Source: Clostridium thermosuccinogenes (GTDB lineage: Bacteria > Bacillota > Clostridia > Acetivibrionales > DSM-5807). From it: 64,000 nucleotides of DNA. Positions 1 to 64,000 of this stretch are shown piece by piece. The stretch lies in assembly GCF_002896855.1 (NCBI RefSeq), contig NZ_CP021850.1, positions 1,327,665 to 1,391,664 of the forward strand. The letters are read 5' to 3'. The translations under genes and the position numbers were made by a program. The notes beneath the pieces are model-generated. The model was not told where the DNA came from. It did no database searches and saw only the letters and a program-made list of their open reading frames with translations. Position 1 is the first letter of the stretch; each line of letters begins with the position of its first letter.

Positions 1-98
1 TGCACAGATTGCCCATTTTGGGCATTGAGCTTGAACTTCGATCATGGCAGAGTTGTGTTTGATCTAACTTATAACAAGCTTTCCTGACAGGTGGTTTT

Positions 99-524
99 AT
101 GTTTATATCGGAGACACATTTTACAGTGCGCTACGCGGAAACAGATCAAATGGGTATAGTGCACCACTCCAACTACCCTATATGGTTTGAAGCAGGAAGA
201 ACAGACTTTATAAGAAAAATGGGTATGCCTTATTCCAGTATTGAGAAGGAAGGCCTGATGCTCCCTCTTCTTGAGTTGAAATGCAAGTTTCAGGCTCCGG
301 CGAGGTATGAAGATGAGGTGGTGGTGAAGACTTGGATAAAGGAGGCCACTTATACCCGACTGACCTTTTCTTACGAAGTTATCAAGGCCGGAGAGAATGA
401 AATTCTTACTCTTGGTGAAACTATGCATGTTTGGACGAATAGGGATTTAAAGCCTGTAAATATAAAAAAGAATGCCCCCCACATTTATGCGCTCATAATG
501 GAGTGTATGAAGCTAGGTGATTGA
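99..524 (+). CDS. Acyl-CoA thioesterase, YbgC/4-hydroxybenzoyl-CoA thioesterase family
   Basis: A 141-residue single hotdog-fold protein, the usual length for this family. The N-terminal stretch RYAETDQMGIVHHSNY (about residues 11-26) is the family signature; its Asp is the expected catalytic residue, and the following WFEAGR is also typical. Members hydrolyse short- or medium-chain acyl-CoA esters in the cytosol; the substrate cannot be read from the sequence. The ATG at 99 has a modest aggtgg Shine-Dalgarno. It stands alone, 88 bases before pgsA. Family call firm, substrate unknown. Confidence 0.88.
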   Translation: MFISETHFTVRYAETDQMGIVHHSNYPIWFEAGRTDFIRKMGMPYSSIEKEGLMLPLLELKCKFQAPARYEDEVVVKTWIKEATYTRLTFSYEVIKAGENEILTLGETMHVWTNRDLKPVNIKKNAPHIYALIMECMKLGD

Positions 525-612
525 ACTTTGCCTACAAAAGCCATATCTTGAGCGTTAAGGATTAGGTAGTGAAATATGCTGGTAGCTAATATTTTTTATA
601 GGTGGTGAGTTG

Positions 613-1152
613 GTGAATATCCCAAACATATTGACAGCATTAAGATTCGTTCTGATACCCATTTTCGGCTATGCCCTCTATAATGAGCATTATCTCGCTG
701 CAATAATCCTGTTCACGTTGGGCGGGATCACGGATATATTGGATGGGTACATAGCCAGAAAGTATAATCTGGTGACTTCTTTTGGAAAACTTGCCGATCC
801 GATAGCAGATAAGCTTATGCAGATTACAGCTCTGATTCTGATGACAATGCAGGAGCTAATACCTGGAGTTGTACTCATCGTCGTTGTTGCTAAAGAGATA
901 TTTATGGGATTGGGAAGTATTTCATTATATAAAAAGCACATAATTATTTCATCAAGCTGGTATGGCAAGCTTGCAACAGTGGTTTTCTATTTCGCCATAA
1001 TTATGACCATCATATTCAAAATGAGCGATTTAAGCAATGGCTATGCTGATATGCTGGTAAAGATTTTTATCGGGATGGCGGTTGCTTCTACGCTGTTTGC
1101 CTTTGTAATGTATGTAATTTCCTATAGAAAAATAAGCAACAAATCAAAATAA
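613..1152 (+). CDS. pgsA: CDP-diacylglycerol--glycerol-3-phosphate 3-phosphatidyltransferase
   Basis: Makes phosphatidylglycerol phosphate from CDP-diacylglycerol and glycerol-3-phosphate in the cytoplasmic membrane, the committed step to phosphatidylglycerol and cardiolipin. The CDP-alcohol phosphatidyltransferase signature is complete: Asp44-Gly45, Ala48-Arg49, Gly58, Asp62 and Asp66. Several hydrophobic segments follow, as in the family, and the 179-residue length is normal. I chose GTG at 613 (protein starts MNIPN, as in other PgsA) because aggtggtga lies at the right distance; a TTG three bases upstream is the alternative. Confidence 0.9.
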   Translation: MNIPNILTALRFVLIPIFGYALYNEHYLAAIILFTLGGITDILDGYIARKYNLVTSFGKLADPIADKLMQITALILMTMQELIPGVVLIVVVAKEIFMGLGSISLYKKHIIISSSWYGKLATVVFYFAIIMTIIFKMSDLSNGYADMLVKIFIGMAVASTLFAFVMYVISYRKISNKSK

Positions 1153-1417
1153 AAGTCTTGGGCTGGCAATCCTTGCTTGACCGAAAGGTGACGGCAATTT
1201 CTGAAGACTGTATCTAAAGTTCCTGAAATAGATATGGTTTTCATGCCGTTGACAGGCGGCAATTTGCGAAAGCTGATTTATCAATTCCTATAGATGGCTG
1301 TATAACGGTCATATGCGATATGAAGTGTGTATATTCACAAATTTATGGTTTTATTTCGACAAGGCATTGTATTAATATATGCCAATGAGACAAAATGCTG
1401 AATCTTAGGAGTTTGGA

Positions 1418-2314
1418 ATGTTCGGGTATATTCTTCCGGAAAAGCCGGAATTAAAGATAAAAGAATATGATTTGTACAGAGCTTATTACTGCGGCGTATG
1501 CAAATCTATAGCCAAGAGATACGGACAAGTCCCGAGGCTCACCCTTAATTATGATTCAACCTTTCTTGCCATATTACTGGCCTCAGTTTCGGAAGAAAAA
1601 AGAGATATCCGAATTGAGCGTTGCATTGCTCATCCGGTTAAGAAAAAGATTGTTGTAAGAAACAGTGAAATAATTGATTATGCATCAGACATGAACATAA
1701 TTCTTGCGTATTATAAACTGGAAGACGACTGGAGAGATGAAAGGTCTTTAATATCCGGAGCGGCTTCACTATTTTTAAGGAACACTTATAAAAAGATCCG
1801 GAAGAAATATCAGGAAAAATGTGATATAATTTTGAGACGGTTGAACGAACTGGCAGCGCTGGAGAAGGAAAAATGCAATTCCATGGACAGAGCTGCGGAG
1901 CCTTTTGCAAAACTCATGGAAGAGATCATGCTTTACAGAAACGACCGGATGGATGAAAAGCATGCAAATATACTTAAATGGATGGGTTACAATATAGGTA
2001 AATGGATTTATATCATCGATGCATATAATGATCTGGAAGACGATATCAGGAATAATTCATACAACCCTTTTATTTACCAGTATAATTATACAGAGGGTGC
2101 AAAGGGCGATGTCTTAAGCTTTAAAAATAAAATAAGGGATAGAGTCGAATTCAACCTGGTATATGCTCTGAACCAGATAGCAAAGAGCTATGAGTTGATG
2201 GAAACCAGATGCAACAGGGGAATACTTGAAAATATTATTTATATGGGGATGCTGAGAAAAACAGAACAAATTCTTGGAATAGGGAGTTGTAAAGAAGTTG
2301 AGAAATCCGTATGA
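1418..2314 (+). CDS. DUF5685-family conserved protein of unknown function
   Basis: A 298-residue soluble, mostly helical protein that begins [12 protein letters not shown] and carries YYCGVCKS near residue 30, with a further Cys-Ala-His-Pro downstream; the Cys pairs could bind a metal, but that is inference. I assign it to DUF5685 from this start and the CGVCK motif, from memory. It overlaps the following J-domain gene by 17 bases, so the two are almost certainly translationally coupled. taggag at 1406-1411 supports the ATG. No enzymatic function can be assigned. Confidence 0.7.
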
Positions 2315-2912
2315 AGTATTGGGCATAAAAGAAGGAGCCAGCGAAGAAGAGATAAAAAAGGCATACAGGGAGCTTGTTAAGAAATATCATCCGGACCAGT
2401 ACCATGACAATCCTCTGTCCGAACTTGCGGAAGAAAAGCTCAGGGAAATAAACGAAGCCTATGACTATTTGATGAAGAACCAGTCCGCCGGAAACAGGAG
2501 CGGTTCTTGGGGGCAGAGCTATGGGGGTAACGGAGGTTATGGTACAAATGAGTTTTACAATCAGGTAAGAAGGCACATTCAGACCGGAAACATCAGTGCG
2601 GCAGAAAGCATGCTGAACAGTACCAACGACAGGTCTGCCCAGTGGTATTATTTAAGAGGGTTGATATTTTTGCGCAAAGGCTGGTATGATGAAGCCTATA
2701 ACAGCATTCAGATGGCTGTAAATATGGATCCTACAAACTTTGAATACAGGAATGCTCTGAATAATATGAGCATGAGAAATGCCACATACAGGGAAACAGC
2801 ATACGGGAGTGGATATAACCGGAATGACGATCTTTGCGCCATATGCCAGTTCCTATGGTGTGCCGACTGCTGCTGCGAGTGTACCGGTGGGGATTTGATA
2901 GGATGCTGTTAG
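2298..2912 (+). CDS. J-domain protein with a cysteine-rich C-terminal tail
   Basis: Residues 1-65 form a DnaJ-type J domain: [20 protein letters not shown] and the diagnostic HPD in KKYHPDQY, which stimulates Hsp70 ATPase. A Gly/Asn/Ser-rich linker follows, then a TPR-like helical segment (about residues 95-155). The last 25 residues hold nine cysteines in a CxxC-rich pattern. The protein lacks the DnaJ zinc-finger and substrate-binding domains, so it is a specialised co-chaperone rather than DnaJ. The TTG start lies inside the end of the preceding DUF5685 gene. Partner and client are unknown; the tail may bind metal or anchor the protein. Confidence 0.8.
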
Positions 2913-2957
2913 TTTTTACGGACGGCATTTTATGTTTTCAGATACCGGAGGTACTTT

Positions 2958-3479
2958 ATGGAAACTGGTAACAATGTATCAAATTCGAAAAAGGTCACTT
3001 TAAGCGGTTTGTTGCTTGCTCTGGTTGTAATTACCCTTTTTCTTGCAACGGTTTCGCCGGTAAACGAAATGTCTTTATATGCTTTAAGCTCCTTTTTCGT
3101 TTCAGTGGTAATTATAGAGCTGGGAATAAAAGCCGGCTGGGCTTTTTATGCTGCATCGTGCCTGCTTTCCCTTATAATTCCCAATAAGGTGGCCTTGATA
3201 CCCTACATCGTTTTTTTTGGATTGTACGGCATTGTAAAATTTTATATAGAAAAACTGAGCAAGTTGGCTCTGGAGTATATATTAAAGCTTATTTTCTTTA
3301 ATATCTTTGTGGCTGTGACGGTATTGTATCTGAACCAGTTAATACCCGAAGGGTTTCAAAGGTATTCTATGTGGGCTTTGATTGTAGCCGCTGAATTGGT
3401 ATTCGTTATCTACGATTATGCATATACGCTTTTTATTCAGTATTACAGGCACAGAATAAGAAACAGGCTTCGTATGTAA
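2958..3479 (+). CDS. Conserved hypothetical integral membrane protein
   Basis: A 173-residue protein with about five hydrophobic segments (near residues 14-32, 38-56, 62-88, 103-125 and 134-155) and a basic C-terminus (RHRIRNRLRM), so the tail is probably cytoplasmic. The ATG is preceded by ggaggt at 2947-2952. It follows the J-domain gene by 45 bases and may share its transcript. No family recognised; the layout loosely recalls small clostridial membrane proteins of unknown role. Confidence 0.65.
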   Translation: METGNNVSNSKKVTLSGLLLALVVITLFLATVSPVNEMSLYALSSFFVSVVIIELGIKAGWAFYAASCLLSLIIPNKVALIPYIVFFGLYGIVKFYIEKLSKLALEYILKLIFFNIFVAVTVLYLNQLIPEGFQRYSMWALIVAAELVFVIYDYAYTLFIQYYRHRIRNRLRM

Positions 3480-3565
3480 AGAGCCGGGGGTATCCTCGGC
3501 CCATCCGAAGTGTAACGCTTTTGGATTGTCAAAGATCGGTTTGATGACGCTCCGTAACTTGTGTA

Positions 3566-3594
3566 TTGAAAAAGAAAAAATTATGTAATAGAAT
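3566..3594 (+). promoter_or_regulatory. Predicted sigma-A promoter for the small membrane protein at 3630
   Basis: TTGAAA at 3566-3571, a 17-base spacer, and TAGAAT at 3589-3594. A start point near 3601 would exclude the upstream TTG codon at 3597 and supports initiation at ATG 3630. Confidence 0.5.
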
Positions 3595-3629
3595 TATTGG
3601 TAAAATATGTTAACGGGGTGGAGCAGCCG

Positions 3630-3917
3630 ATGACTGATATTACATACTCTATTGGCGTTTTTATCGTGATTCTGGCAGCCGGATGTGTTGTAAACCTGCT
3701 GGAAAGGCATTATGTTGTCCAGCTATCCGGGATTGCTTTCTTTGTCCTGTTTGCTGCTTTCAAGGCTTATCAAATAGTCGCCATACATGATTCCATATCC
3801 CCAAGTCAGCTTTACCAACTGCTTTTGCCGATGTTTTCAGGGATATGTGCCTGCCTTATAAGCATGGTGCTGGGGTTCTTTTTGTTTCCATCCCTGAGAA
3901 AGCGATTCAAGGACTAG
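3630..3917 (+). CDS. Small hypothetical membrane protein
   Basis: A 95-residue protein with three hydrophobic segments (about residues 7-22, 31-49 and 65-88) and a short basic C-terminus (SLRKRFKD). I start at ATG 3630, with ggggtggag seven bases upstream; a TTG at 3597 in frame lies upstream of the likely transcription start. No family recognised. Confidence 0.55.
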   Translation: MTDITYSIGVFIVILAAGCVVNLLERHYVVQLSGIAFFVLFAAFKAYQIVAIHDSISPSQLYQLLLPMFSGICACLISMVLGFFLFPSLRKRFKD

Positions 3918-3990
3918 GTTTTGCAGTTTCTATGCCTTTTTAAAAGCACTCCCCTTTCTGAATCATTTTGTAAAATTATGCTTAATAAAA

Positions 3991-4019
3991 TTGATTTTCC
4001 TCAGATATTATAATAATAT
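3991..4019 (+). promoter_or_regulatory. Possible promoter for the GH2 gene
   Basis: TTGATT at 3991-3996, 17 bases, TAATAT at 4014-4019, in a very AT-rich gap 40 bases before the GH2 start codon. An overlapping TATAAT at 4009-4014 has poor spacing. Confidence 0.35.
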
Positions 4020-4058
4020 CTTATAAGTGGAAGAAATAATGTTCAGGAGGAGTTTTTT

Positions 4059-5801
4059 ATGAATATACCAAGAAGTGAGTATCCGAGACCGCAGTTCTTT
4101 CGTGACAGTTGGCAATGCCTGAACGGCGAATGGGATTTTGCCTTTGATTTCGGCAAAAGCGGAAAGGATAGAGGATATTTTAAACCTGAAACCAAATTTG
4201 ATAAAAAGATATTAGTTCCCTTTTGTCCCGAATCAAAACTGTCGGGCATAGAATGCAAGGATTTTCTTAATTCTGTCTGGTATAAAAGGACGATAACCTT
4301 GACGGAAGAACAATTAAAAAACAGGGTACTGCTTCATTTCGGAGCCGTTGATTATTACTGCACTGTTGCGATTAATGGCGAGATATGCGGCAGCCACAAG
4401 GGTGGCTACAGTTCCTTTTGCTTTGAAATTACTAAGTACCTGCATGTTGGGGAAAACACCATAACCGTCAATGCCGTGGATGAGCAGAGAAATGGCAAGC
4501 AGCCCCGGGGAAAGCAGTGCGGAGGATATTACTCGGCAGGTTGTGATTATACCCGCACAACAGGCATCTGGCAGACAGTATGGCTGGAGTTCGTCCCTGA
4601 AATATATCTGAAATCCGTAAAAATAATCACCGATTATAAAAACAATTCGGTATCCTTTACTGCCAAGGTTGATGGTGAAAGCAGCAACATGTCTTTATTG
4701 ACCCGGATATTTTTTGAAGGCGAACTGCAGGCTGAAAAGGAGGTATCCTTAAATTGCGGCAGCACGCCATATTCGATGACGGTGGATAATGTCCGGCTGT
4801 GGGAGCCTGGAAACCCGAACCTGTATGATGTAGAATACATACTTTATGTAGATGGAAAAATGATGGACAAGGTGCAAAGCTATTTCGGATTCCGCACCGT
4901 CACGCTGGAAAACCACGCCATATACATAAACGGAAAGCCTGTGTATCAAAGGCTGGTGCTGGATCAAGGCTTTTATCCCGATGGTATATATACAGCCCCC
5001 AGTGATGCCGATCTTAAGAGGGATATCGAGCTTTCCATGGCGCTGGGCTTTAATGGAGCGAGACTTCACGAAAAAATGTTCGAGGAGCGCTATCTGTACT
5101 GGGCGGACCGGCTGGGATACATTGTGTGGGGAGAGCATGCCAATTGGGGCCTGGACATCACTACCTACGAAAGTCTGGCTAACTTCCTGCCTGAGTGGAT
5201 GGAAACTTTGGAAAGGGATTTCAATCATCCGTCCATCGTAGGATGGTGCCCCTTCAATGAAACATGGGACTATAACCACCGCCGTCAGGACGACCGCGTG
5301 CTTTATACGGTGTACCAGGTGACGAAGGCTATCGACAGTACCCGGCCTGTGATTGACACCAGCGGTAATTTCCATGTGATTACCGATATTTACGATATCC
5401 ATGATTATGAGCAGGATACGGAGATATTCACCAAGCGTTATGCTGCGGTGACCAAAGATGAGGTATATGAAACATTTCCGGACAGGCAGCGTTATGGAGG
5501 ACAGCCGTATTTTGTCAGTGAATATGGAGGCATGTTCTGGGCTCCGTACGAAAAAGACGGTTGGGGATATGGCAAAGCTCCGGAGGATGAAAAAGAGTTT
5601 GCGAATCGTTATGCCAGCTTGACCAAGGCACTGATGGATAATGAAAATATATGTGCCTTCTGCTACACCCAGTTGTACGATGTGGAGCAGGAAAAGAACG
5701 GATTGTATACCTATGACCGCAAGCAGAAATTCTCTCCGGAAACTTATGAGCTTATCCGCAGCGTGAACCAGGCTGTTGCCGGAATTGAAAAAAAGAAATA
5801 A
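4059..5801 (+). CDS. Glycoside hydrolase family 2 protein (beta-galactosidase/beta-glucuronidase-like)
   Basis: A 580-residue GH2 enzyme with the usual sugar-binding jelly roll, Ig-like middle domain and TIM barrel. The acid/base Glu is Glu401 in CPFNETW, and the nucleophile is probably Glu488 in FVSEYGG. No signal peptide is visible, so it should act in the cytosol on imported oligosaccharides. Length is at the short end of the family, similar to uncharacterised clostridial GH2 proteins rather than LacZ. Specificity (galactoside, glucuronide or mannoside) cannot be told. Strong aggaggag Shine-Dalgarno; monocistronic, with no transporter beside it. Confidence 0.85.
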   Translation: MNIPRSEYPRPQFFRDSWQCLNGEWDFAFDFGKSGKDRGYFKPETKFDKKILVPFCPESKLSGIECKDFLNSVWYKRTITLTEEQLKNRVLLHFGAVDYYCTVAINGEICGSHKGGYSSFCFEITKYLHVGENTITVNAVDEQRNGKQPRGKQCGGYYSAGCDYTRTTGIWQTVWLEFVPEIYLKSVKIITDYKNNSVSFTAKVDGESSNMSLLTRIFFEGELQAEKEVSLNCGSTPYSMTVDNVRLWEPGNPNLYDVEYILYVDGKMMDKVQSYFGFRTVTLENHAIYINGKPVYQRLVLDQGFYPDGIYTAPSDADLKRDIELSMALGFNGARLHEKMFEERYLYWADRLGYIVWGEHANWGLDITTYESLANFLPEWMETLERDFNHPSIVGWCPFNETWDYNHRRQDDRVLYTVYQVTKAIDSTRPVIDTSGNFHVITDIYDIHDYEQDTEIFTKRYAAVTKDEVYETFPDRQRYGGQPYFVSEYGGMFWAPYEKDGWGYGKAPEDEKEFANRYASLTKALMDNENICAFCYTQLYDVEQEKNGLYTYDRKQKFSPETYELIRSVNQAVAGIEKKK

Positions 5802-5850
5802 TAAATAATAGAATTAAAAGAAATAATGAAATATTAAGAGGAATATCTTT

Positions 5851-8232
5851 ATGGATGAAAGAGCGCTAAGAGTACTGGAGTACGACAAGATAATAAAAAA
5901 GCTGGCCGATATGACTGCATCGGTACCGGGCCGGGAGATTGCCGAATCTCTTAAGCCTGAGACGGAGCTGTCCCGGGTGGAGCAAAGCCTTAAGGAGACC
6001 AGCGATGGTGTAAGCTTCATTGTAAGAAAAGGAAGCCCTCCGATGAGTGGAATCCACGATTTAAGGTCTATATTGAAGCGGGTTGAAATAGGAGCAATAT
6101 TGAATCCCGGAGAGCTTTTGAAGGTATCCGACGTACTCGGGACGTGCCGTAGGCTGAAAGCTTACAGCTCGGAAAGCGTTTCGATGGAACAGGACAATGT
6201 AGTCACTGAGCTTATTAATTGTCTTGTGTCCAATAAAAGAGTGGAAGACAAGATAAAGATGGCGGTGCTGAACGAGGAAGAGCTGGCAGATGGAGCGAGC
6301 CCGGCTTTGGCTGATATCAGGAGAAAGATCAAGGATGCACAGAATTCTATCAAAGAAAAACTGAATGATCTGATAAGATCTTCTAAATATCAGAAGTTCA
6401 TGCAGGAAGCTATAGTCACCATGAGGGGTGACAGGTATGTGATCCCGGTCAAGCAGGAATACAGAAGTGAAATACCAGGTCTGATTCATGATGCTTCCGC
6501 CAGTGGGGCAACCATATTCATTGAGCCCATGGCGGTTGTGGAGGCAAACAACAATATCCGGCAGCTGAAAATCAAGGAGCAGGCAGAGATCGAACGCATC
6601 CTGTATGAACTTACAGCTGATGTCTCAGGCATCCTGGATGGACTGAAAGGGAATGTGACTCTGCTGGCAAAACTGGATTTCATATTTGCCAAGGCAAAAT
6701 TGAGCGTGGACTATAAATGCGTGTGCCCCAAGCTTAATAAGGACGGGCATATAGTGATAAAGAAGGGAAGGCACCCGTTGCTTGACCCGAAAACGGTGGT
6801 TCCGATTGATTTCTGGATAGGAGATCAGTTTAATACCCTGGTGGTGACTGGTCCGAATACAGGCGGAAAAACCGTTACATTGAAAACTGTAGGTCTTTTT
6901 ACCCTTATGACGCAGGCAGGCTTGCATGTGCCGGCCAATGAAGGTACCGTCATGAGCGTTTTCGAGAAAGTTTTTGCCGATATTGGGGATGAGCAGAGCA
7001 TAGAGCAGAGCCTCAGCACCTTTTCATCCCATATGAAGAATATTGTCGGCATCCTGGAGAAGGCTGACGACTCATCCCTGGTACTGTTTGATGAGTTGGG
7101 TGCCGGTACGGATCCTACGGAGGGAGCTGCTCTGGCTATGGCGATATTGGAATGCCTTCACCAGACTGGCACCATCACAGTGGCTACAACTCATTACAGT
7201 GAGCTGAAGGTTTACGCCATATCTACAAAGGGTGTGGAAAATGCCTGCTGCGAGTTTGATGTGGAAACTTTAAAACCGACATATAAGCTGCTGATCGGGG
7301 TTCCGGGCAAGAGCAATGCCTTTGCCATTTCCAAAAGGCTTGGCCTGGGAGAGGATATAATCGAAAGAGCGAAGGAGTTCCTCACCCAGGAAGATATAAA
7401 GTTTGAAGATCTGCTGATGAACATAGAAAAGAACAGAAGTGAAGCGGAAAAGGAAAGGATTAAGGCTGAGCGCTACAGGATTGAGATAGAAAACCTGAAA
7501 AAGGAGCTGGAGGAGCAGAAAAAGAAGCTTGAGCAGCAAAAGGAAAAGCTTCTCAGGGAAGCCAAGGAAGAAGCCAGGAAGATCCTTCTTAATGCCAAGG
7601 CGGAAGCAGAGGACATTCTGGAGGAAATGAGACGCATTGAGAAGGAACAGGAAACCATCGAAAAGAGAAAAGAAGCAGAACAGTTTAAGATGAAGCTTAA
7701 GAACCGGTTAAACGAGATTGAGGATTCCCTGGCTGAATCGGCAATGCCAAAACATGGATATGTAAAACCTCCGGAAAATTTGAAGCCCGGAGAAAGCGTG
7801 CTTATAGTAAACCTCAACCAGAAGGGAATTGTCATAAATCCTCCTGATCATAACGGTGAAGCCCTTGTGCAGGCAGGTATAATGAAAATAAACGTACATG
7901 TAACCAACCTGAAGCGCATCGATGAGCAGAAGGAAGAAATAAAGAAAGCTATGGGAATAGGAAAGATCGGAGTTTCTAAAGCCAGGACCATATCCACGGA
8001 GGTGGATGTCAGAGGCCAGACTTTGGATGAAGCGATAGAGGTCGTTGATAAGTATCTGGATGATGCGGCAATTGCAGGCTTAAAGGAGATTTCGATCATC
8101 CACGGCAAAGGTACGGGTGTATTGAGAAGCGGAATACACCAGTTTTTGAAGACTAACCGGCATGTGAACAGCTTCCGTCTGGGGAAATATGGTGAAGGGG
8201 AAACCGGTGTGACCATAGTTGAATTAAATTAA
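5851..8232 (+). CDS. mutS2: Endonuclease MutS2
   Basis: A 793-residue MutS2: MutS core and clamp, ATPase, long coiled coil (about residues 520-630) and C-terminal Smr endonuclease domain. Walker A is GPNTGGKT from Gly334 and Walker B DELGAGTDP from Asp414. The Smr motif VDVRGQTLDEA and the IIHGKGTG loop are intact. MutS2 restrains homologous recombination and, in Bacillus, rescues collided ribosomes. It lacks the mismatch-recognition domain of MutS. Followed by an intrinsic terminator at 8380. Confidence 0.96.
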   Translation: MDERALRVLEYDKIIKKLADMTASVPGREIAESLKPETELSRVEQSLKETSDGVSFIVRKGSPPMSGIHDLRSILKRVEIGAILNPGELLKVSDVLGTCRRLKAYSSESVSMEQDNVVTELINCLVSNKRVEDKIKMAVLNEEELADGASPALADIRRKIKDAQNSIKEKLNDLIRSSKYQKFMQEAIVTMRGDRYVIPVKQEYRSEIPGLIHDASASGATIFIEPMAVVEANNNIRQLKIKEQAEIERILYELTADVSGILDGLKGNVTLLAKLDFIFAKAKLSVDYKCVCPKLNKDGHIVIKKGRHPLLDPKTVVPIDFWIGDQFNTLVVTGPNTGGKTVTLKTVGLFTLMTQAGLHVPANEGTVMSVFEKVFADIGDEQSIEQSLSTFSSHMKNIVGILEKADDSSLVLFDELGAGTDPTEGAALAMAILECLHQTGTITVATTHYSELKVYAISTKGVENACCEFDVETLKPTYKLLIGVPGKSNAFAISKRLGLGEDIIERAKEFLTQEDIKFEDLLMNIEKNRSEAEKERIKAERYRIEIENLKKELEEQKKKLEQQKEKLLREAKEEARKILLNAKAEAEDILEEMRRIEKEQETIEKRKEAEQFKMKLKNRLNEIEDSLAESAMPKHGYVKPPENLKPGESVLIVNLNQKGIVINPPDHNGEALVQAGIMKINVHVTNLKRIDEQKEEIKKAMGIGKIGVSKARTISTEVDVRGQTLDEAIEVVDKYLDDAAIAGLKEISIIHGKGTGVLRSGIHQFLKTNRHVNSFRLGKYGEGETGVTIVELN

Positions 8233-8379
8233 GCCTTCATTAAAAGGCAAATTTGCTGACATACACAACTACACAACGCTAATACTGACTGCAATCTATC
8301 TATGAGAATGCAGTTAATGGTAAAAATAACCAAATGCCGGAAGGCAAGTTTCACCGGCCCATTTAAAACGATTGATTTT

Positions 8380-8414
8380 AAGCCCGCAATTTGACAACTG
8401 CGGGCTTTGCTTTT
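8380..8414 (+). terminator. Intrinsic terminator after mutS2
   Basis: Stem aagcccgca / tgcgggctt (9 bp) with a ten-base loop, followed by a T-rich tail. Confidence 0.8.
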
Positions 8415-8456
8415 ACGTCAGGAGCTGTCGTTATTGGTGATTGCACAATAAAGATG

Positions 8457-8485
8457 TTGACAAGAAAAAGAGGTTAAACTAGAAT
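8457..8485 (+). promoter_or_regulatory. Predicted sigma-A promoter for typA
   Basis: Consensus TTGACA at 8457-8462, exact 17-base spacer, TAGAAT at 8480-8485; placed between the mutS2 terminator and the typA start codon. Confidence 0.7.
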
Positions 8486-8529
8486 TATTATGTTTATTAT
8501 AGACATTTGATGTTAAAGGGAGAATTTAA

Positions 8530-10365
8530 GTGGAAGATATAAAAATAAGAGAAGACATAAGAAACATAGCAATAATCGCCCACGTTGACCATGGAAAGAC
8601 TACTCTGGTGGACGGAATGCTTAAGCAAAGCGGAATTTTCAGGGAGAATGAGCAGGTTCAGGAGAGGGTTATGGACTCCAATGACCTGGAAAGGGAAAGG
8701 GGTATCACCATTCTTGCCAAAAATACCGCTGTTAAATATAATGGAGTAAAAATCAACATAGTTGATACCCCGGGACATGCAGATTTTGGCGGTGAAGTTG
8801 AACGTTCCCTCAAGATGGTGGACGGTGTGCTTCTGCTGGTTGATTCTTTTGAGGGTCCGATGCCTCAGACGCGATTTGTGCTTAGGAAGGCTTTGCAGCT
8901 TAATCTTAAGCCGATTGTTGTCATAAACAAAATTGACAGGCCGGATGCCAGACCGAAGGAAGTCATCGATGAAGTGCTGGAGCTTTTTATCGAACTGGGT
9001 GCCGACGACGACCAGCTGGAATTTCCGATAATATATGCTTCCTCCAAGGATGGGTACGCAGTTTATGAGTTAACCGATGAAAAGGTGAATCTCAGGCCTT
9101 TGTTTGAAACGATAATAGAAAAAGTGCCTGCACCGAAGGGATATTTCGACAAGCCCCTTCAAATGCTGGTGTCCACCATTGACTATGATGATTATGTAGG
9201 CAGAATAGCCATAGGGCGTGTTGAGCGCGGAGTCATCAAGGCAGGCCAGCCGGCAGTGATATGCAAAAAGGATGGGCGGATAGAAAACATAAAGATCAGC
9301 CGTCTCTATAAGTTTGAAGGATTAAAAAGAATAGAGGCCAGCGAGGCAACTGTGGGGGATATTGTATCGATATCCGGAGTCGGGGATATCACCATAGGCG
9401 AAACCGTCTGCGATGTGCAGAACCCCGAACCACTGCCATTTATAGATATCGATGAGCCTACCATAACCATGACCTTTAGTGTAAACAACAGCCCTTTTGC
9501 CGGCCGGGAAGGGACATATGTCACATCCAGGCATTTAAGGGACAGGCTGTTCAAAGAACTGGAGACCAATGTCAGCTTAAGGGTTGAGGAGACCGATTCA
9601 CCGGATTCTTTCAAGGTTTCCGGCCGTGGAGAGCTTCATCTTTCAGTATTGATAGAAACAATGAGGCGACAGGGATATGAGTTCCAGGTTTCAAAACCCT
9701 CGGTTATTTATAAGGAAATTGACGGTGTGATCTGTGAACCTGTGGAGTATTTGATTATAGATGTTCCGGAGGATTACATGGGGGTAGTCATGGAAAAGCT
9801 GGGCGCAAGGAAGGCAGAGCTGGTAAACATGCATTCTGCCAATCAGGGATATATGCGTCTGGAGTTTAAAATACCTTCCAGAGGCCTTATAGGATATCGT
9901 TCGGAATTTTTGACGGACACAAAGGGAAATGGTATAATGAATTCTGTATTTCACGGTTTCGAACCTTCCAAGGGCGAAATCCAGGGCAGGCAAAGAGGTT
10001 CAATGATTGCATGGGAGGACGGGGAAGCTGTTACCTACGGCCTGTACAATGCACAGGAGAGGGGAACCCTCTTCATTGAACCCGGTGTAAAAGTGTATGA
10101 AGGAATGATAGTTGGTGAAAATGCCAGATCAGAGGATATTGTGGTCAATGTATGCAAGAAGAAGCATGTGACCAATATGCGCGCTTCGGGTTCGGATGAA
10201 GCCCTGCGTTTGACGCCTCCGCGTATTTTGAGCCTTGAGCAGTCACTGGAGTTTATCAATGACGACGAGCTGGTAGAAGTTACTCCTAAGAGCATAAGGC
10301 TTAGAAAGAGAATATTGGATACCGAACAGAGGGCTAAAGCCGAAGCAAAAGCTAGAAAAGGATAG
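8530..10365 (+). CDS. typA: Ribosome-associated GTPase TypA/BipA
   Basis: A 611-residue translational GTPase. G1 is AHVDHGKT (about residues 17-24), G3 DTPGHADF, and G4 NKID, with the EF-G-like domains II, III and V and the TypA-specific C-terminal domain ([17 protein letters not shown]). BipA binds the 70S ribosome at the EF-G site and is needed for ribosome assembly and stress or cold growth. The GTG start follows aaagggag. Own promoter at 8457; mltG follows after 15 bases, probably cotranscribed. Confidence 0.97.
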
Positions 10366-10380
10366 GAATGGGGTAATTGC

Positions 10381-11520
10381 ATGGGAGATGCAAAAATGGA
10401 GCATGGAAAAAAGAAGGTTAAAAAGAGGGGAAGAAGTGCTGTTTTCTGGCTTCTGACTTTTCTGATCCTGATGGTGATTTTTCTCGTATGTGCCCAATGG
10501 TCATACAGGTATGTCATTGAGAGCGCGACGGAAAGGGCGGAAGGGACTCCTATAACCATAGCTCCTCAAGAGGGTATCAGCGTGGATATACCTTTAGGTT
10601 CAGGCACTGAATCGATAGCCAAAATACTAAAAGATAAAGGAATTATCCGATATCCCTTTATCTTCAAAATTATATCCAAGTTTGAAGGGTATGACGGTTA
10701 CTACAAGTCGGGAGTTCATATTCTGAAAAAAGGATTGACATATCAGCAGATAATGAAGATATTGACAGCCAACCCGGAGCGTTCTCCCAGCGTAAAAGTT
10801 ACGATACCTGAAGGCTACACATACAAGCAAATTGCCGATCTTCTGGCTAAAAAAGGCGTGGTGGACAGGGAAAAATTCGATGAAGTCGCCAATAACTATG
10901 ATTTCGATTTTGATTTCATTGATGATATACCGGAAGGACGCAAATACAGGCTTGAAGGTTACCTGTTCCCTGATACCTATGAATTTGATCCCAAAGCCGG
11001 GGAAGCAGCTGCCATCAAAAAGATGCTCACCCGTTTCAATGAAATGATTACCGAAAGTGAATATAAGAGGATGGAAAAGCTGGGTATGACACTGGATGAG
11101 GTGATAATCATAGCATCCCTCATTGAAAGGGAAGCAAAAGTATCCTCGGAGAGACCTATCATATCAGGAGTTATCCATAACAGGTTAAACAGCAAGGATC
11201 CAAGCATGAGGAAGCTCCAAATAGATGCAACCATCCAGTACATCTTCTTGAATGAGCAGGGTTCGGTAAAAGAAGTACTGCTTACCGAGGACACCAAGAT
11301 AGACCATCCTTACAACACATATAAGCATGAAGGACTGCCTCCGGGACCTATCAGCAGCCCTGGAGAGGATTCCATAAGGGCGGCTCTGTATCCGGAAGGG
11401 GATTATCTGTTCTATGTGCAGAAAGAGGACGGAACAGGGGAACACTATTTTACGAAGACTTATGATGAGCATCTAAGTGCTATGGATAAAGCTAAAAAGA
11501 ACAAACAATCCAAGGAATGA
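10381..11520 (+). CDS. mltG: Endolytic murein transglycosylase MltG (YceG-like)
   Basis: Cleaves nascent peptidoglycan strands at the membrane and limits glycan length. The protein has a basic cytoplasmic N-terminus, one membrane segment (about residues 19-40), a LysM-like region and the YceG catalytic domain; SLIEREAK (Glu249/Glu251) is the conserved catalytic stretch and GPISSPG near the end is also diagnostic. 379 residues is normal for Firmicutes. ATG 10381 follows gggg; ATG 10396, preceded by gggag, is an alternative start. Terminator follows directly. In Bacillus the orthologue yrrL also precedes trmR. Confidence 0.94.
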   Translation: MGDAKMEHGKKKVKKRGRSAVFWLLTFLILMVIFLVCAQWSYRYVIESATERAEGTPITIAPQEGISVDIPLGSGTESIAKILKDKGIIRYPFIFKIISKFEGYDGYYKSGVHILKKGLTYQQIMKILTANPERSPSVKVTIPEGYTYKQIADLLAKKGVVDREKFDEVANNYDFDFDFIDDIPEGRKYRLEGYLFPDTYEFDPKAGEAAAIKKMLTRFNEMITESEYKRMEKLGMTLDEVIIIASLIEREAKVSSERPIISGVIHNRLNSKDPSMRKLQIDATIQYIFLNEQGSVKEVLLTEDTKIDHPYNTYKHEGLPPGPISSPGEDSIRAALYPEGDYLFYVQKEDGTGEHYFTKTYDEHLSAMDKAKKNKQSKE

Positions 11521-11530
11521 TGAAAAAATA

Positions 11531-11560
11531 AAAATGTGAGGCCGAGGTCTCACATTTTTT
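11531..11560 (+). terminator. Intrinsic terminator after mltG
   Basis: Near-perfect stem aaaatgtgag-gcc / ggt-ctcacatttt ending in T6. It ends 18 bases before the trmR start, so trmR needs read-through or a promoter overlapping this hairpin. Confidence 0.85.
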
Positions 11561-11578
11561 ATGAATGGAGCATCGGTG

Positions 11579-12217
11579 ATGATATGTTACGATTATATAA
11601 ATGAGTACATCAGAAATACTATAAAGAGAAACAGCGGAATATTGAAGGAGATGGAAGAGTTTGCTGCGGAAAATCACGTTCCGATAATCCAGCCTGAGGT
11701 TGCGCGGCTCATTACCGTGCTGGGAAGGCTTAAGAAGCCTGAGCGCATCCTGGAGGTAGGAACTGCCATCGGTTACTCAACCCTCATCCTTTCAGAAATC
11801 CTTCAACCCGGCGGAAAAATTGACACTATTGACAGATATGAGCTTATGCTGAATCTTGCAAAAGAAAACATAAAAAGGGCCGGCAAGGAGGATGTTATAA
11901 ACGTCATAGCCGGAGAGGCCCTTGATGTGCTGAGATGCCTTGATAAAGAATATGATATGATCTTCCTGGATGCAGCTAAAGGCCAGTATCTGGAGTTTTT
12001 GCCGGAATGCTTGAGGATGCTGAAAACAGGCGGGCTTATAATATCGGATAATATCCTTTATAAAGGCATGGTTGCCAACGATGAGCTGGTGGTTAGAAGG
12101 AAAAAGACCATAGTAAAAAGGATGAGGGATTATCTGGACCATATATGCAACTGTGAACAACTGGATACCAGCATTATCCCCATCGGGGACGGCGTGGCCG
12201 TAAGCTATAAGCTGTAA
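11579..12217 (+). CDS. trmR: tRNA 5-hydroxyuridine methyltransferase TrmR-like O-methyltransferase
   Basis: A 212-residue class I SAM methyltransferase. ILEVGTAIGYS is the SAM-binding loop, and FLDAAKGQY, SDNILYKG and IPIGDGVA match the YrrM/TrmR family closely. TrmR methylates 5-hydroxyuridine at tRNA position 34 to 5-methoxyuridine, widening wobble decoding. The neighbours (mltG before, a U32 protein after) reproduce the Bacillus yrrL-yrrM-yrrNO order, which supports the role. I start at ATG 11579, with ggag eight bases upstream; an ATG at 11561 sits in the terminator tail without a Shine-Dalgarno. Confidence 0.88.
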   Translation: MICYDYINEYIRNTIKRNSGILKEMEEFAAENHVPIIQPEVARLITVLGRLKKPERILEVGTAIGYSTLILSEILQPGGKIDTIDRYELMLNLAKENIKRAGKEDVINVIAGEALDVLRCLDKEYDMIFLDAAKGQYLEFLPECLRMLKTGGLIISDNILYKGMVANDELVVRRKKTIVKRMRDYLDHICNCEQLDTSIIPIGDGVAVSYKL

Positions 12218-12546
12218 GCTTAATGTTGCATGTTGGAAGCTGCAAACTGGATGTTGCAAGCTATAACTGCTAATCATAAACTAAGAGAAGAATGCAGTAA
12301 GTAAAAAACTGTAAGCTGGAAGCCGCAAGCTGAATCCTATTTAAAATTAACCGGAAATCTGTAAAATGGATTTTCTACCGCTGGATCAAAGCTTAGACGG
12401 GTAGATGAAGAGGCAGTATATTTACAAGCTTGTGAAGCACAATATTTGGCTGAGTTAATGGGAAGCAAATGATTATTGGAATGAGCCATAGATAGTGTAA
12501 GCAAATATGAAAAATGTGATATGACGCTAAAGCGGAGGATTGGAAT
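12218..12546 (+). other. 329-base gene-free spacer with repeated short words
   Basis: No coding sequence or clear terminator. The first 115 bases repeat variants of gcaagct, taagct and gttgca (for example ttgcatgttggaagctgc, ttgcaagct, gtaagctggaagccgcaagc), which looks like decayed repeat DNA. The final part supplies the gcggagg Shine-Dalgarno of the U32 gene. Confidence 0.5.
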
Positions 12547-13782
12547 ATGAATAAAATAGAGTTGCTTGCTCCGGCAGGAAGCTTGGAGAAGTTAAAAATG
12601 GCGATTGAGTATGGTGCCGATGCAGTGTATCTGGGAGGCGAAGCGTATGGCCTGCGGGCCGGTGCAGAAAACTTTGCCCCGGGGGAAATGGAAGAAGGGG
12701 TGGAATACGCCCATTCCCGGGGGAAAAAGGTATACCTTACCATGAATATAATACCCCATAACGAGGACATTGAAGGAATGGCCGAGTATGTCAAGGTGGT
12801 TACCAAAATTGGTGTGGATGCAATTCTGGTATCCGATCCCGGTGTGTATTCCATTGTAAGGGAAGCTTCTCCGGATATGGAGATACATCTCAGCACCCAG
12901 GCCAACAATACCAACTGGAAGAGCGCAGAATTCTGGTACCGCCATGGGGTAAAAAGGATTGTGCTGGCCAGGGAGCTTTCACTAAAGGAGATCGAAGAAA
13001 TCAGGGAAAGAGCTCCGAAGGACCTGGAGTTTGAGGTTTTCGTGCATGGAGCGATGTGCATTTCATATTCGGGAAGATGCCTCTTAAGCAGCTATATGGC
13101 CGGCAGAGATGCCAACAGGGGTGAGTGCGCCCATCCCTGCCGCTGGAAATATTACCTGGTGGAGGAAAAGAGACCCGGGGAGTATATGCCCGTATATGAA
13201 AATGAGAGGGGTACTTTCATATTCAACTCAAGAGATCTGTGCATGATAGAACACATTCCCGAGCTTATCAATACCGGAGTGTCCAGCCTTAAAATCGAAG
13301 GCAGGATGAAGAGCTCCTTTTATGTGGCGACGGTTGTCAAAGCTTATCGTGATGCGATTGACGCCTATTACAGCGATCCTGAAGGATACAGGTTCAATCC
13401 TAAATGGCTTGAGGAAATATCCAAGGTGAGCCATAGGGAGTTTACCACAGGCTTTTATTTTAACAAGCCCACGGAGAAAGATCAGATATATAACACCAGC
13501 TCATATATCCGGGGTTATGATTTTGTGGGAATAGTGATGGAGTATGACAGCAAAACGGGAATAGCCACCGTAGAGCAGAGAAACAGGATGTTTCTTGGAG
13601 ATGAGATAGAAGTGGTAAGGCCTAAAGGAGACTTTTTCATACAAAAAATAGAGAGCATGAAGAATTCCGACGGAGAAAGCATCGATGTGGCTCCGCACCC
13701 TCAGATGACCGTTTATATGCCGATGGAAAAGTCTGTGGAGAAGTTCACCATGCTGAGGCGAAAAGCCGGAGGAGATCAGTAG
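12547..13782 (+). CDS. trhP: U32 family protein, probable tRNA U34 hydroxylase TrhP
   Basis: A 411-residue peptidase-U32 family protein; members are now known as prephenate-dependent RNA hydroxylases rather than proteases. It begins ELLAPAGSLEKLKMAIEYGA, typical of TrhP/YegQ, and has the cysteine-bearing signature GRCLLSSYMAGRDANRGECA (about residues 178-197) followed by HPCRW. TrhP forms 5-hydroxyuridine at tRNA position 34, the substrate of TrmR encoded just upstream, so the pair makes a two-step wobble-uridine pathway. Bacillus needs two adjacent U32 proteins, whereas here only one is present. gcggagg precedes the ATG. Confidence 0.87.
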   Translation: MNKIELLAPAGSLEKLKMAIEYGADAVYLGGEAYGLRAGAENFAPGEMEEGVEYAHSRGKKVYLTMNIIPHNEDIEGMAEYVKVVTKIGVDAILVSDPGVYSIVREASPDMEIHLSTQANNTNWKSAEFWYRHGVKRIVLARELSLKEIEEIRERAPKDLEFEVFVHGAMCISYSGRCLLSSYMAGRDANRGECAHPCRWKYYLVEEKRPGEYMPVYENERGTFIFNSRDLCMIEHIPELINTGVSSLKIEGRMKSSFYVATVVKAYRDAIDAYYSDPEGYRFNPKWLEEISKVSHREFTTGFYFNKPTEKDQIYNTSSYIRGYDFVGIVMEYDSKTGIATVEQRNRMFLGDEIEVVRPKGDFFIQKIESMKNSDGESIDVAPHPQMTVYMPMEKSVEKFTMLRRKAGGDQ

Positions 13783-13935
13783 AAAAAGCATTTAACAATA
13801 AATGGGATAAGGTTTGATCAAGGCTCATGTAAATAGATTTTGCTTTTTGCAATATGTGAAAACAGATACTAAAACTTGCACGAAGCAATAACCGGAACGA
13901 GCATATGCACGGGATCAAATATGTAAAGTATAAAG

Positions 13936-13975
13936 TTTCCCTTTCCATGGAAGAATTAAAAAATGGAAAGGGGAA
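13936..13975 (+). promoter_or_regulatory. Hairpin overlapping the PBP ribosome-binding site
   Basis: ttccc-tttccat pairs with atggaaaggggaa (one bulged base), placing the only Shine-Dalgarno-like sequence (aaagggg, 13967-13973) of the following PBP gene inside the stem. It could be a translational switch; a T4 run follows, so weak terminator function is also possible. Confidence 0.4.
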
Positions 13976-13984
13976 TTTTGCTAT

Positions 13985-15643
13985 ATGCTGGATAAAAGGA
14001 AAAAGATATTGCTTATAGGCATTTACATCATATTTGCAGCTCTCATAGCCCGTATGTCCTATTTTCAGTTGTTTCAGAGCAAGGAGCTTTCAAAAGCGGC
14101 CTCCAGCCAGAAATTTACCGACGTTGTCATTGAAAAAGCCCGGGGAGACATATTGGACAGAAACGGCATCAGTTTCACCGGAAGAGGCACAGAAACTTCC
14201 GTCGTAATCAAAACGCTGATGCTGAGGGGAATGGATTCGGACATAGACAGGCTCAGCTCCATACTGGGTGTGAATTCAGCCAAGCTCAGAAGGGAAATCG
14301 GTATTAAAAAGGAACCGATAATCCTCGAGATCAATGAGAGACAGAGAAGGGAACTGGTGGATTCCAAACTAAACGGGATATCGGTGGTGCATGCCCGGAA
14401 AAGGTATGATGACAATTCTCTGGCGAAGCATATAATCGGATATATAAACCGGTCGGAACAGGTTGGCACTGCCGGTATTGAAAGATCTTACGAAAAGGTG
14501 CTGAACAGCGGGACAAACAAAGTCATAGGAGTAATTACCGATGCGACGTATAATCCTTTGTACGGTCTGGGATACAGGATTATGGATAATGTGCAAAGCA
14601 AGAAGCTCAATGTCAAGCTCACCTTGGATTATCACATACAAAAGATAGTTGAAGATGTTATGGAAAAAAACAATGTCAGTGGTGCGGTGGTAGTTGAGGA
14701 CGTAAACACCGGAGATATTGTAGCCATAGCCAGCAAGCCGGATTTTGATCAGAACAGGGTTGACGAGTACCTGGACAGCCCGGACAAGGAATTGTTCAAT
14801 AAGGCTGTCGCTTCTTATAATGTAGGGTCCATCTTCAAGATAATAGATTCCGCCTGCGCCCTGGAGACCAACCAGGATGTCGACGACAGGTATTTCTGTA
14901 AAGGATATATAGAAATCGGAGATACGATAATAAAATGCGGCTCGTACAACTCAGGCGGGCATGGAGAAGTGGATTTTACCAGGGCTTTTGCCCTGTCCTG
15001 CAATCCTTATTTTATTGATCTGGGGATAAGGATGGGTCCGAGAAGCATAATTGACATGGCCAAAAAGCTCGGATTCGGAGAAGTTACAGGGATAAAAGAG
15101 CAGGGAATTGATGAGTCCGGCGGCAGCCTGCCGGATATCGGAAGCCGGGTCTTTACCTATGGGGATACGGCAAATATGTCCATCGGACAGGGTGAAGTGC
15201 TGGCAACACCGCTTCAGGTTGCGGACCTGGTTGCTACTGTGGCAAACGGAGGCATCAAAAACAAGATAAACATAGTCGACAGCATAGTGGATGAAAATGG
15301 CAACAAGGTCAGCAGTATAAAAAAGCAGGAAGGCAGAAGGGTGATGTCTAAGGAGACTTCGGACTTCTTAAGGAGCATGATGGAAGAGGTGGTGGATGCC
15401 GGTACCGGTACCAGAGCCAGTTTGGAGGAATACGGAGGATCCGGAGGCAAGACCGGCAGTGCGGAAACGGGATTGAGCGCTGGCAACGGCAATGTTGTAC
15501 AGGCATGGTTTGCAGGGTATTTTCCAAGGATGAACCCGAAATATTCCATAGCTGTTTTTGTAGAAAACGGAAGGGCCGGAAACAAAACCGCCGCACCGGT
15601 TTTTGAAGAAATAGCCGGAGAGATAATGAAGAAAGGTTATTGA
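13985..15643 (+). CDS. Class B penicillin-binding protein (peptidoglycan DD-transpeptidase)
   Basis: A 552-residue membrane-anchored transpeptidase: short cytoplasmic N-terminus, one membrane segment (about residues 8-25), a dimerisation domain with RGDILDRNG, then the penicillin-binding domain. Active-site motifs are complete: Ser282-Ile-Phe-Lys285, Ser338-Cys-Asn340 and Lys489-Thr-Gly. No PASTA domains. It cross-links peptidoglycan at septum, lateral wall or spore cortex; which of these cannot be decided, and the gene lies outside a division cluster. Translation may be limited by the hairpin at 13936. Confidence 0.9.
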   Translation: MLDKRKKILLIGIYIIFAALIARMSYFQLFQSKELSKAASSQKFTDVVIEKARGDILDRNGISFTGRGTETSVVIKTLMLRGMDSDIDRLSSILGVNSAKLRREIGIKKEPIILEINERQRRELVDSKLNGISVVHARKRYDDNSLAKHIIGYINRSEQVGTAGIERSYEKVLNSGTNKVIGVITDATYNPLYGLGYRIMDNVQSKKLNVKLTLDYHIQKIVEDVMEKNNVSGAVVVEDVNTGDIVAIASKPDFDQNRVDEYLDSPDKELFNKAVASYNVGSIFKIIDSACALETNQDVDDRYFCKGYIEIGDTIIKCGSYNSGGHGEVDFTRAFALSCNPYFIDLGIRMGPRSIIDMAKKLGFGEVTGIKEQGIDESGGSLPDIGSRVFTYGDTANMSIGQGEVLATPLQVADLVATVANGGIKNKINIVDSIVDENGNKVSSIKKQEGRRVMSKETSDFLRSMMEEVVDAGTGTRASLEEYGGSGGKTGSAETGLSAGNGNVVQAWFAGYFPRMNPKYSIAVFVENGRAGNKTAAPVFEEIAGEIMKKGY

Positions 15644-15649
15644 CTTTGT

Positions 15650-15678
15650 TTGTATTTTCTCGTCACAAATGGTAAAAT
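15650..15678 (+). promoter_or_regulatory. Possible promoter for the rhomboid-like gene
   Basis: TTGTAT at 15650-15655, 17-base spacer, TAAAAT at 15673-15678, just beyond the PBP stop codon. Confidence 0.35.
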
Positions 15679-15713
15679 GGTGATAACCTTATCTTGATAT
15701 TGGGGTGTATGCT

Positions 15714-16514
15714 GTGCGCTTTCTTAATAAACTTGAAAAAAGCTTGGGTAAATTTGCTATCAAAGGCTTGATGAAATATATTGTCGCTTTTAATCTGGCG
15801 GTATTTTTGCTAATGTTTGTGGACCCCACAGGAAGCTTGGTGAGTAAACTCATGCTGTATCCGGACAGGGTCATGAAAGGAGAAGTATGGAGGCTGATTA
15901 CCTATATTTTTATACCTCCGTCCACATCTCCCTTCTGGATATTGTTCACCTTGTATTTTTATTACATGGTGGGTTCTGCATTGGAGAATGAGTGGGGCAG
16001 CTTTAAATTTAATGTTTACTACCTGGTTGGCATGATCGGTACAACAATTTCCTCCTTCATTACTGGTGCCGCCGGAACAGCCTATTACCTGAATATGTCC
16101 TTATTCCTGGCTTTTGCTTTCATATATCCGGATTATCAGATACTTATTTTTTTCTTCCTGCCGGTGAAGATGAAGTATCTGGCCTGGCTTGATATAATAT
16201 TGCTGGGGATTTCCTTCATAGGAGGAAGCTTTGCGGCAAGGCTTGCAATAATAGCAGCGATAGCCAATTACCTGTTATTCTTCGGGAAAGACATGATGCT
16301 GGCAATAAAGAACAGGGGCAATGCTTACTCCAACAGGCAGAGATTTGCAAGGAGCATGTCCAGGATAGAGGCATTCCATAAATGCACCATATGTGGAATA
16401 ACTGAAAAGGACGATAAGAATATGGAGTTCAGGTATTGCTCAAAATGTGAGGGGGATTATGAGTACTGCATGGATCATTTAAAAAATCATGAGCATATCA
16501 GGAAGGAAGCATAG
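15714..16514 (+). CDS. Rhomboid-like membrane protein with C-terminal zinc-finger-like domain
   Basis: A 266-residue protein with six or so membrane segments arranged as in rhomboids, including an N-terminal VWRLITYIF element and WGSFKFNVYYL. I see no GxSG serine motif: the matching segment reads YYLNMSLFLAF, and no paired catalytic His is evident, so it is probably a protease-dead (pseudo-rhomboid/derlin-like) member. The last 50 residues hold CTICG, YCSKC, YC and two His, which look like a zinc-binding ribbon. GTG 15714 is favoured by ggggtg six bases upstream; GTG 15705 is the alternative. Function unknown. Confidence 0.7.
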   Translation: MRFLNKLEKSLGKFAIKGLMKYIVAFNLAVFLLMFVDPTGSLVSKLMLYPDRVMKGEVWRLITYIFIPPSTSPFWILFTLYFYYMVGSALENEWGSFKFNVYYLVGMIGTTISSFITGAAGTAYYLNMSLFLAFAFIYPDYQILIFFFLPVKMKYLAWLDIILLGISFIGGSFAARLAIIAAIANYLLFFGKDMMLAIKNRGNAYSNRQRFARSMSRIEAFHKCTICGITEKDDKNMEFRYCSKCEGDYEYCMDHLKNHEHIRKEA

Positions 16515-16526
16515 GAGTATAACTAA

Positions 16527-16550
16527 AAAACTGCCTTTAACGGCAGTTTT
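16527..16550. terminator. Bidirectional terminator between the rhomboid-like gene and sigK
   Basis: aaaactgcc / ggcagtttt stem with a six-base loop, A-rich on one side and T-rich on the other. It serves both convergent genes and overlaps the sigK stop codon. Confidence 0.8.
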
Positions 16551-17247
16551 CCGGCTTAAACTCCTTGCTGAGCTTCTTGATGGCTTTTTTCTCTATCCTG
16601 GAAACATAGGATCTTGATATTCCGAGCATCTTGGCGATTTCCCTCTGGGTTTTTCCCGATCCGTTGAGAAGGCCGTATCTTAACTCAAGCACAGTCTTTT
16701 CCCTTTTTTTTAGAACATCCTGCATTTTATTATATAGACGTTTAACCTGCATCTTGAGCTCTACTTCGTCGAGGACTGAGTCGGCTTCATTTCCCACCAC
16801 ATCTATAAGGGTGATTTCATTGCCATCCCTGTCAACCCCGATCGGGTCCTGGAGGGATACCTCGTTCTGGGTTTTCTTATTCGACCGGATCTGCATCAAT
16901 ATCTCGTTTTCAATGCACCGGGCGGCATAAGTAGCAAGTCTGGTTCCCTTAAGATTATCAAAAGTGGTTATTGCTTTGATCAATCCTATGGTGCCTATTG
17001 ATATCAGGTCGTCAATATCATTTCCATAGGAGTTGTACTTTTTTACAATATGGGCAACCAGGCGCAGATTTCGTTCTATAAGTATGTTCCTTGCTTCTTC
17101 ATCACCGTTTTTGTACATTTCCATGTATTTCTGTTCTTCTTCTGGTGTAAGTGGTTGCGGGAATGAGTTTGGGTTTGAGACATAACCGCACATTAAAAAC
17201 ATGCTTTTAATTGCGTTTATAAGGGCAGTAGGCAGTATAGGCAGCAA
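16537..17247 (-). CDS. sigK: RNA polymerase sporulation sigma factor sigma-K
   Basis: A 236-residue late mother-cell sigma factor. About the first 25 residues form a hydrophobic pro-sequence (MLPILPTALINAIKSMFLMC) of the kind removed by SpoIVFB. Region 2 (NLRLVAHIVKKYNSYGNDID, DLISIGTIGLIKA) and region 4 (TQREIAKMLGISRSYVSRIE) match SigK. The reading frame is continuous: the gene is not split by a skin-type prophage as in Bacillus subtilis. TTG start with agggggtg six bases upstream. A tentative sigma-E-like promoter (tcatat ... cttatata) lies around 17325-17354 on this strand. Confidence 0.93.
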   Translation of the reverse strand: MLPILPTALINAIKSMFLMCGYVSNPNSFPQPLTPEEEQKYMEMYKNGDEEARNILIERNLRLVAHIVKKYNSYGNDIDDLISIGTIGLIKAITTFDNLKGTRLATYAARCIENEILMQIRSNKKTQNEVSLQDPIGVDRDGNEITLIDVVGNEADSVLDEVELKMQVKRLYNKMQDVLKKREKTVLELRYGLLNGSGKTQREIAKMLGISRSYVSRIEKKAIKKLSKEFKPENCR

Positions 17248-17655
17248 TTATGGCACCCCCTGTCAATTTCACTGCTGCAAGCTTATATAAAACTCCCATC
17301 TCTGTATTTTTCTTGAGATGGTTCTTTATATATAAGTTACCTTTTCATGATATGAGGCAACCTGACGGGGTGTGCATGTACAAAGGTGGACAGAAAGCTG
17401 GTGTATTCCTGTTTTGCGGCAGTACAGCCCATTTATTTTCTTCTTTTAATAGGGTATGGGGTAGACATGCAGTAGGTTAGATCATATATGATTTGTTCAC
17501 AGAATATTAACAAAATGTTATCATTATCTTAACATTTGGTTGATAATATAAGGCTGTAGAAGTACTTTTCATTAGGCCTCCTCAATATAATATAAGCACG
17601 CATAAAAAAGCCTTAGTCAAAAGGACTAGGGCTTTTTGCATACCTTGTAAACCAT
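17248..17655. other. 408-base intergenic region between ytvI and sigK
   Basis: Holds the sigK upstream region, a perfect 12-base palindrome atcatatatgat at 17481-17492, an imperfect inverted repeat (aacaaaatgtta at 17509 with taacatttggtt from 17530), and the ytvI terminator. A 76-codon plus-strand open frame shows no ribosome-binding site or protein-like composition and was not called. Confidence 0.5.
17604..17637 (-). terminator. Intrinsic terminator of ytvI
   Basis: aaaaagccttagtc / gactagggcttttt, a 14-base stem with one wobble pair and a four-base loop; read on the minus strand it ends in a T run 20 bases after the ytvI stop. Confidence 0.85.
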
Positions 17656-18747
17656 TCAGGTTGGTTTTTCGTCGGGTGACAGCAGTTCTTTTAAAGTCCG
17701 GTTTTTCAATATGCCGGATATTATATTCCTCAGCAGCAAAAGGGTGATAGGTCCTACAATCATACCGGCAAATCCCATTAGCCTCAAGCCTGTATACATG
17801 GCCACCAAAGTAAGCAGCGGATGAACTCCGATTTGATGCCCCAGTACCTTTGGCTCGATCATCTGCCGGACTACCAGCACAATTAGATATAAAATTACCA
17901 GGGATACGGCAAGCCTGAAATCTCCGGTGAGCAGTTCATATATAGCCCAGGGTATCAAAACTCCTCCGGTACCCAGTATGGGAAGCGCATCAATAATGCT
18001 GATAACCAGTGCCAATGTCAGGGGATGGGATATTCGAATTATCAGAAATCCCGTATATAGCTCGGTAAAGGTTATGGCCATCAGTATGAGCTGTGCCCGG
18101 ATATAGCCGAAAAGGGCGGAAAACATATCATCCTTTATTGTTATGACCTTATGTACCCAGCTTTCAGGAACCTGCTTTTTAATGAAGGAATATATTCTTT
18201 CTCTGTCGCTGGTCATGAAATAGGTGGACAATATGGTTACGATGGTGAAAATCAGCGCTTCAGGCAAAGAAATTGCCGTATTCAAAATCCCTGTAAAGAG
18301 GGAGTTTATGAGATTCATCAGTGTGGATGACAGGTTGGACAGCATTTTCTCAATATTCAGGGTAACTTCCTTGGGAAGGCCCAGATATATGTCCATGCCC
18401 TTTCTGACTATGGCGTCTATGTTATTATATAGCTCGGTAAATAATTGGGGCAAGGTGGCAGACATACTGGTAATCTCCCTGATCAGGCTGGATACGGCTT
18501 TGGTGATAATAAGCCCCAGGACCAGAAGCACCAAAAGGATGGTTATGGCACTGGCAGCCTTCCTGGGCAGCCTTACTTTATTTACCAGCAATTTGACCAA
18601 TGGTTCCATCATATTGGACAATGCAAAAGCGATGATGAATGGTATGAGATAAAAAGCCAGCTTAAAAAACACAAAAACCCCAAGGAATATGCCGGCTATA
18701 GCAAGCAAGAGTTTTAAGACATTTTTTGCATTTAAATCAATACCCAT
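17656..18747 (-). CDS. ytvI: Sporulation integral membrane protein YtvI (AI-2E transporter family)
   Basis: A 363-residue polytopic membrane protein of the AI-2 exporter-like (PF01594) superfamily with seven or eight membrane segments. The family core is clear: ALPILGTGGVLIPWAIYELL and MIEPKVLGHQIGVHPLLTLV, followed by GFAGMIVGPI. The YtvI subgroup is tied to sporulation, and sigK lies directly downstream on the same strand. I use the ATG at 18747, preceded by aaaggtg at ideal spacing; a GTG nine bases upstream is possible. Transported substrate unknown. Confidence 0.82.
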   Translation of the reverse strand: MGIDLNAKNVLKLLLAIAGIFLGVFVFFKLAFYLIPFIIAFALSNMMEPLVKLLVNKVRLPRKAASAITILLVLLVLGLIITKAVSSLIREITSMSATLPQLFTELYNNIDAIVRKGMDIYLGLPKEVTLNIEKMLSNLSSTLMNLINSLFTGILNTAISLPEALIFTIVTILSTYFMTSDRERIYSFIKKQVPESWVHKVITIKDDMFSALFGYIRAQLILMAITFTELYTGFLIIRISHPLTLALVISIIDALPILGTGGVLIPWAIYELLTGDFRLAVSLVILYLIVLVVRQMIEPKVLGHQIGVHPLLTLVAMYTGLRLMGFAGMIVGPITLLLLRNIISGILKNRTLKELLSPDEKPT

Positions 18748-18848
18748 AAGTAGCACCTTTACTAAGTAGTTGGAAAATGTACCGGGTAAAGCCAGGGCTA
18801 AACTCCTGTTTTTCCGCCGGTTGGCACATACCCGACCGTACTATTATT

Positions 18849-18877
18849 AGTTTATACCAGGTTTTTACTAGAGTCAA
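18849..18877 (-). promoter_or_regulatory. Predicted ytvI promoter
   Basis: On the minus strand TTGACT (18872-18877) is followed after 15 bases by TATAAA, or after 17 bases by TAAACT, giving a leader of about 95 bases before ytvI. Confidence 0.45.
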
Positions 18878-18955
18878 TATTGTTGTAATCCATTATAAAG
18901 CAAAGTCGGGCTGACCATCCATATCTTTACAAATATTGATGCCATTTAAATACAT

Positions 18956-18981
18956 ATTAAGGAGGACTGCCTTAATTTTTT
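18956..18981 (+). terminator. Orphan terminator-like hairpin upstream of the histidine kinase
   Basis: attaagg / ccttaat stem with a seven-base loop followed by T6 on the plus strand. No plus-strand gene precedes it (ytvI is divergent), and the kinase promoter lies downstream at 19020. Confidence 0.6.
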
Positions 18982-19019
18982 GCATGTTATGATATATGCA
19001 CCCATAAAGGATGAATTTA

Positions 19020-19048
19020 TTGAATTTAGTTTTATAATTATGTATAAT
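19020..19048 (+). promoter_or_regulatory. Predicted promoter of the two-component operon
   Basis: TTGAAT at 19020-19025, 17-base spacer, TATAAT at 19043-19048, about 85 bases before the kinase start codon. The ytvI promoter, the orphan hairpin and this promoter together fill the 387-base gap between the divergent genes. Confidence 0.55.
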
Positions 19049-19134
19049 TTATGTTATCGAATTTGCTTTTTCAACAATAATCAGGCTCAGGTTCATTCCA
19101 CATTCAAACAGTATTGATTTCAGAGAGGCGTAAA

Positions 19135-20949
19135 ATGATTATGAGGTTTTATACGTTCATCAGGAACGTAATTGTAAACACCAGATATTCCGTGAAGATG
19201 ATCTTTTTTGTCATTTTTTTCAGCGCTCTGCCGCTTTTCACCATAAGTACGCTGCTGGGCCATAAGATGGGACAGATAATTGAAAATGAACTCAGCCAAT
19301 CCTATGAGCAAACTTTAAATCAATACATATCTAATATAAACTACAAGGTGGATATCTACCAGACGCTTCTTACAAACATTGCATCCAACTCAACAATTGG
19401 TGAACAACTGTCCTATGATGACGATACATCACCCGATGATAGCTATGATACTGCACTTAAAGTATCCAAAGAGCTTGGCATGCTGATAGGTTCAAGAAAA
19501 ATCAGTGAATTATATAATTTCATGATCTATTCATACAATACCAAGAATCTCATATATGGACCAAGAGTCAGCAACATAAGTGCCATAAAGGATGAGAAGT
19601 GGTACATGGAAATGAAAGAGCGGGGAAAGGTAAATGACTATTTTATATACAAAACTGGAAATGGAAAAAAGGAAATATTGTCCTTTACAAAAGAGATAGT
19701 AAATCTTAAAGGAGAAAGATATGGAGAGAAGGTCGGATTTGTAAAGCTGGATGTCTATGCTCAGTCTTTTTTCAGTTCCATTGCCAACTTTGAAAACAAG
19801 GAGAGCATGAAAATATACATACTGGATGAAGCCGGAAATGTGATTTATAATGAATCCAACGAAAAGCTGCCTTTATTGGAGGATCAAATAAGCAAACTGT
19901 ACCAGAGTGTAAGCGGTCTTGAGAGAGCAGTGGTCCCGGGTGGAAAAGTGATGCTTGTGCACAGGAACATATCTGCATATGGATGGAAAGCCTTATTTAT
20001 ATTTCACTATGGAGAGATAGATAAGAAAGCCAGTGACATAAATAAAACGATAATCACTTTTTTGCTGCTGGCTTCTATAGGGATTCTGATATTGGCCATC
20101 ATGTTTTCAAAGAAATTTTCAGCCAGGATGAAGACGCTGCTGAACAAGATGGAAAAAGTCGAGGAAGGAGATATGGAGATCACAGAGGAGATAGAAGGAA
20201 AAGACGAAATTGGAATTATTGATACGCACTTTAACAAAATGGTTAGAAAGGTACAGTATCTGATCAACAACAATTATGTCAATCAACTGGAAAAAAGAGA
20301 AGCGGAGCTGAATGCGCTGCAGTTTCAAATCAATCCCCATTTTCTTTACAACACTCTGGAATCCATCAACTCCATCGCTGCCATGAACAAATGCTTTGAG
20401 ATATGTGAGATAAGCCAGAAGCTGGGCGAAATGTTCAGATACAGCATAAACAACGGTAGAAGTGAAATGATTCCCCTTGAAGAAGAGCTAAAACATATCG
20501 CTAACTATATTTACATTCAAAAGATACGCTTTCAGGATAAGTTTGAGGTTTTTTACAATATTGAGGAAAGTGCAAAGAGCATCCGAGTGCTGAAATTCAT
20601 ATTGCAGCCAATAATAGAAAATGCGATTGTCCATGGCTTCAAGGACAAAACCGAGACCGGGTATATTGAAGTATCCGCTTATATCGAAAAGAACAAGCTG
20701 TTTATAAAGGTGGAAGATGACGGCAATGGAATGACGGAAGATAAAGTTGAAGCACTTAACGACTATATAAATAAAAAGGATGACAACATCACTAAGGCTT
20801 ACAGAAAAAGCATAGGCATCAGAAATGTGAATATGCGCATAAAGCTTGCCTGTGGCGATGAATACGGAATAAAAATCAGCAGTGATCCCGGATCAGGCAC
20901 TAAGGTTTTATACACGCTGCCGATATATGGCTTGGAGGAGGAAATCTGA
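19135..20949 (+). CDS. Two-component sensor histidine kinase, YesM family
   Basis: A 604-residue membrane kinase: first membrane segment about residues 15-36, a roughly 265-residue extracellular sensor domain (Cache-like), second membrane segment near residues 300-322, HAMP linker, then the His_kinase domain. The phosphoacceptor is His402 in FQINPHFLYNTLES, followed by ENAIVHGF (N box) and DDGNGM (G box). YesM-type kinases sense extracellular sugars or oligosaccharides and pair with AraC-type regulators, as here. I start at ATG 19135, with gagagg upstream; the TTG at 19114 has none. Confidence 0.92.
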   Translation: MIMRFYTFIRNVIVNTRYSVKMIFFVIFFSALPLFTISTLLGHKMGQIIENELSQSYEQTLNQYISNINYKVDIYQTLLTNIASNSTIGEQLSYDDDTSPDDSYDTALKVSKELGMLIGSRKISELYNFMIYSYNTKNLIYGPRVSNISAIKDEKWYMEMKERGKVNDYFIYKTGNGKKEILSFTKEIVNLKGERYGEKVGFVKLDVYAQSFFSSIANFENKESMKIYILDEAGNVIYNESNEKLPLLEDQISKLYQSVSGLERAVVPGGKVMLVHRNISAYGWKALFIFHYGEIDKKASDINKTIITFLLLASIGILILAIMFSKKFSARMKTLLNKMEKVEEGDMEITEEIEGKDEIGIIDTHFNKMVRKVQYLINNNYVNQLEKREAELNALQFQINPHFLYNTLESINSIAAMNKCFEICEISQKLGEMFRYSINNGRSEMIPLEEELKHIANYIYIQKIRFQDKFEVFYNIEESAKSIRVLKFILQPIIENAIVHGFKDKTETGYIEVSAYIEKNKLFIKVEDDGNGMTEDKVEALNDYINKKDDNITKAYRKSIGIRNVNMRIKLACGDEYGIKISSDPGSGTKVLYTLPIYGLEEEI

Positions 20950-22548
20950 ATGTATAGGATACTGATAGCTGAGGATGAGTATCTGATAAGGAAAGGCATA
21001 ATATCAAAGCTTGAATACTATAAATTGGAATTTGCTGAAATACTGGAGGCAGAAAATGGAAAACAAGCCTTTGATATAATCATGGAGCAAAAGCCTGATA
21101 TTGTGATTACAGACATTAGAATGCCCTTCATGGATGGATTGCAGTTGATAAGGAAAGCAAAGGAAGTGGACAGCAACATCAAGTATATTATAATCAGCGG
21201 ATATGCGGAGTTTGAGTATGCAGAACAGGCTTTGAATATGGGTGTCAGTGGTTATATACTAAAGCCCATCGTAGATCAGGATTTGGTCAGGACTCTGAAA
21301 AAGGTGATCGAGGAAATAGAGTATGAATACAAGGCTAAGGAGGCGAGCAGCAGAAGGGATGTACTGGAAAAATACTGTGAAGATATTGCTCTGGAAAAGA
21401 GGCTGAATCAAGCCATATATTCTTTCAGGCATGACGAAGAAGACATGGATTATTTAGATTTGCTCAAGGACTTGAAGCTGGATGAAAGCTACAGATATGT
21501 GCTGGGCTTGATCAATATTGATGGAAAGACCTACTATCAGTCTGCATTTAATTATCAGGATGTAGAATTGATTAAATTCAGCGTCAAGAACATCATCAGC
21601 GATATTGAGACAAAAGGTGTAAAAATCGCTTTCAACAGCTATAAGGATAAGAATCAGATATTGGTTATTTTATGCAGTAATGATGACAATTATCTCAAGG
21701 TTAATTCAAGCAGCTTTTTTGCAAAGGTCTACAACAGCATAGTAAAATACCTGGGTATATCTATAACCATAGGCATAAGCAGTTCGGAGGATATGATCTG
21801 CTATGAGCTTTTCCGGCAGGCCAGGGAAGCCTTTGACCAGAGGCTTATCAACGGTGATGGCAGGTTATATAGCTATGACAGCATTGCCGGTTCAATGAAC
21901 GTAACAATACCCCAGGATGAGATCAACCTGCTGAGAAAATACATCGAGCGTCGAGATATCGGTAATATAGAGATAATTTTAAAAGCCATCTTTTTTGAAA
22001 AGAATTTGGAAAATTCAGCAGCGATATATATAAGGGTAGTGTGGACTGAGATTGCAAATATGCTGATAAAGGCAGCCAATGAATCAAAGCCGGATTTGGA
22101 AAGAAGCATTGATCCCGACATGCTCAACGGGGAGATACTCAACAGGTTTAATAATGTAGAAGAAATAGTCAGCTATCTGTATACATCCATAATCGATTTC
22201 TTAAAACTGGATAAAGTGGCTGATATGAAGAGCAGAAGTAAAATAAAAATGGCAATCCAATATATCGATCAACATTATAACGAAGAAATCTCAATAAATG
22301 AGATAGCATATATGTATGCAATGAGCCCCAATTATTTTTCCACAGTTTTCAAAAAGGAGACTGGAATGACAGTCGTCAATTATATAACCGATATGAGAAT
22401 AAAAAATGCATGCAGGCTTCTGAAGGAGACAAGGGCAAGCATTGTAGATGTTTCCCATGAGGTTGGATATCAGGATACACAATATTTTTTCAGAGTTTTT
22501 AAAAAGATTACCGGAAAAACTCCATTGGAATATAGAAAAGGTGATTAA
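20950..22548 (+). CDS. Response regulator with AraC-type DNA-binding domain, YesN family
   Basis: A 532-residue regulator: receiver domain 1-120 with the acidic pair in IAEDEY and phospho-acceptor Asp55 in VITDIRMP, a roughly 280-residue middle region, and a C-terminal AraC helix-turn-helix pair (IDQHYNEEISINEIAYMYAM, then GYQDTQYFFRVFKKITG). It starts at the base after the kinase stop with ggaggaa upstream, so the two are coupled. It most likely activates the ABC importer and the hydrolase genes that follow. Confidence 0.93.
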   Translation: MYRILIAEDEYLIRKGIISKLEYYKLEFAEILEAENGKQAFDIIMEQKPDIVITDIRMPFMDGLQLIRKAKEVDSNIKYIIISGYAEFEYAEQALNMGVSGYILKPIVDQDLVRTLKKVIEEIEYEYKAKEASSRRDVLEKYCEDIALEKRLNQAIYSFRHDEEDMDYLDLLKDLKLDESYRYVLGLINIDGKTYYQSAFNYQDVELIKFSVKNIISDIETKGVKIAFNSYKDKNQILVILCSNDDNYLKVNSSSFFAKVYNSIVKYLGISITIGISSSEDMICYELFRQAREAFDQRLINGDGRLYSYDSIAGSMNVTIPQDEINLLRKYIERRDIGNIEIILKAIFFEKNLENSAAIYIRVVWTEIANMLIKAANESKPDLERSIDPDMLNGEILNRFNNVEEIVSYLYTSIIDFLKLDKVADMKSRSKIKMAIQYIDQHYNEEISINEIAYMYAMSPNYFSTVFKKETGMTVVNYITDMRIKNACRLLKETRASIVDVSHEVGYQDTQYFFRVFKKITGKTPLEYRKGD

Positions 22549-22635
22549 TTAAACACCAAATCATATTCCAATCATTTCAAATTAAAATTATCCACTGAAA
22601 TTTAAAGTTTTGTCTATTGTGAAAGAGGCGATAAG

Positions 22636-22653
22636 CTATCATAATAATGATAG
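22636..22653. promoter_or_regulatory. Inverted repeat upstream of the ABC importer
   Basis: ctatcat-aata-atgatag, a 7-base perfect inverted repeat in the 224-base gap before the permease gene. Placement suits a regulator site, but no match to a known YesN site is claimed. Confidence 0.3.
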
Positions 22654-22772
22654 AACATTGCCTAATGTCTCATGCAAGGCATCAATATGCTATTGATCAT
22701 GGTTATTCCGTCGCTTTGGCTGTCGTTTCTGTGAATTAATATTAAAACTAAAAAGAAAGGTAAAGATAATAC

Positions 22773-23744
22773 ATGGATAAAAATACTAATCTTCGGACTA
22801 TGCCTTTAGGAGAAAACAAGAAAAACAAAAGCAAGGGCAGAGAATTGTTAATAAACATTAAAAGGCATTTTCCGTTATATATCATGCTTTTGCCTTGTAT
22901 TGCCTCATTTATAGTATTTTCATATCTTCCGATGGTTGGCCTGGTTCTGGCTTTTAAGGAATATAAATTCAATATGGGTATTCTGGGAAGTCCGTGGGTT
23001 GGGCTGAGATATTTCAAGAACTTCTTCCTAAGCTATGATGCTTACAGGCTGGTAATCAATACAGTGGTCATAGGTACCATAAAAACGATATTTGAATTTC
23101 CCTTTCCCATAATATTGGCCCTTATGCTAAATGAGGTCAGAAATGAGAGGTTTAAGAAGTTAACCCAGACCATATCCTATCTGCCCAACTTCATATCCTG
23201 GGTTATTATAGTAACAATGCTGCAGAGGATACTGGCACCGGATACAGGCTTGCTGAACCAGTTTAAAGCCTTGCTTGGAGGAGACCCCGGCACTTTCTAC
23301 ATGATGGAGGAGAAATACTTTTATCCCATTATTTTTCTGAGCGATTTGTGGAAAAACATGGGGTGGAGTTCTATTATATATCTAGCTGCAATATCAGGAA
23401 TCGATCCTACATTGTACGAGGCTGCAAGAATCGATGGAGCCAACAAATGGAGAGAAATTTGGAATGTGACACTGCCCGGCATAAGAACCACTATAGGAGT
23501 TTTATTCATAATGGGTGTGGGTGGAATAATCTCTTCCGGTTACGACCAGATTTATCTTCTCCGGACACCCGGAAATATGTCCCTGGCTGATACTCTTGAT
23601 GTATATGTGGTGAGAGTGGGACTATCCGGAGGACAGTATGGCTATGGAACTGCTATTGGCATGATTCAGGGAATAGTGGGATTGATCTTGGTCATAATCT
23701 GCAATAAGCTGTCTCGAAAATATACTGAGGTAAGCATTTGGTAG
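22773..23744 (+). CDS. Carbohydrate ABC transporter permease, LplB family
   Basis: A 323-residue inner-membrane permease with six membrane segments and the EAA loop EAARIDGANKWREIWNVTLP (about residues 214-233) that docks the ATPase. The KEYKFNMGILGSPWVG stretch after the first segment is typical of LplB-type permeases, which import oligosaccharides with a partner LplC-type permease and a lipoprotein. No ATPase gene is in the island, as is usual for this class, which shares a housekeeping MsmX-like ATPase. Confidence 0.93.
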   Translation: MDKNTNLRTMPLGENKKNKSKGRELLINIKRHFPLYIMLLPCIASFIVFSYLPMVGLVLAFKEYKFNMGILGSPWVGLRYFKNFFLSYDAYRLVINTVVIGTIKTIFEFPFPIILALMLNEVRNERFKKLTQTISYLPNFISWVIIVTMLQRILAPDTGLLNQFKALLGGDPGTFYMMEEKYFYPIIFLSDLWKNMGWSSIIYLAAISGIDPTLYEAARIDGANKWREIWNVTLPGIRTTIGVLFIMGVGGIISSGYDQIYLLRTPGNMSLADTLDVYVVRVGLSGGQYGYGTAIGMIQGIVGLILVIICNKLSRKYTEVSIW

Positions 23745-23821
23745 GCCAGCATACGATTGGATTTTAGGGATCAAACAAAGATACCCTGAAATAAATAAGT
23801 TAAAAAGTTAGGGGGATTAAA

Positions 23822-25549
23822 ATGAAAAGAAAGCTTGCACTATTGCTTGCGGTTGCGCTTATTATAACCGTAATGTTTGCGGGTTGCGGCGGAGACAAGA
23901 ATGAAAATTCTTCAGGTGATACTTCAAGCGGACAAAAATCTGAAAGCAGTTCATCAGATAAGCCGGATACATGGATAGCCGATCGTCATATTGTCGGCAG
24001 AGCTTTTATTGATGACTTGGGAGTATCGCTGCCGGAGGACCAGTTGAACAATCCTGTAGCCAAAAAGCTTAAGGAGCTCACGGGAATGAGCATTGAGTGG
24101 CAGTACACAGCAGGTACCAGTGACCTCGACGTTTTGACCACAGCCATAGCAGCAGGGGATTTGCCTGACTTGATTGTATACTATCTCAATGACTCAAGCC
24201 GTCCTGAATTTCCTGTAGTGCTAAAGGCTGCCCGTGAAGGTATGTTCACCGATGTGGCACCATTGCTTAAGAACACTAAAATTTATTCAAAGTATTTTGA
24301 GGAAGGGTTTTTGCCCAGTGATACCCGGGACAACGTAATGTTCAGGCCGGAATTCAACGGAGCGTGCTATATAGTACACATGAGGATACCAAGGGAACCA
24401 GGTTCCAATGATTATCCCATGATCGGCGGTATGTGGCTCCAAAAATCCATAGCTGATGCTCTGAACGTTGACCCCAGAACTATAAAAACGCAGGATCAGC
24501 TTTATGACCTGCTAAAGAGGATTAAGGCCGGAGGTTTCAAGGACGCCAACGGAAATGAAGTTTATCCTCTGGGACCAAGGATTTGGGGCGGTTCTTTCAA
24601 TGCCCATGTAGTAAACAATTATAATTTTGGAGTAAGCACCGGATTTAACCTTTTGGATGGTAAAGTTGTGCATGAAGCAGAAACCGACTATGTATTCAAG
24701 CAGATAGAGTTCTATCAGAAGCTTTTGGCTGAAGGCTTAATACATCCTGAGTATTTCACCATAGACCCCACCAGAGCTGAAGAACTAAGCCTGAATAACT
24801 CCGCAGCTATAATTGGCGATGCACACAACTATCTGGAGATATTCAGAAACACTGAATACCTTAATGTTGGTCCCCTTTATGACTATAAGGGTGAAAACAA
24901 AACTTACAGAAAAGGTAAGAGCGGTTACGCCGCATGGTCCATACCATCTACGACAAAAAATCCGGAAGAAATCGTAAAGTTCCTGGACTTCCTTGCAACA
25001 AAAGAAGGAAAAATGTTATGGATGTACGGCATAGAGGGCGAGCACTATGATATGGTTGACGGAAAGCCTGTAGTTAGACAGGAAATGCTGGATTTGATGG
25101 AGTCCGACAGAAAAGCTGCAAACAACACCGGTATTTTCATGGATGGCAATGGTGCTTGCTGGCTGAACTTCATCGGCGGTACAGACGTTGATAACATTTC
25201 AGACTTTGGCGAACTGTCCTATGGTGAAAACAGAAACCCTGACCAGTATGCTTTTGCCAACAAGATGTACGAATACAATCCACCGAAGAATATTGTGTAT
25301 TATGAAGGCTTCTCATCCTTTGGCTTCCTGCAAGAGCTTCCGGATATAGAGCCTCAGCTCAAGCCTTTGATCGATGAACAGGCTTATACGGAAGTAAGAG
25401 TTAAGGCAATATTCTCAGGCTCAATGGACGAAGCCAGAAAGATCATTGAGAGCTATAGAAAACAGCTGAAGAATGCCGGTATTGACGAATTCAAGGAGTT
25501 CCTGCTGAAGAAATACCAGGAGAATCCAAATCAGATAGATTTCCATTAA
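23822..25549 (+). CDS. Extracellular solute-binding lipoprotein of the sugar ABC importer
   Basis: A 575-residue binding protein. Signal peptide residues 1-21 with lipobox FAGC (Cys22 lipidated), a Ser/Lys-rich linker to about residue 55, then a large two-lobe family-1 type binding domain. The size (LipO/LplA class) fits oligosaccharides rather than monosaccharides. It lies between its two permeases with a strong aggggga site, and an intercistronic hairpin follows. Ligand unknown. Confidence 0.93.
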   Translation: MKRKLALLLAVALIITVMFAGCGGDKNENSSGDTSSGQKSESSSSDKPDTWIADRHIVGRAFIDDLGVSLPEDQLNNPVAKKLKELTGMSIEWQYTAGTSDLDVLTTAIAAGDLPDLIVYYLNDSSRPEFPVVLKAAREGMFTDVAPLLKNTKIYSKYFEEGFLPSDTRDNVMFRPEFNGACYIVHMRIPREPGSNDYPMIGGMWLQKSIADALNVDPRTIKTQDQLYDLLKRIKAGGFKDANGNEVYPLGPRIWGGSFNAHVVNNYNFGVSTGFNLLDGKVVHEAETDYVFKQIEFYQKLLAEGLIHPEYFTIDPTRAEELSLNNSAAIIGDAHNYLEIFRNTEYLNVGPLYDYKGENKTYRKGKSGYAAWSIPSTTKNPEEIVKFLDFLATKEGKMLWMYGIEGEHYDMVDGKPVVRQEMLDLMESDRKAANNTGIFMDGNGACWLNFIGGTDVDNISDFGELSYGENRNPDQYAFANKMYEYNPPKNIVYYEGFSSFGFLQELPDIEPQLKPLIDEQAYTEVRVKAIFSGSMDEARKIIESYRKQLKNAGIDEFKEFLLKKYQENPNQIDFH

Positions 25550-25575
25550 TATTTTAAGCTGTTTATGTTATTATC

Positions 25576-25605
25576 GGGCTGGCAGTTAAGTTTCGCTGCC
25601 GGCCC
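25576..25605 (+). other. Intercistronic hairpin after the binding-protein gene
   Basis: gggctggcag / ctgccggccc stem (10 pairs, one wobble) without a T tail. It probably protects the 3-prime end of the abundant lipoprotein message and tunes down the downstream permease. Confidence 0.6.
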
Positions 25606-25628
25606 AATTAATCAAAAAGGTGAAGAAT

Positions 25629-26534
25629 ATGAAGAGAAACAGACTGCAAAAAGAGTCACCAATTGAAAAGTTTTTTTACTGGATTATTATAATAGCACTA
25701 GCGTTATTTTCTTTATCAATAATTTTACCCTTTGTGCATATACTGGCCTTATCCTTTAACGGGGGTAAAGACACCGCCATGGGTGGGGTGTATTTCTGGC
25801 CAAGAGCATTTACATTGAACAACTATAAGGAAGTTTTCAGCGATAACCGTATAATAAATGGCTATAAGATAACCCTTGCAAGAACTATCTTGGGAACATT
25901 TTTAAGCGTCCTGCTGACCGCCATGGCAGCTTTCGCCTTAAAGAGCAAGACTTTGCCGGGGCGAAACTTCATCACATTTATGATCTTCTTTACAACGCTT
26001 TTTGGCGGTGGAGTAATTCCTTATTACATGCTTCTTAAAGAACTGCATTTAAGAAACACTTTTTGGGTGTATGTTATCCCAAGCCTGTATAGCGCTTGGA
26101 ACATTATAATGATGCGTACGTTTTTTGATTCATTGGGCACTGAACTGGAGGAATCTGCAAAGCTTGACGGATGTGGATATTTCCGAATATTTTTTCAGAT
26201 AATACTGCCCTTGAGCAAGCCGGTGGTTTCGGTAATTGCGCTTTTTAACGGTGTAGGTCATTGGAATGACTGGTTTACCGGAGCATTTTATGTGACGGAC
26301 AGAAATCTCCAGCCGGTCCAGACCGTGCTCCAGGAAATGCTGACCAATCAACAGAAATTAAAAAGCCTTATGATAAACTCATATCAGTCAGCTATGTCGG
26401 CCAAGACCCTGGTGACCGGTGACTCGCTAAAGATGGCTACAGTAATGGTGACCACAGTTCCAATTATGTGCGTTTACCCCTTTATTCAGAAATATTTTAC
26501 CAAGGGTGTAATGATTGGCGCTATTAAAGGATAG
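25629..26534 (+). CDS. Carbohydrate ABC transporter permease, LplC/YtcP family
   Basis: A 301-residue partner permease with six membrane segments; the EAA loop is EESAKLDGCGYFRIFFQIIL (about residues 175-194) and HWNDWF follows, both typical of the MalG-type partner in Lpl systems. ATG 25629 has aaaggtg seven bases upstream; GTG 25620 in frame is less likely. Last gene of the importer operon, closed by the terminator at 26611. Confidence 0.93.
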   Translation: MKRNRLQKESPIEKFFYWIIIIALALFSLSIILPFVHILALSFNGGKDTAMGGVYFWPRAFTLNNYKEVFSDNRIINGYKITLARTILGTFLSVLLTAMAAFALKSKTLPGRNFITFMIFFTTLFGGGVIPYYMLLKELHLRNTFWVYVIPSLYSAWNIIMMRTFFDSLGTELEESAKLDGCGYFRIFFQIILPLSKPVVSVIALFNGVGHWNDWFTGAFYVTDRNLQPVQTVLQEMLTNQQKLKSLMINSYQSAMSAKTLVTGDSLKMATVMVTTVPIMCVYPFIQKYFTKGVMIGAIKG

Positions 26535-26610
26535 TGCGCGTAGAAATTGAACTTATTGTTTAAATAAACGGATAAATGGGAAAAAAACAGCCCTATAAAG
26601 GCTGACATAG

Positions 26611-26641
26611 AAAAAGTAGGGAAGAGCATTCCTTGCTTTTT
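26611..26641 (+). terminator. Intrinsic terminator after the ABC importer operon
   Basis: aaaaagtagggaa / ttccttgcttttt, a 13-base stem with two wobble pairs and a five-base loop, followed by a T-rich tail. Confidence 0.75.
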
Positions 26642-26710
26642 CTTTACTTATACAGATTTATATATTGTAAATAACATATGCAGCAACAGCATTTAGTAAT
26701 TGAAATACAG

Positions 26711-26739
26711 TTGAACAACATGGCAGTATATGATTTAAT
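26711..26739 (+). promoter_or_regulatory. Possible promoter of the GH4-to-mannosidase gene group
   Basis: TTGAAC at 26711-26716, 17-base spacer, TTTAAT at 26734-26739, 80 bases before the GH4 start. Confidence 0.4.
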
Positions 26740-26818
26740 AGCATTGAGCAGCATATTGAACCAATCCATTATTTGCCAAATGTATGGAGTTCAAAATCTG
26801 GAAACGGAGGTAATATAA

Positions 26819-28192
26819 ATGAAACTTGCAGTATTAGGTGGGGGAGGCGTCAGGTCTCCTATGCTGGCCAAATCCATAATGAACAGGGCCGGACTTCTGG
26901 GAATCGACAAAGTGGTTTTCATGGACAACAGCAGTGAGAAACTCAGGATATACGGTGGGCTGGCTAAAAGAATTGCCGGTATGATAGATAGCGATATATC
27001 TTTCACCCTTACCACAGATCCAGTGGAGGCTGTCAAAGACGCCGATTTTATCATCACCACCCTGAGAGTGGGAGGAGACAGAGGAAGGACGCTGGATGAG
27101 AGAATAGCCTTAAATCACGGGATATTGGGTCAGGAAACTACAGGGGCTGGCGGATTTGCCATGGCCATGAGATCAATCCCTGCTCTGCTGGAATATTGTA
27201 AATTGGTTAAGCAATATGCCAAGCCCGGAGCATATATATTCAACTTCACAAATCCATCCGGACTGGTGACACAAGCGCTGAGGGACGAAGGCTATGATAA
27301 TGTATACGGAATATGCGACGGCCCCAGTGAGTTTATAAAGGAACTGGAAGCTTTAATAGGCGCAAAACACAAGGATGTATCGGTAGAGTGCTTTGGCCTC
27401 AACCATCTGTCCTGGTACAGAAGTTTCAAGGTGAAAGGTCAGGAAATTATAAAAGAACTGATAGATAATCCTATGTTATATAAGAAAACAGAAATGCGTT
27501 TCTTTGATCCGGAACTTGCCAAGTCCATGGGTATGCTTTTTAACGGTTATCTGTACTATTATTACAGCCGGGAACAAGCCATAGCCAACATATCCAAGTC
27601 AGGAAAGACAAGAGGCGAGACCATTCTTGAAATAAACAACGATATGCACGATGAGCTGGCAGGTTTGGACATAGAAAAAGAATTCGATAAAGCCATTCAG
27701 ATATACCTGAAGTATTATGATAAAAGAGAGAAAAGCTATATGGCCATAGAATCAGGCACCCAAAGAGAAGAGAAGAAGCTGGAGTTTGATCTCGGCACCA
27801 AGGGAGAGGATGACGGAGGCTATGCAGGAGTAGCCCTGAACTTTATAGAAAGCCTGATAACAGGCGAGAAATCAGAAATGGTGCTGTCTGTGCCCAATAA
27901 CGGGTCAATGGAAGGTCTGAACGATAATGATGTGATAGAAGTGACTTGCCATATAGATAAGAATGGTGCCAAACCTATAAAAGTTGGAAAAGTTGATGAG
28001 ATGCAAATGTACCTTATCAGACAGGTGAAACTCTATGAGAGGCTGGCAGCCGAAGCCATACGCACAAAAAACATTGAAGCTGCGAGAAAAGCTTTGATGG
28101 TACATCCATTGGTCAACTCTTATACGCTGGCAAAACAGCTGGTGGCGGAATATCTGGAAGCACATAAAGAGTATGTGGGACAATGGCACTGA
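26819..28192 (+). CDS. Glycoside hydrolase family 4 protein (6-phospho-beta-glucosidase-like)
   Basis: A 457-residue NAD- and metal-dependent glycosidase. The Rossmann start VLGGGGVRSPML, the FNFTNPSGLVTQAL stretch, the metal-binding Cys in YGICDGPSE (about residue 174) and GLNHLSW are family signatures. GH4 enzymes cleave glycosides by transient oxidation at C3 and often act on 6-phosphorylated disaccharides. No PTS is present here, so the substrate may be unphosphorylated or phosphorylated by the neighbouring PfkB kinase. Strong ggaggtaat site. Sugar specificity cannot be told. Confidence 0.88.
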   Translation: MKLAVLGGGGVRSPMLAKSIMNRAGLLGIDKVVFMDNSSEKLRIYGGLAKRIAGMIDSDISFTLTTDPVEAVKDADFIITTLRVGGDRGRTLDERIALNHGILGQETTGAGGFAMAMRSIPALLEYCKLVKQYAKPGAYIFNFTNPSGLVTQALRDEGYDNVYGICDGPSEFIKELEALIGAKHKDVSVECFGLNHLSWYRSFKVKGQEIIKELIDNPMLYKKTEMRFFDPELAKSMGMLFNGYLYYYYSREQAIANISKSGKTRGETILEINNDMHDELAGLDIEKEFDKAIQIYLKYYDKREKSYMAIESGTQREEKKLEFDLGTKGEDDGGYAGVALNFIESLITGEKSEMVLSVPNNGSMEGLNDNDVIEVTCHIDKNGAKPIKVGKVDEMQMYLIRQVKLYERLAAEAIRTKNIEAARKALMVHPLVNSYTLAKQLVAEYLEAHKEYVGQWH

Positions 28193-28225
28193 AGCAAAAG
28201 CGAAATTCTTTAAAGGGGAGATATT

Positions 28226-29128
28226 ATGTACGATGTATTATGCACCGGGCTTACCTGCTGCGATTTGATATTCGCAAAGCTGGAGAAATTTCCTGAGCTG
28301 GGCAAGGAAATGGTATGTGAGGACTTCATGATAAAACCGGGTGGGGCGGCCAATACGCCTGTTGCCCTGACCAGGCTTGGGATGAAAACAGCTTATGTGA
28401 CAACAATTGGAGGAGATACCGCCGGCAATATCATATATGAGTATTTAAAAAAGACCGGCCTTGACATGTCTTCCATCATATACGATGAAAGCCAGCGAAC
28501 CAATGTGTCTGCGGTGTTGTCCATCGGAAAGGAAAGAGGCTTTGCCACGTATTTTGCCAAAGCAAACGAAGAGATGGAGCTAAAGCGCATCCAGGAGATA
28601 GCTCCCAGGTGCAGGCATTTACATACATATATACATGATTGCCTTAACATGCCCATGCTGGAAATAGCAAAAAAGAACAATATGACTTTGTCGGTGGATA
28701 CGGCGTGGGATGAGAGCATAAAGCTGAAAGACATTAAGCATATAATCGAAAATGCCGATGTATTTATGACAAACGAGGTGGAGGCTTGCTGCCTGACCGA
28801 AACGGATGATGCGGAAAAAGCCCTTTCATTGTTGGGAGAACACGCAAAGATATTGGTTATAAAGCTGGGCGGAAAAGGCAGCATTGTAAAGCGTGGGGAT
28901 AAGATCATCCGGGTACCGGCCGCAGAAGTGGGAGAAGCTCTGGATACTACCGGTGCAGGAGACCTCTATGGAGCAGGCTTTGTTTATGGGTATTTGAAAG
29001 GCTGGGATTTGGAAGAGACAGCCCGGTTTGCATCTGCATCCGGAAGCCTTGCAGTTACTTTTTATGGAGGAATGGACGAAAGATATACTCTGGAACGGGT
29101 TACGGAACTGTATGAAAGCATACGGTAA
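28226..29128 (+). CDS. PfkB/ribokinase family carbohydrate kinase
   Basis: A 300-residue cytosolic sugar kinase. KPGGAANTPVALTRLG near residue 37 is the PfkB N-terminal signature and DTTGAGDLYGAGFVYG (about residues 237-252) carries the catalytic Asp and the anion hole. It follows the GH4 gene by 33 bases with aaagggga upstream. Substrate unknown. It is a conceivable but unsupported candidate for the 5-dehydro-2-deoxygluconate kinase step missing from the inositol operon 10 kb away; IolC usually travels with the other iol genes. Confidence 0.9.
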   Translation: MYDVLCTGLTCCDLIFAKLEKFPELGKEMVCEDFMIKPGGAANTPVALTRLGMKTAYVTTIGGDTAGNIIYEYLKKTGLDMSSIIYDESQRTNVSAVLSIGKERGFATYFAKANEEMELKRIQEIAPRCRHLHTYIHDCLNMPMLEIAKKNNMTLSVDTAWDESIKLKDIKHIIENADVFMTNEVEACCLTETDDAEKALSLLGEHAKILVIKLGGKGSIVKRGDKIIRVPAAEVGEALDTTGAGDLYGAGFVYGYLKGWDLEETARFASASGSLAVTFYGGMDERYTLERVTELYESIR

Positions 29129-29172
29129 ATCTGGCGTTCATGTCCGATAGCGGATGAATTTTAGATTCTGTC

Positions 29173-29694
29173 GTGCAGTCCGGTTATATGTATTTAGTAA
29201 TAGAAGATTTGTTAATCGAAAAGGGAGTGGTCAGAACGGGAACGCTGATATTTGCTGAGGGTAAGCTTACTCCGGCATGTTCAAAGAGCCATATAAAGTA
29301 TACATTCAATCTGCCTGTCCAATCCAGACGGTTGAATATCGATTTTGAATACCAACCCAAGAAGCTTTTTGATGAGGAGAGGTCAAAAATGCTTATACAG
29401 GAGGGTTTGCGCAGGTTTTGCGAGAATCCTGATGAGAATGAGCTGAACAGTTGGAAGTCCTACATGCCTTTATCTAACTTGCTGACAATTTCCATTGATG
29501 ACCCAAAGGGTTTCAGAGGCAGTGTCCACAGGCACACACCGGTTCAGCACCTTTTTATTACGGAAGACGCGGCATCCCCGGGACTTATTCAAGGCAGCCT
29601 GCCTGAGGGTCAGTGGAGTGTTACCATCAGTGCGCATGCTGTGGTAACTGAAGAATGCTGCTATAAGTTGCATGTGTGGGAGGGCGATGATTAA
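29173..29694 (+). CDS. Probable detached N-terminal domain of a CehA/McbA-type metallohydrolase
   Basis: A 173-residue protein with no catalytic motif of its own. Its C-terminal half, especially AASPGLIQGSLPEGQWSVTI, resembles the beta-sandwich domain that precedes the PHP domain in CehA/McbA-like proteins; that resemblance is from memory. It overlaps the PHP gene by 8 bases in a different frame, so the two halves are separate polypeptides here. GTG 29173 and ATG 29188 are both possible starts, neither with a good ribosome-binding site. It may help bind substrate for the PHP partner. Confidence 0.55.
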   Translation: MQSGYMYLVIEDLLIEKGVVRTGTLIFAEGKLTPACSKSHIKYTFNLPVQSRRLNIDFEYQPKKLFDEERSKMLIQEGLRRFCENPDENELNSWKSYMPLSNLLTISIDDPKGFRGSVHRHTPVQHLFITEDAASPGLIQGSLPEGQWSVTISAHAVVTEECCYKLHVWEGDD

Positions 29695-30703
29695 AATGAG
29701 AAAATGGATACCCTGTGAGCTTCACACTCACACGGTAAACAGTGACGGAGAACTCACCCTTACGGAACTGGCGAAAAAGGCCAGGGATATGGGCTTCTCC
29801 TGCATTGCGCTTACCGATCACAACACGATATCCGGGCATTGGGAAAGGGACAAAGCCCAGGCTGAATCAGGCATAGACATAGTAAGAGGATTGGAATGGA
29901 CTACTTTTTACGGACACATGGTTGCAATGGGAATCGACAAGTATGTGGACTGGAGGGAAATAGGCCCAAAGGACATAGATAGAGGCATTGCAAACATACA
30001 CCAAGCCGGAGGATTGGCAGGGGTGGCTCATCCGTTCTGCATGGGCAGCCCGATGTGCACCGGATGTTATTGGTCCTATGAAATAAAGGACTGGAGCAAG
30101 GTAGACTATATTGAAGTATGGTCTGAGCCTTTTCCTTCTATAGAAGCAAAAAACATAAGAGCCTTCAGATTATGGACAGACCTTTTGAACCAGGGATACC
30201 GGCTGACGGCAGTAAGCGGAAGAGACTGGCACGGAGGTGATTGCGGCAGCGATCCCGTTTCAGTCACTTATCTTGGGATTGAAGAGGATGCGAAGGATAT
30301 GGAAAAGGCTGTAAAAGAAGCCATAGCCGGAGGCCGGGCAAGCCTGACCATGGGGCCTCTGCTCCTTATGCAGGCCGAACTGGAGAAGGACTCATCGTTA
30401 TATGCTTTGGGGGATATCGCATACATAAAATGCAGAAATCAAAAAGCAAAAGTAACGGTGAACATAGATTATTCCGTGAGAAAAGATAAATGGAGCCTGG
30501 ATGATGCGGATATGAGCATTGCTCTTTTTGGCAATGTCGGCAAACTCTGTGAAGGAAAAATCTCCCGGGAAAGGTCGGAGATCAGCTTTGAGGTTCCTTT
30601 GGAGAATCTCAAATGGGTAAGAGCAGAGTTGTACGGAAGGATGAAAAATATTGACACCATGATAGCATTTACCAATCCCATATATTTTGAGGAAGGCGCA
30701 TAA
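29687..30703 (+). CDS. PHP-domain metallohydrolase (CehA/McbA-like)
   Basis: A 338-residue PHP-fold phosphoesterase. Metal ligands are visible in ELHTHTVNSDGE (near residue 12), ALTDHN, GVAHPF and GRDWHGGD. PHP hydrolases cleave phosphate mono- or diesters with two or three metal ions. It overlaps the preceding gene, and starts at 29687 or 29696 are both possible; the second gives the common MRKWIPCELHTHT start. Together with the calcineurin-like enzyme nearby it suggests that the island's substrate carries a phosphoester. The substrate itself is unknown. Confidence 0.82.
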   Translation: MIKMRKWIPCELHTHTVNSDGELTLTELAKKARDMGFSCIALTDHNTISGHWERDKAQAESGIDIVRGLEWTTFYGHMVAMGIDKYVDWREIGPKDIDRGIANIHQAGGLAGVAHPFCMGSPMCTGCYWSYEIKDWSKVDYIEVWSEPFPSIEAKNIRAFRLWTDLLNQGYRLTAVSGRDWHGGDCGSDPVSVTYLGIEEDAKDMEKAVKEAIAGGRASLTMGPLLLMQAELEKDSSLYALGDIAYIKCRNQKAKVTVNIDYSVRKDKWSLDDADMSIALFGNVGKLCEGKISRERSEISFEVPLENLKWVRAELYGRMKNIDTMIAFTNPIYFEEGA

Positions 30704-31006
30704 AGGCGGAGCAGCCGCGCCTGCATTTTAATCATGTTTTTAATGTATTCTGAATGGAATTAAAGAAATAAAGAAATGAACCAAGAAAATGTAATTTGCC
30801 ATTTTGAACTGCGTTGGAATATTGATGAATTTTAGCTTTGATAGCCCTGCCCATGATTCAAACACTATCTGCAACGCTGCTTTAAGTCACAAAGCTCAAC
30901 AGATTGATTTAATTTACAGGCTTGCAATAGCAGTTTTGAGTTGTGGAAAGCAGGTGTTATCAAGGCATTATTATTTATATTTTAAAACATGGGGGAATGA
31001 TACAAG
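30704..31006. other. 303-base spacer before the DUF4438 gene
   Basis: AT-rich, with no convincing terminator, promoter or coding sequence. A 73-codon frame at 30804-31025 runs into the DUF4438 gene and has no ribosome-binding site. The Shine-Dalgarno-like tgggggaa for the next gene is at its end. Confidence 0.4.
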
Positions 31007-31864
31007 ATGCTCAGAACCAACATAGACAAGCTGGTTATGCAATCGGTGCAGGGATGCATTAAACATCCGGTAACAGCCAATCCATATTATATAACAGGGG
31101 AAGGAAAGCCTATAACCCTGCCGGCTATGGGGGGTATTACATATAATGTAAAAACCGGAGACCCTGTATTTGGATGGGCAGGGGACCATATAGAGCCGGG
31201 AGTGACAATTAAGAATGAGGAAGATGTGGCTAATGATGCCTTGAGCCTGCTTTCTTGCATAGGCAATGAAGCAACAGTTATAAGCGGAGATGCAAAGGGT
31301 ACAAAGGGATATGTGACGGGAACCCATGGCGGGGTAGAGCATGTAATAATTAATTTTGATGAAAATCTCGAAAAGATGGTAATTGGGGACAGTGTTATGA
31401 TAAAAGCCTGGGGTCAGGGACTGGAGCTTCTTGATTACCCCAATGTAAAGGTTATGAACATATCTCCGGATCTGTTTTTGAAGCTCGGCATAAGGGAAGA
31501 AGACGGCAAGCTCAAAATTCCGGTAGCCGGGATAGTGCCTGCTTATTTGATGGGATCGGGCATAGGAACTGCCAGCAGCACCCGGGGCGATTTTGACATA
31601 ATGACTACCGATATGGATGAAATTAAAAGGAATGGGCTGGATCAGCTTAGGTTTGGAGATATAGTACTGATAAAGGATTTTGACAGCAGCTATGGAAGAG
31701 CTTATTTAAAAGGTGCAGCCACTGTTGGAGTTGTAATTCATGGTGATTGTGTCAGAATGGGTCATGGCCCTGGGGTAACTGCCATTATGACATGCAAAGA
31801 GAGCTTGATAGAAAGCTTTATTGATAAGAATGCCAATATTTCGACATATATCAGGGGGAAATAA
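31007..31864 (+). CDS. DUF4438-family protein
   Basis: A 285-residue soluble protein assigned to DUF4438 from its overall pattern: GKPITLPAMGGITYNVKTGD, GWAGDHIEPGV, GTHGGVEHV, MGSGIGTASS and GDCVRMGHGPGV. Members occur in Thermotogales and Clostridia, structures exist but no function is established, as far as I know. The many conserved Gly, Asp and His residues suggest a metal- or sugar-binding enzyme. It sits between two phosphoesterase genes, so a role in the same catabolic route is likely; the phosphoesterase downstream starts one base after its stop. Confidence 0.7.
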   Translation: MLRTNIDKLVMQSVQGCIKHPVTANPYYITGEGKPITLPAMGGITYNVKTGDPVFGWAGDHIEPGVTIKNEEDVANDALSLLSCIGNEATVISGDAKGTKGYVTGTHGGVEHVIINFDENLEKMVIGDSVMIKAWGQGLELLDYPNVKVMNISPDLFLKLGIREEDGKLKIPVAGIVPAYLMGSGIGTASSTRGDFDIMTTDMDEIKRNGLDQLRFGDIVLIKDFDSSYGRAYLKGAATVGVVIHGDCVRMGHGPGVTAIMTCKESLIESFIDKNANISTYIRGK

Positions 31865-31865
31865 A

Positions 31866-32789
31866 ATGGGAAAAGAACTGAGATTCAGACAGGATGGAAC
31901 TTTTAAGATAGTTCAGTTTACTGACGTCCATATGGCCGACGGAAGTGAGAAGGATTTTAGGACGATGGAAGGCATGACCAGGATTTTGGATATGGAGAAG
32001 CCGGATCTGGTGGTATTCACCGGGGATATGACCTATGGTGAAGAAAACGAAAAGCTGCTGAGAATGGCATTAAAGCCGGTCAATGAAGCAGGCATACCCT
32101 GGGCGGCTGTATTTGGCAATCATGATGCGGAGTTAGGTTCGGGGAAGGAAGCACTGCTTAAGGTAATGCAGGAAAGCAGCTTGTGCCTGACAGAAGCCGG
32201 TGAGCCTGAAGTAAGCGGTGTGGGCAACTACTGCCTCATGGTCAAGGGATACGAAAGCGATAAGCCTTTATGGATCATGTATTTTCTTGACTCTGGCGAT
32301 TACAATAAAAATAAAGCGGTAGAAGGGTATGACTATATAAAAAGGGATCAGATAGAATGGTACATGCGAAAATCCCGGGAATTCAGCAGCAGGTACGGCA
32401 AGCTTCCGGCCTTGAGCTTCTTTCACATTCCCCTGCAGGAATATAAAGTTGTCTGGGATTATAAGACATGCTACGGAATGAAAAATGAAGAGGTATGCTG
32501 CTCACAGCAGAATTCCGGAATGTTTTCAGCTATGCTGGAGATGGGAGATGTCAAAGGTGTTTTTGTAGGCCATGACCACATAAATGACTACTGGGGAGAG
32601 TTGTTCGGCATAAAGCTTGTCTATGGAAGAGCCACCGGACATAACACATATGGGGCCGATGGTTTTACTCATGGCGCCAGAGTGATCATCTTGAAAGAAA
32701 ACAGTGAAGATTTTGACACATGGATTAGGCTAGAGGACGGAAATAAAATAGTGAATCCTGTGGAGCACAGGCCTGAAAAGAGATCCTGA
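31866..32789 (+). CDS. Calcineurin-like metallophosphoesterase
   Basis: A 307-residue two-metal phosphoesterase with all five motifs: TDVH, FTGD, FGNHD, the His in FFHIP, and GHDH. No signal peptide, so it is cytosolic. The family hydrolyses phosphomonoesters or diesters; the closest style is the Dcr2/purple-acid-phosphatase-like group. ATG 31866 is favoured by aggggga upstream. Part of the GH4-PHP-GH38 group; native substrate unknown. Confidence 0.87.
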   Translation: MGKELRFRQDGTFKIVQFTDVHMADGSEKDFRTMEGMTRILDMEKPDLVVFTGDMTYGEENEKLLRMALKPVNEAGIPWAAVFGNHDAELGSGKEALLKVMQESSLCLTEAGEPEVSGVGNYCLMVKGYESDKPLWIMYFLDSGDYNKNKAVEGYDYIKRDQIEWYMRKSREFSSRYGKLPALSFFHIPLQEYKVVWDYKTCYGMKNEEVCCSQQNSGMFSAMLEMGDVKGVFVGHDHINDYWGELFGIKLVYGRATGHNTYGADGFTHGARVIILKENSEDFDTWIRLEDGNKIVNPVEHRPEKRS

Positions 32790-32901
32790 TGCCCATGAAA
32801 AGCAAACGGTGTACTTAAAGCTCACCTCTTACGGAATCAAATTAATTAAACTACGAGATATGCCAATATTATGCCCTTATTCCTCGTAAAGGAGAGATGA
32901 C

Positions 32902-35757
32902 ATGAAAACTCTTTATATAAGGACGGAACAACTAAAGAACCAAGCTTCATCAAATTACTGGGAGACTAGAATCCTTGCCGAGCTTGAGTATGCTTTGCGG
33001 CTTTCCGTGGTCAATGAGCATAAATATGACAAAGAGATTGCCGATGCTTTGGAATTTTTGGAAAAAGAGATGAAGCATTCCGGCGACATTTCCAAAGAAG
33101 CTGTTCTGGAAGCAGAAAGAATGATGTCTCCTATTTGCGAGGAAGCTAAATCATATCAGGTTATCTGCGCTTCCCACTCCCATATAGATCTGAATTTCTT
33201 ATGGGGTTACGATGAAACTGTCAGTGTTGTCTTGAACACTTTCAGGACGATGCTGAATCTCTTGAAAGAGTATCCCGAATTTATTTATTCCCAAGATCAG
33301 GCGGCTGCCTATAGAATTGTGGAAGAATACGATCCGGAGATGCTGGAGGAGATAAAGCAAAGGGTTAAAGAGGGCCGCTGGGAGCTTACGGCATCTTCAT
33401 GGGTTGAACCGGATAAAAACATGCCGTCGGGGGAAAGCCTGACCCGGCATATTTTATATACAAAAAAGTACCTGCAGTCGATTTTCGGTGTTGATGCAGA
33501 GGATTTAAAGATAGACTTTGAACCGGATACCTTTGGACACAATGCCAATATTCCGGAGATTCTCTCCAACGGAGGAGTGAAATACTACTATTACTGCAGA
33601 GGACACAATGACGGAGGAAACCCGGTATTTAAGTGGATGTCCCCGTCGGGCAAGTATATAATTGCCTATAAGGAGCCTCACTGGTACGATTCCCGGATTG
33701 AGCCTTCCATGGTATTGAGTGTGCCTGAATTTTGCAAAAAAATCGGACTGAAAACTATGCTCAAGGTATATGGTGTCGGAGACCACGGAGGAGGACCGAC
33801 CAGAAGGGATGTTGAAAGAATTAGGGATATGGCTGAATGGCCTGTATTTCCGAGCATAAGGACGGGCAAATACAGCGAATATTTTGCCATGCTTCATGAA
33901 ATTGAGGATAAACTTTCGGTCATAAAGGAAGAGCTTAATTTCATTTTCACCGGATGCTATACTTCTCAATCGAAGATCAAAATTGCCAACCGGGTATCGG
34001 AAAGATTATTAAATGAAGCTGAGCTGTTTAGCAGCGCTGCAGCTTTAAACGTATCGTCTGTGTACAATGCCGGGGATTTTGAAAAGGCATGGAGAAATAC
34101 GCTTTTCAACCAGTTCCATGATATTCTTCCAGGCTCTTGTGTTCCGGAGGTCCGGGATTTTGCATTAGGACGGTTCCAGGAGATTACGGCTATGGCAAAC
34201 AGCAAGAAAGCCGGCGCATTGAGGAAGATAGCCGAAAATATAGACACATCCCGATATATGGATGAGAATGAAGATATAAGCGATACCATATCCGAAGGTG
34301 CAGGGGCCGGGGTAGGTGTGCATTTATTCAGGACTGGCGAATGTGAAAGAGGAAGCGGAAAAACCAGGGTTTTTCATGTGTTTAATCCGTCATTCCATGA
34401 ACGGACAGAGGTCACTGAGATAACCCTGTGGGATTGGAACGGGAATGTAAATAACATTGTTTTCAAAGACGACAGGGGAGAAAAGGTAGAACACCAATTA
34501 GTGGATAAAGGTTTTTCAGAACACTGGGGACATTATTTCCTCCGGGTATTGATCAGGACGAGGGTTCCTGCCTGCGGATACTCCACATACATAATGACAG
34601 AAGATGATGAGCGCAGGCTGGAAGATGTGAACCAGCATCACAGGGATTATCCCCTGGCGCTGGAAAATCTTCCTCCCAGCGAGCAATTCAATTTTATTAT
34701 GGAAAATAATAAGATTAGAGTTGAATTTGATACTGCCGACCTTTCAATAAAATCCATTATTGACAAGCAAAGCGGGGAGGAGATGGTTGATGCTGCCAGA
34801 AGCGGAGGAATTTTTAGGCTCATTGAGGAGGATGCTTATCAACATGGGGGTAATGCCTGGGTTATAGGCCGGTATAAAAGCATGGTGAGCTTAAATGCCA
34901 ATGTCAAACTGGAAAAGTCTCTGTTAAATCCAAATGCTTTAAGACAGTTCATAGTATATGCAATTGAAACAGGGAACTCGCAGCTGAAAGTTACCGTATA
35001 TCTGGATAAGGATAGCACAAGGCTTAATTTTGTCGTCGAAGGAATGTGGAATGAAATGGGGAGGAAAGGCGACGCCACTCCTCAGCTGAGTTTCTTTTTG
35101 CCTCTCGGCTACAAATGCAGTTCCTATAGATATGACATTCCGTTTGGCACTATAAACAGGCCGGCATTGAACTGTGATGTGCCTGCCAACAACTGGGCAT
35201 TGGCCGAAAGGGATGCAGGAGGAAGTAAAGCCTTGATGCTCATGTCCGGTTCTACCTATGGATTCAGAGGAGACGGCAATGCTTTATCCCTCACGCTCAT
35301 AAGAAGTACCTTTTCGCCGGACCCCTATCCCGAATCCGGCATGCACCGGTTTGAATTTGCCTTATGCCTGGCGGATAGCTCCCGGAATAAGGAGTTAACT
35401 GATATTTCCTATGATTATGCCCATCCCTTGGAATATGTATCGGTTAAAGCGCATGAGGGTTGTCTGCCGGAAACAAAGAGCTTCATGCAGTTGGAAGAGG
35501 GAAATGTGGCAATATCCGCAGTAAAAGTGCCGGAGGCTGAAAATGACGGCAAAAGGCTCATTATAAGGGCATATGAAACGGATGGCGGTAGTGGCAAAGC
35601 AGTCTTAAACCTGCATAGGCCTGTTAAAAATGCATGGTTTGTGGATGCCAATGAAAACATGCTAGAAAGCGATGCTTTCATATATACCGATGCTACAAGA
35701 GTAGTATTTCAATTGAGACCTTATGGAGTGCTCAACATTTGTGTGGAATTTCACTAA
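32902..35757 (+). CDS. Glycoside hydrolase family 38 alpha-mannosidase
   Basis: A 951-residue cytosolic retaining alpha-mannosidase. The zinc ligands are His92 and Asp96 in HSHIDLNFLWG (with His94 between), and the nucleophile is Asp209 in EPDTFGH. The N-terminal barrel, the middle three-helix domain and the C-terminal beta domains account for the full length. With the importer it would trim mannosyl residues from imported oligosaccharides. aaaggaga precedes the ATG. Followed by a strong hairpin at 35813. Confidence 0.92.
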   Translation: MKTLYIRTEQLKNQASSNYWETRILAELEYALRLSVVNEHKYDKEIADALEFLEKEMKHSGDISKEAVLEAERMMSPICEEAKSYQVICASHSHIDLNFLWGYDETVSVVLNTFRTMLNLLKEYPEFIYSQDQAAAYRIVEEYDPEMLEEIKQRVKEGRWELTASSWVEPDKNMPSGESLTRHILYTKKYLQSIFGVDAEDLKIDFEPDTFGHNANIPEILSNGGVKYYYYCRGHNDGGNPVFKWMSPSGKYIIAYKEPHWYDSRIEPSMVLSVPEFCKKIGLKTMLKVYGVGDHGGGPTRRDVERIRDMAEWPVFPSIRTGKYSEYFAMLHEIEDKLSVIKEELNFIFTGCYTSQSKIKIANRVSERLLNEAELFSSAAALNVSSVYNAGDFEKAWRNTLFNQFHDILPGSCVPEVRDFALGRFQEITAMANSKKAGALRKIAENIDTSRYMDENEDISDTISEGAGAGVGVHLFRTGECERGSGKTRVFHVFNPSFHERTEVTEITLWDWNGNVNNIVFKDDRGEKVEHQLVDKGFSEHWGHYFLRVLIRTRVPACGYSTYIMTEDDERRLEDVNQHHRDYPLALENLPPSEQFNFIMENNKIRVEFDTADLSIKSIIDKQSGEEMVDAARSGGIFRLIEEDAYQHGGNAWVIGRYKSMVSLNANVKLEKSLLNPNALRQFIVYAIETGNSQLKVTVYLDKDSTRLNFVVEGMWNEMGRKGDATPQLSFFLPLGYKCSSYRYDIPFGTINRPALNCDVPANNWALAERDAGGSKALMLMSGSTYGFRGDGNALSLTLIRSTFSPDPYPESGMHRFEFALCLADSSRNKELTDISYDYAHPLEYVSVKAHEGCLPETKSFMQLEEGNVAISAVKVPEAENDGKRLIIRAYETDGGSGKAVLNLHRPVKNAWFVDANENMLESDAFIYTDATRVVFQLRPYGVLNICVEFH

Positions 35758-35812
35758 TCTAACTCTTTGTACTAAGTCTGAATTGTTAATGACAACATAA
35801 AAAATAGTATCA

Positions 35813-35848
35813 ATTGCACAAAGGAGCATCCCTTTGTGCAATTTCTCT
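35813..35848 (+). terminator. Hairpin terminator after the GH38 gene
   Basis: attgcacaaagg / cctttgtgcaat, a perfect 12-base stem with a six-base loop, followed by a short pyrimidine tail (ttctct). Confidence 0.65.
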
Positions 35849-36000
35849 AACAGAAAGGAGGCGAAAGTGCTACGGATAATGCTTTACCGGCGAATTCCAT
35901 AATGCCGGAGTAATTATATGCGCTGCTGACTAATATATTATTGTAGAGGCAATAAAGGTCTGCATCGGAACATAAATAATAATTTAATTTGCTGTGGTTG

Positions 36001-36029
36001 GTTAATTTAAGACAGAGTTGCGGAGAGTT
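36001..36029 (+). repeat. Left copy of a 29-bp dispersed repeat
   Basis: A 29-base sequence starting gttaatttaagacag and ending gttgcggagagtt. 26 of 29 bases match the copy at 47655-47683 in the same orientation. The two copies bracket the mgtC-lacI-iol segment. Confidence 0.75.
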
Positions 36030-36105
36030 TGGAGGTATAGGCTCGGAACTCAGTTATCGAGGTTGTTTAGGGTATATCTGTTTGGGGTATATAAGTTCCA
36101 AAGCA

Positions 36106-36135
36106 TTGCACATATTTTAAGCTTCGGAATAAAAT
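36106..36135 (+). promoter_or_regulatory. Possible promoter of the MgtC-like gene
   Basis: TTGCAC at 36106-36111, 18-base spacer, TAAAAT at 36130-36135, about 108 bases before the start codon. Confidence 0.3.
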
Positions 36136-36242
36136 ATGTATTATGCATTTAAGCTTGCCAAAATCAAGTTTTTTCTTATGATTGCGTATCAATCCTTGTT
36201 GCTACATATGCAGTAATTAATATTAGGAAAGAGTGATATTTT

Positions 36243-36911
36243 TTGAATACGTTTTCAATAATTATCAGGCTGGTTCTGGCAGTGGTTCTGGGTGGATTGG
36301 TAGGACAGGAGAGGGAAAATAAGAACAGACCCGCCGGATTCAGGACGCACATATTGGTTTGTGCAGGTTCTGCACTGGTAATGACGACTTCAGAGTTTCT
36401 TTTCAGCAGATATAACGAATTTACAAATTTGGATCCTGCCAGGCTGGGAGCCCAGGTAATAAGCGGTATAGGCTTTCTGGGAGCAGGTACCATAATCCGC
36501 CAGGGAAGCAGCGTCAAAGGACTTACCACAGCTGCCAGTCTCTGGGCCGTCGCATGTGTAGGTCTGGCTGCAGGTACGGGTTTTTATGAGGGTGCGATTG
36601 CCGGAGCAATTATAATATACCTTACGCTGTTCTTGTTGGGGAGATTTGGGAAAGCCATCGAGAGAAGAGCGTCTCATCTAACCGTATGCCTGGACTTGGA
36701 AGACAAACCCGGAAAAGTGGGAGAAATAGGACTGGCATTGGGAAAATGCGATGTGTCGATCAGAAACATAGAGTTCATTGATGAAGATGAGTCGGAAGAT
36801 AAACTGGTTTCCATCAGACTGACTTTAAAATTGCCAAGAGGCGTTACCCATGATATGGTGCTGGACGCCCTAAGGCGTATAGATGGCGTGCACAATGTTG
36901 AAGCTGTGTGA
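36243..36911 (+). CDS. MgtC/SapB family membrane protein
   Basis: A 222-residue protein with the MgtC core: RLVLAVVLGGLVGQERE, GFRTHILVCAGSAL, QVISGIGFLGAGTIIRQG and GLTTAASLWAVACVGLAAG, making four or five membrane segments, then a cytoplasmic ACT-like C-terminal domain (about residues 143-222). Family members are linked to magnesium or acid stress and to control of membrane ATPases; the transport role is unproven. TTG start with a weak gaaagag site. It is not obviously related to the inositol genes behind it. Confidence 0.87.
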   Translation: MNTFSIIIRLVLAVVLGGLVGQERENKNRPAGFRTHILVCAGSALVMTTSEFLFSRYNEFTNLDPARLGAQVISGIGFLGAGTIIRQGSSVKGLTTAASLWAVACVGLAAGTGFYEGAIAGAIIIYLTLFLLGRFGKAIERRASHLTVCLDLEDKPGKVGEIGLALGKCDVSIRNIEFIDEDESEDKLVSIRLTLKLPRGVTHDMVLDALRRIDGVHNVEAV

Positions 36912-36935
36912 AAGCCGGGGGCATAAACTTTTTAA

Positions 36936-36962
36936 TTGACATTGTAACTTATACTTTTAAAT
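36936..36962 (+). promoter_or_regulatory. Possible promoter upstream of the LacI gene
   Basis: Consensus TTGACA at 36936-36941 with TTAAAT at 36957-36962 (15-base spacer, short). The LacI/CcpA-type operator begins at its downstream edge. Confidence 0.35.
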
Positions 36963-36975
36963 GAAAGCGTTTTCG
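36962..36975. promoter_or_regulatory. LacI-family/CcpA-type operator
   Basis: TGAAAGCGTTTTCG matches the cre consensus TGWAARCGYTWNCW at 13 of 14 positions and has the CG-centred symmetry of LacI-family operators. Either CcpA or the adjacent LacI regulator may bind. Confidence 0.6.
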
Positions 36976-36987
36976 ATGAATTTTTAA

Positions 36988-37018
36988 CTATCTCTCAGTC
37001 AACTTGACTGAGAGATAG
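36988..37018 (+). terminator. Perfect 13-bp hairpin between the MgtC-like gene and the LacI gene
   Basis: ctatctctcagtc / gactgagagatag with loop aactt, followed by gttgtttt. It may end the MgtC-like transcript, or act as an attenuator if the promoter at 36936 is real. Confidence 0.6.
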
Positions 37019-37031
37019 GTTGTTTTGAATG

Positions 37032-37074
37032 AAATATATAAAACCACTGAACAAAATATATAAAACCATTGAAC
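37032..37074. repeat. Two 21-bp direct repeats, 22-bp period, upstream of the LacI gene
   Basis: aaatatataaaacca-t/c-tgaac occurs at 37032-37052 and 37054-37074 with one mismatch. A 22-base period is two helical turns, the pattern of tandem activator sites. Confidence 0.6.
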
Positions 37075-37154
37075 AAGCTTCAGTTTTTTGGTAACATATA
37101 GATGTGAATTAAAGATTGATTAATTACGGATCAATAATTATTTTTTATCAAATT

Positions 37155-37172
37155 TATGAAAACGTTAACATT
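37155..37172. promoter_or_regulatory. Second LacI-type operator half-palindrome
   Basis: atgaaaacgttaacattg contains the CG-centred core aacgtt and lies just before the LacI Shine-Dalgarno, a usual autoregulatory position. TTGATT (37116) and TATTTT (37139) upstream, 17 bases apart, could form the promoter. Confidence 0.4.
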
Positions 37173-37189
37173 GTTAAAGGGTGCGGATT

Positions 37190-38203
37190 ATGGATTTTTC
37201 CTATCCAAAAGTTACAATAACGGATATTGCAAATAAAGCAAATGTTTCCATTACAACAGTTTCAAGGGTATTGAACGGAAACCCGGCGGTAAGCAAAAAA
37301 ACCCGTAAGAAGGTAGAAAAGATAATCGAGGAGATGGGTTATATCCCCAATGCACTGGCACGGGGGCTTGTTAACAACTCCAGCAATACCATAGGCCTTA
37401 TTGTGTCAGATATTACCAACAGCTTCTTTGCGGATGTGATACAAGGAATAGAAAGCGTGCTGAGTTCTTACGGAATATCGGTTTTTCTTTGCAACACCGG
37501 GTATTCCCGGGAAAAAGAGGATTCGTATATACTGCAGATGCTGAGCAAAAGAGTTGACGGATTGATCATATTCAGTACTTATGCAAATCATGAGGATACC
37601 ATAAGAAAAGCAAAGGAAATTGTTCCGATAGTCACAGTACAGTCATCTTTTGATGGCGTGGATTGCATCAACACCACCGATGAAAAGGGAGCTTATGATG
37701 CAGTAAGCTATATGATCAAATGCGGTCACAAACATATCGCCTTTTTGACATATGGCTATGACAATACCACCATCCTTGATCGGAAGAAAGGCTATATCAG
37801 GGCGTTGGAAGACAACGGCATACCGGTGGATGAGAAGTTGATTATTTCTTCCGAGTTCAAGCCGAACTGTGGATATCACATGACCCAGGAGCTTCTGGAC
37901 AAAGCTCCTTATGTAACGGCAATCTTTGCATATAATGATCAGATAGCCCTGGGGGTTTACCTTTGCTTGCAGAAAAGAGGCCTCAGAATACCGGAGGATA
38001 TTTCAGTGGTTGGCTATGACGATACAGAGCTTGCAACGCTTGTAAACCCTTCTTTAACCACTGTGGGACAGCCACGAAAAGAGATGGGTACAAGTGCCGC
38101 AGAGCTGCTGGTAAAAAGAATACGGGAGCGCAAGAGCTTTATACCCCAGACGGTTCTGCTGCCGACGACGCTGATTGAAAGAGAATCGGTAAGGAAACTC
38201 TAA
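37190..38203 (+). CDS. LacI family transcriptional regulator of the inositol operon
   Basis: A 337-residue repressor: N-terminal helix-turn-helix VTITDIANKANVSITTVSRV with hinge helix NALARGL, then a periplasmic-binding-protein-like sensor domain (about residues 60-335). It lies directly upstream of the gap-like to iolD operon in the same direction and is the obvious candidate regulator; operator-like sites flank its start. ATG 37190 has aaaggg eight bases upstream; the GTG at 37181 is part of that site. The effector is probably inositol or a pathway intermediate (inference). Confidence 0.87.
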   Translation: MDFSYPKVTITDIANKANVSITTVSRVLNGNPAVSKKTRKKVEKIIEEMGYIPNALARGLVNNSSNTIGLIVSDITNSFFADVIQGIESVLSSYGISVFLCNTGYSREKEDSYILQMLSKRVDGLIIFSTYANHEDTIRKAKEIVPIVTVQSSFDGVDCINTTDEKGAYDAVSYMIKCGHKHIAFLTYGYDNTTILDRKKGYIRALEDNGIPVDEKLIISSEFKPNCGYHMTQELLDKAPYVTAIFAYNDQIALGVYLCLQKRGLRIPEDISVVGYDDTELATLVNPSLTTVGQPRKEMGTSAAELLVKRIRERKSFIPQTVLLPTTLIERESVRKL

Positions 38204-38356
38204 ATTGGCCAGCACAACCATTCATGCATGCAAAGCGCAACCAATTATGAAAATACCATTTTTACTTACATGTAATCAAATTAAGTTAATATAGCTTTTG
38301 CAAGAATAACAAACAGCACCTTTGCTGAGGCATAATCAATCAAACTTGGACTAACT

Positions 38357-38400
38357 CTTCAGAGTATGGCAATCTCGCCTTTACTCTGAAGGTTTATATT
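38357..38400 (+). terminator. Hairpin in the leader of the gap-like operon
   Basis: cttcagagta / tactctgaag, a perfect 10-base stem with a 15-base loop and a T-rich tail, 32 bases before the operon's first ATG. It could terminate the LacI transcript or attenuate read-through into the operon. Confidence 0.5.
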
Positions 38401-38431
38401 TTCTTTAAATGAATCAAAGGAGGAGTTAGTA

Positions 38432-39454
38432 ATGGTAAAGGTTGGAGTGGCCGGATATGGTGTAATAGGCCAAAGATTAGCTGATGGAGTAGCTCTGCAA
38501 AAGGATATGGAGTTAGTTGGTGTGGCAGACATAGCACCAACCCTTGCTGTAAGAGCATTAAAGGAAAAGGGGATGCCTTACAAATTCTACAACTCTCTGC
38601 CGGAAAACCAAAAGCTTCTTGAGGATGCAGGAATCCCGGTTTCAGGAACACTGGAAGACCTGGTACAGCAGGTTGACATTATGCTGGATGCAACCAGTGC
38701 CGGGATTGGTGCAAAAAATAAGGAAATCTACGCTAAATACAATAAGAAAGCTATTTTCCAGGGAGGAGAGAAAAACAGCGTAGCGGATGTATTCTTCCAT
38801 GGGTATGCTAACTATGAAAAAGGTGTAGGAAAGCAATTTCTCAAGCTGACTTCCTGCAATACCACCGGCTTGATCCGGGCGGTTGACTGTCTTGACAGAG
38901 TTGTTGGAATAGAAAAAGTTGCCATCACGATAATCAGGCGTGTCGCAGACCCCGGAGACTACCATAGGGGACTTACAAATGCACTTCAGATAGACAAGGC
39001 TCCTAACCACCAGGCAGTGGATCTGATGACCATAATGCCTCATATCAATGCTACGGGAATACTGGTACATACACCGGTGACCCATGGACACATTATTACT
39101 GTTGTAGCAACACCAAAGAAAAAAATCTCAAAAGATGAGGTGCTCAAGGCCTTCAATTCCCATGACAGAATAAGGGTTGTCAGGATAGCCGACGGTTTCC
39201 TTGGAAATGCATCCTTGTTCAGATATGCAAGGGACCTTGGAAATCCGAGGGGAGATATGTATGAGATAGCTATCTGGGAGGAATCAATAGTAGAATCCGG
39301 CAATGATATCATGTTTGCAATAAATATACCACAGGAATCGGTTGTTATACCGGAAACCATGGATGCTATCAGGGCAGCTATGGAAATGCAGACTAACGGG
39401 GCGGAAGGTGTCGCCATCACAAATAAATATCTGGGGATGGGAAAATGGAAGTAA
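38432..39454 (+). CDS. Type II (archaeal-type) glyceraldehyde-3-phosphate dehydrogenase homologue
   Basis: A 340-residue phosphorylating aldehyde dehydrogenase of the archaeal GAPDH type, rare in bacteria. Rossmann start VGVAGYGVIGQRLADG; catalytic Cys142 in SCNTTGL; His218/His220 in VTHGHI; RRVADP at 169-174. In archaeal GAPDH, as I recall it, the substrate loop reads SHHGPD; here it is NHQAVD (192-197), and the RRGADP Gly is Val, so the substrate may not be glyceraldehyde-3-phosphate. It heads the operon, overlaps the PGK-like gene by 10 bases, and has a perfect aaaggaggag site. I infer possible oxidation of an inositol-derived aldehyde to an acyl phosphate; ordinary GAPDH activity remains the alternative. 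Confidence 0.85.
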   Translation: MVKVGVAGYGVIGQRLADGVALQKDMELVGVADIAPTLAVRALKEKGMPYKFYNSLPENQKLLEDAGIPVSGTLEDLVQQVDIMLDATSAGIGAKNKEIYAKYNKKAIFQGGEKNSVADVFFHGYANYEKGVGKQFLKLTSCNTTGLIRAVDCLDRVVGIEKVAITIIRRVADPGDYHRGLTNALQIDKAPNHQAVDLMTIMPHINATGILVHTPVTHGHIITVVATPKKKISKDEVLKAFNSHDRIRVVRIADGFLGNASLFRYARDLGNPRGDMYEIAIWEESIVESGNDIMFAINIPQESVVIPETMDAIRAAMEMQTNGAEGVAITNKYLGMGKWK

Positions 39455-40707
39455 AAACAGATATCGGAATGAAATCCATGCGCGATTTCAATTATAGCGG
39501 AAAAACAGTGTTGCTGAGGGTGGATATAAATTCACCCTTGGACCCTGTGACAAAGAGGATTGTCAACACCAACAGAATTGACATGAGTCTTCCAACCATA
39601 AAATATATTCTGGATCAGAATGCCAAGCTTGCGATAATTGCTCATCAGGGTGACACTTTGGATTACCAGAACCTGATACCAATGGAAGAACATGCACAGA
39701 TCCTTAGCCAAAAGCTGGGAAGAGAGATAAAGTACATTGATGATGTTGCCGGTCCGGCAGCAAAGCAGGCGGTAAAAGATTTAAAGCCCGGAGAGGCTAT
39801 ACTACTGGGTAATCTAAGATATCTTACAGAAGAAATATCCACCTTTGAGGATGCGGTAAAATTAAAACCGGAAGAAATGCTAAATACATATCTTGTACGC
39901 AATCTAGCCCCATTGATGGATTTCTATGTAAATGATGCTTTTGCTGCAGCTCACAGAAATGCTCCCTCCATGGTTGCTTTCCAGGAGATATTGCCAACAG
40001 CGGCAGGAGATCTCATGGTGAAAGAGATAACTGCCCTCACCAGGGTTATGGAATGTCCGGAAAAGCCATCCATTTTCGTACTGGGTGGAGCAAAAATATC
40101 CGATGCTTTTGGTATGATGAAGCAGGTTTTAATGAACGGAACTGCCGATAAGATTTTGGCATGCGGCGTTACCGGTATTACGATGCTCATGGCTAAAGGT
40201 TATTCTGTAGGCGCTGCCAATGAAAAATTCATAAAGGACAGGTCCCTGGATGTTTTCATAAAGCCGGCTATGGAGTATTTAAGGGATTATCCTGAAAAAA
40301 TCGTTTACCCGGTGGATCTTGCTTACGAAAAAGACGGACAGAGGGTCGAGGTCGATATTGAGGATCTCCCTGTGAACGAACTTACTATGGATATAGGAAA
40401 AAAGACAATAGAAATGTTTAAAGCAGAAATATCCAAGGCAGGCACCATCTTTGTGAACGGTCCGGCCGGAGTATACGAGAACAAGCTTTTTGAAACGGGA
40501 ACCCGGGAGATATGGAGTGCCATCGCCGATTCAAAAGGCTACTCTGTGATAGGCGGGGGAGATACCGTAAGCGCAGCCCAAAGGTTTATTGATACGAGCA
40601 AAATAAACTATGTATGTACTGCCGGGGGAGCGATGGTAAGGTTTTTGTCGGGCAAGCAGCTTCCATTAATTGAAGCTATGAGAAAAGCAGCAAGAAAGGA
40701 TGTTTAA
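39445..40707 (+). CDS. Archaeal-type phosphoglycerate kinase homologue
   Basis: A 420-residue two-domain PGK-fold kinase. Nucleotide-domain motifs are intact (FVLGGAKISD near 211, IFVNGPAGVYE near 335, GGGDT 370-374). In the substrate domain RVDINSP (25-31), Arg44, Arg125 and Arg171 match PGK, but the HxGR element is His67-Gln-Gly-Asp70: the Arg that helps bind 3-phosphoglycerate is Asp. This suggests it forms ATP from a different acyl phosphate, made by the adjacent dehydrogenase. The two genes overlap by 10 bases. If the motif change is tolerated it could still be a normal PGK. Confidence 0.85.
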   Translation: MEVKTDIGMKSMRDFNYSGKTVLLRVDINSPLDPVTKRIVNTNRIDMSLPTIKYILDQNAKLAIIAHQGDTLDYQNLIPMEEHAQILSQKLGREIKYIDDVAGPAAKQAVKDLKPGEAILLGNLRYLTEEISTFEDAVKLKPEEMLNTYLVRNLAPLMDFYVNDAFAAAHRNAPSMVAFQEILPTAAGDLMVKEITALTRVMECPEKPSIFVLGGAKISDAFGMMKQVLMNGTADKILACGVTGITMLMAKGYSVGAANEKFIKDRSLDVFIKPAMEYLRDYPEKIVYPVDLAYEKDGQRVEVDIEDLPVNELTMDIGKKTIEMFKAEISKAGTIFVNGPAGVYENKLFETGTREIWSAIADSKGYSVIGGGDTVSAAQRFIDTSKINYVCTAGGAMVRFLSGKQLPLIEAMRKAARKDV

Positions 40708-40741
40708 ACCCTATAGATAATGCAAGAATGGGGGCGGTGAA

Positions 40742-41590
40742 ATGTTAAGCAAACAGGAGATAAAAGAACTGGAAATATTGGCACTAAAAATAAGGATAGA
40801 AACCATCCGGGAAATAGGCACACTGGGCTTTGGGCATCTTGGCGGTGCGATGTCCATTGTTGAGACTCTGGCAGTGTTATATGGCAAGGTTATGAATGTA
40901 GATCCCAAAAATCCCCGTTGGGAGGACAGGGATTGGTTAGTCTGCTCTAAAGGGCATGCAGGGCCGGCAGTATATGCCGCCCTGGCCATTAAAGGCTACT
41001 TCCCTATGGAAGAATTGAAAACCTTGAACAAACCAGGGACCCGTTTACCGAGCCATTGCGACAGAAACCTGACCGTTGGTATAGATATGACTACCGGATC
41101 TTTGGGACAGGGTGCATCCACAGCGGCAGGTATAGCACTGGGAAACCGTTTGAGCGGTAGGGACAGCAAAACATACCTCATATTGGGAGACGGTGAAATC
41201 CAGGAAGGCCAGGTTTGGGAAATGGCTTCCTTTGCAGCTCACCGGAAGCTGGACAACCTGATAGCCTTCGTCGACAATAACAAAAAGCAGCTGGATGGTT
41301 ACACAAAGGACATCAACGACCCGAGGGACATCAGGGCGAAATTTGAAAGCTTCGGATGGTATGCCCAGGATGCGGATGGCAAGTGTGTAGCCAGCATATA
41401 CGAAGCTATAGAGCGAGCCAGGAATACAAAGGGAAAGCCTTCGGTTATTGTTCTGGACACGATAAAAGGACAGGGATGCAGTTTTGCAGAGAATCTTCTG
41501 TTCAACCACCATATAGAAATCAGTGAAAGTCAAATGAAAGAAGCGATTGAGGAGCTGGAGAAAAAACTGGAGAAGGTGGTGAGCTTATGA
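40742..41590 (+). CDS. Transketolase N-terminal (thiamine diphosphate-binding) subunit
   Basis: A 282-residue stand-alone N-terminal half of a split transketolase. FGHLGGAMSIVE, SKGHAGPAVYAAL, TGSLGQGASTAAGIAL and the TPP/metal motif GDGEIQEGQVWEMASFAAH are clear. The pattern DGHD usual after FGW is changed to ADGKC. It must pair with the next gene's product, which starts 4 bases before its stop. Transfers two-carbon ketol units from ketoses to aldoses. In this operon the likely donor is an inositol breakdown product (inference). Confidence 0.92.
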   Translation: MLSKQEIKELEILALKIRIETIREIGTLGFGHLGGAMSIVETLAVLYGKVMNVDPKNPRWEDRDWLVCSKGHAGPAVYAALAIKGYFPMEELKTLNKPGTRLPSHCDRNLTVGIDMTTGSLGQGASTAAGIALGNRLSGRDSKTYLILGDGEIQEGQVWEMASFAAHRKLDNLIAFVDNNKKQLDGYTKDINDPRDIRAKFESFGWYAQDADGKCVASIYEAIERARNTKGKPSVIVLDTIKGQGCSFAENLLFNHHIEISESQMKEAIEELEKKLEKVVSL

Positions 41591-42564
41591 AGGCAATTAT
41601 CGCAGCAAACAAGGTAAAAGAGAGTATTGAAATGAGAAAAGCTTACTGTGACGCATTGATGGAGCTGGCCGCAAAGGATGACAGGATTGTGGCGCTGGAT
41701 GCGGATTTGATGAATTCCATGGGAATGATGCCGTTTTTGAAAGCATTTCCGGACAGAGCCATCGATGTTGGAATACAGGAAGCCAATATGATAGGGGTGG
41801 CAGCAGGTCTTTCAGCCACCGGAAAGGTGCCTTTTGCTCATAGTTTCGGACCTTTTGCTTCCAGAAGATGCTATGATCAGATATTTCTTTCATGTGGTTA
41901 TGCCAAGCTCAATGTCAAAATAATCGGAAGCGACCCGGGGATTACCGCTGCGTTCAATGGAGGAACCCACATGCCTTTTGAAGATATGGGAATCCTTCGC
42001 AATGTACCGGGAATAACCATCATGGAGCCTACCGACTCAATGATGCTAAAGGACATTATACGGCAGGTGGCCGATATATACGGTGTCTTCTACATAAGGC
42101 TTTTAAGGAAAAATGCCCTGGGCATATATGAAGAAGGCTCAACTTTTGAAATAGGAAAGGGAATACAGTTAAGAGACGGTAAAGATGTAACCATATTTGC
42201 CATGGGCTACATGGTAGGTGAATCCCTTAAGGCGGCTGATATGCTGGAAAAAGAGGGGATTTCTGCCAGGGTGGTGGATATGTTTACCCTAAAGCCCATA
42301 GATGTGGAAATGATAGTAAAATGCGCCCGGGAGACCGGAGCGGTTGTTACTGCAGAGAACCACAGCATAATAAATGGCTTGGGTTCTGCTGTAGCTGAAG
42401 TCCTGGCGGAGAATTGCCCGACTCCCATGGAAAGGATAGGTTCAAGGGACAGGTTTGGCCAGGTGGGTCCGGTCGATTATCTCGCCAAAGAGTATAACAT
42501 GACTCCGGAAGATATTGCTGAAAAATGCAGGAAAGTGATTACAAGAAAACAGGGAGGGTGTTGA
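41587..42564 (+). CDS. Transketolase C-terminal subunit
   Basis: A 325-residue partner carrying the pyrimidine-binding and C-terminal domains. ALDADLMNS, the catalytic Glu65 in GIQEANMIGVAAGL and the ED-LR element are present. The acceptor-site motif normally DGxTHQ with Asp is Asn124-Gly-Gly-Thr-His-Met, and the His of the THD/HAG segment is replaced (GSDPG, 114-118); these positions contact the sugar hydroxyl and phosphate in known transketolases. ATGA overlap with the N subunit shows coupled translation. Substrate preference is therefore probably unusual. Confidence 0.9.
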   Translation: MKAIIAANKVKESIEMRKAYCDALMELAAKDDRIVALDADLMNSMGMMPFLKAFPDRAIDVGIQEANMIGVAAGLSATGKVPFAHSFGPFASRRCYDQIFLSCGYAKLNVKIIGSDPGITAAFNGGTHMPFEDMGILRNVPGITIMEPTDSMMLKDIIRQVADIYGVFYIRLLRKNALGIYEEGSTFEIGKGIQLRDGKDVTIFAMGYMVGESLKAADMLEKEGISARVVDMFTLKPIDVEMIVKCARETGAVVTAENHSIINGLGSAVAEVLAENCPTPMERIGSRDRFGQVGPVDYLAKEYNMTPEDIAEKCRKVITRKQGGC

Positions 42565-42565
42565 A

Positions 42566-43363
42566 TTGATTCATATAAGGCCTGATAGGGAGTTTTCGAT
42601 AGGATATAATCCAATAACAACAATTGATGAAAAAGAAGACAACACAATGATGGACTTTGGCATATTGCTCATGAGCAAGGGTATGGTGGAAACCAGTTCA
42701 GAAGGCAAGGAAAGAGCTTATCTGCTTCTCAAAGGCGAGGTCGTGCTCAACTGGGAAGGAAACAAAGTCACGGTAAGAAGAGATTCGTTCTTTGATGAAA
42801 ACCCCTGGTGTCTTCATGTGCCCAAGGATGTGGAGGTAAGCATTGAATGCCTCAGGGATGGTACTGAAATTGCGATAACAAAGACATATAACGATAAAAT
42901 CTTTACGCCGAAGCTATATACGAAGGAGGAATGCAGGAGCGAACTCCGGGGTGAAGGCACGATGGGAGAAACATCTACCCGAATAGTGAGGACAATATTT
43001 GATATAACAAATTCCGGTGATTCGAACCTTGTCCTGGGGGAAGTAATAAATTTCCCGGGAAGATGGTCCAGCTACCCACCTCATCATCATCCCCAGCCAG
43101 AGATTTATTTTTATAGATTCAATCCCGAAAATGGATATGGTTTTGCTCAACTGGGCGAAGATGTTGTCATGGTAAAGAACAACGATACCATCAAGATTCT
43201 CAACGATGCCAGCCATCCCCAGGTGACCGCACCGGGCTATGCGATGTTCTATATATGGGCTATTCGCCATTTGGACGGCAATCCTTATATAATACCCACA
43301 TTTGAGCCGGAACACCTCTGGGTGACCGACAAGAATGCGAAATTCTGGCCTGACAGCAAATAG
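42566..43363 (+). CDS. iolB: 5-deoxy-glucuronate isomerase
   Basis: A 265-residue double-cupin isomerase of inositol breakdown; converts 5-deoxy-D-glucuronate to 5-dehydro-2-deoxy-D-gluconate. The metal-binding HHHPQPE (173-179) and the FNPENGYGFAQLG region are typical of IolB. TTG start with agggaggg seven bases upstream, one base after the transketolase stop, so it is part of the same transcript. Its product has a ketose end (CH2OH-CO-CHOH) suited to a transketolase. Confidence 0.93.
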   Translation: MIHIRPDREFSIGYNPITTIDEKEDNTMMDFGILLMSKGMVETSSEGKERAYLLLKGEVVLNWEGNKVTVRRDSFFDENPWCLHVPKDVEVSIECLRDGTEIAITKTYNDKIFTPKLYTKEECRSELRGEGTMGETSTRIVRTIFDITNSGDSNLVLGEVINFPGRWSSYPPHHHPQPEIYFYRFNPENGYGFAQLGEDVVMVKNNDTIKILNDASHPQVTAPGYAMFYIWAIRHLDGNPYIIPTFEPEHLWVTDKNAKFWPDSK

Positions 43364-43471
43364 CATATCTTCAAAGGATGTTTAGTGTTTATAAAGGTAT
43401 ATAGCATAAAGAGGCTTATTATAAGCGCCAGTTGGCACTGCCAACCGGTATAAGGTAAAAGGAGGTATTAG

Positions 43472-45406
43472 ATGAAAACCATACGATTGACGATGGCACA
43501 GGCCTTAGTGAAATTCCTGGATAATCAGTATGTGGAGTTTGACGGAGTGCAGCATAAATTCGTAAAAGGTATATTTACGGTATTTGGACATGGAAATGTA
43601 CTGGGATTGGGTCAGGCTCTGGAACAGGACCCGGGTGAACTGGTGGTGCATCAGGCACGCAATGAGCAGGGAATGAGCCATGTGGCAGCAGGATATGCAA
43701 AGCAGAAGCTTAGGAAGCAAATCTATGCATGCACCTCTTCCGTCGGACCAGGCGCCGCCAATATGGTTACAGCAGCAGCAACCGCCACTGCAAACCGCAT
43801 TCCTGTGTTATTCCTCCCGGGTGATACTTACGCATCCAGGCAGCCCGACCCTGTGCTGCAGCAGATTGAGCACTTTCATGATATAAGCATAAGCACCAAT
43901 GATGCTTTCAAGGCAGTCAGCAAGTACTGGGATAGGATAAACCGTCCGGAGCAGCTGATGAGCGCTATGCTTAATGCCATGAGAGTTCTGACCGACCCTG
44001 CAGATACTGGAGCCGTAACAATTGCGCTTCCCCAGGACGTACAGGCAGAGGCCTATGACTATCCCGTAGAATTTTTCAAAAAGCGCGTTCACAGGATAGA
44101 AAGAAGACCTCCTACAAAGGAAATGATAAACGATGCCGTTAATCTGATCAGGACTAAGAAGAAGCCTATCCTGATATGCGGAGGAGGAGTAAGGTATTCG
44201 GAAGCTTCGGAAACCTTCCGGGCTTTTGCAGAAAAATATAACATACCTTTTGGAGAGACTCAGGCTGGAAAGAGCGCCATACCATGGGATCATGAATTAA
44301 ACCTGGGCGGAATCGGTGCGACCGGTAACCTGGCTGCCAATATGATTGCCCGGGAAGCAGATCTGGTCATCGGTGTAGGCACCAGGTATACGGACTTCAC
44401 AACCTCATCCAAATGGTTGTTCCAGAATGAGAACGTAGAATTTGTCAATATAAATGTCGCTGAATTTGATGCCTATAAGCTGGATGCCGTCAAGGTTGTC
44501 GCCGATGCAAAGGTTGCGTTGGAGGCATTGATGCAAGAGCTGGACAAAGTCGGCTACAAATCGGCCTATACCAATGAAATCAAGGAAGCTAAGGATAAAT
44601 GGGCTGAAGAACTTAAGAGGCTTGATACTCTGCAATATACGGGCAAAGGCTTTAAACCCGAGATAGCAGGTCATATCGACCATGTCCTGGAAGAATTCGG
44701 TGAGGCAACCGGTTCATATCTGACGCAGACAAGGGTTTTGGGCATTTTGAATGAGATTTTGGATAACGATGCCATCGTAGTCGGCTCTTCCGGAAGTCTG
44801 CCCGGAGATATGCAAAGGGTTTGGAGGGCAAAAGCTCCGGAAACCTATCATATGGAATACGGTTACTCATGCATGGGCTATGAGATCAATGCAGCATTGG
44901 GAGCCAAGCTGGCATGTCCGGACAAGGAAGTATACGCAATGGTGGGTGACGGCTCTTATATGATGCTCCACTCGGAACTGCCTACCTCCATACAGGAGAG
45001 GAAAAAAATCAACGTTGTCGTCTTTGACAATATGTCCTTTGGGTGCATTAACAACCTACAGATGGGCCACGGCATGGGAAGCTTCGGTACTGAGTTCAGA
45101 TACCGCAACCCTGAGACAGGAAAGCTGGACGGTGACCTGATTTACATTGATTTTGCAAAGAATGCGGAAGGATATGGATGTAAAACCTATACGGTCAGAA
45201 CCGAAGAAGAATTAAGGGCTGCGGTGGAGGATGCAAAGAAGCAAACTGTTTCCACTCTTATAGACATCAAGGTTCTGCCCAAGACCATGACCCATGACTA
45301 TGAGTCCTGGTGGAGAGTCGGAAGTGCCGAAGTGGCTGAGAAAGAAAGCGTTTTGAGTGCAACCAGGAGAGTTAAAAAGGAATTGGAGAAAGCCAGAAAA
45401 TACTGA
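43472..45406 (+). CDS. iolD: 3D-(3,5/4)-trihydroxycyclohexane-1,2-dione hydrolase
   Basis: A 644-residue thiamine diphosphate enzyme that opens the inositol ring to give 5-deoxy-glucuronate. The catalytic Glu65 lies in ARNEQGM and the TPP-Mg motif begins GDGSYMM (Asp493) with [11 protein letters not shown]. Length and start ([15 protein letters not shown]) match IolD. aaaggaggt precedes the ATG. A 108-base gap containing a small inverted repeat (gttggc-act-gccaac) separates it from iolB. Followed by a terminator. Confidence 0.96.
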
Positions 45407-45482
45407 TGTATTGGAGCATATACACGACACTTTTATCGTGTATCAAATATAAAACATCAGGGAAATTGCAATTCAATAATGA

Positions 45483-45525
45483 AGAGAAAGCAATTGCCGG
45501 AAGGCAATTGGCTTTCTCTTTCATG
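45483..45525 (+). terminator. Intrinsic terminator after iolD
   Basis: agagaaag-caattgcc / ggcaattg-g-ctttctct, a 16-pair stem with one bulged G and a four-base loop, then T-rich sequence. It separates the iolD and iolE transcripts. Confidence 0.8.
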
Positions 45526-45570
45526 CTGACTCTTTGTTGCTGCTTATTAATTAAAGTCGTATCGATTGAA

Positions 45571-45598
45571 TTGATTTAATTGATTTCACATGTTTAAT
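45571..45598 (+). promoter_or_regulatory. Possible iolE promoter
   Basis: TTGATT at 45571-45576, 16-base spacer, TTTAAT at 45593-45598, downstream of the iolD terminator and 50 bases before iolE. Confidence 0.35.
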
Positions 45599-45648
45599 GA
45601 CGGATAAAGTTTTAACCGAGCTCACTATAAAGCTGGGAGGATGGAATT

Positions 45649-46545
45649 ATGTTTGATAGGAACAAGGTAAAGCTTGGTATAGCCCCTATTGCCTGGACCA
45701 ATGACGATATGCCGGAATTGGGTGCGGAAAACACCTTTGAGCAATGCATCAGCGAGATGGCTTTGGCAGGATATACAGGGAGCGAGATCGGAAACAAATA
45801 TCCCAAGGACCCGGAAGTATTAAAGAAAGCCTTGGATTTAAGAAACTTGACTATCTGCAATACCTGGTTCAGTGCTTTTCTGACAACAAAACCCCTGGAG
45901 GAAACCGTGGAGGCTTTTATAAAGCAAAGGGATTTTCTGTATGAGTTGGGAGCAAGGGTCATAGGCGTAGCAGAGCAGGGACACAGCATACAGGGCATGA
46001 TGGATGTGCCTGTTATGGCGAATAAGCCGGTATTTACGGACGAAGAATGGGAAAGACTTGCGGCAGGCTTGAATGAACTGGGCCGCCTTGCTGCTGAAAA
46101 GGATATGGTGGTGGCGTACCATCATCATATGGGTACAGGAGTACAGACCTTTGAAGAAATAGACAGGCTCATGGAAATGACGGACCCCAGGCTGGTATAT
46201 TTGCTTTTCGACACAGGACATCTGACGTTTTCAGGGGTGAATCCGCAAGAAGTCCTCAAAAAATATGTGCATAGGATTAAGCATGTACACCTGAAGGATA
46301 TCCGAAAAGACGTGCTGGACAGGGTGGGCAAAGAAAATATGAGCTTCCTGCAGGCAGTAAGGGAAGGAGTATTTACTGTTCCCGGAGATGGTATGATAGA
46401 TTTTGTTCCGCTGTTTAAAATACTGGCTGAAAATAATTATGAAGGCTGGTTTGTGGTAGAGGCTGAGCAGGATCCGGCCAAAGCAAATCCTCTGGAATAT
46501 GCAATCAAGGCAAGAAAATATATAAGGGAAAAAACAGGACTGTAA
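45649..46545 (+). CDS. iolE: Inosose dehydratase
   Basis: A 298-residue TIM-barrel metalloenzyme (xylose-isomerase-like) that dehydrates scyllo-inosose to 3D-(3,5/4)-trihydroxycyclohexane-1,2-dione, the IolD substrate. [46 protein letters not shown] and HVHLKDIR are IolE signatures with the barrel's metal ligands. It precedes iolG by a short gap, so they are cotranscribed. tgggagga upstream of the ATG. Confidence 0.95.
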
Positions 46546-46567
46546 ATTTTGAATGGGGGTTTATGGA

Positions 46568-47578
46568 ATGGAAAAGAAAATTACGATTGGTATAATCGGG
46601 GCAGGAAGAATCGGTAAACTTCATGCGGAAAATATAGCCAATAATTTTAAATATGTAGAAATCAAAACCATATCCGATCTTTATGCCGATAAGATAGCTG
46701 ATTGGGCAAAAAGCCTGGGTGTTAAGAATGTATGCAGTGATTACAAGGAAATCATAAATGATCCGGAGATTGACGCTGTTCTGGTGTGCTCGTCCACCAA
46801 TACCCATTCCCAGATATCCTACGAGGCTGCGAAAGCAGGAAAACACATTTTCTGCGAGAAGCCTATAGATTATGATATTGACAGGATAAAAAAGGTTATG
46901 GAAGCAGTGGATGAAGCTGGAGTAAAGTTCCAGGTAGGCTTTAACCGCAGGTTTGATCACAATTTCAAAAGGGTGCGGGAGCTGGTGAAAGAAGGTAAGA
47001 TCGGAGAGCCCCATATAATAAAGATAACTTCCAGAGATCCGGAACCACCTCCGATAGAATATGTAAAAGTATCCGGAGGTATGATGCTGGATATGACAAT
47101 CCATGACTTTGACATGGCCAGATACCTCTCGGGAAGTGAAGTGACGGAAGTTTATACCTCTGCTGCCGTGCTGGTGGACCCGGAAATAGGAAAGGCAGGG
47201 GACGTAGATACGGCAGTCATAACCTTGAAATTTAAGAACGGAGCAATAGGCGTGATCGACAACAGCAGAAAAGCAGCGTATGGATACGACCAAAGGGTGG
47301 AAGTTTTCGGCTCCAAGGGTGGAATAACCGTTTCCAATGATACCCCCAGCTCTGCAGTTCTGAGCACAAGCGAAGGCGTATTTAGTGATAAGCCAAAATA
47401 CTTCTTCCTGGAAAGGTACAAAGATTCATTTATTGAAGAACTCAGAGACTTCTTTGATGCTGTGCTCAATGACAAACCGACTCCGGTGACTGCAATCGAC
47501 GGTTTAAAGCCGGTAATTATAGGGTTGGCGGCTATGGAGTCATATAAAACAGGAAAGCCTGTTAAGATAGAAGAATAG
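46568..47578 (+). CDS. iolG: myo-Inositol 2-dehydrogenase
   Basis: A 336-residue Gfo/Idh/MocA oxidoreductase: NAD-binding GIIGAGRIGKLHAENI, the catalytic EKP at the domain boundary (FCEKPID), VGFNRRFD and DMTIHDFDMARYL with the proton-relay Asp/His. It oxidises myo-inositol to scyllo-inosose, the first step of the pathway. ATG 46568 has gggggt eight bases upstream; ATG 46553 is the alternative. Assignment as IolG rather than another sugar dehydrogenase rests on iolE beside it. Confidence 0.92.
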   Translation: MEKKITIGIIGAGRIGKLHAENIANNFKYVEIKTISDLYADKIADWAKSLGVKNVCSDYKEIINDPEIDAVLVCSSTNTHSQISYEAAKAGKHIFCEKPIDYDIDRIKKVMEAVDEAGVKFQVGFNRRFDHNFKRVRELVKEGKIGEPHIIKITSRDPEPPPIEYVKVSGGMMLDMTIHDFDMARYLSGSEVTEVYTSAAVLVDPEIGKAGDVDTAVITLKFKNGAIGVIDNSRKAAYGYDQRVEVFGSKGGITVSNDTPSSAVLSTSEGVFSDKPKYFFLERYKDSFIEELRDFFDAVLNDKPTPVTAIDGLKPVIIGLAAMESYKTGKPVKIEE

Positions 47579-47654
47579 GCTGAAGTGGCTATTACAAAAA
47601 TAGGGTCAATATGCAATTCTACATACTTTAGAATTAAATTTACCTGTTGTGCCA

Positions 47655-47683
47655 GCTAATTTGAGACAGCGTTGCGGAGAGTT
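47655..47683 (+). repeat. Right copy of the 29-bp dispersed repeat
   Basis: Starts gctaatttgagacag and ends gttgcggagagtt, matching 36001-36029 at 26 of 29 bases in direct orientation. It sits 13 bases before the tandem repeats. Confidence 0.75.
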
Positions 47684-47695
47684 AGTAGTGGATTA

Positions 47696-47902
47696 GGGGA
47701 CATTCCTCATCGCAAAAGGAGTATATCTTATCCGAAAGAGGTGTGTCCCCTTACTGTATCAGAAGGAGATATTCCTCATCGCAAAAGGAGTACATCTTAT
47801 CCGAGAGAAGTGTGTCCCCTTACTGTATCAAAAGGGGACATTCCTCATCGAAAAAGGAATACATCCTGCTCGTAAGAGGTTTGTCCCCTAACATTATTAA
47901 AA
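47696..47902 (+). repeat. Three tandem 69-bp repeats with palindromic ends
   Basis: Units begin at 47696, 47765 and 47834. Each has gg-g/a-ga-c/t-attcctcatcg near its start and gtgtgtcccc (gtttgtcccc in the third) about 50 bases later, so a unit can fold with ggggaca...cctc pairing to gagg...tgtcccc. Units 1 and 2 differ at only about six positions; unit 3 is more diverged. The ggggaca/tgtcccc ends resemble REP-type palindromes (inference). Confidence 0.85.
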
Positions 47903-47907
47903 AAATG

Positions 47908-47936
47908 TTGATAAAAATTTTACCATGTGTTATACT
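47908..47936 (+). promoter_or_regulatory. Predicted sigma-A promoter of rpsB
   Basis: TTGATA at 47908-47913, exact 17-base spacer, TATACT at 47931-47936. It begins six bases after the last tandem repeat unit. Confidence 0.7.
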
Positions 47937-48038
47937 ACTTAGCGGAAAATACGCACGCAAGTGGATTCACAAAGAGTTGCCGAAAGGTACTTTGTGAAGA
48001 TGAAGATTGCGGAGGTATTAAACAAAGGAGGTAGAAAA

Positions 48039-48836
48039 ATGTCAGTTATTTCAATGAAGCAATTGCTGGAAGCCGGTGTGCATTTCGGACACCAGACCAG
48101 AAGATGGAATCCTAAGATGGCCGAATATATCTTTACAGAGAGGAACGGTATATATATTATCGATCTCCAGAAGACTGTAAAGAAAATAGAAGAGGCTTAT
48201 TTCTTTGTTCGTGAAGCCGCAATGAACGGTGAGGATGTGCTGTTTGTAGGAACCAAGAAGCAGGCACAGGAAGCGATTAAAGAAGAAGCCGAAAGATGCG
48301 GTCAATTCTATGTCAACGCCAGATGGTTGGGCGGCATGCTCACCAACTTCAAGACTATCAGAAAGAGGATTGACAGGCTGAATCAGCTGGAAGAAATGCA
48401 GAATACCGGTGTGTTCGATGTACTGCCCAAGAAGGAAGTCATCAAGCTTAAGAAGGAAATGGCAGACCTGGAGAAGAACCTGGGTGGTATAAAGAACCTC
48501 AAGAGACTGCCGGGAGCTATGTTTGTGGTTGACCCGAGGAAAGAGAGAAATGCGATCCTCGAAGCCAGAAGACTTGGTATACCTGTAGTCGCTATTGTTG
48601 ACACAAACTGCGATCCTGACGAAGTTGATTATGTAATCCCTGGCAATGACGATGCCATCAGGGCTGTCAAATTGATAGCTTCAAAAATTGCCGATGCAAT
48701 AATTGAAGGCAGACAGGGCGAACAGCTTACAGATTCCGGAGTTGAGGAAACTGTAGAGCAGGAAGAAAGTTTTGAGACAGAAGCAGTAGCAGAGTTGGAA
48801 GCAGAACCTGCAGCTGAAGCACAAGTAGAAGCATAA
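48039..48836 (+). CDS. rpsB: 30S ribosomal protein S2
   Basis: 265 residues, starting [20 protein letters not shown], with [40 protein letters not shown] and [20 protein letters not shown], all diagnostic of S2. Acidic Glu/Ala-rich tail of about 35 residues. ATG 48039 is set by aaaggaggt; an upstream in-frame start at 47961 would add 26 unrelated residues. Heads the conserved translation cluster. S2 of other bacteria autoregulates via its leader; no matching structure was identified here. Confidence 0.98.
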
Positions 48837-48844
48837 TAGTGACA

Positions 48845-48884
48845 GAGCCGGTCTTCGGTCTTTTGGAGGCTGGAGACCGGTTTC
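48845..48884 (+). terminator. Hairpin between rpsB and tsf
   Basis: gagccggtct pairs with agaccggttt (10 pairs, two of them G-T) around a 19-base loop. The weak tail suggests an attenuator rather than a full stop. Confidence 0.5.
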
Positions 48885-49052
48885 ATATTATAAAGATGAA
48901 TTGTGAGCACAGCCTTGTTTTTTACAGGCATCAAAGCCCTGAGTTTTACTAGTGCAGCTTGCAATTATACATATTTGTACCTTGCGAAGGGTATTTTATT
49001 AGTCAGATACGGAAAACTAATATATTAATTATACAAGTTTGGAGGAATTACC

Positions 49053-49700
49053 ATGATTACTGCCGAAATGGTCAAGCAGCTTCGTGAGAGAACCGGAGCC
49101 GGTATGATGGATTGTAAAAAAGCTCTTACCGATGCAAACGGTGACATGGAGAAAGCTATTGAGTTGCTCAGAGAAAAAGGACTGGCTGCAGCTGCTAAGA
49201 AAGCTGGAAGAATAGCTGCAGAAGGTATTGTCGATGCTTACATCCACGGAGATGGAAGAATAGGTGTTTTGGTGGAAGTTAACATCGAAACGGATTTTGC
49301 AGCGAAAAATGAAGATTTCAGAGCTTTTGTAAAGGATATCGCAATGCAGATTGCCGCAAGCAAGCCGGAGTACGTTAGAAGAGAAGATGTTCCGGCTGAA
49401 GTGGTAGAGAAGGAAAAAGAAATATTGAGGGCTCAGGCTCTTAATGAAGGCAAGCCTGCAAACATCGTGGACAAGATGATAACCGGCAGACTTGAGAAAT
49501 TCTATAAGGAAGTTTGTCTGCTGGAGCAGCCGTTTATAAAAGATCCAGACAAGACTATACAGCAGCTCTTGAATGAAAAGATAGCTGTTATAGGAGAAAA
49601 CATTAATATAAGAAGGTTTGTAAGATTTGAAAAAGGCGAAGGACTGGCAAAGAAGGAAGAAAACTTCGCTGAAGAGGTCATGAAACAGATAAATGGTTGA
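49053..49700 (+). CDS. tsf: Translation elongation factor Ts
   Basis: A 215-residue guanine-nucleotide exchange factor for EF-Tu. N-terminal UBA-like domain with [16 protein letters not shown], then the core with [16 protein letters not shown]. It is the short form lacking part of the second core subdomain found in the roughly 290-residue Bacillus and E. coli proteins, as in several clostridia. ttggagga site. Ends in a strong terminator. Confidence 0.97.
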
Positions 49701-49705
49701 TCATG

Positions 49706-49740
49706 ATAAAGGGAACATATTTTTGTATGTTCCCTTTATT
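49706..49740 (+). terminator. Intrinsic terminator after tsf
   Basis: ataaagggaacata / tatgttccctttat stem with a five-base T-rich loop and TT tail, directly after the tsf stop codon. The following 258 bases to pyrH hold no gene or clear promoter. Confidence 0.8.
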
Positions 49741-49998
49741 GTGGACATAGGGCAATTTCGCGGGATGCTGTGGTTGACGTTGAATATTATGTGGATAGCA
49801 GGACATAATTTTACTTGAATTGTGAACAGTGCGTTGAAGTTTTTGAGTTTGAACAAAATTATTTTGTCCCGGGGCAAAAACTTAAAGGCTGCTTAACCTG
49901 TGGCAACATGGAATAGTACCGCTGGGGCAAATTTTAAATATCACAGGAAGGATTTTTAATTTCAATGTAGAAAATAAATTTAGTGGGGGTATTTATCA

Positions 49999-50706
49999 AT
50001 GCAAACACCTAAGTACAAAAGAATAATTTTAAAACTCAGCGGAGAAGCCCTGGCAGGTGAAAAAAAGGCAGGCATCGATGAAAACTATCTCAGCTTGATA
50101 TGTGATAAGATAAGTGAAGTATATAAATTAGGTGTCGAAATAGCCATTGTTGTCGGCGGAGGCAACTTCTGGAGGGGAAGAAGCGGCAAGTCGATGGATC
50201 GGACGACAGCCGACCATATGGGAATGCTGGCAACTGTCATAAATGCACTGGCCTTACAGGATGCCTTGGAGTCAAGAAATATTCCCACAAGGGTGCAGAC
50301 TGCCATAGAAATGAGACAGATAGCTGAGCCGTACATCAGAAGGAGAGCAGTAAGGCATCTGGAGAAGAAAAGAATTGTCATCTTTGCTTGCGGTACAGGC
50401 AATCCGTACTTTACTACAGATACAACCACCGCATTGAGAGCTGCCGAAATAGATGCGGAAGTCATACTCATGGCTAAGAATGTTGATGGCATATATGACA
50501 GCGATCCGGTAAAAAACCCGGATGCAAAAAAATTCGACAAGCTGTCTTATATGGACATCCTCGGAAACCGACTTGGAGCCATGGATTCGACAGCTACATC
50601 CCTTTGTATGGATAACAACATACCGATTATATTTTTTGGTCTCGATAAGCCGGAAAATATTGTGAAGGTGGTACTTGGCGAAAATATAGGAACGATTATT
50701 TCTTAA
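49999..50706 (+). CDS. pyrH: UMP kinase
   Basis: A 235-residue hexameric amino-acid-kinase-fold enzyme phosphorylating UMP to [47 protein letters not shown] and [12 protein letters not shown] are typical. agtgggggt upstream. In the usual order pyrH-frr, 16 bases apart. Confidence 0.97.
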
Positions 50707-50722
50707 AGAAAGGGAGGATTTT

Positions 50723-51280
50723 ATGGTAAAGGACGATTATAAGCCTTTTGAAGAAAAAATGAAAAAAACCATCAGCGTGCTCAAGGAAGAACTGGCAGGC
50801 TTAAGGGCGGGAAGAGCCAATCCGGCGATACTGGATAAAGTAACCATTGATTATTACGGAACTCCCACCCCCATCAATCAGTTGGGCAATATATCAGTTC
50901 CCGAGGCCAGGGTTATTTTGATACAGCCTTGGGATGCAAAGATTTTGAAGGAAATTGAAAAAGCCATTCAGAAATCGGATATCGGAATTAACCCTAATAA
51001 TGACGGAAAGGTAATAAGGCTGGTATTCCCACCTCTGACCGAGGAAAGAAGAAAAGAGCTTACCAAAGTGGCAAAGAAACATGGCGAGGATGCAAAGGTT
51101 GCCATCCGTTCGATAAGAAGGGATGCAATAGAGCATTTCAAAGCCCTTAAGAAAAAGAGCGAGATTTCTGAAGATGATCTTAAGGTTGCTGAGAAAGATA
51201 TGCAGAATATCACCGATAAGTACATAAGTGAAATAGATAAAATTGTAGAAATCAAGGAAAAGGAAATCCTTGAGGTATAG
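50723..51280 (+). CDS. frr: Ribosome recycling factor
   Basis: 185 residues, the standard length. Splits post-termination ribosomes with [37 protein letters not shown] and [11 protein letters not shown] are family signatures; the three-helix bundle and the central beta domain are both complete. aaagggaggatt site. Confidence 0.98.
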
Positions 51281-51288
51281 ATCGGACG

Positions 51289-51528
51289 ATGGGCGGTATG
51301 AAAGCTGAAGGAAGCAGCAATCGGCATGCGGCAATACCGGACGTTGCCGGCTATACTTTTAAGAGAGCGGCCAAGCTTCTTGAGGAATCGGGAGTGGCTA
51401 TACGGGCTGTGAAGATTGCTGCCCAACCAAAGGAAACAATTATGGAGCATGACGATACATTTAGGGTTATTAAGGTCAAACCCCTGGATGATAATACGGT
51501 AGAATTGCTTGTTTGCAAACCCCTCTGA
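51289..51528 (+). CDS. Small PASTA-like protein of unknown function
   Basis: 79 residues: IPDVAGYTFKRAAKLLEESG then two short beta strands (IRVVKVKPL-like and VELLVCKPL), the beta-alpha-beta layout of a PASTA domain but without a membrane anchor or kinase. It lies 8 bases after frr and ends inside the terminator stem at 51517, so it belongs to the pyrH-frr transcript. Start could be ATG 51289 or ATG 51298. Role unknown. Confidence 0.6.
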   Translation: MGGMKAEGSSNRHAAIPDVAGYTFKRAAKLLEESGVAIRAVKIAAQPKETIMEHDDTFRVIKVKPLDDNTVELLVCKPL

Positions 51529-51555
51529 TACATGAGGGGTTATTTATTATTTTCT
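51517..51555 (+). terminator. Intrinsic terminator after the PASTA-like gene
   Basis: aacccctc / gaggggtt with an eight-base loop and a T-rich tail (tatttattatttt). The stem overlaps the stop codon at 51526-51528. Confidence 0.8.
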
Positions 51556-51663
51556 TAGTACCGGTCCAATATTTGTTAAAACAGTTTCAATAATTTTGCT
51601 TCTATATTATAATATTGGCGATGGGGTTTAACTAAATTGGCTATGGAGCAGCTGGAGGAATAG

Positions 51664-52413
51664 GTGTTGTTTTTTAAAGGCTTGTTTAGAAAGAAAAAGC
51701 ACGAAATTGATTACGGCAAATTGCCGGAACACATTGCAATTATAATGGACGGTAACGGAAGATGGGCCAAAAAAAGAGGCTTGTCAAGAAGCATAGGGCA
51801 CAGGGAAGGGTCTAATACCTTGAAAAAGATCGTAACCTTCTGTGAAGAGATCGGCATAAAATACCTTACAGTCTATGCCTTTTCGACGGAGAACTGGAAG
51901 AGGCCTAAAAGTGAGGTTGATTCCCTGATGTCTTTATTAAAGGAGTATTTAAAGAATGCGGACAAGGAGCTGTCAGGTAAAAATGTGCGCATTAATGTTA
52001 TAGGTGATATCAGCAGACTTTCTCCCGAGATTCAGGCATTGACGAAGAAGGTAATGAAGTCCACCTCCCGTAATACAGGCATGCTTTTGAATATTGCGTT
52101 GAATTATGGGGGAAGGGATGAGATTTTAAAGGCAGTTAAAGCTATTGCCAAGGAAACGGCGGCAGGAAAGATTTCTGCTGATGATATAGATGAAAAAATG
52201 ATTTCGGACCATCTTTATACTTCAGGGATTCCAGATCCGGACCTGCTGATAAGGACCAGCGGAGAAAAGAGGCTGAGCAATTTTCTTATCTGGCAGAGTG
52301 CATATAGTGAGTTCTGGTTTACCGACGTACTCTGGCCTGATTTCAAAAAGGAAAACATGTTGGAGGCGATATATGCCTACCAAAATAGGGACAGGCGATA
52401 TGGGGGTATTTAA
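51664..52413 (+). CDS. uppS: Isoprenyl transferase (undecaprenyl diphosphate synthase)
   Basis: A 249-residue cis-prenyltransferase making the C55 lipid carrier for peptidoglycan. IAIIMDGNGRWAKKRG with catalytic Asp, GHREGSNTLKKIV, YAFSTENWKRP and DLLIRTSGEKRLSNFL are the five conserved regions. GTG 51664 or TTG 51667 follows ggagga. cdsA begins at the next base. A TATAAT at 51608-51613 is a possible -10 without a good -35. Confidence 0.96.
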   Translation: MLFFKGLFRKKKHEIDYGKLPEHIAIIMDGNGRWAKKRGLSRSIGHREGSNTLKKIVTFCEEIGIKYLTVYAFSTENWKRPKSEVDSLMSLLKEYLKNADKELSGKNVRINVIGDISRLSPEIQALTKKVMKSTSRNTGMLLNIALNYGGRDEILKAVKAIAKETAAGKISADDIDEKMISDHLYTSGIPDPDLLIRTSGEKRLSNFLIWQSAYSEFWFTDVLWPDFKKENMLEAIYAYQNRDRRYGGI

Positions 52414-53289
52414 TTGTTGAGAAAAAAGGATATTAACACGATGAAGACTAGGATTATAAGTGCGGTAATAGGATTGGTGCTGCTTTTTGCGGTTGTCCTG
52501 TCGGGGAAGTACCTCCTGGGAATAGGAATATTCATCCTTGCACTCATAGGTGTTCATGAATTTTATAATGCCATTGGGAAGGCAGGCTACAAGCCGGTAA
52601 GAATAATCGGATATATTTCCTGCCTGCCTATACTTTTTATCGGGATGGGTGTCACTTCCGCCAAAGTATACAGCTATATCAGCTTATTTAAGTCTATAAA
52701 TTACTTTTCTCTGGGAATGTATGCGGCTTTAGTGTTTCTGTTTGCCATGACAATATTTTTACATGACAGGTATAACATTGCAGACATAGCACTGACGCTT
52801 TTTGGAGCTTTTTATGTGGCTTTTCTGTTCTCCTTCGTGCCGCTGACCAGGAACTTGCCAAATGGAAGCTACTTTATATGGATGGTGTTCATAGGCGCTT
52901 TTGTGACGGATACCTTCGCATATTTTACGGGAGTCTTTTTCGGCAAAACAAAGTTCCTGCCTGCCATAAGCGCCAATAAAACCCTGGAAGGCTCGATAGG
53001 AGGAATTATCGGGTGTACGGTGATGATGGTCCTTTACGGAATGTTTATAAATTCCTATAGTCCTGTAAATCCTGATATTCCACTGTACCATTTTGCCATT
53101 CTGGGGCTTTTAAGCGGAGTCCTTTCCCAGATAGGCGACTGGTCCGCTTCGGCTATAAAGAGATATGTTAAGATCAAGGATTATGGAAAGATCATGCCGG
53201 GGCATGGAGGGGTGCTGGACAGGTTTGACAGCATACTCTTTATAGCTCCTGTAGTTTATTTCTACTTAAGCTTTGTGATACTTGCATGA
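52414..53289 (+). CDS. cdsA: Phosphatidate cytidylyltransferase
   Basis: A 291-residue membrane enzyme making CDP-diacylglycerol from phosphatidate and CTP; it feeds PgsA. About eight membrane segments and the C-terminal signature SAIKRYVKIKDYGKIMPGHG followed by GVLDRFD. TTG 52414 directly after the uppS stop has ggggg at correct spacing; ATG 52441 (MKTRIISAV) is the alternative. Confidence 0.95.
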   Translation: MLRKKDINTMKTRIISAVIGLVLLFAVVLSGKYLLGIGIFILALIGVHEFYNAIGKAGYKPVRIIGYISCLPILFIGMGVTSAKVYSYISLFKSINYFSLGMYAALVFLFAMTIFLHDRYNIADIALTLFGAFYVAFLFSFVPLTRNLPNGSYFIWMVFIGAFVTDTFAYFTGVFFGKTKFLPAISANKTLEGSIGGIIGCTVMMVLYGMFINSYSPVNPDIPLYHFAILGLLSGVLSQIGDWSASAIKRYVKIKDYGKIMPGHGGVLDRFDSILFIAPVVYFYLSFVILA

Positions 53290-53320
53290 GTATCAACAAC
53301 CGAACAGGGAGATAGGATAA

Positions 53321-54475
53321 ATGGCTAAGAAAATAGCAATTTTGGGTTCAACCGGGTCAATAGGCATACAGACTTTGGATGTAGCCCGCAATTTAGGAAT
53401 AGAAGTGCTGGGACTGACAGCAAACAAAAATATTGAGCTTTTGGAAAAACAAGCGAGAGAGTTTAAACCCCAGGCTGTGGCGGTGGCGGATGAAAAGCTC
53501 GCCAATTTGCTGTATGAAAGGCTCAGAGATTTGAATATAGAGGTATATGGAGGAGTTGACGGACTGAAAAAAGTTGCGTCAATGGATGGTACGGATACAG
53601 TGGTATCCTCTGTTGTGGGAATTGCCGGATTGCTTCCGACAATAGCAGCGATAGAAAAAGGCAAGGATATTGCCCTGGCCAACAAGGAAACTCTTGTAAC
53701 TGCAGGAGCTATAGTCATGTCCATGGCAAGGAGCCGCAATGTAAGAATATTTCCTGTAGATAGCGAGCATTCGGCTATTTTTCAATGCCTTGCGGCAAAT
53801 GACAAAAAGGATCTCGCCAGGATAATCCTGACAGCTTCCGGAGGGCCATTCAGAGGCATGAGCTATGAGGAGCTGGAGAAGGTTACTGTCGAGCAGGCGT
53901 TGAAGCATCCAAACTGGAGTATGGGCAGCAAGATCACCATAGATTCTGCGACGCTCATGAACAAGGGCTTTGAGGTTATAGAAGCAAGATGGCTGTTTGA
54001 TGTAGGTGCTGACAAGATACAGGTTCTTGTACATCCTCAGAGCATAATCCATTCCATGGTTGAATATGTGGATGGATCGATCATTGCCCAATTGGGGGCG
54101 CCTGATATGCGCATTCCCATTCAACTGGCCCTTACATACCCGGCCAGGATGCCCAATGATTTCTCAAAGCTGGATTTCTTAAAGGTAGGAAGCTTAACTT
54201 TCGAAGATCCCTGCTATAGGACTTTTCCATGCCTGAGGCTTTCCTTTGAGGCTCTTAATGCCGGAGGTACAATGCCGGCTGTTTTAAATGCTGCCAATGA
54301 AATTTCTGTAAATTTATTTTTAAAAGGAAAAATCGGTTTTAACGACATTTCCCGAATAAATGAAAAGGTGATGGATAAACACATTTTGAATATTAGTCCA
54401 AGCATAGATGATATAATAGATAGTGACGTGTGGGCCAGGAAGAAAGCAATGGAATTGGCCGCGTCCATTAACTGA
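53321..54475 (+). CDS. dxr: 1-deoxy-D-xylulose 5-phosphate reductoisomerase
   Basis: A 384-residue NADPH enzyme of the methylerythritol phosphate pathway. ILGSTGSIGIQTLDV binds NADPH; LANKETLVTAG, PVDSEHSAIFQCL and TIDSATLMNKGFEVIEA hold the metal and substrate ligands. The cluster also carries ispG, so two of the pathway's steps are here. gggagatagga site. Confidence 0.97.
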   Translation: MAKKIAILGSTGSIGIQTLDVARNLGIEVLGLTANKNIELLEKQAREFKPQAVAVADEKLANLLYERLRDLNIEVYGGVDGLKKVASMDGTDTVVSSVVGIAGLLPTIAAIEKGKDIALANKETLVTAGAIVMSMARSRNVRIFPVDSEHSAIFQCLAANDKKDLARIILTASGGPFRGMSYEELEKVTVEQALKHPNWSMGSKITIDSATLMNKGFEVIEARWLFDVGADKIQVLVHPQSIIHSMVEYVDGSIIAQLGAPDMRIPIQLALTYPARMPNDFSKLDFLKVGSLTFEDPCYRTFPCLRLSFEALNAGGTMPAVLNAANEISVNLFLKGKIGFNDISRINEKVMDKHILNISPSIDDIIDSDVWARKKAMELAASIN

Positions 54476-54490
54476 TTCTGGAGGTAATTT

Positions 54491-55789
54491 ATGAATATAT
54501 TTATTGCTGTAATCGCACTGAGCTTTCTGATACTTGTCCATGAGTTCGGACATTTCATCGCGGCAAAGCTTTCAGGGATAAAAGTCGAGGAGTTTTCGCT
54601 TTTTATGGGCCCAAAACTCTTTGGAATACAGCGGGGAGAGACTATGTATTCAGTACGCCTCGTTCCCCTTGGTGGTTATGTTAAGATGGAAGGTGAAGAG
54701 GAAGCATCGGACGATGAAAGGGCTTTTAACAAAAAGCCGATACCGGTAAGGATGGCTGTGATATTCGCCGGACCTTTAATGAACCTTCTGATTGCAGTGA
54801 TTTTTGTCGCTATAGTGTTTTCTGCAAGCGGTTTCAGCACGACGGAAATATCCAGTGTGGCACCGGATTCACCGGCCTATGCGGCAGGGATTAGAAATGG
54901 TGATACCATTGTAAGCTATAACGGTAAAAGGATATATCATCCGTCGGATTATGTTCTCTTTTCCTATACACAAAACAATGAACCTGTAAAGATTGGCATC
55001 AAGCGGGATAAAGAAATTATTGAAGTCATGGTGACTCCGGAGGTGATCCCGGCTAAAACCAGCTATATACTGGGATTTACCCCCAAAGAAAGCGAAGGAC
55101 CGGAATCCAACGTGGTAGCTTCCGTGCTTTCGGGTACAGATGCGGAGAAAGCCGGGCTTAAAGCCGGGGACAGGATAGTCGGATTAAACGATGTGGAAAT
55201 AACTAGCAGGCAGGATATTGCGGATTTCATGGCTAAAAACAATGATGCTCCGGTTCAGGTAACGGTGGAAAGAGGCGGTCAGAAGCTCACTCTTGTGATA
55301 AAACCTGCCCTCCAGACAACAAAAGAGACTATTTCCATAGGTATAAACAGGTTTAAATATGCCCGGGGCAACCTGCTGGAGAATATAAAGCAGTCGGTCA
55401 TATATAACTATTCTACGGCAAGGAGTGTCTACTACTCTTTTTTGTACCTTATACAAAGGAAGGTTCCTGCCAATGAGATGATGGGACCGATAGGGATAGT
55501 TACAACAATAGGTGAAACAGTTGAAATGAGCCAGACCATTAAGGATAAACTGGTTAACCTTGTGGGTATAACTTCCCTTATAAGCGTAAATCTGGGAATT
55601 ATGAACCTTATTCCGTTTCCGGCTCTGGACGGAAGCAAGATAATCATTCTCATCATAGAGGCCATCAGAAGAAAGGCAATGCCTCCTGAAAAGGAAGCGA
55701 TAATCTCAATGGTGGGCCTGGTGCTTCTGCTTGTGCTTATGGTTTTTGCGACATCCAATGATATAATGAGGATATTCGGTGCCGGGTAA
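54491..55789 (+). CDS. rseP: RseP/SpoIVFB-type site-2 metalloprotease
   Basis: A 432-residue intramembrane zinc protease. Zinc motif HEFGH is in the first membrane segment and the third ligand in NLIPFPALDGSK near the C-terminus. Two PDZ-like modules lie between (about residues 115-290), e.g. AYAAGIRNGDTIVSYNGK and EKAGLKAGDRIVGLN. Cleaves transmembrane anti-sigma factors and remnant signal peptides. The longer two-PDZ form is usual in clostridia. Confidence 0.94.
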   Translation: MNIFIAVIALSFLILVHEFGHFIAAKLSGIKVEEFSLFMGPKLFGIQRGETMYSVRLVPLGGYVKMEGEEEASDDERAFNKKPIPVRMAVIFAGPLMNLLIAVIFVAIVFSASGFSTTEISSVAPDSPAYAAGIRNGDTIVSYNGKRIYHPSDYVLFSYTQNNEPVKIGIKRDKEIIEVMVTPEVIPAKTSYILGFTPKESEGPESNVVASVLSGTDAEKAGLKAGDRIVGLNDVEITSRQDIADFMAKNNDAPVQVTVERGGQKLTLVIKPALQTTKETISIGINRFKYARGNLLENIKQSVIYNYSTARSVYYSFLYLIQRKVPANEMMGPIGIVTTIGETVEMSQTIKDKLVNLVGITSLISVNLGIMNLIPFPALDGSKIIILIIEAIRRKAMPPEKEAIISMVGLVLLLVLMVFATSNDIMRIFGAG

Positions 55790-55899
55790 ATAAAGAAAAG
55801 ATAAAAGATTTTATTTCTAAAAACCGGGGACGGCCTGCAGGAATCCAGACTTATCAGCAGTTCGTCCCTTTACATAACTTATGAAAAGAAGGTAATAAA

Positions 55900-56967
55900 A
55901 TGCATGATAGCTATATAAAACGCAAACCTACAAAGAAGATCCGAGTGGGAGATATATTTATCGGGGGAGATGCCCCGATAACAGTTCAATCCATGACCAA
56001 TACCGACACGAGAGATGCGGCGTCCACAATAGAACAGATAAAAAGGCTGGAAGAAGCCGGTTGTGATATTGTCAGGGTGGCAGTTCCCGATAATGAAGCG
56101 GCAGCTGCCATAGCGAAGATAAAAAAGGCAATAAGTATACCACTGGTAGCCGATATCCATTTTGATTACCGCCTTGCCCTGGCCAGCATGGAAAACGGTG
56201 CCGATAAAATCAGGCTTAATCCGGGAAACATAGGGGGCAGGGACAGGGTCAAGGCTGTCGTGGAGCAGGCGAAGCAAAGAGGCATACCCATACGGATTGG
56301 AGTAAATTCAGGATCGGTAGAAAAGCCCATCCTTGAAAAATACGGTGGGGTTACGCCAGAGGGCATGGTGGAGAGTGCCTTGAACCATGCCGCTATTCTG
56401 GAAGATTTTGATTTTGACAATATCGTCTTCTCAATCAAAGCTTCCAGTGTGCCTATGACTATTGCGGCCTACCGCCTGATGTCGGAAAAGTCCCGGTATC
56501 CTCTGCATATTGGCGTCACTGAAGCCGGAACTATCAACAGGGGTACGATAAAATCCTCTGTTGGTCTGGGATGCCTTCTGGCAGAAGGTATTGGGGATAC
56601 CATAAGGGTATCTCTTACCGGAGACCCGGTGGAAGAGGTCAGGGTGGGACTGGAGATTTTGAAGTCTCTTGGACTTATGACCGGAGGAATAAATTTTGTT
56701 TCCTGCCCTACCTGCGGAAGGTGTCAGGTGGACTTGATACGCATCGCCAACGAGGTGGAAGAAAAATTAAGGCCTTTGAAAAAGAACATAAAAGTGGCAG
56801 TAATGGGCTGTGCCGTAAACGGTCCGGGAGAAGCCAGAGAAGCAGATATTGGAATTGCCGGAGGGAAAGGCGAGGTGCTTCTTTTCAAAAAAGGAAAAGT
56901 CGTAAGGAAGATTCCCCAGGAAATAGCCGTTGAGGAGTTGCTGAGGGAGATAGAGAACGACTTCTAA
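55900..56967 (+). CDS. ispG: 4-hydroxy-3-methylbut-2-en-1-yl diphosphate synthase
   Basis: A 355-residue iron-sulfur enzyme, penultimate step of the methylerythritol phosphate pathway. The N-terminal TIM barrel ([34 protein letters not shown]) and the C-terminal 4Fe-4S domain with CPTCGRC and [11 protein letters not shown] are complete. Short bacterial form without the plant insert. Confidence 0.97.
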
Positions 56968-57002
56968 CAAACAAAGGACAAACATCAAAGGGGTAGTTTA
57001 AG

Positions 57003-60000
57003 GTGCAGAACGTAGCAACAAGCAATGGAAAGCTGTTGGACTTGTTTCCTGAAATCAGGCTGGAAGAGGATGTTTACAACCTTCTGGCCAATCTTTCGAT
57101 ACAGAATATAAATGTTTACAGAAAATCCAGAAAGCTTGAGATATTCACTTTATCAAGGGAATTAATTCCGGCAGAAGTCATACTGAATCTGGAACGAAAT
57201 CTGGAAAAAAGCTTTAATCTGGAATCGGTGGGAATAAAGGTCAAATATGATTTGGATATGTCTCCGGAGAAAAAACTGGAGCTGTATCAGGACAGTATAA
57301 TACATATGGCCAGCAAAGAGGTGGCCATGTGCCGCGGAATTCTCGCAGGCAGCAGATGGGAGCTTGCGGACAAAAAGCTGATGATCCGGCTAGGCACAAA
57401 AGGAGAAAACATATTGAAGTCCAAGGCCTGCGACAGCCTGATCGAGAGAATCATCGAGGAGTGCTTTTCTTTTAAGGTTAAGGTAGAATTTATTGATTGT
57501 GAGATGGATGAACAGTTGAAAGAAGAATATATCAGGCAAAAATCTGATGTGGAAGCCAAAATTATCAGCAAAGTCATAACCGGAGCATCTGTTGCTGAGA
57601 ACAAGCCGGAGTACAAGGTTTCACAAAATGGACGGAAGGATGAACAGCAGGAAGGAAAAAGCTCTGATGTGATTTTGGGTAAGAATTTCAGCGACAGCAT
57701 TATTAAAATGTCGGAGGTGACCCAGGACTCGGGGAAGGTATCCGTATGCGGCGAAATTTTCAGGGTCGAGTTCAAGGAAATACGGGGAGAACGTTATATA
57801 TGCACTTTTGATATCACCGATAAAACCAATTCCCTTACTGCAAAGTTTTTTATCAAAAAGAATGATTATGACCTTATGAAGGAGCTGGTGAAGGAAGGGA
57901 CCTATGTAAAACTCCGCGGAGAGGTGCAGTATGACAAGTTTGCGCGGGAGATCGTGATAATGGCTTCCGATATAGTGGAGGAAAAGAAGCCGGTAAGAAT
58001 AGATGATGCGGAAGTCAAGAGGGTGGAGCTTCACCTTCACACGCAGATGAGTGCGATGGATGGAGTTACATCGGCAGCCGATCTGGTGAAGAGGGCGGCA
58101 AAATGGGGCCACAAGGCTATTGCCATTACCGACCACGGAGTGGTGCAGGCCTATCCCGATGCCTACAGCACAGCAAAAAAGGAAAATATAAAAATCATAT
58201 ATGGAGTTGAGGCATACCTTTTGGATGACAGGATACCTGTGGTATACAATCCTAAGGATCAATGCCTGGACGACTCCTTTGTGGTTTTTGACATTGAAAC
58301 CACCGGCCTTGATGCGGAAAAAGACAAGATAACGGAGATAGGAGCCGTAAAAATAAAGGGAGGAAAGATAGTCGACAGGTTCAGCACCTTTGTAAACCCG
58401 GAAGTTCCGATACCGGCCCATATAACAAAGCTCACCGGAATAACTGATGAGATGGTAAAGGATGCTCCGGTGATAAGCGCTGCTTTGGATGAATTTCTGC
58501 GCTTCTCGGAGGGCAGCGTGCTGGTTGCCCACAATGCCAATTTTGATGTGGGGTTCATCAGGCACAATTGCCGGGTGCTGGGGAAGGATGCCACATTTAC
58601 CGTTTTGGACACCCTTCAGCTTTGCAGAAACCTGTTTCCGGAGCTGGGAAGGCACAAGCTCAATATTGTGGCAAAACATCTGGGAGTGTCCCTGGAAAAC
58701 CATCACCGTGCCGTAGACGATTCAAAAGCGACGGCCGATATCCTTCTTATTTGCTTTGATAAGCTGAAGGAGAGAGGTATACATGCTATAAGCGAGATAG
58801 ATACAGCTTTTGAGGGCAACTACGATTTCACAAAGGCTGCATCCTACCATGCCGTAATACTGGTCAAAAATACGGTGGGTTTGAAGAACCTTTACAAGCT
58901 GATATCCCGGTCCCATCTGGAATATTTCCATAAAAAGCCCAGGGTTCCCAGAAAGCTTTTTATGGAATACAGGGAAGGACTGATAATCGGTTCTGCCTGT
59001 GAAGCAGGAGAGCTTTACACGGCAATCGTTAACAAAAAATCGGAAGAGGAAGTGGAGCGCATAGCTTCCTTCTATGACTATCTTGAGATACAGCCCTTGG
59101 GGAACAACCGATTCCTGGTGGACAGCGGAAAGGTGGAAAGTGAAGAGGAACTGAAAAATATAAACAGAAGGATAGTGGCGTTGGGTGAAAAGCTTAATAA
59201 GCCGGTGGTGGCCACCTGCGACGTCCATTTCATGGATCCGGAGGATGAGGTTTTCCGGCGCATACTCATGGCGGGGCAGGGGTTTGCCGACGCCGACAAT
59301 CAAGCGCCTTTATATTTCAGAACAACAAAGGAAATGCTGTCCGAGTTTGATTATTTGGGACCTGAAAAAGCTTATGAGGTGGTGGTTACCAATACAAACC
59401 TGATAGCCGATATGATAGAAAACGTTCCCCCTGTTCTCCCGGGAACCCATCCTCCCAGAATAGATGGTGCCGAGGAGGAAATAAAAAACTTAGCCGAAAG
59501 CAGAGCCCGGGAGCTCTATGGTGATCCGCTGCCCCAGATAGTAAAAGAACGTCTTGACAAGGAACTTAACTCTATCATTAAAAATGGTTTTGCAGTTATG
59601 TACCTCATCGCCCAGAAGCTGGTGCACAAGTCTTTGAGCGATGGCTATCTGGTAGGATCGAGGGGATCGGTAGGTTCCTCTTTTGTAGCCAATATGACAG
59701 GGATAACGGAGGTTAACTCCCTGCAACCCCATTATCTTTGTGAAAACTGCAAGCATTCGGAATTTATCACCGACGGTAGCGTTGACTGCGGATTTGACCT
59801 GCCGGATAAGAACTGTCCGGTATGCGGCACCAAAATGAAAAAGGACGGTTACGATATCCCCTTCGAAACATTCCTTGGCTTTGACGGCGACAAGGAACCG
59901 GATATTGACCTGAACTTCTCCGGTGAATATCAGCCTGTCATCCATAAATATACCGAGGTTTTGTTCGGGGAAGGCCATGTTTTCAGAGCCGGAACCATCG

Positions 60001-61325
60001 GCTCCGTTGCGGAGAAAACAGCCTTCGGGTTTGTTAAGAACTACCTCGAGGAAAGGGGCAAGGTTGTTACTAATGCGGAGATAAACAGGTTGGTCAAGGG
60101 GTGTACCGGGGTGAAGAGAACCACGGGACAGCATCCGGGAGGTATAATGATTGTGCCCAAGGATAAGGAGATATATGATTTTTCTCCCATACAGCATCCT
60201 GCGGATGACACCCAATCAGATACCATAACCACCCACTTTGATTACAACTTCCTGCATGGCAGTATACTAAAGCTGGATATACTGGGTCATACGGTGCCGA
60301 CAACCATACGCATGCTGCAGGACCTTACGGGGGTTGAGCCTACAAAAATACCTTTGGATGATGAGAAAACCATGCAGCTCTTCAACAGCACCGAGCCACT
60401 GGGGGTTACCCCGGAGGAGATAGGAAGCCCGGTGGGGACTTTCGGCATCCCTGAATTTGGTACAGGCTTTGCCATCGGAATGCTGGTGGATACAAAACCT
60501 AAAGCCTTTTCCGACCTTATAAGGCTGTCGGGGCTTTCCCATGGTACCGACGTATGGCGCGGCAATGCTCAGGATCTGATAAAGAACAATATTGCGACCC
60601 TTTCGGAATGTATATGCTGCCGCGATGATATAATGCTGTACCTTAAATATAATGGAGTCCCTCCCAAAACTGCGTTTAAGATAATGGAAGATGTCCGTAA
60701 GGGTAAAGGGCTGAAGGAAGAATATGAACAGGTTATGAGGGAGAACAATATACCCGAATGGTATATCGAATCCTGCAAAAAAATAAAATACATGTTTCCG
60801 AAGGCGCATGCTGCTGCATATGTCATGATGGCTTTCAGAATTGCATGGTTCAAGGTGTATTATCCTGAAGCCTTTTATGCGACATATTTTACCGTGTCTG
60901 TCGACGATTTTGATGCTGATATAATGACCCGTGGACAGGATAAGGTCAGGAACAAGCTTAAGGAGTTGGAAAGAAAGCTGAAGGAAAACACCATATCGCC
61001 CAAGGAAAAAAGCATGATAACAATGCTGGAAATAGTAAATGAGATGTACGCCAGAGGTATAAAGCTGCTGCCCGTAGACCTGTACAAATCCGATGCAGTC
61101 AAATTCCAGGTGACGGAAAACGGCATAAGACCTCCCTTTATAGCCCTCCAGGGCTTGGGAGAGGCAGCGGCGCGAAGCATAGCCGAAGCCCGCGCCCAGG
61201 GTGAGTTTTTGTCAATAGATGACCTTAAGATAAGGGGCAAAGTGGGTAAAGGAGTGCTGGAGATACTGCAGAACCACGGATGCCTGGAAGGGTTGCCGGA
61301 AAGCAACCAGTTGAGTTTCTTTTAG
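57003..61325 (+). CDS. polC: DNA polymerase III alpha subunit, PolC type
   Basis: A 1440-residue replicative polymerase of Firmicutes. Order: N-terminal domains (1-230), OB fold (about 245-330), PHP domain (ELHLHTQMSAMDG near 343) interrupted by the 3-5 exonuclease from DIETTGL (Asp430) to HRAVDDSKAT, then the PHP remainder, a zinc-binding region (CENCKHSEF ... NCPVCGTKM), the polymerase core with PDIDLNFSG, and the C-terminal fingers and duplex-binding part (KAHAAAYVMMAFRIAWFKVY). GTG start after aaagggg. Confidence 0.98.
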   Translation: MQNVATSNGKLLDLFPEIRLEEDVYNLLANLSIQNINVYRKSRKLEIFTLSRELIPAEVILNLERNLEKSFNLESVGIKVKYDLDMSPEKKLELYQDSIIHMASKEVAMCRGILAGSRWELADKKLMIRLGTKGENILKSKACDSLIERIIEECFSFKVKVEFIDCEMDEQLKEEYIRQKSDVEAKIISKVITGASVAENKPEYKVSQNGRKDEQQEGKSSDVILGKNFSDSIIKMSEVTQDSGKVSVCGEIFRVEFKEIRGERYICTFDITDKTNSLTAKFFIKKNDYDLMKELVKEGTYVKLRGEVQYDKFAREIVIMASDIVEEKKPVRIDDAEVKRVELHLHTQMSAMDGVTSAADLVKRAAKWGHKAIAITDHGVVQAYPDAYSTAKKENIKIIYGVEAYLLDDRIPVVYNPKDQCLDDSFVVFDIETTGLDAEKDKITEIGAVKIKGGKIVDRFSTFVNPEVPIPAHITKLTGITDEMVKDAPVISAALDEFLRFSEGSVLVAHNANFDVGFIRHNCRVLGKDATFTVLDTLQLCRNLFPELGRHKLNIVAKHLGVSLENHHRAVDDSKATADILLICFDKLKERGIHAISEIDTAFEGNYDFTKAASYHAVILVKNTVGLKNLYKLISRSHLEYFHKKPRVPRKLFMEYREGLIIGSACEAGELYTAIVNKKSEEEVERIASFYDYLEIQPLGNNRFLVDSGKVESEEELKNINRRIVALGEKLNKPVVATCDVHFMDPEDEVFRRILMAGQGFADADNQAPLYFRTTKEMLSEFDYLGPEKAYEVVVTNTNLIADMIENVPPVLPGTHPPRIDGAEEEIKNLAESRARELYGDPLPQIVKERLDKELNSIIKNGFAVMYLIAQKLVHKSLSDGYLVGSRGSVGSSFVANMTGITEVNSLQPHYLCENCKHSEFITDGSVDCGFDLPDKNCPVCGTKMKKDGYDIPFETFLGFDGDKEPDIDLNFSGEYQPVIHKYTEVLFGEGHVFRAGTIGSVAEKTAFGFVKNYLEERGKVVTNAEINRLVKGCTGVKRTTGQHPGGIMIVPKDKEIYDFSPIQHPADDTQSDTITTHFDYNFLHGSILKLDILGHTVPTTIRMLQDLTGVEPTKIPLDDEKTMQLFNSTEPLGVTPEEIGSPVGTFGIPEFGTGFAIGMLVDTKPKAFSDLIRLSGLSHGTDVWRGNAQDLIKNNIATLSECICCRDDIMLYLKYNGVPPKTAFKIMEDVRKGKGLKEEYEQVMRENNIPEWYIESCKKIKYMFPKAHAAAYVMMAFRIAWFKVYYPEAFYATYFTVSVDDFDADIMTRGQDKVRNKLKELERKLKENTISPKEKSMITMLEIVNEMYARGIKLLPVDLYKSDAVKFQVTENGIRPPFIALQGLGEAAARSIAEARAQGEFLSIDDLKIRGKVGKGVLEILQNHGCLEGLPESNQLSFF

Positions 61326-61366
61326 CGAAAAGGCTCTCTACTCATGAAAATTTGTATAATAAATTG

Positions 61367-61395
61367 TTGATAATTGTAAACAATAATGATATAAT
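61367..61395 (+). promoter_or_regulatory. Predicted promoter of the rimP-nusA-infB operon
   Basis: TTGATA at 61367-61372, exact 17-base spacer, consensus TATAAT at 61390-61395, about 110 bases before rimP. Confidence 0.75.
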
Positions 61396-61429
61396 ATAGT
61401 CGTTGTGTTATTCAAATAGCATTTATTTC

Positions 61430-61454
61430 AAAGAGTGGGCGTAACCCACTCTTT
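61430..61454 (+). promoter_or_regulatory. Leader hairpin of rimP
   Basis: aaagagtggg / cccactcttt, a perfect 10-base stem with loop cgtaa, about 30 bases downstream of the predicted start site. Tail is only weakly T-rich, so it may be an attenuator or NusA-sensitive element. Confidence 0.6.
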
Positions 61455-61506
61455 CGCATTATTTGTATATGACGCTGTTTGAGGCATAGAGTTACTGGAG
61501 GATTAT

Positions 61507-61971
61507 ATGGTTAAGAAGAATATCGAAGAGCTGGTTACTGAAATTGTTTTACCCATAACTGAAAAGCATAAGTTTGAACTGGTGGATGTGGAGTATATAA
61601 AAGAAGGGCCTTACTGGTATCTGAGGATATATATCGATAAGCCCGGGGGTATTACAATTGATGATTGCCAGCTGATAAGCGAAGAAATTGATCCTATTCT
61701 TGATAAAAAGAATTTTATAGAGCAGAGCTATTTTCTTGAGGTATCCTCACCAGGCTTGGAACGGCCTTTAAGAAAGGACAAGGATTTTGAAAAGTTTAAG
61801 GGCGAGCCTGTGGAAGTGAAGCTTTTTGCTCCCATCGATGGGAAAAAGGTTTTTGAAGGGGAACTCGTGGGACTGATAGATAACAAAATAGTAATTAAAA
61901 AAGATACAGCCGAGACTGTTGAGTTTGATAGAGATAAGGTTTCCTCTGTAAGACGGATTATTAAGTTTTAG
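61507..61971 (+). CDS. rimP: Ribosome maturation factor RimP
   Basis: A 154-residue assembly factor for the 30S subunit. ELVDVEYIKEGPYWYLRIYI, DKPGGITIDDC, and the motif VSSPGLERPLRKDKDFEKF are typical. tggaggattat site. First gene of the nusA operon. Confidence 0.95.
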   Translation: MVKKNIEELVTEIVLPITEKHKFELVDVEYIKEGPYWYLRIYIDKPGGITIDDCQLISEEIDPILDKKNFIEQSYFLEVSSPGLERPLRKDKDFEKFKGEPVEVKLFAPIDGKKVFEGELVGLIDNKIVIKKDTAETVEFDRDKVSSVRRIIKF

Positions 61972-62002
61972 TAAAAATCATTTAGGGAGGTTGTAGGAAA
62001 AA

Positions 62003-63109
62003 ATGAGTGCAGAGTTAATCCATGCATTGGAGCAGTTGGAAAAGGAAAAGGGTATTAATAAGGAGACTTTGATCAGTGCTATAGAGGCAGCACTGATAAC
62101 AGCATATAAGAAGAACTTCGGATCGACCCAGAATGTGAGAGTCAGCATTGACAGCAAAACGGGCGATGTGAAGGTTTTTGCACTTAAAAGAGTTACCAGC
62201 AATCCTCAAAATGATCAGGCTGAAATTTCACTGGAGGAAGCCAAGAAAATTGATGCAAAACTTGAGGAAGATGATATCGCAGAAGTCGAGGTAACCCCAA
62301 GAAAGTTCGGACGTATAGCAGCTCAGACAGCAAAGCAGGTAGTGGTGCAGAGAATAAGGGAAGCTGAAAGAGGAATAATATTCGACGAATTTTATAATAG
62401 AGAAAATGATATAGTAACGGGAATTATACAGAGAATAGAGAAGAAAAATGTTATAATAGACCTTGGAAAAGCCGAAGCCCTTTTGGTACCGGCCGAACAG
62501 ACTCCAGGCGAAGAATATAAGTTCAATACCAGGATAAAAGCCTATATAATTGAAGTTAAAAAGACGACAAAAGGACCTCAGATCCTGGTTTCAAGGACTC
62601 ATCCCGGTTTGGTGAAGAGGCTGTTTGAACTGGAGGTTCCTGAGATTCATGACGGAACGGTGGAAATAAAGAATATTTCCCGGGAGCCTGGTTCCAGAAC
62701 AAAAATTGCAGTATACTCCAAAGACAGCGATGTAGACCCGGTAGGGGCATGTGTCGGGCAGAAGGGTACGCGTGTTCAGGCTATTGTAAATGAACTTAGG
62801 GGCGAGAAAATTGATATAATAAAGTGGAGCACCAACCCTGAAGAGTTTATTTCCAACAGCTTGAGCCCGGCTAAGGTGATTAGGGTGGATATAAACGAAG
62901 AGGAAAAAACAGCCAAGGTAACAGTGCCGGATTACCAGCTTTCCCTCGCCATAGGCAAGGAAGGGCAGAATGTTCGCCTGGCAGCAAAGCTGACCGGATG
63001 GAAGATTGATATTAAGAGCGAGTCCCAGCTGCGGACAACGATAGAGCAGGGTCTGTTGAATTATGACGACAGCTATGTGCAGGATGAGGATGAGTTTTCT
63101 GAAAATTAA
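62003..63109 (+). CDS. nusA: Transcription termination/antitermination protein NusA
   Basis: A 368-residue RNA polymerase-binding factor: N-terminal domain (1-125), S1 domain (about 130-200, GIIQRIEKKNVIIDLGKAEA) and two KH domains (VDPVGACVGQKGTRVQAIV; LAIGKEGQNVRLAAKLTGWK). Without the C-terminal acidic repeats of E. coli NusA, as is normal in Firmicutes. ttagggagg upstream. Confidence 0.97.
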   Translation: MSAELIHALEQLEKEKGINKETLISAIEAALITAYKKNFGSTQNVRVSIDSKTGDVKVFALKRVTSNPQNDQAEISLEEAKKIDAKLEEDDIAEVEVTPRKFGRIAAQTAKQVVVQRIREAERGIIFDEFYNRENDIVTGIIQRIEKKNVIIDLGKAEALLVPAEQTPGEEYKFNTRIKAYIIEVKKTTKGPQILVSRTHPGLVKRLFELEVPEIHDGTVEIKNISREPGSRTKIAVYSKDSDVDPVGACVGQKGTRVQAIVNELRGEKIDIIKWSTNPEEFISNSLSPAKVIRVDINEEEKTAKVTVPDYQLSLAIGKEGQNVRLAAKLTGWKIDIKSESQLRTTIEQGLLNYDDSYVQDEDEFSEN

Positions 63110-63127
63110 AATGATTGAGGTGTTAAG

Positions 63128-63406
63128 GTGGTAAAGCAGAAGAAGATTCCTATGAGAATGTGCCTCGGGTGCCAGGAGATGAAACCCAAACGGGAATTGA
63201 TCAGAGTGGTCAAAAATAAGGAAAATGAGATTTCGATAGATTTCACCGGCAAGAAACCCGGAAGAGGTGCTTATATTTGCAGGAACTTGGCCTGCTTTGA
63301 AAAGGCAAGGAAAGGGAAACGGCTGGAGAGAGCTTTTGAGGCTCCCATCAGTGAAGAAATTTACGAAGCCTTACACAAACAACTGGAGGAAGATAATGGC
63401 CAATAG
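63128..63406 (+). CDS. rnpM: RNase P modulator RnpM (YlxR)
   Basis: A 92-residue basic protein. RMCLGCQEMKPKRELIRVV and GRGAYICRNLACFEKA define the YlxR family, which binds RNase P RNA in Bacillus. GTG start with gaggtg upstream. Overlaps ylxQ by 11 bases. Confidence 0.92.
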   Translation: MVKQKKIPMRMCLGCQEMKPKRELIRVVKNKENEISIDFTGKKPGRGAYICRNLACFEKARKGKRLERAFEAPISEEIYEALHKQLEEDNGQ

Positions 63407-63722
63407 GATTTACTCCTTCATTGGGCTGGCTCAGAAAGCCGGTAAGCTGGTATCCGGAGAATTTGCATGTGAGAAAGCTGTAAAACAGGGCAAGGCATAT
63501 CTGGTTATTGTAGCCGAAGATGCTTCGGATAATACGAAGAAAATGTTCAAGGATATGTGCGAGTTCAGGAAAGTACCGATACGATTTTTTGGAGCCAAGA
63601 GCTTACTGGGAAGTTGCATAGGAAAGGGGACAAGAGCAGTAATAGTGATTTTAGGGGATGGTTTTTCTAATAAGTTAATGAAGTTGATGGATGACACGGA
63701 TGCACAAAATGGGGGTGAGTAG
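63396..63722 (+). CDS. ylxQ: L7Ae/L30e-type ribosomal protein YlxQ
   Basis: A 108-residue L7Ae-family RNA-binding protein: [20 protein letters not shown] and [17 protein letters not shown] 63396 is set by ctggagga inside the end of rnpM; a longer in-frame frame from 63267 would overlap rnpM heavily. Possibly a K-turn binder. Confidence 0.92.
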
Positions 63723-63723
63723 T

Positions 63724-64000
63724 ATGGAAAAATATAGAGTTTACGAATTGGCTAAGGAATTAAACACAACAAGTAAGCGCTTGATGGAGAAATTGGCTGA
63801 AATTAATATTGTAGTCAAGAATCACATGAGCCTTTTGGACGAAAAAGAGTTGGATGCTTTATATAACCATATTGGTGTGATTAGACGCGATGATACTAAA
63901 AAGGCTGATGTCGAGGAAAGAAAAACTCCTCCAGCGGTGCAGCCCAAAGCTGAAACTGCAAGAGACGTTAAAAATGCACCAAGGATTATTAGAAAAACTG
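63724..64000 (+). CDS. infB: Translation initiation factor IF-2, N-terminal part (truncated by the window)
   Basis: Starts [20 protein letters not shown], the IF2_N domain, one base after the ylxQ stop, then enters the charged linker (about residue 60 on). Open to the window edge; the GTPase domain lies outside. gggggtg upstream. Confidence 0.95.

Follow-up and report, generated by a model that had tools for sequence, protein, structure and literature searches.

A phosphoglycerate kinase homologue in an inositol-type gene cluster

The stretch analysed here (the window) comprises 64,000 nucleotides of the single 4.73-Mb contig that makes up the genome of Clostridium thermosuccinogenes. Within it, the forward-strand open reading frame at 39445..40707 has exact boundaries, begins with ATG and encodes a 420-amino-acid homologue of phosphoglycerate kinase (PGK), which scores 374.6 bits (cut-off 27) with Pfam PGK (PF00162) over the full model. 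Its start overlaps by 10 bases the gene for a type II glyceraldehyde-3-phosphate dehydrogenase (GAPDH). A LacI-type regulator lies 5' of this pair, and genes for a split transketolase (TK), IolB, IolD, IolE and IolG follow 3' of the PGK homologue. The features are as follows:

37181..38203, + strand: LacI-family regulator, probably of the cluster (Pfam LacI and Peripla_BP; a 61% identical copy adjoins the cluster in locus L059)
38432..39454, + strand: type II (archaeal-type) GAPDH homologue, proposed phosphorylating malic-semialdehyde dehydrogenase (NF003251, TIGR01546)
39445..40707, + strand: PGK homologue with HQGD replacing HxGR, proposed D-malyl-phosphate:ADP phosphotransferase (malate kinase) (Pfam PGK, Arg65 to Asp in homologues, AF2 model)
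39640..39666, + strand: coding sequence of the AHQGDTLDY block, the subfamily's invariant signature (homologue alignment; genome position C1:1367304-1367330)
40742..41590, + strand: split transketolase, N-terminal (TPP) subunit, proposed substrate 2-deoxy-5-keto-D-gluconate (Pfam Transketolase_N; order conserved in 20/32 loci)
41587..42564, + strand: split transketolase, C-terminal subunit, donor-phosphate His changed to Asp (GSDPG) (best PDB match split TK 6yaj)
42566..43363, + strand: divergent IolB-like 5-deoxy-glucuronate isomerase (KduI/IolB Pfam, 184 bits)
43472..45406, + strand: IolD, 3D-(3,5/4)-trihydroxycyclohexane-1,2-dione acylhydrolase (TIGR04377, 995.5 bits, cut-off 715)
45649..46545, + strand: IolE, myo-inosose-2 dehydratase (TIGR04379, 438.7 bits, cut-off 290)
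46553..47578, + strand: IolG, inositol 2-dehydrogenase (TIGR04380, 492.4 bits, cut-off 355)

The IolB-like protein reaches 102.9 bits with TIGR04378, under the cut-off of 205, which we counted against the inositol route proposed below. The GAPDH, PGK and TK homologues are currently annotated as glycolytic or pentose-phosphate enzymes.

An acidic residue at the 3-phosphoglycerate site

In human numbering, PGK holds the 3-phosphate of 3-phosphoglycerate (3PG) with Arg65, Arg122 and Arg170 and the bridging oxygen with His62; when the human enzyme closes, Arg65 also forms a pair with Asp218 (PMC7729029). The preliminary description had read the HxGR element of the window's protein as His67-Gln-Gly-Asp70, and both translation and alignment bear this out: the motif is Ala66-His67-Gln68-Gly69-Asp70-Thr71, with Asp70 at the position of Arg65, leaving the three-arginine phosphate patch incomplete, with Arg125 and Arg171 still in place. 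The protein retains Asp27, Asn29, Arg44, Arg125, Arg171 and Lys217 (human Asp23, Asn25, Arg38, Arg122, Arg170 and Lys215) together with the equivalent of His62, and hence both the catalytic lysine (Lys217) and the catalytic arginine (Arg44). The conservation earlier claimed for Arg44, Arg125 and Arg171 stands, but that claimed for the whole nucleotide domain does not, as STGGGA has become CTAGGA and NGPMG has become NGPAG. The change to CTAGGA includes the replacement of Gly394 by Ala, at a position that is Gly in all 30 ordinary PGKs compared.

An AlphaFold (AF2) model built with 17 homologues as input (pLDDT 86.9, pTM 0.84) returned only PGKs as best Foldseek matches, led by that of Pyrococcus horikoshii (2cun; TM 0.85-0.88, 39% identity). 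Three features count against the malate-kinase reading developed below. The equivalents of Arg122 and Arg170 persist, with which some phosphate binding may persist too; the equivalent of Asp218 is kept; and an Asp beside a substrate carboxylate would be an unexpected ligand, for which a structural reason is needed.

The substitution is fixed in a subfamily

Ordinary Bacillota PGKs have Arg at the Arg65 position in 30 of 30 cases and Asp in none, and Lys occurs there in the PGKs of P. horikoshii and Staphylococcus aureus. The comparison with archaeal and bacterial PGKs that had been proposed as a check therefore turned up no Asp, and the Lys of P. horikoshii rules out the Asp as a feature of the archaeal lineage. 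Homologues were fetched by protein search with peptide patterns outside the Asp motif; this gave 21 close homologues from GTDB genomes (58-76% identical), all covering the site. Every one carries the Asp, and the AHQGDTLDY block around it is invariant among them. Since these homologues were retrieved independently of the motif, the Asp is a fixed subfamily feature and not noise, and a sequencing error or pseudogene is ruled out on the same grounds. Of 391 genomes in the class, 12 contained a match to a DNA pattern for AHQGDTLDY. Judged from these alignments and searches, the Asp substitution marks a sparse but widespread subfamily. Clostridium magnum and Caloramator quimbayensis are among its cultured carriers. 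Plasmid-borne copies of the PGK homologue were looked for and none was found.

Loss of Arg65 is on its own weak evidence, because true PGKs can have Lys there and the yeast R65Q enzyme is stable enough to crystallise (PDB 1qpg). The argument for a changed substrate draws on the genomic context set out below.

Parallel changes in the partner enzymes

The cluster GAPDH matches NF003251 at 422.6 bits (cut-off 185) and TIGR01546 at 320 bits (cut-off 233), and it retains the catalytic Cys motif SCNTTG. Two archaeal GAPDH motifs are changed in all cluster homologues, HHGPD to HQA[VLE]D and RGPINA to RGLTNA, the window's copy (38432-39454) reading HQAVD and RGLTNA. Our search of the open-access literature found no paper on the phosphate site of archaeal GAPDH.

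The cluster TK likewise keeps its domains (TPP and pyrimidine subunits) and the other Arg and Ser residues of the pocket. The His of SH[CA]G, which binds the donor phosphate in the human (H416) and yeast enzymes, is replaced by Asp (GSDPG or GSDAG) in 23 of 23 cluster TKs, an alignment that, like that of the 27 LarA proteins below, still includes two duplicate locus pairs. Two further split TKs encoded in this genome keep the His, as do the split TK of Carboxydothermus hydrogenoformans and human TK. TK is thus an independent second enzyme with the same trend towards loss of phosphate ligands as the PGK homologue.

The rest of the genome

A second, ordinary PGK is encoded elsewhere in the genome as a 651-residue fusion to triosephosphate isomerase (PGK-TIM) with SHLGRP (L001, G000:C1:3439752-3440885). 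Class I GAPDH is encoded twice, and one of these genes is situated about 1 kb from that of the fusion. With these enzymes present, glycolysis has no need of the cluster GAPDH-PGK pair, and the PGK homologue is ruled out as the sole or replacement glycolytic PGK.

Genome-wide searches for the conventional later steps of inositol degradation gave no recognised enzyme. For IolC (5-dehydro-2-deoxygluconokinase), the best TIGR04382 score was 201.7 bits against a cut-off of 300 and PF09863 was absent; IolA gave no TIGR01722 match; and a second class II aldolase of the IolJ type was not found, the genome having a single class II aldolase. This leaves 2-deoxy-5-keto-D-gluconate (DKG), the product of IolB, without a recognisable conventional exit. 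The genome does encode a LarA that matches the NCBIfam malate racemase family NF052593 (590.5 bits, cut-off 500) with the signature GGHK, as well as LarC (PF01969). The racemase and malic enzyme genes lie 0.65 Mb and 1.2 Mb from the cluster, outside the window, which we counted against a role for malate.

Gene context across 32 loci

Gene context was compared in 32 non-redundant loci, after removal of two duplicate pairs from the same contigs. Thirteen of them (L057-L069) had been picked with the Asp-containing AHQGDTLDY pattern and were used for context only, not for conservation of the Asp. Type II GAPDH adjoins the PGK homologue in 31 of the 32. TK is present in 20 loci. At least one Iol gene is found in 18, and 16 of those have TK as well. 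Within the fetched flanks (about 10 kb), a LarA of the malate racemase type occurs in 24 loci, malic enzyme in 14 and one or the other in 25; the 7 loci with neither, several of them on short contigs, count against malate. By the malate-racemase signature of LarA (PMC7583248, PMC11770544), all 27 linked LarA proteins, that of the present genome included, have HK and 26 have GHK. The closest PDB structure to the LarA of L008 is the malate racemase Mar2.

In ten loci the GAPDH-PGK pair occurs without TK or Iol genes, and six of these have malic enzyme, malate racemase or both. A GabT-like aminotransferase lies directly upstream of the pair in two such loci (L011:7629-8975 and L014:7612-8976), the former adjoined by malic enzyme and malate racemase, the latter ending early; this enzyme could make malic semialdehyde by transaminating 4-amino-3-hydroxybutyrate. 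What the contexts all have in common is malate rather than triose phosphate, which suggests that the pair is a general module from malic semialdehyde to malate, one that would be fed by TK in inositol degraders and perhaps by transamination elsewhere.

Other neighbours were seen at single loci or pairs of loci. In the second of the Clostridium magnum copies, a 3-hydroxyacyl-CoA dehydrogenase-like protein with weak matches to carnitine dehydrogenase (L008:12887-13834) follows the GAPDH, PGK and racemase genes and might be an additional source of malic semialdehyde. Two TK-free loci have, beside GAPDH-PGK, a gene for a protein of about 220 residues (L062:2-661 and L064:8151-8804), the L064 copy having no NCBIfam match. 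On a contig of a Negativicutes metagenome-assembled genome, IolB and IolD come directly after GAPDH-PGK without an intervening TK (L012:2173-2283), which we counted against the TK route; the transketolase of this organism may be located elsewhere.

These contexts also bear on one alternative, namely that the pair is an ordinary, redundant PGK and an ordinary type II GAPDH that pay off triose phosphate derived from inositol, the Asp being tolerated. Such a role would fit the retained fold, the conserved catalytic residues (Lys and Arg) and the two phosphate-binding arginines that are kept out of three, as well as the Lys-bearing PGKs and the foldable yeast mutant. We nevertheless judge it improbable, given an Asp that is foreign to ordinary PGKs and invariant in the subfamily, the parallel change in TK, the recurrence of malate racemase and malic enzyme nearby, and the ordinary PGK and GAPDHs already in the genome.

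A proposed route from inositol to malate

Gene content and order, residue changes and the presence or absence of other genes were read from the sequence; the substrates and products of the transketolase, GAPDH and PGK steps are all what we infer. The route would begin conventionally, with IolG, IolE, IolD and IolB converting myo-inositol to DKG. The split transketolase would then move the C2 ketol unit of DKG to a sugar phosphate and free malic semialdehyde (3-hydroxy-4-oxobutanoate), which the type II GAPDH homologue would oxidise with phosphate to 1-malyl phosphate. From this the PGK homologue would pass the acyl phosphate to ADP, yielding (R)-malate along with ATP. D-Malate would then be converted to L-malate by a nickel-dependent malate racemase, and on to pyruvate by malic enzyme; both enzymes are linked to the cluster in relatives and unlinked here.

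Established structures make such substrates plausible. Reversed in Fischer projection, DKG would read CH2OH-CO-CHOH(left)-CHOH(right)-CH2-COO-, and can thus be regarded as an isostere of D-xylulose-5-phosphate, with the same skeleton and stereochemistry and CH2-COO- in place of CH2-OPO3. Malic semialdehyde, OHC-CHOH-CH2-COO-, would in the same way be the carboxylate isostere of D-glyceraldehyde-3-phosphate. Because DKG keeps the D-threo arrangement of D-xylulose-5-phosphate, the product should be D-malate; a racemase would then be needed, and its presence would be explained. In Acinetobacter baumannii, malic semialdehyde from L-carnitine gives D-malate through an unrelated enzyme (PMC11353897).

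The same chemistry might instead act on another hydroxy-acid acyl phosphate, derived from a tartaric or other C4-C5 semialdehyde, or leading to L-malate. Malate racemases of the LarA family are weakly active on tartrate (PMC11770544), and clusters without TK or Iol genes show the pair serving more than one upstream route. The neighbouring malic enzyme, though, points to malate, and TK cleavage of DKG would give malic semialdehyde of D configuration, so that we give this variant only a small chance. Still less credible to us is the reverse direction, in which the pair would reduce malate to malic semialdehyde at the cost of ATP, as a biosynthetic step. The GAPDH and PGK families are both reversible, but the co-located genes are catabolic (IolG, IolE, IolD, IolB) or take malate to pyruvate, and nothing was seen that would draw malic semialdehyde into biosynthesis.

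The preliminary description had proposed a kinase that kept its chemistry and changed its acyl-phosphate substrate, and had only hinted at malate. Gene context and the parallel transketolase change lend support to that proposal; a changed substrate appears well supported, and malate would be the best-fitting acceptor. In our view, it is highly probable that the PGK homologue serves as a malate kinase, forming ATP, in an inositol pathway that depends on transketolase. We consider it likely that, with a phosphorylating GAPDH specific for malic semialdehyde, it forms a carboxylate counterpart of the glycolytic step that yields energy. This unit would end a TK-dependent inositol route without a sugar-acid kinase and, in relatives, further pathways that produce malic semialdehyde; it would yield D-malate and give nickel malate racemases a physiological role. 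Lacking Arg65, a defining substrate-binding residue, the protein should not be annotated as a 3-phosphoglycerate kinase.

Implications

Few enzymes of central metabolism are as conserved or as substrate-specific as PGK. If the proposal is correct, the cluster would hold a natural malate kinase, along with an inositol route that relies on transketolase and dispenses with the kinase step, and the GAPDH-PGK module would be reusable on a carboxylate isostere. Anaerobic Bacillota would have an added route of inositol fermentation that spares the ATP of the kinase, and there would be a reason for malate racemases in these bacteria, D-malate from inositol giving Mar2-type enzymes a role. The malate kinase and malic-semialdehyde dehydrogenase would also be natural versions of parts that synthetic biologists had to engineer. 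We found no description in the open-access literature of a transketolase acting on DKG, or of malic semialdehyde or malate racemase in connection with inositol; a report in a subscription journal is possible.

Comparison with known systems

The subfamily resembles PGK (EC 2.7.2.3; 2cun) in its whole fold, its length, the catalytic Lys and the equivalents of Arg38, Asp23, Asn25, His62, Arg122 and Arg170. It differs from PGK in the Asp for Arg65 within AHQGDTLDY, in CTAGGA for STGGGA, in its pairing with a type II GAPDH and in the second PGK of the cell.

With the canonical iolABCDEFGHIJ pathway and its anaerobic version in Anaerostipes (PMC8355322), the cluster has IolG, IolE, IolD and the IolB-like isomerase in common, up to DKG. 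Thereafter, homologues of transketolase, GAPDH and PGK stand here in place of IolC, an IolJ-type aldolase and IolA, which were not found. In A. baumannii, L-carnitine degradation involves a malic semialdehyde dehydrogenase (PMC11353897) with which the proposed intermediate and the D-malate product would be shared. A member of the aldehyde dehydrogenase family, that enzyme differs from the pair proposed here in forming no acyl phosphate or ATP.

An engineered malate kinase derived from the aspartate kinase LysC (PMC5481828) likewise acts as a kinase on a malate carboxylate, as we propose for the PGK homologue; the engineered enzyme spends ATP and has the 4-carboxylate of L-malate as its target, and its authors knew of no natural malate kinase. 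The cluster-linked LarA proteins match Mar2 and the GHK signature of the nickel-dependent malate racemases Mar2 and LarAH6, whose role in vivo was left open (PMC7583248). Finally, the cluster transketolase has in common with the split TK of C. hydrogenoformans (6yaj) its two-subunit build and the Arg and Ser residues of the donor-phosphate pocket, and differs from it in the pocket His, which is Asp in all cluster members.
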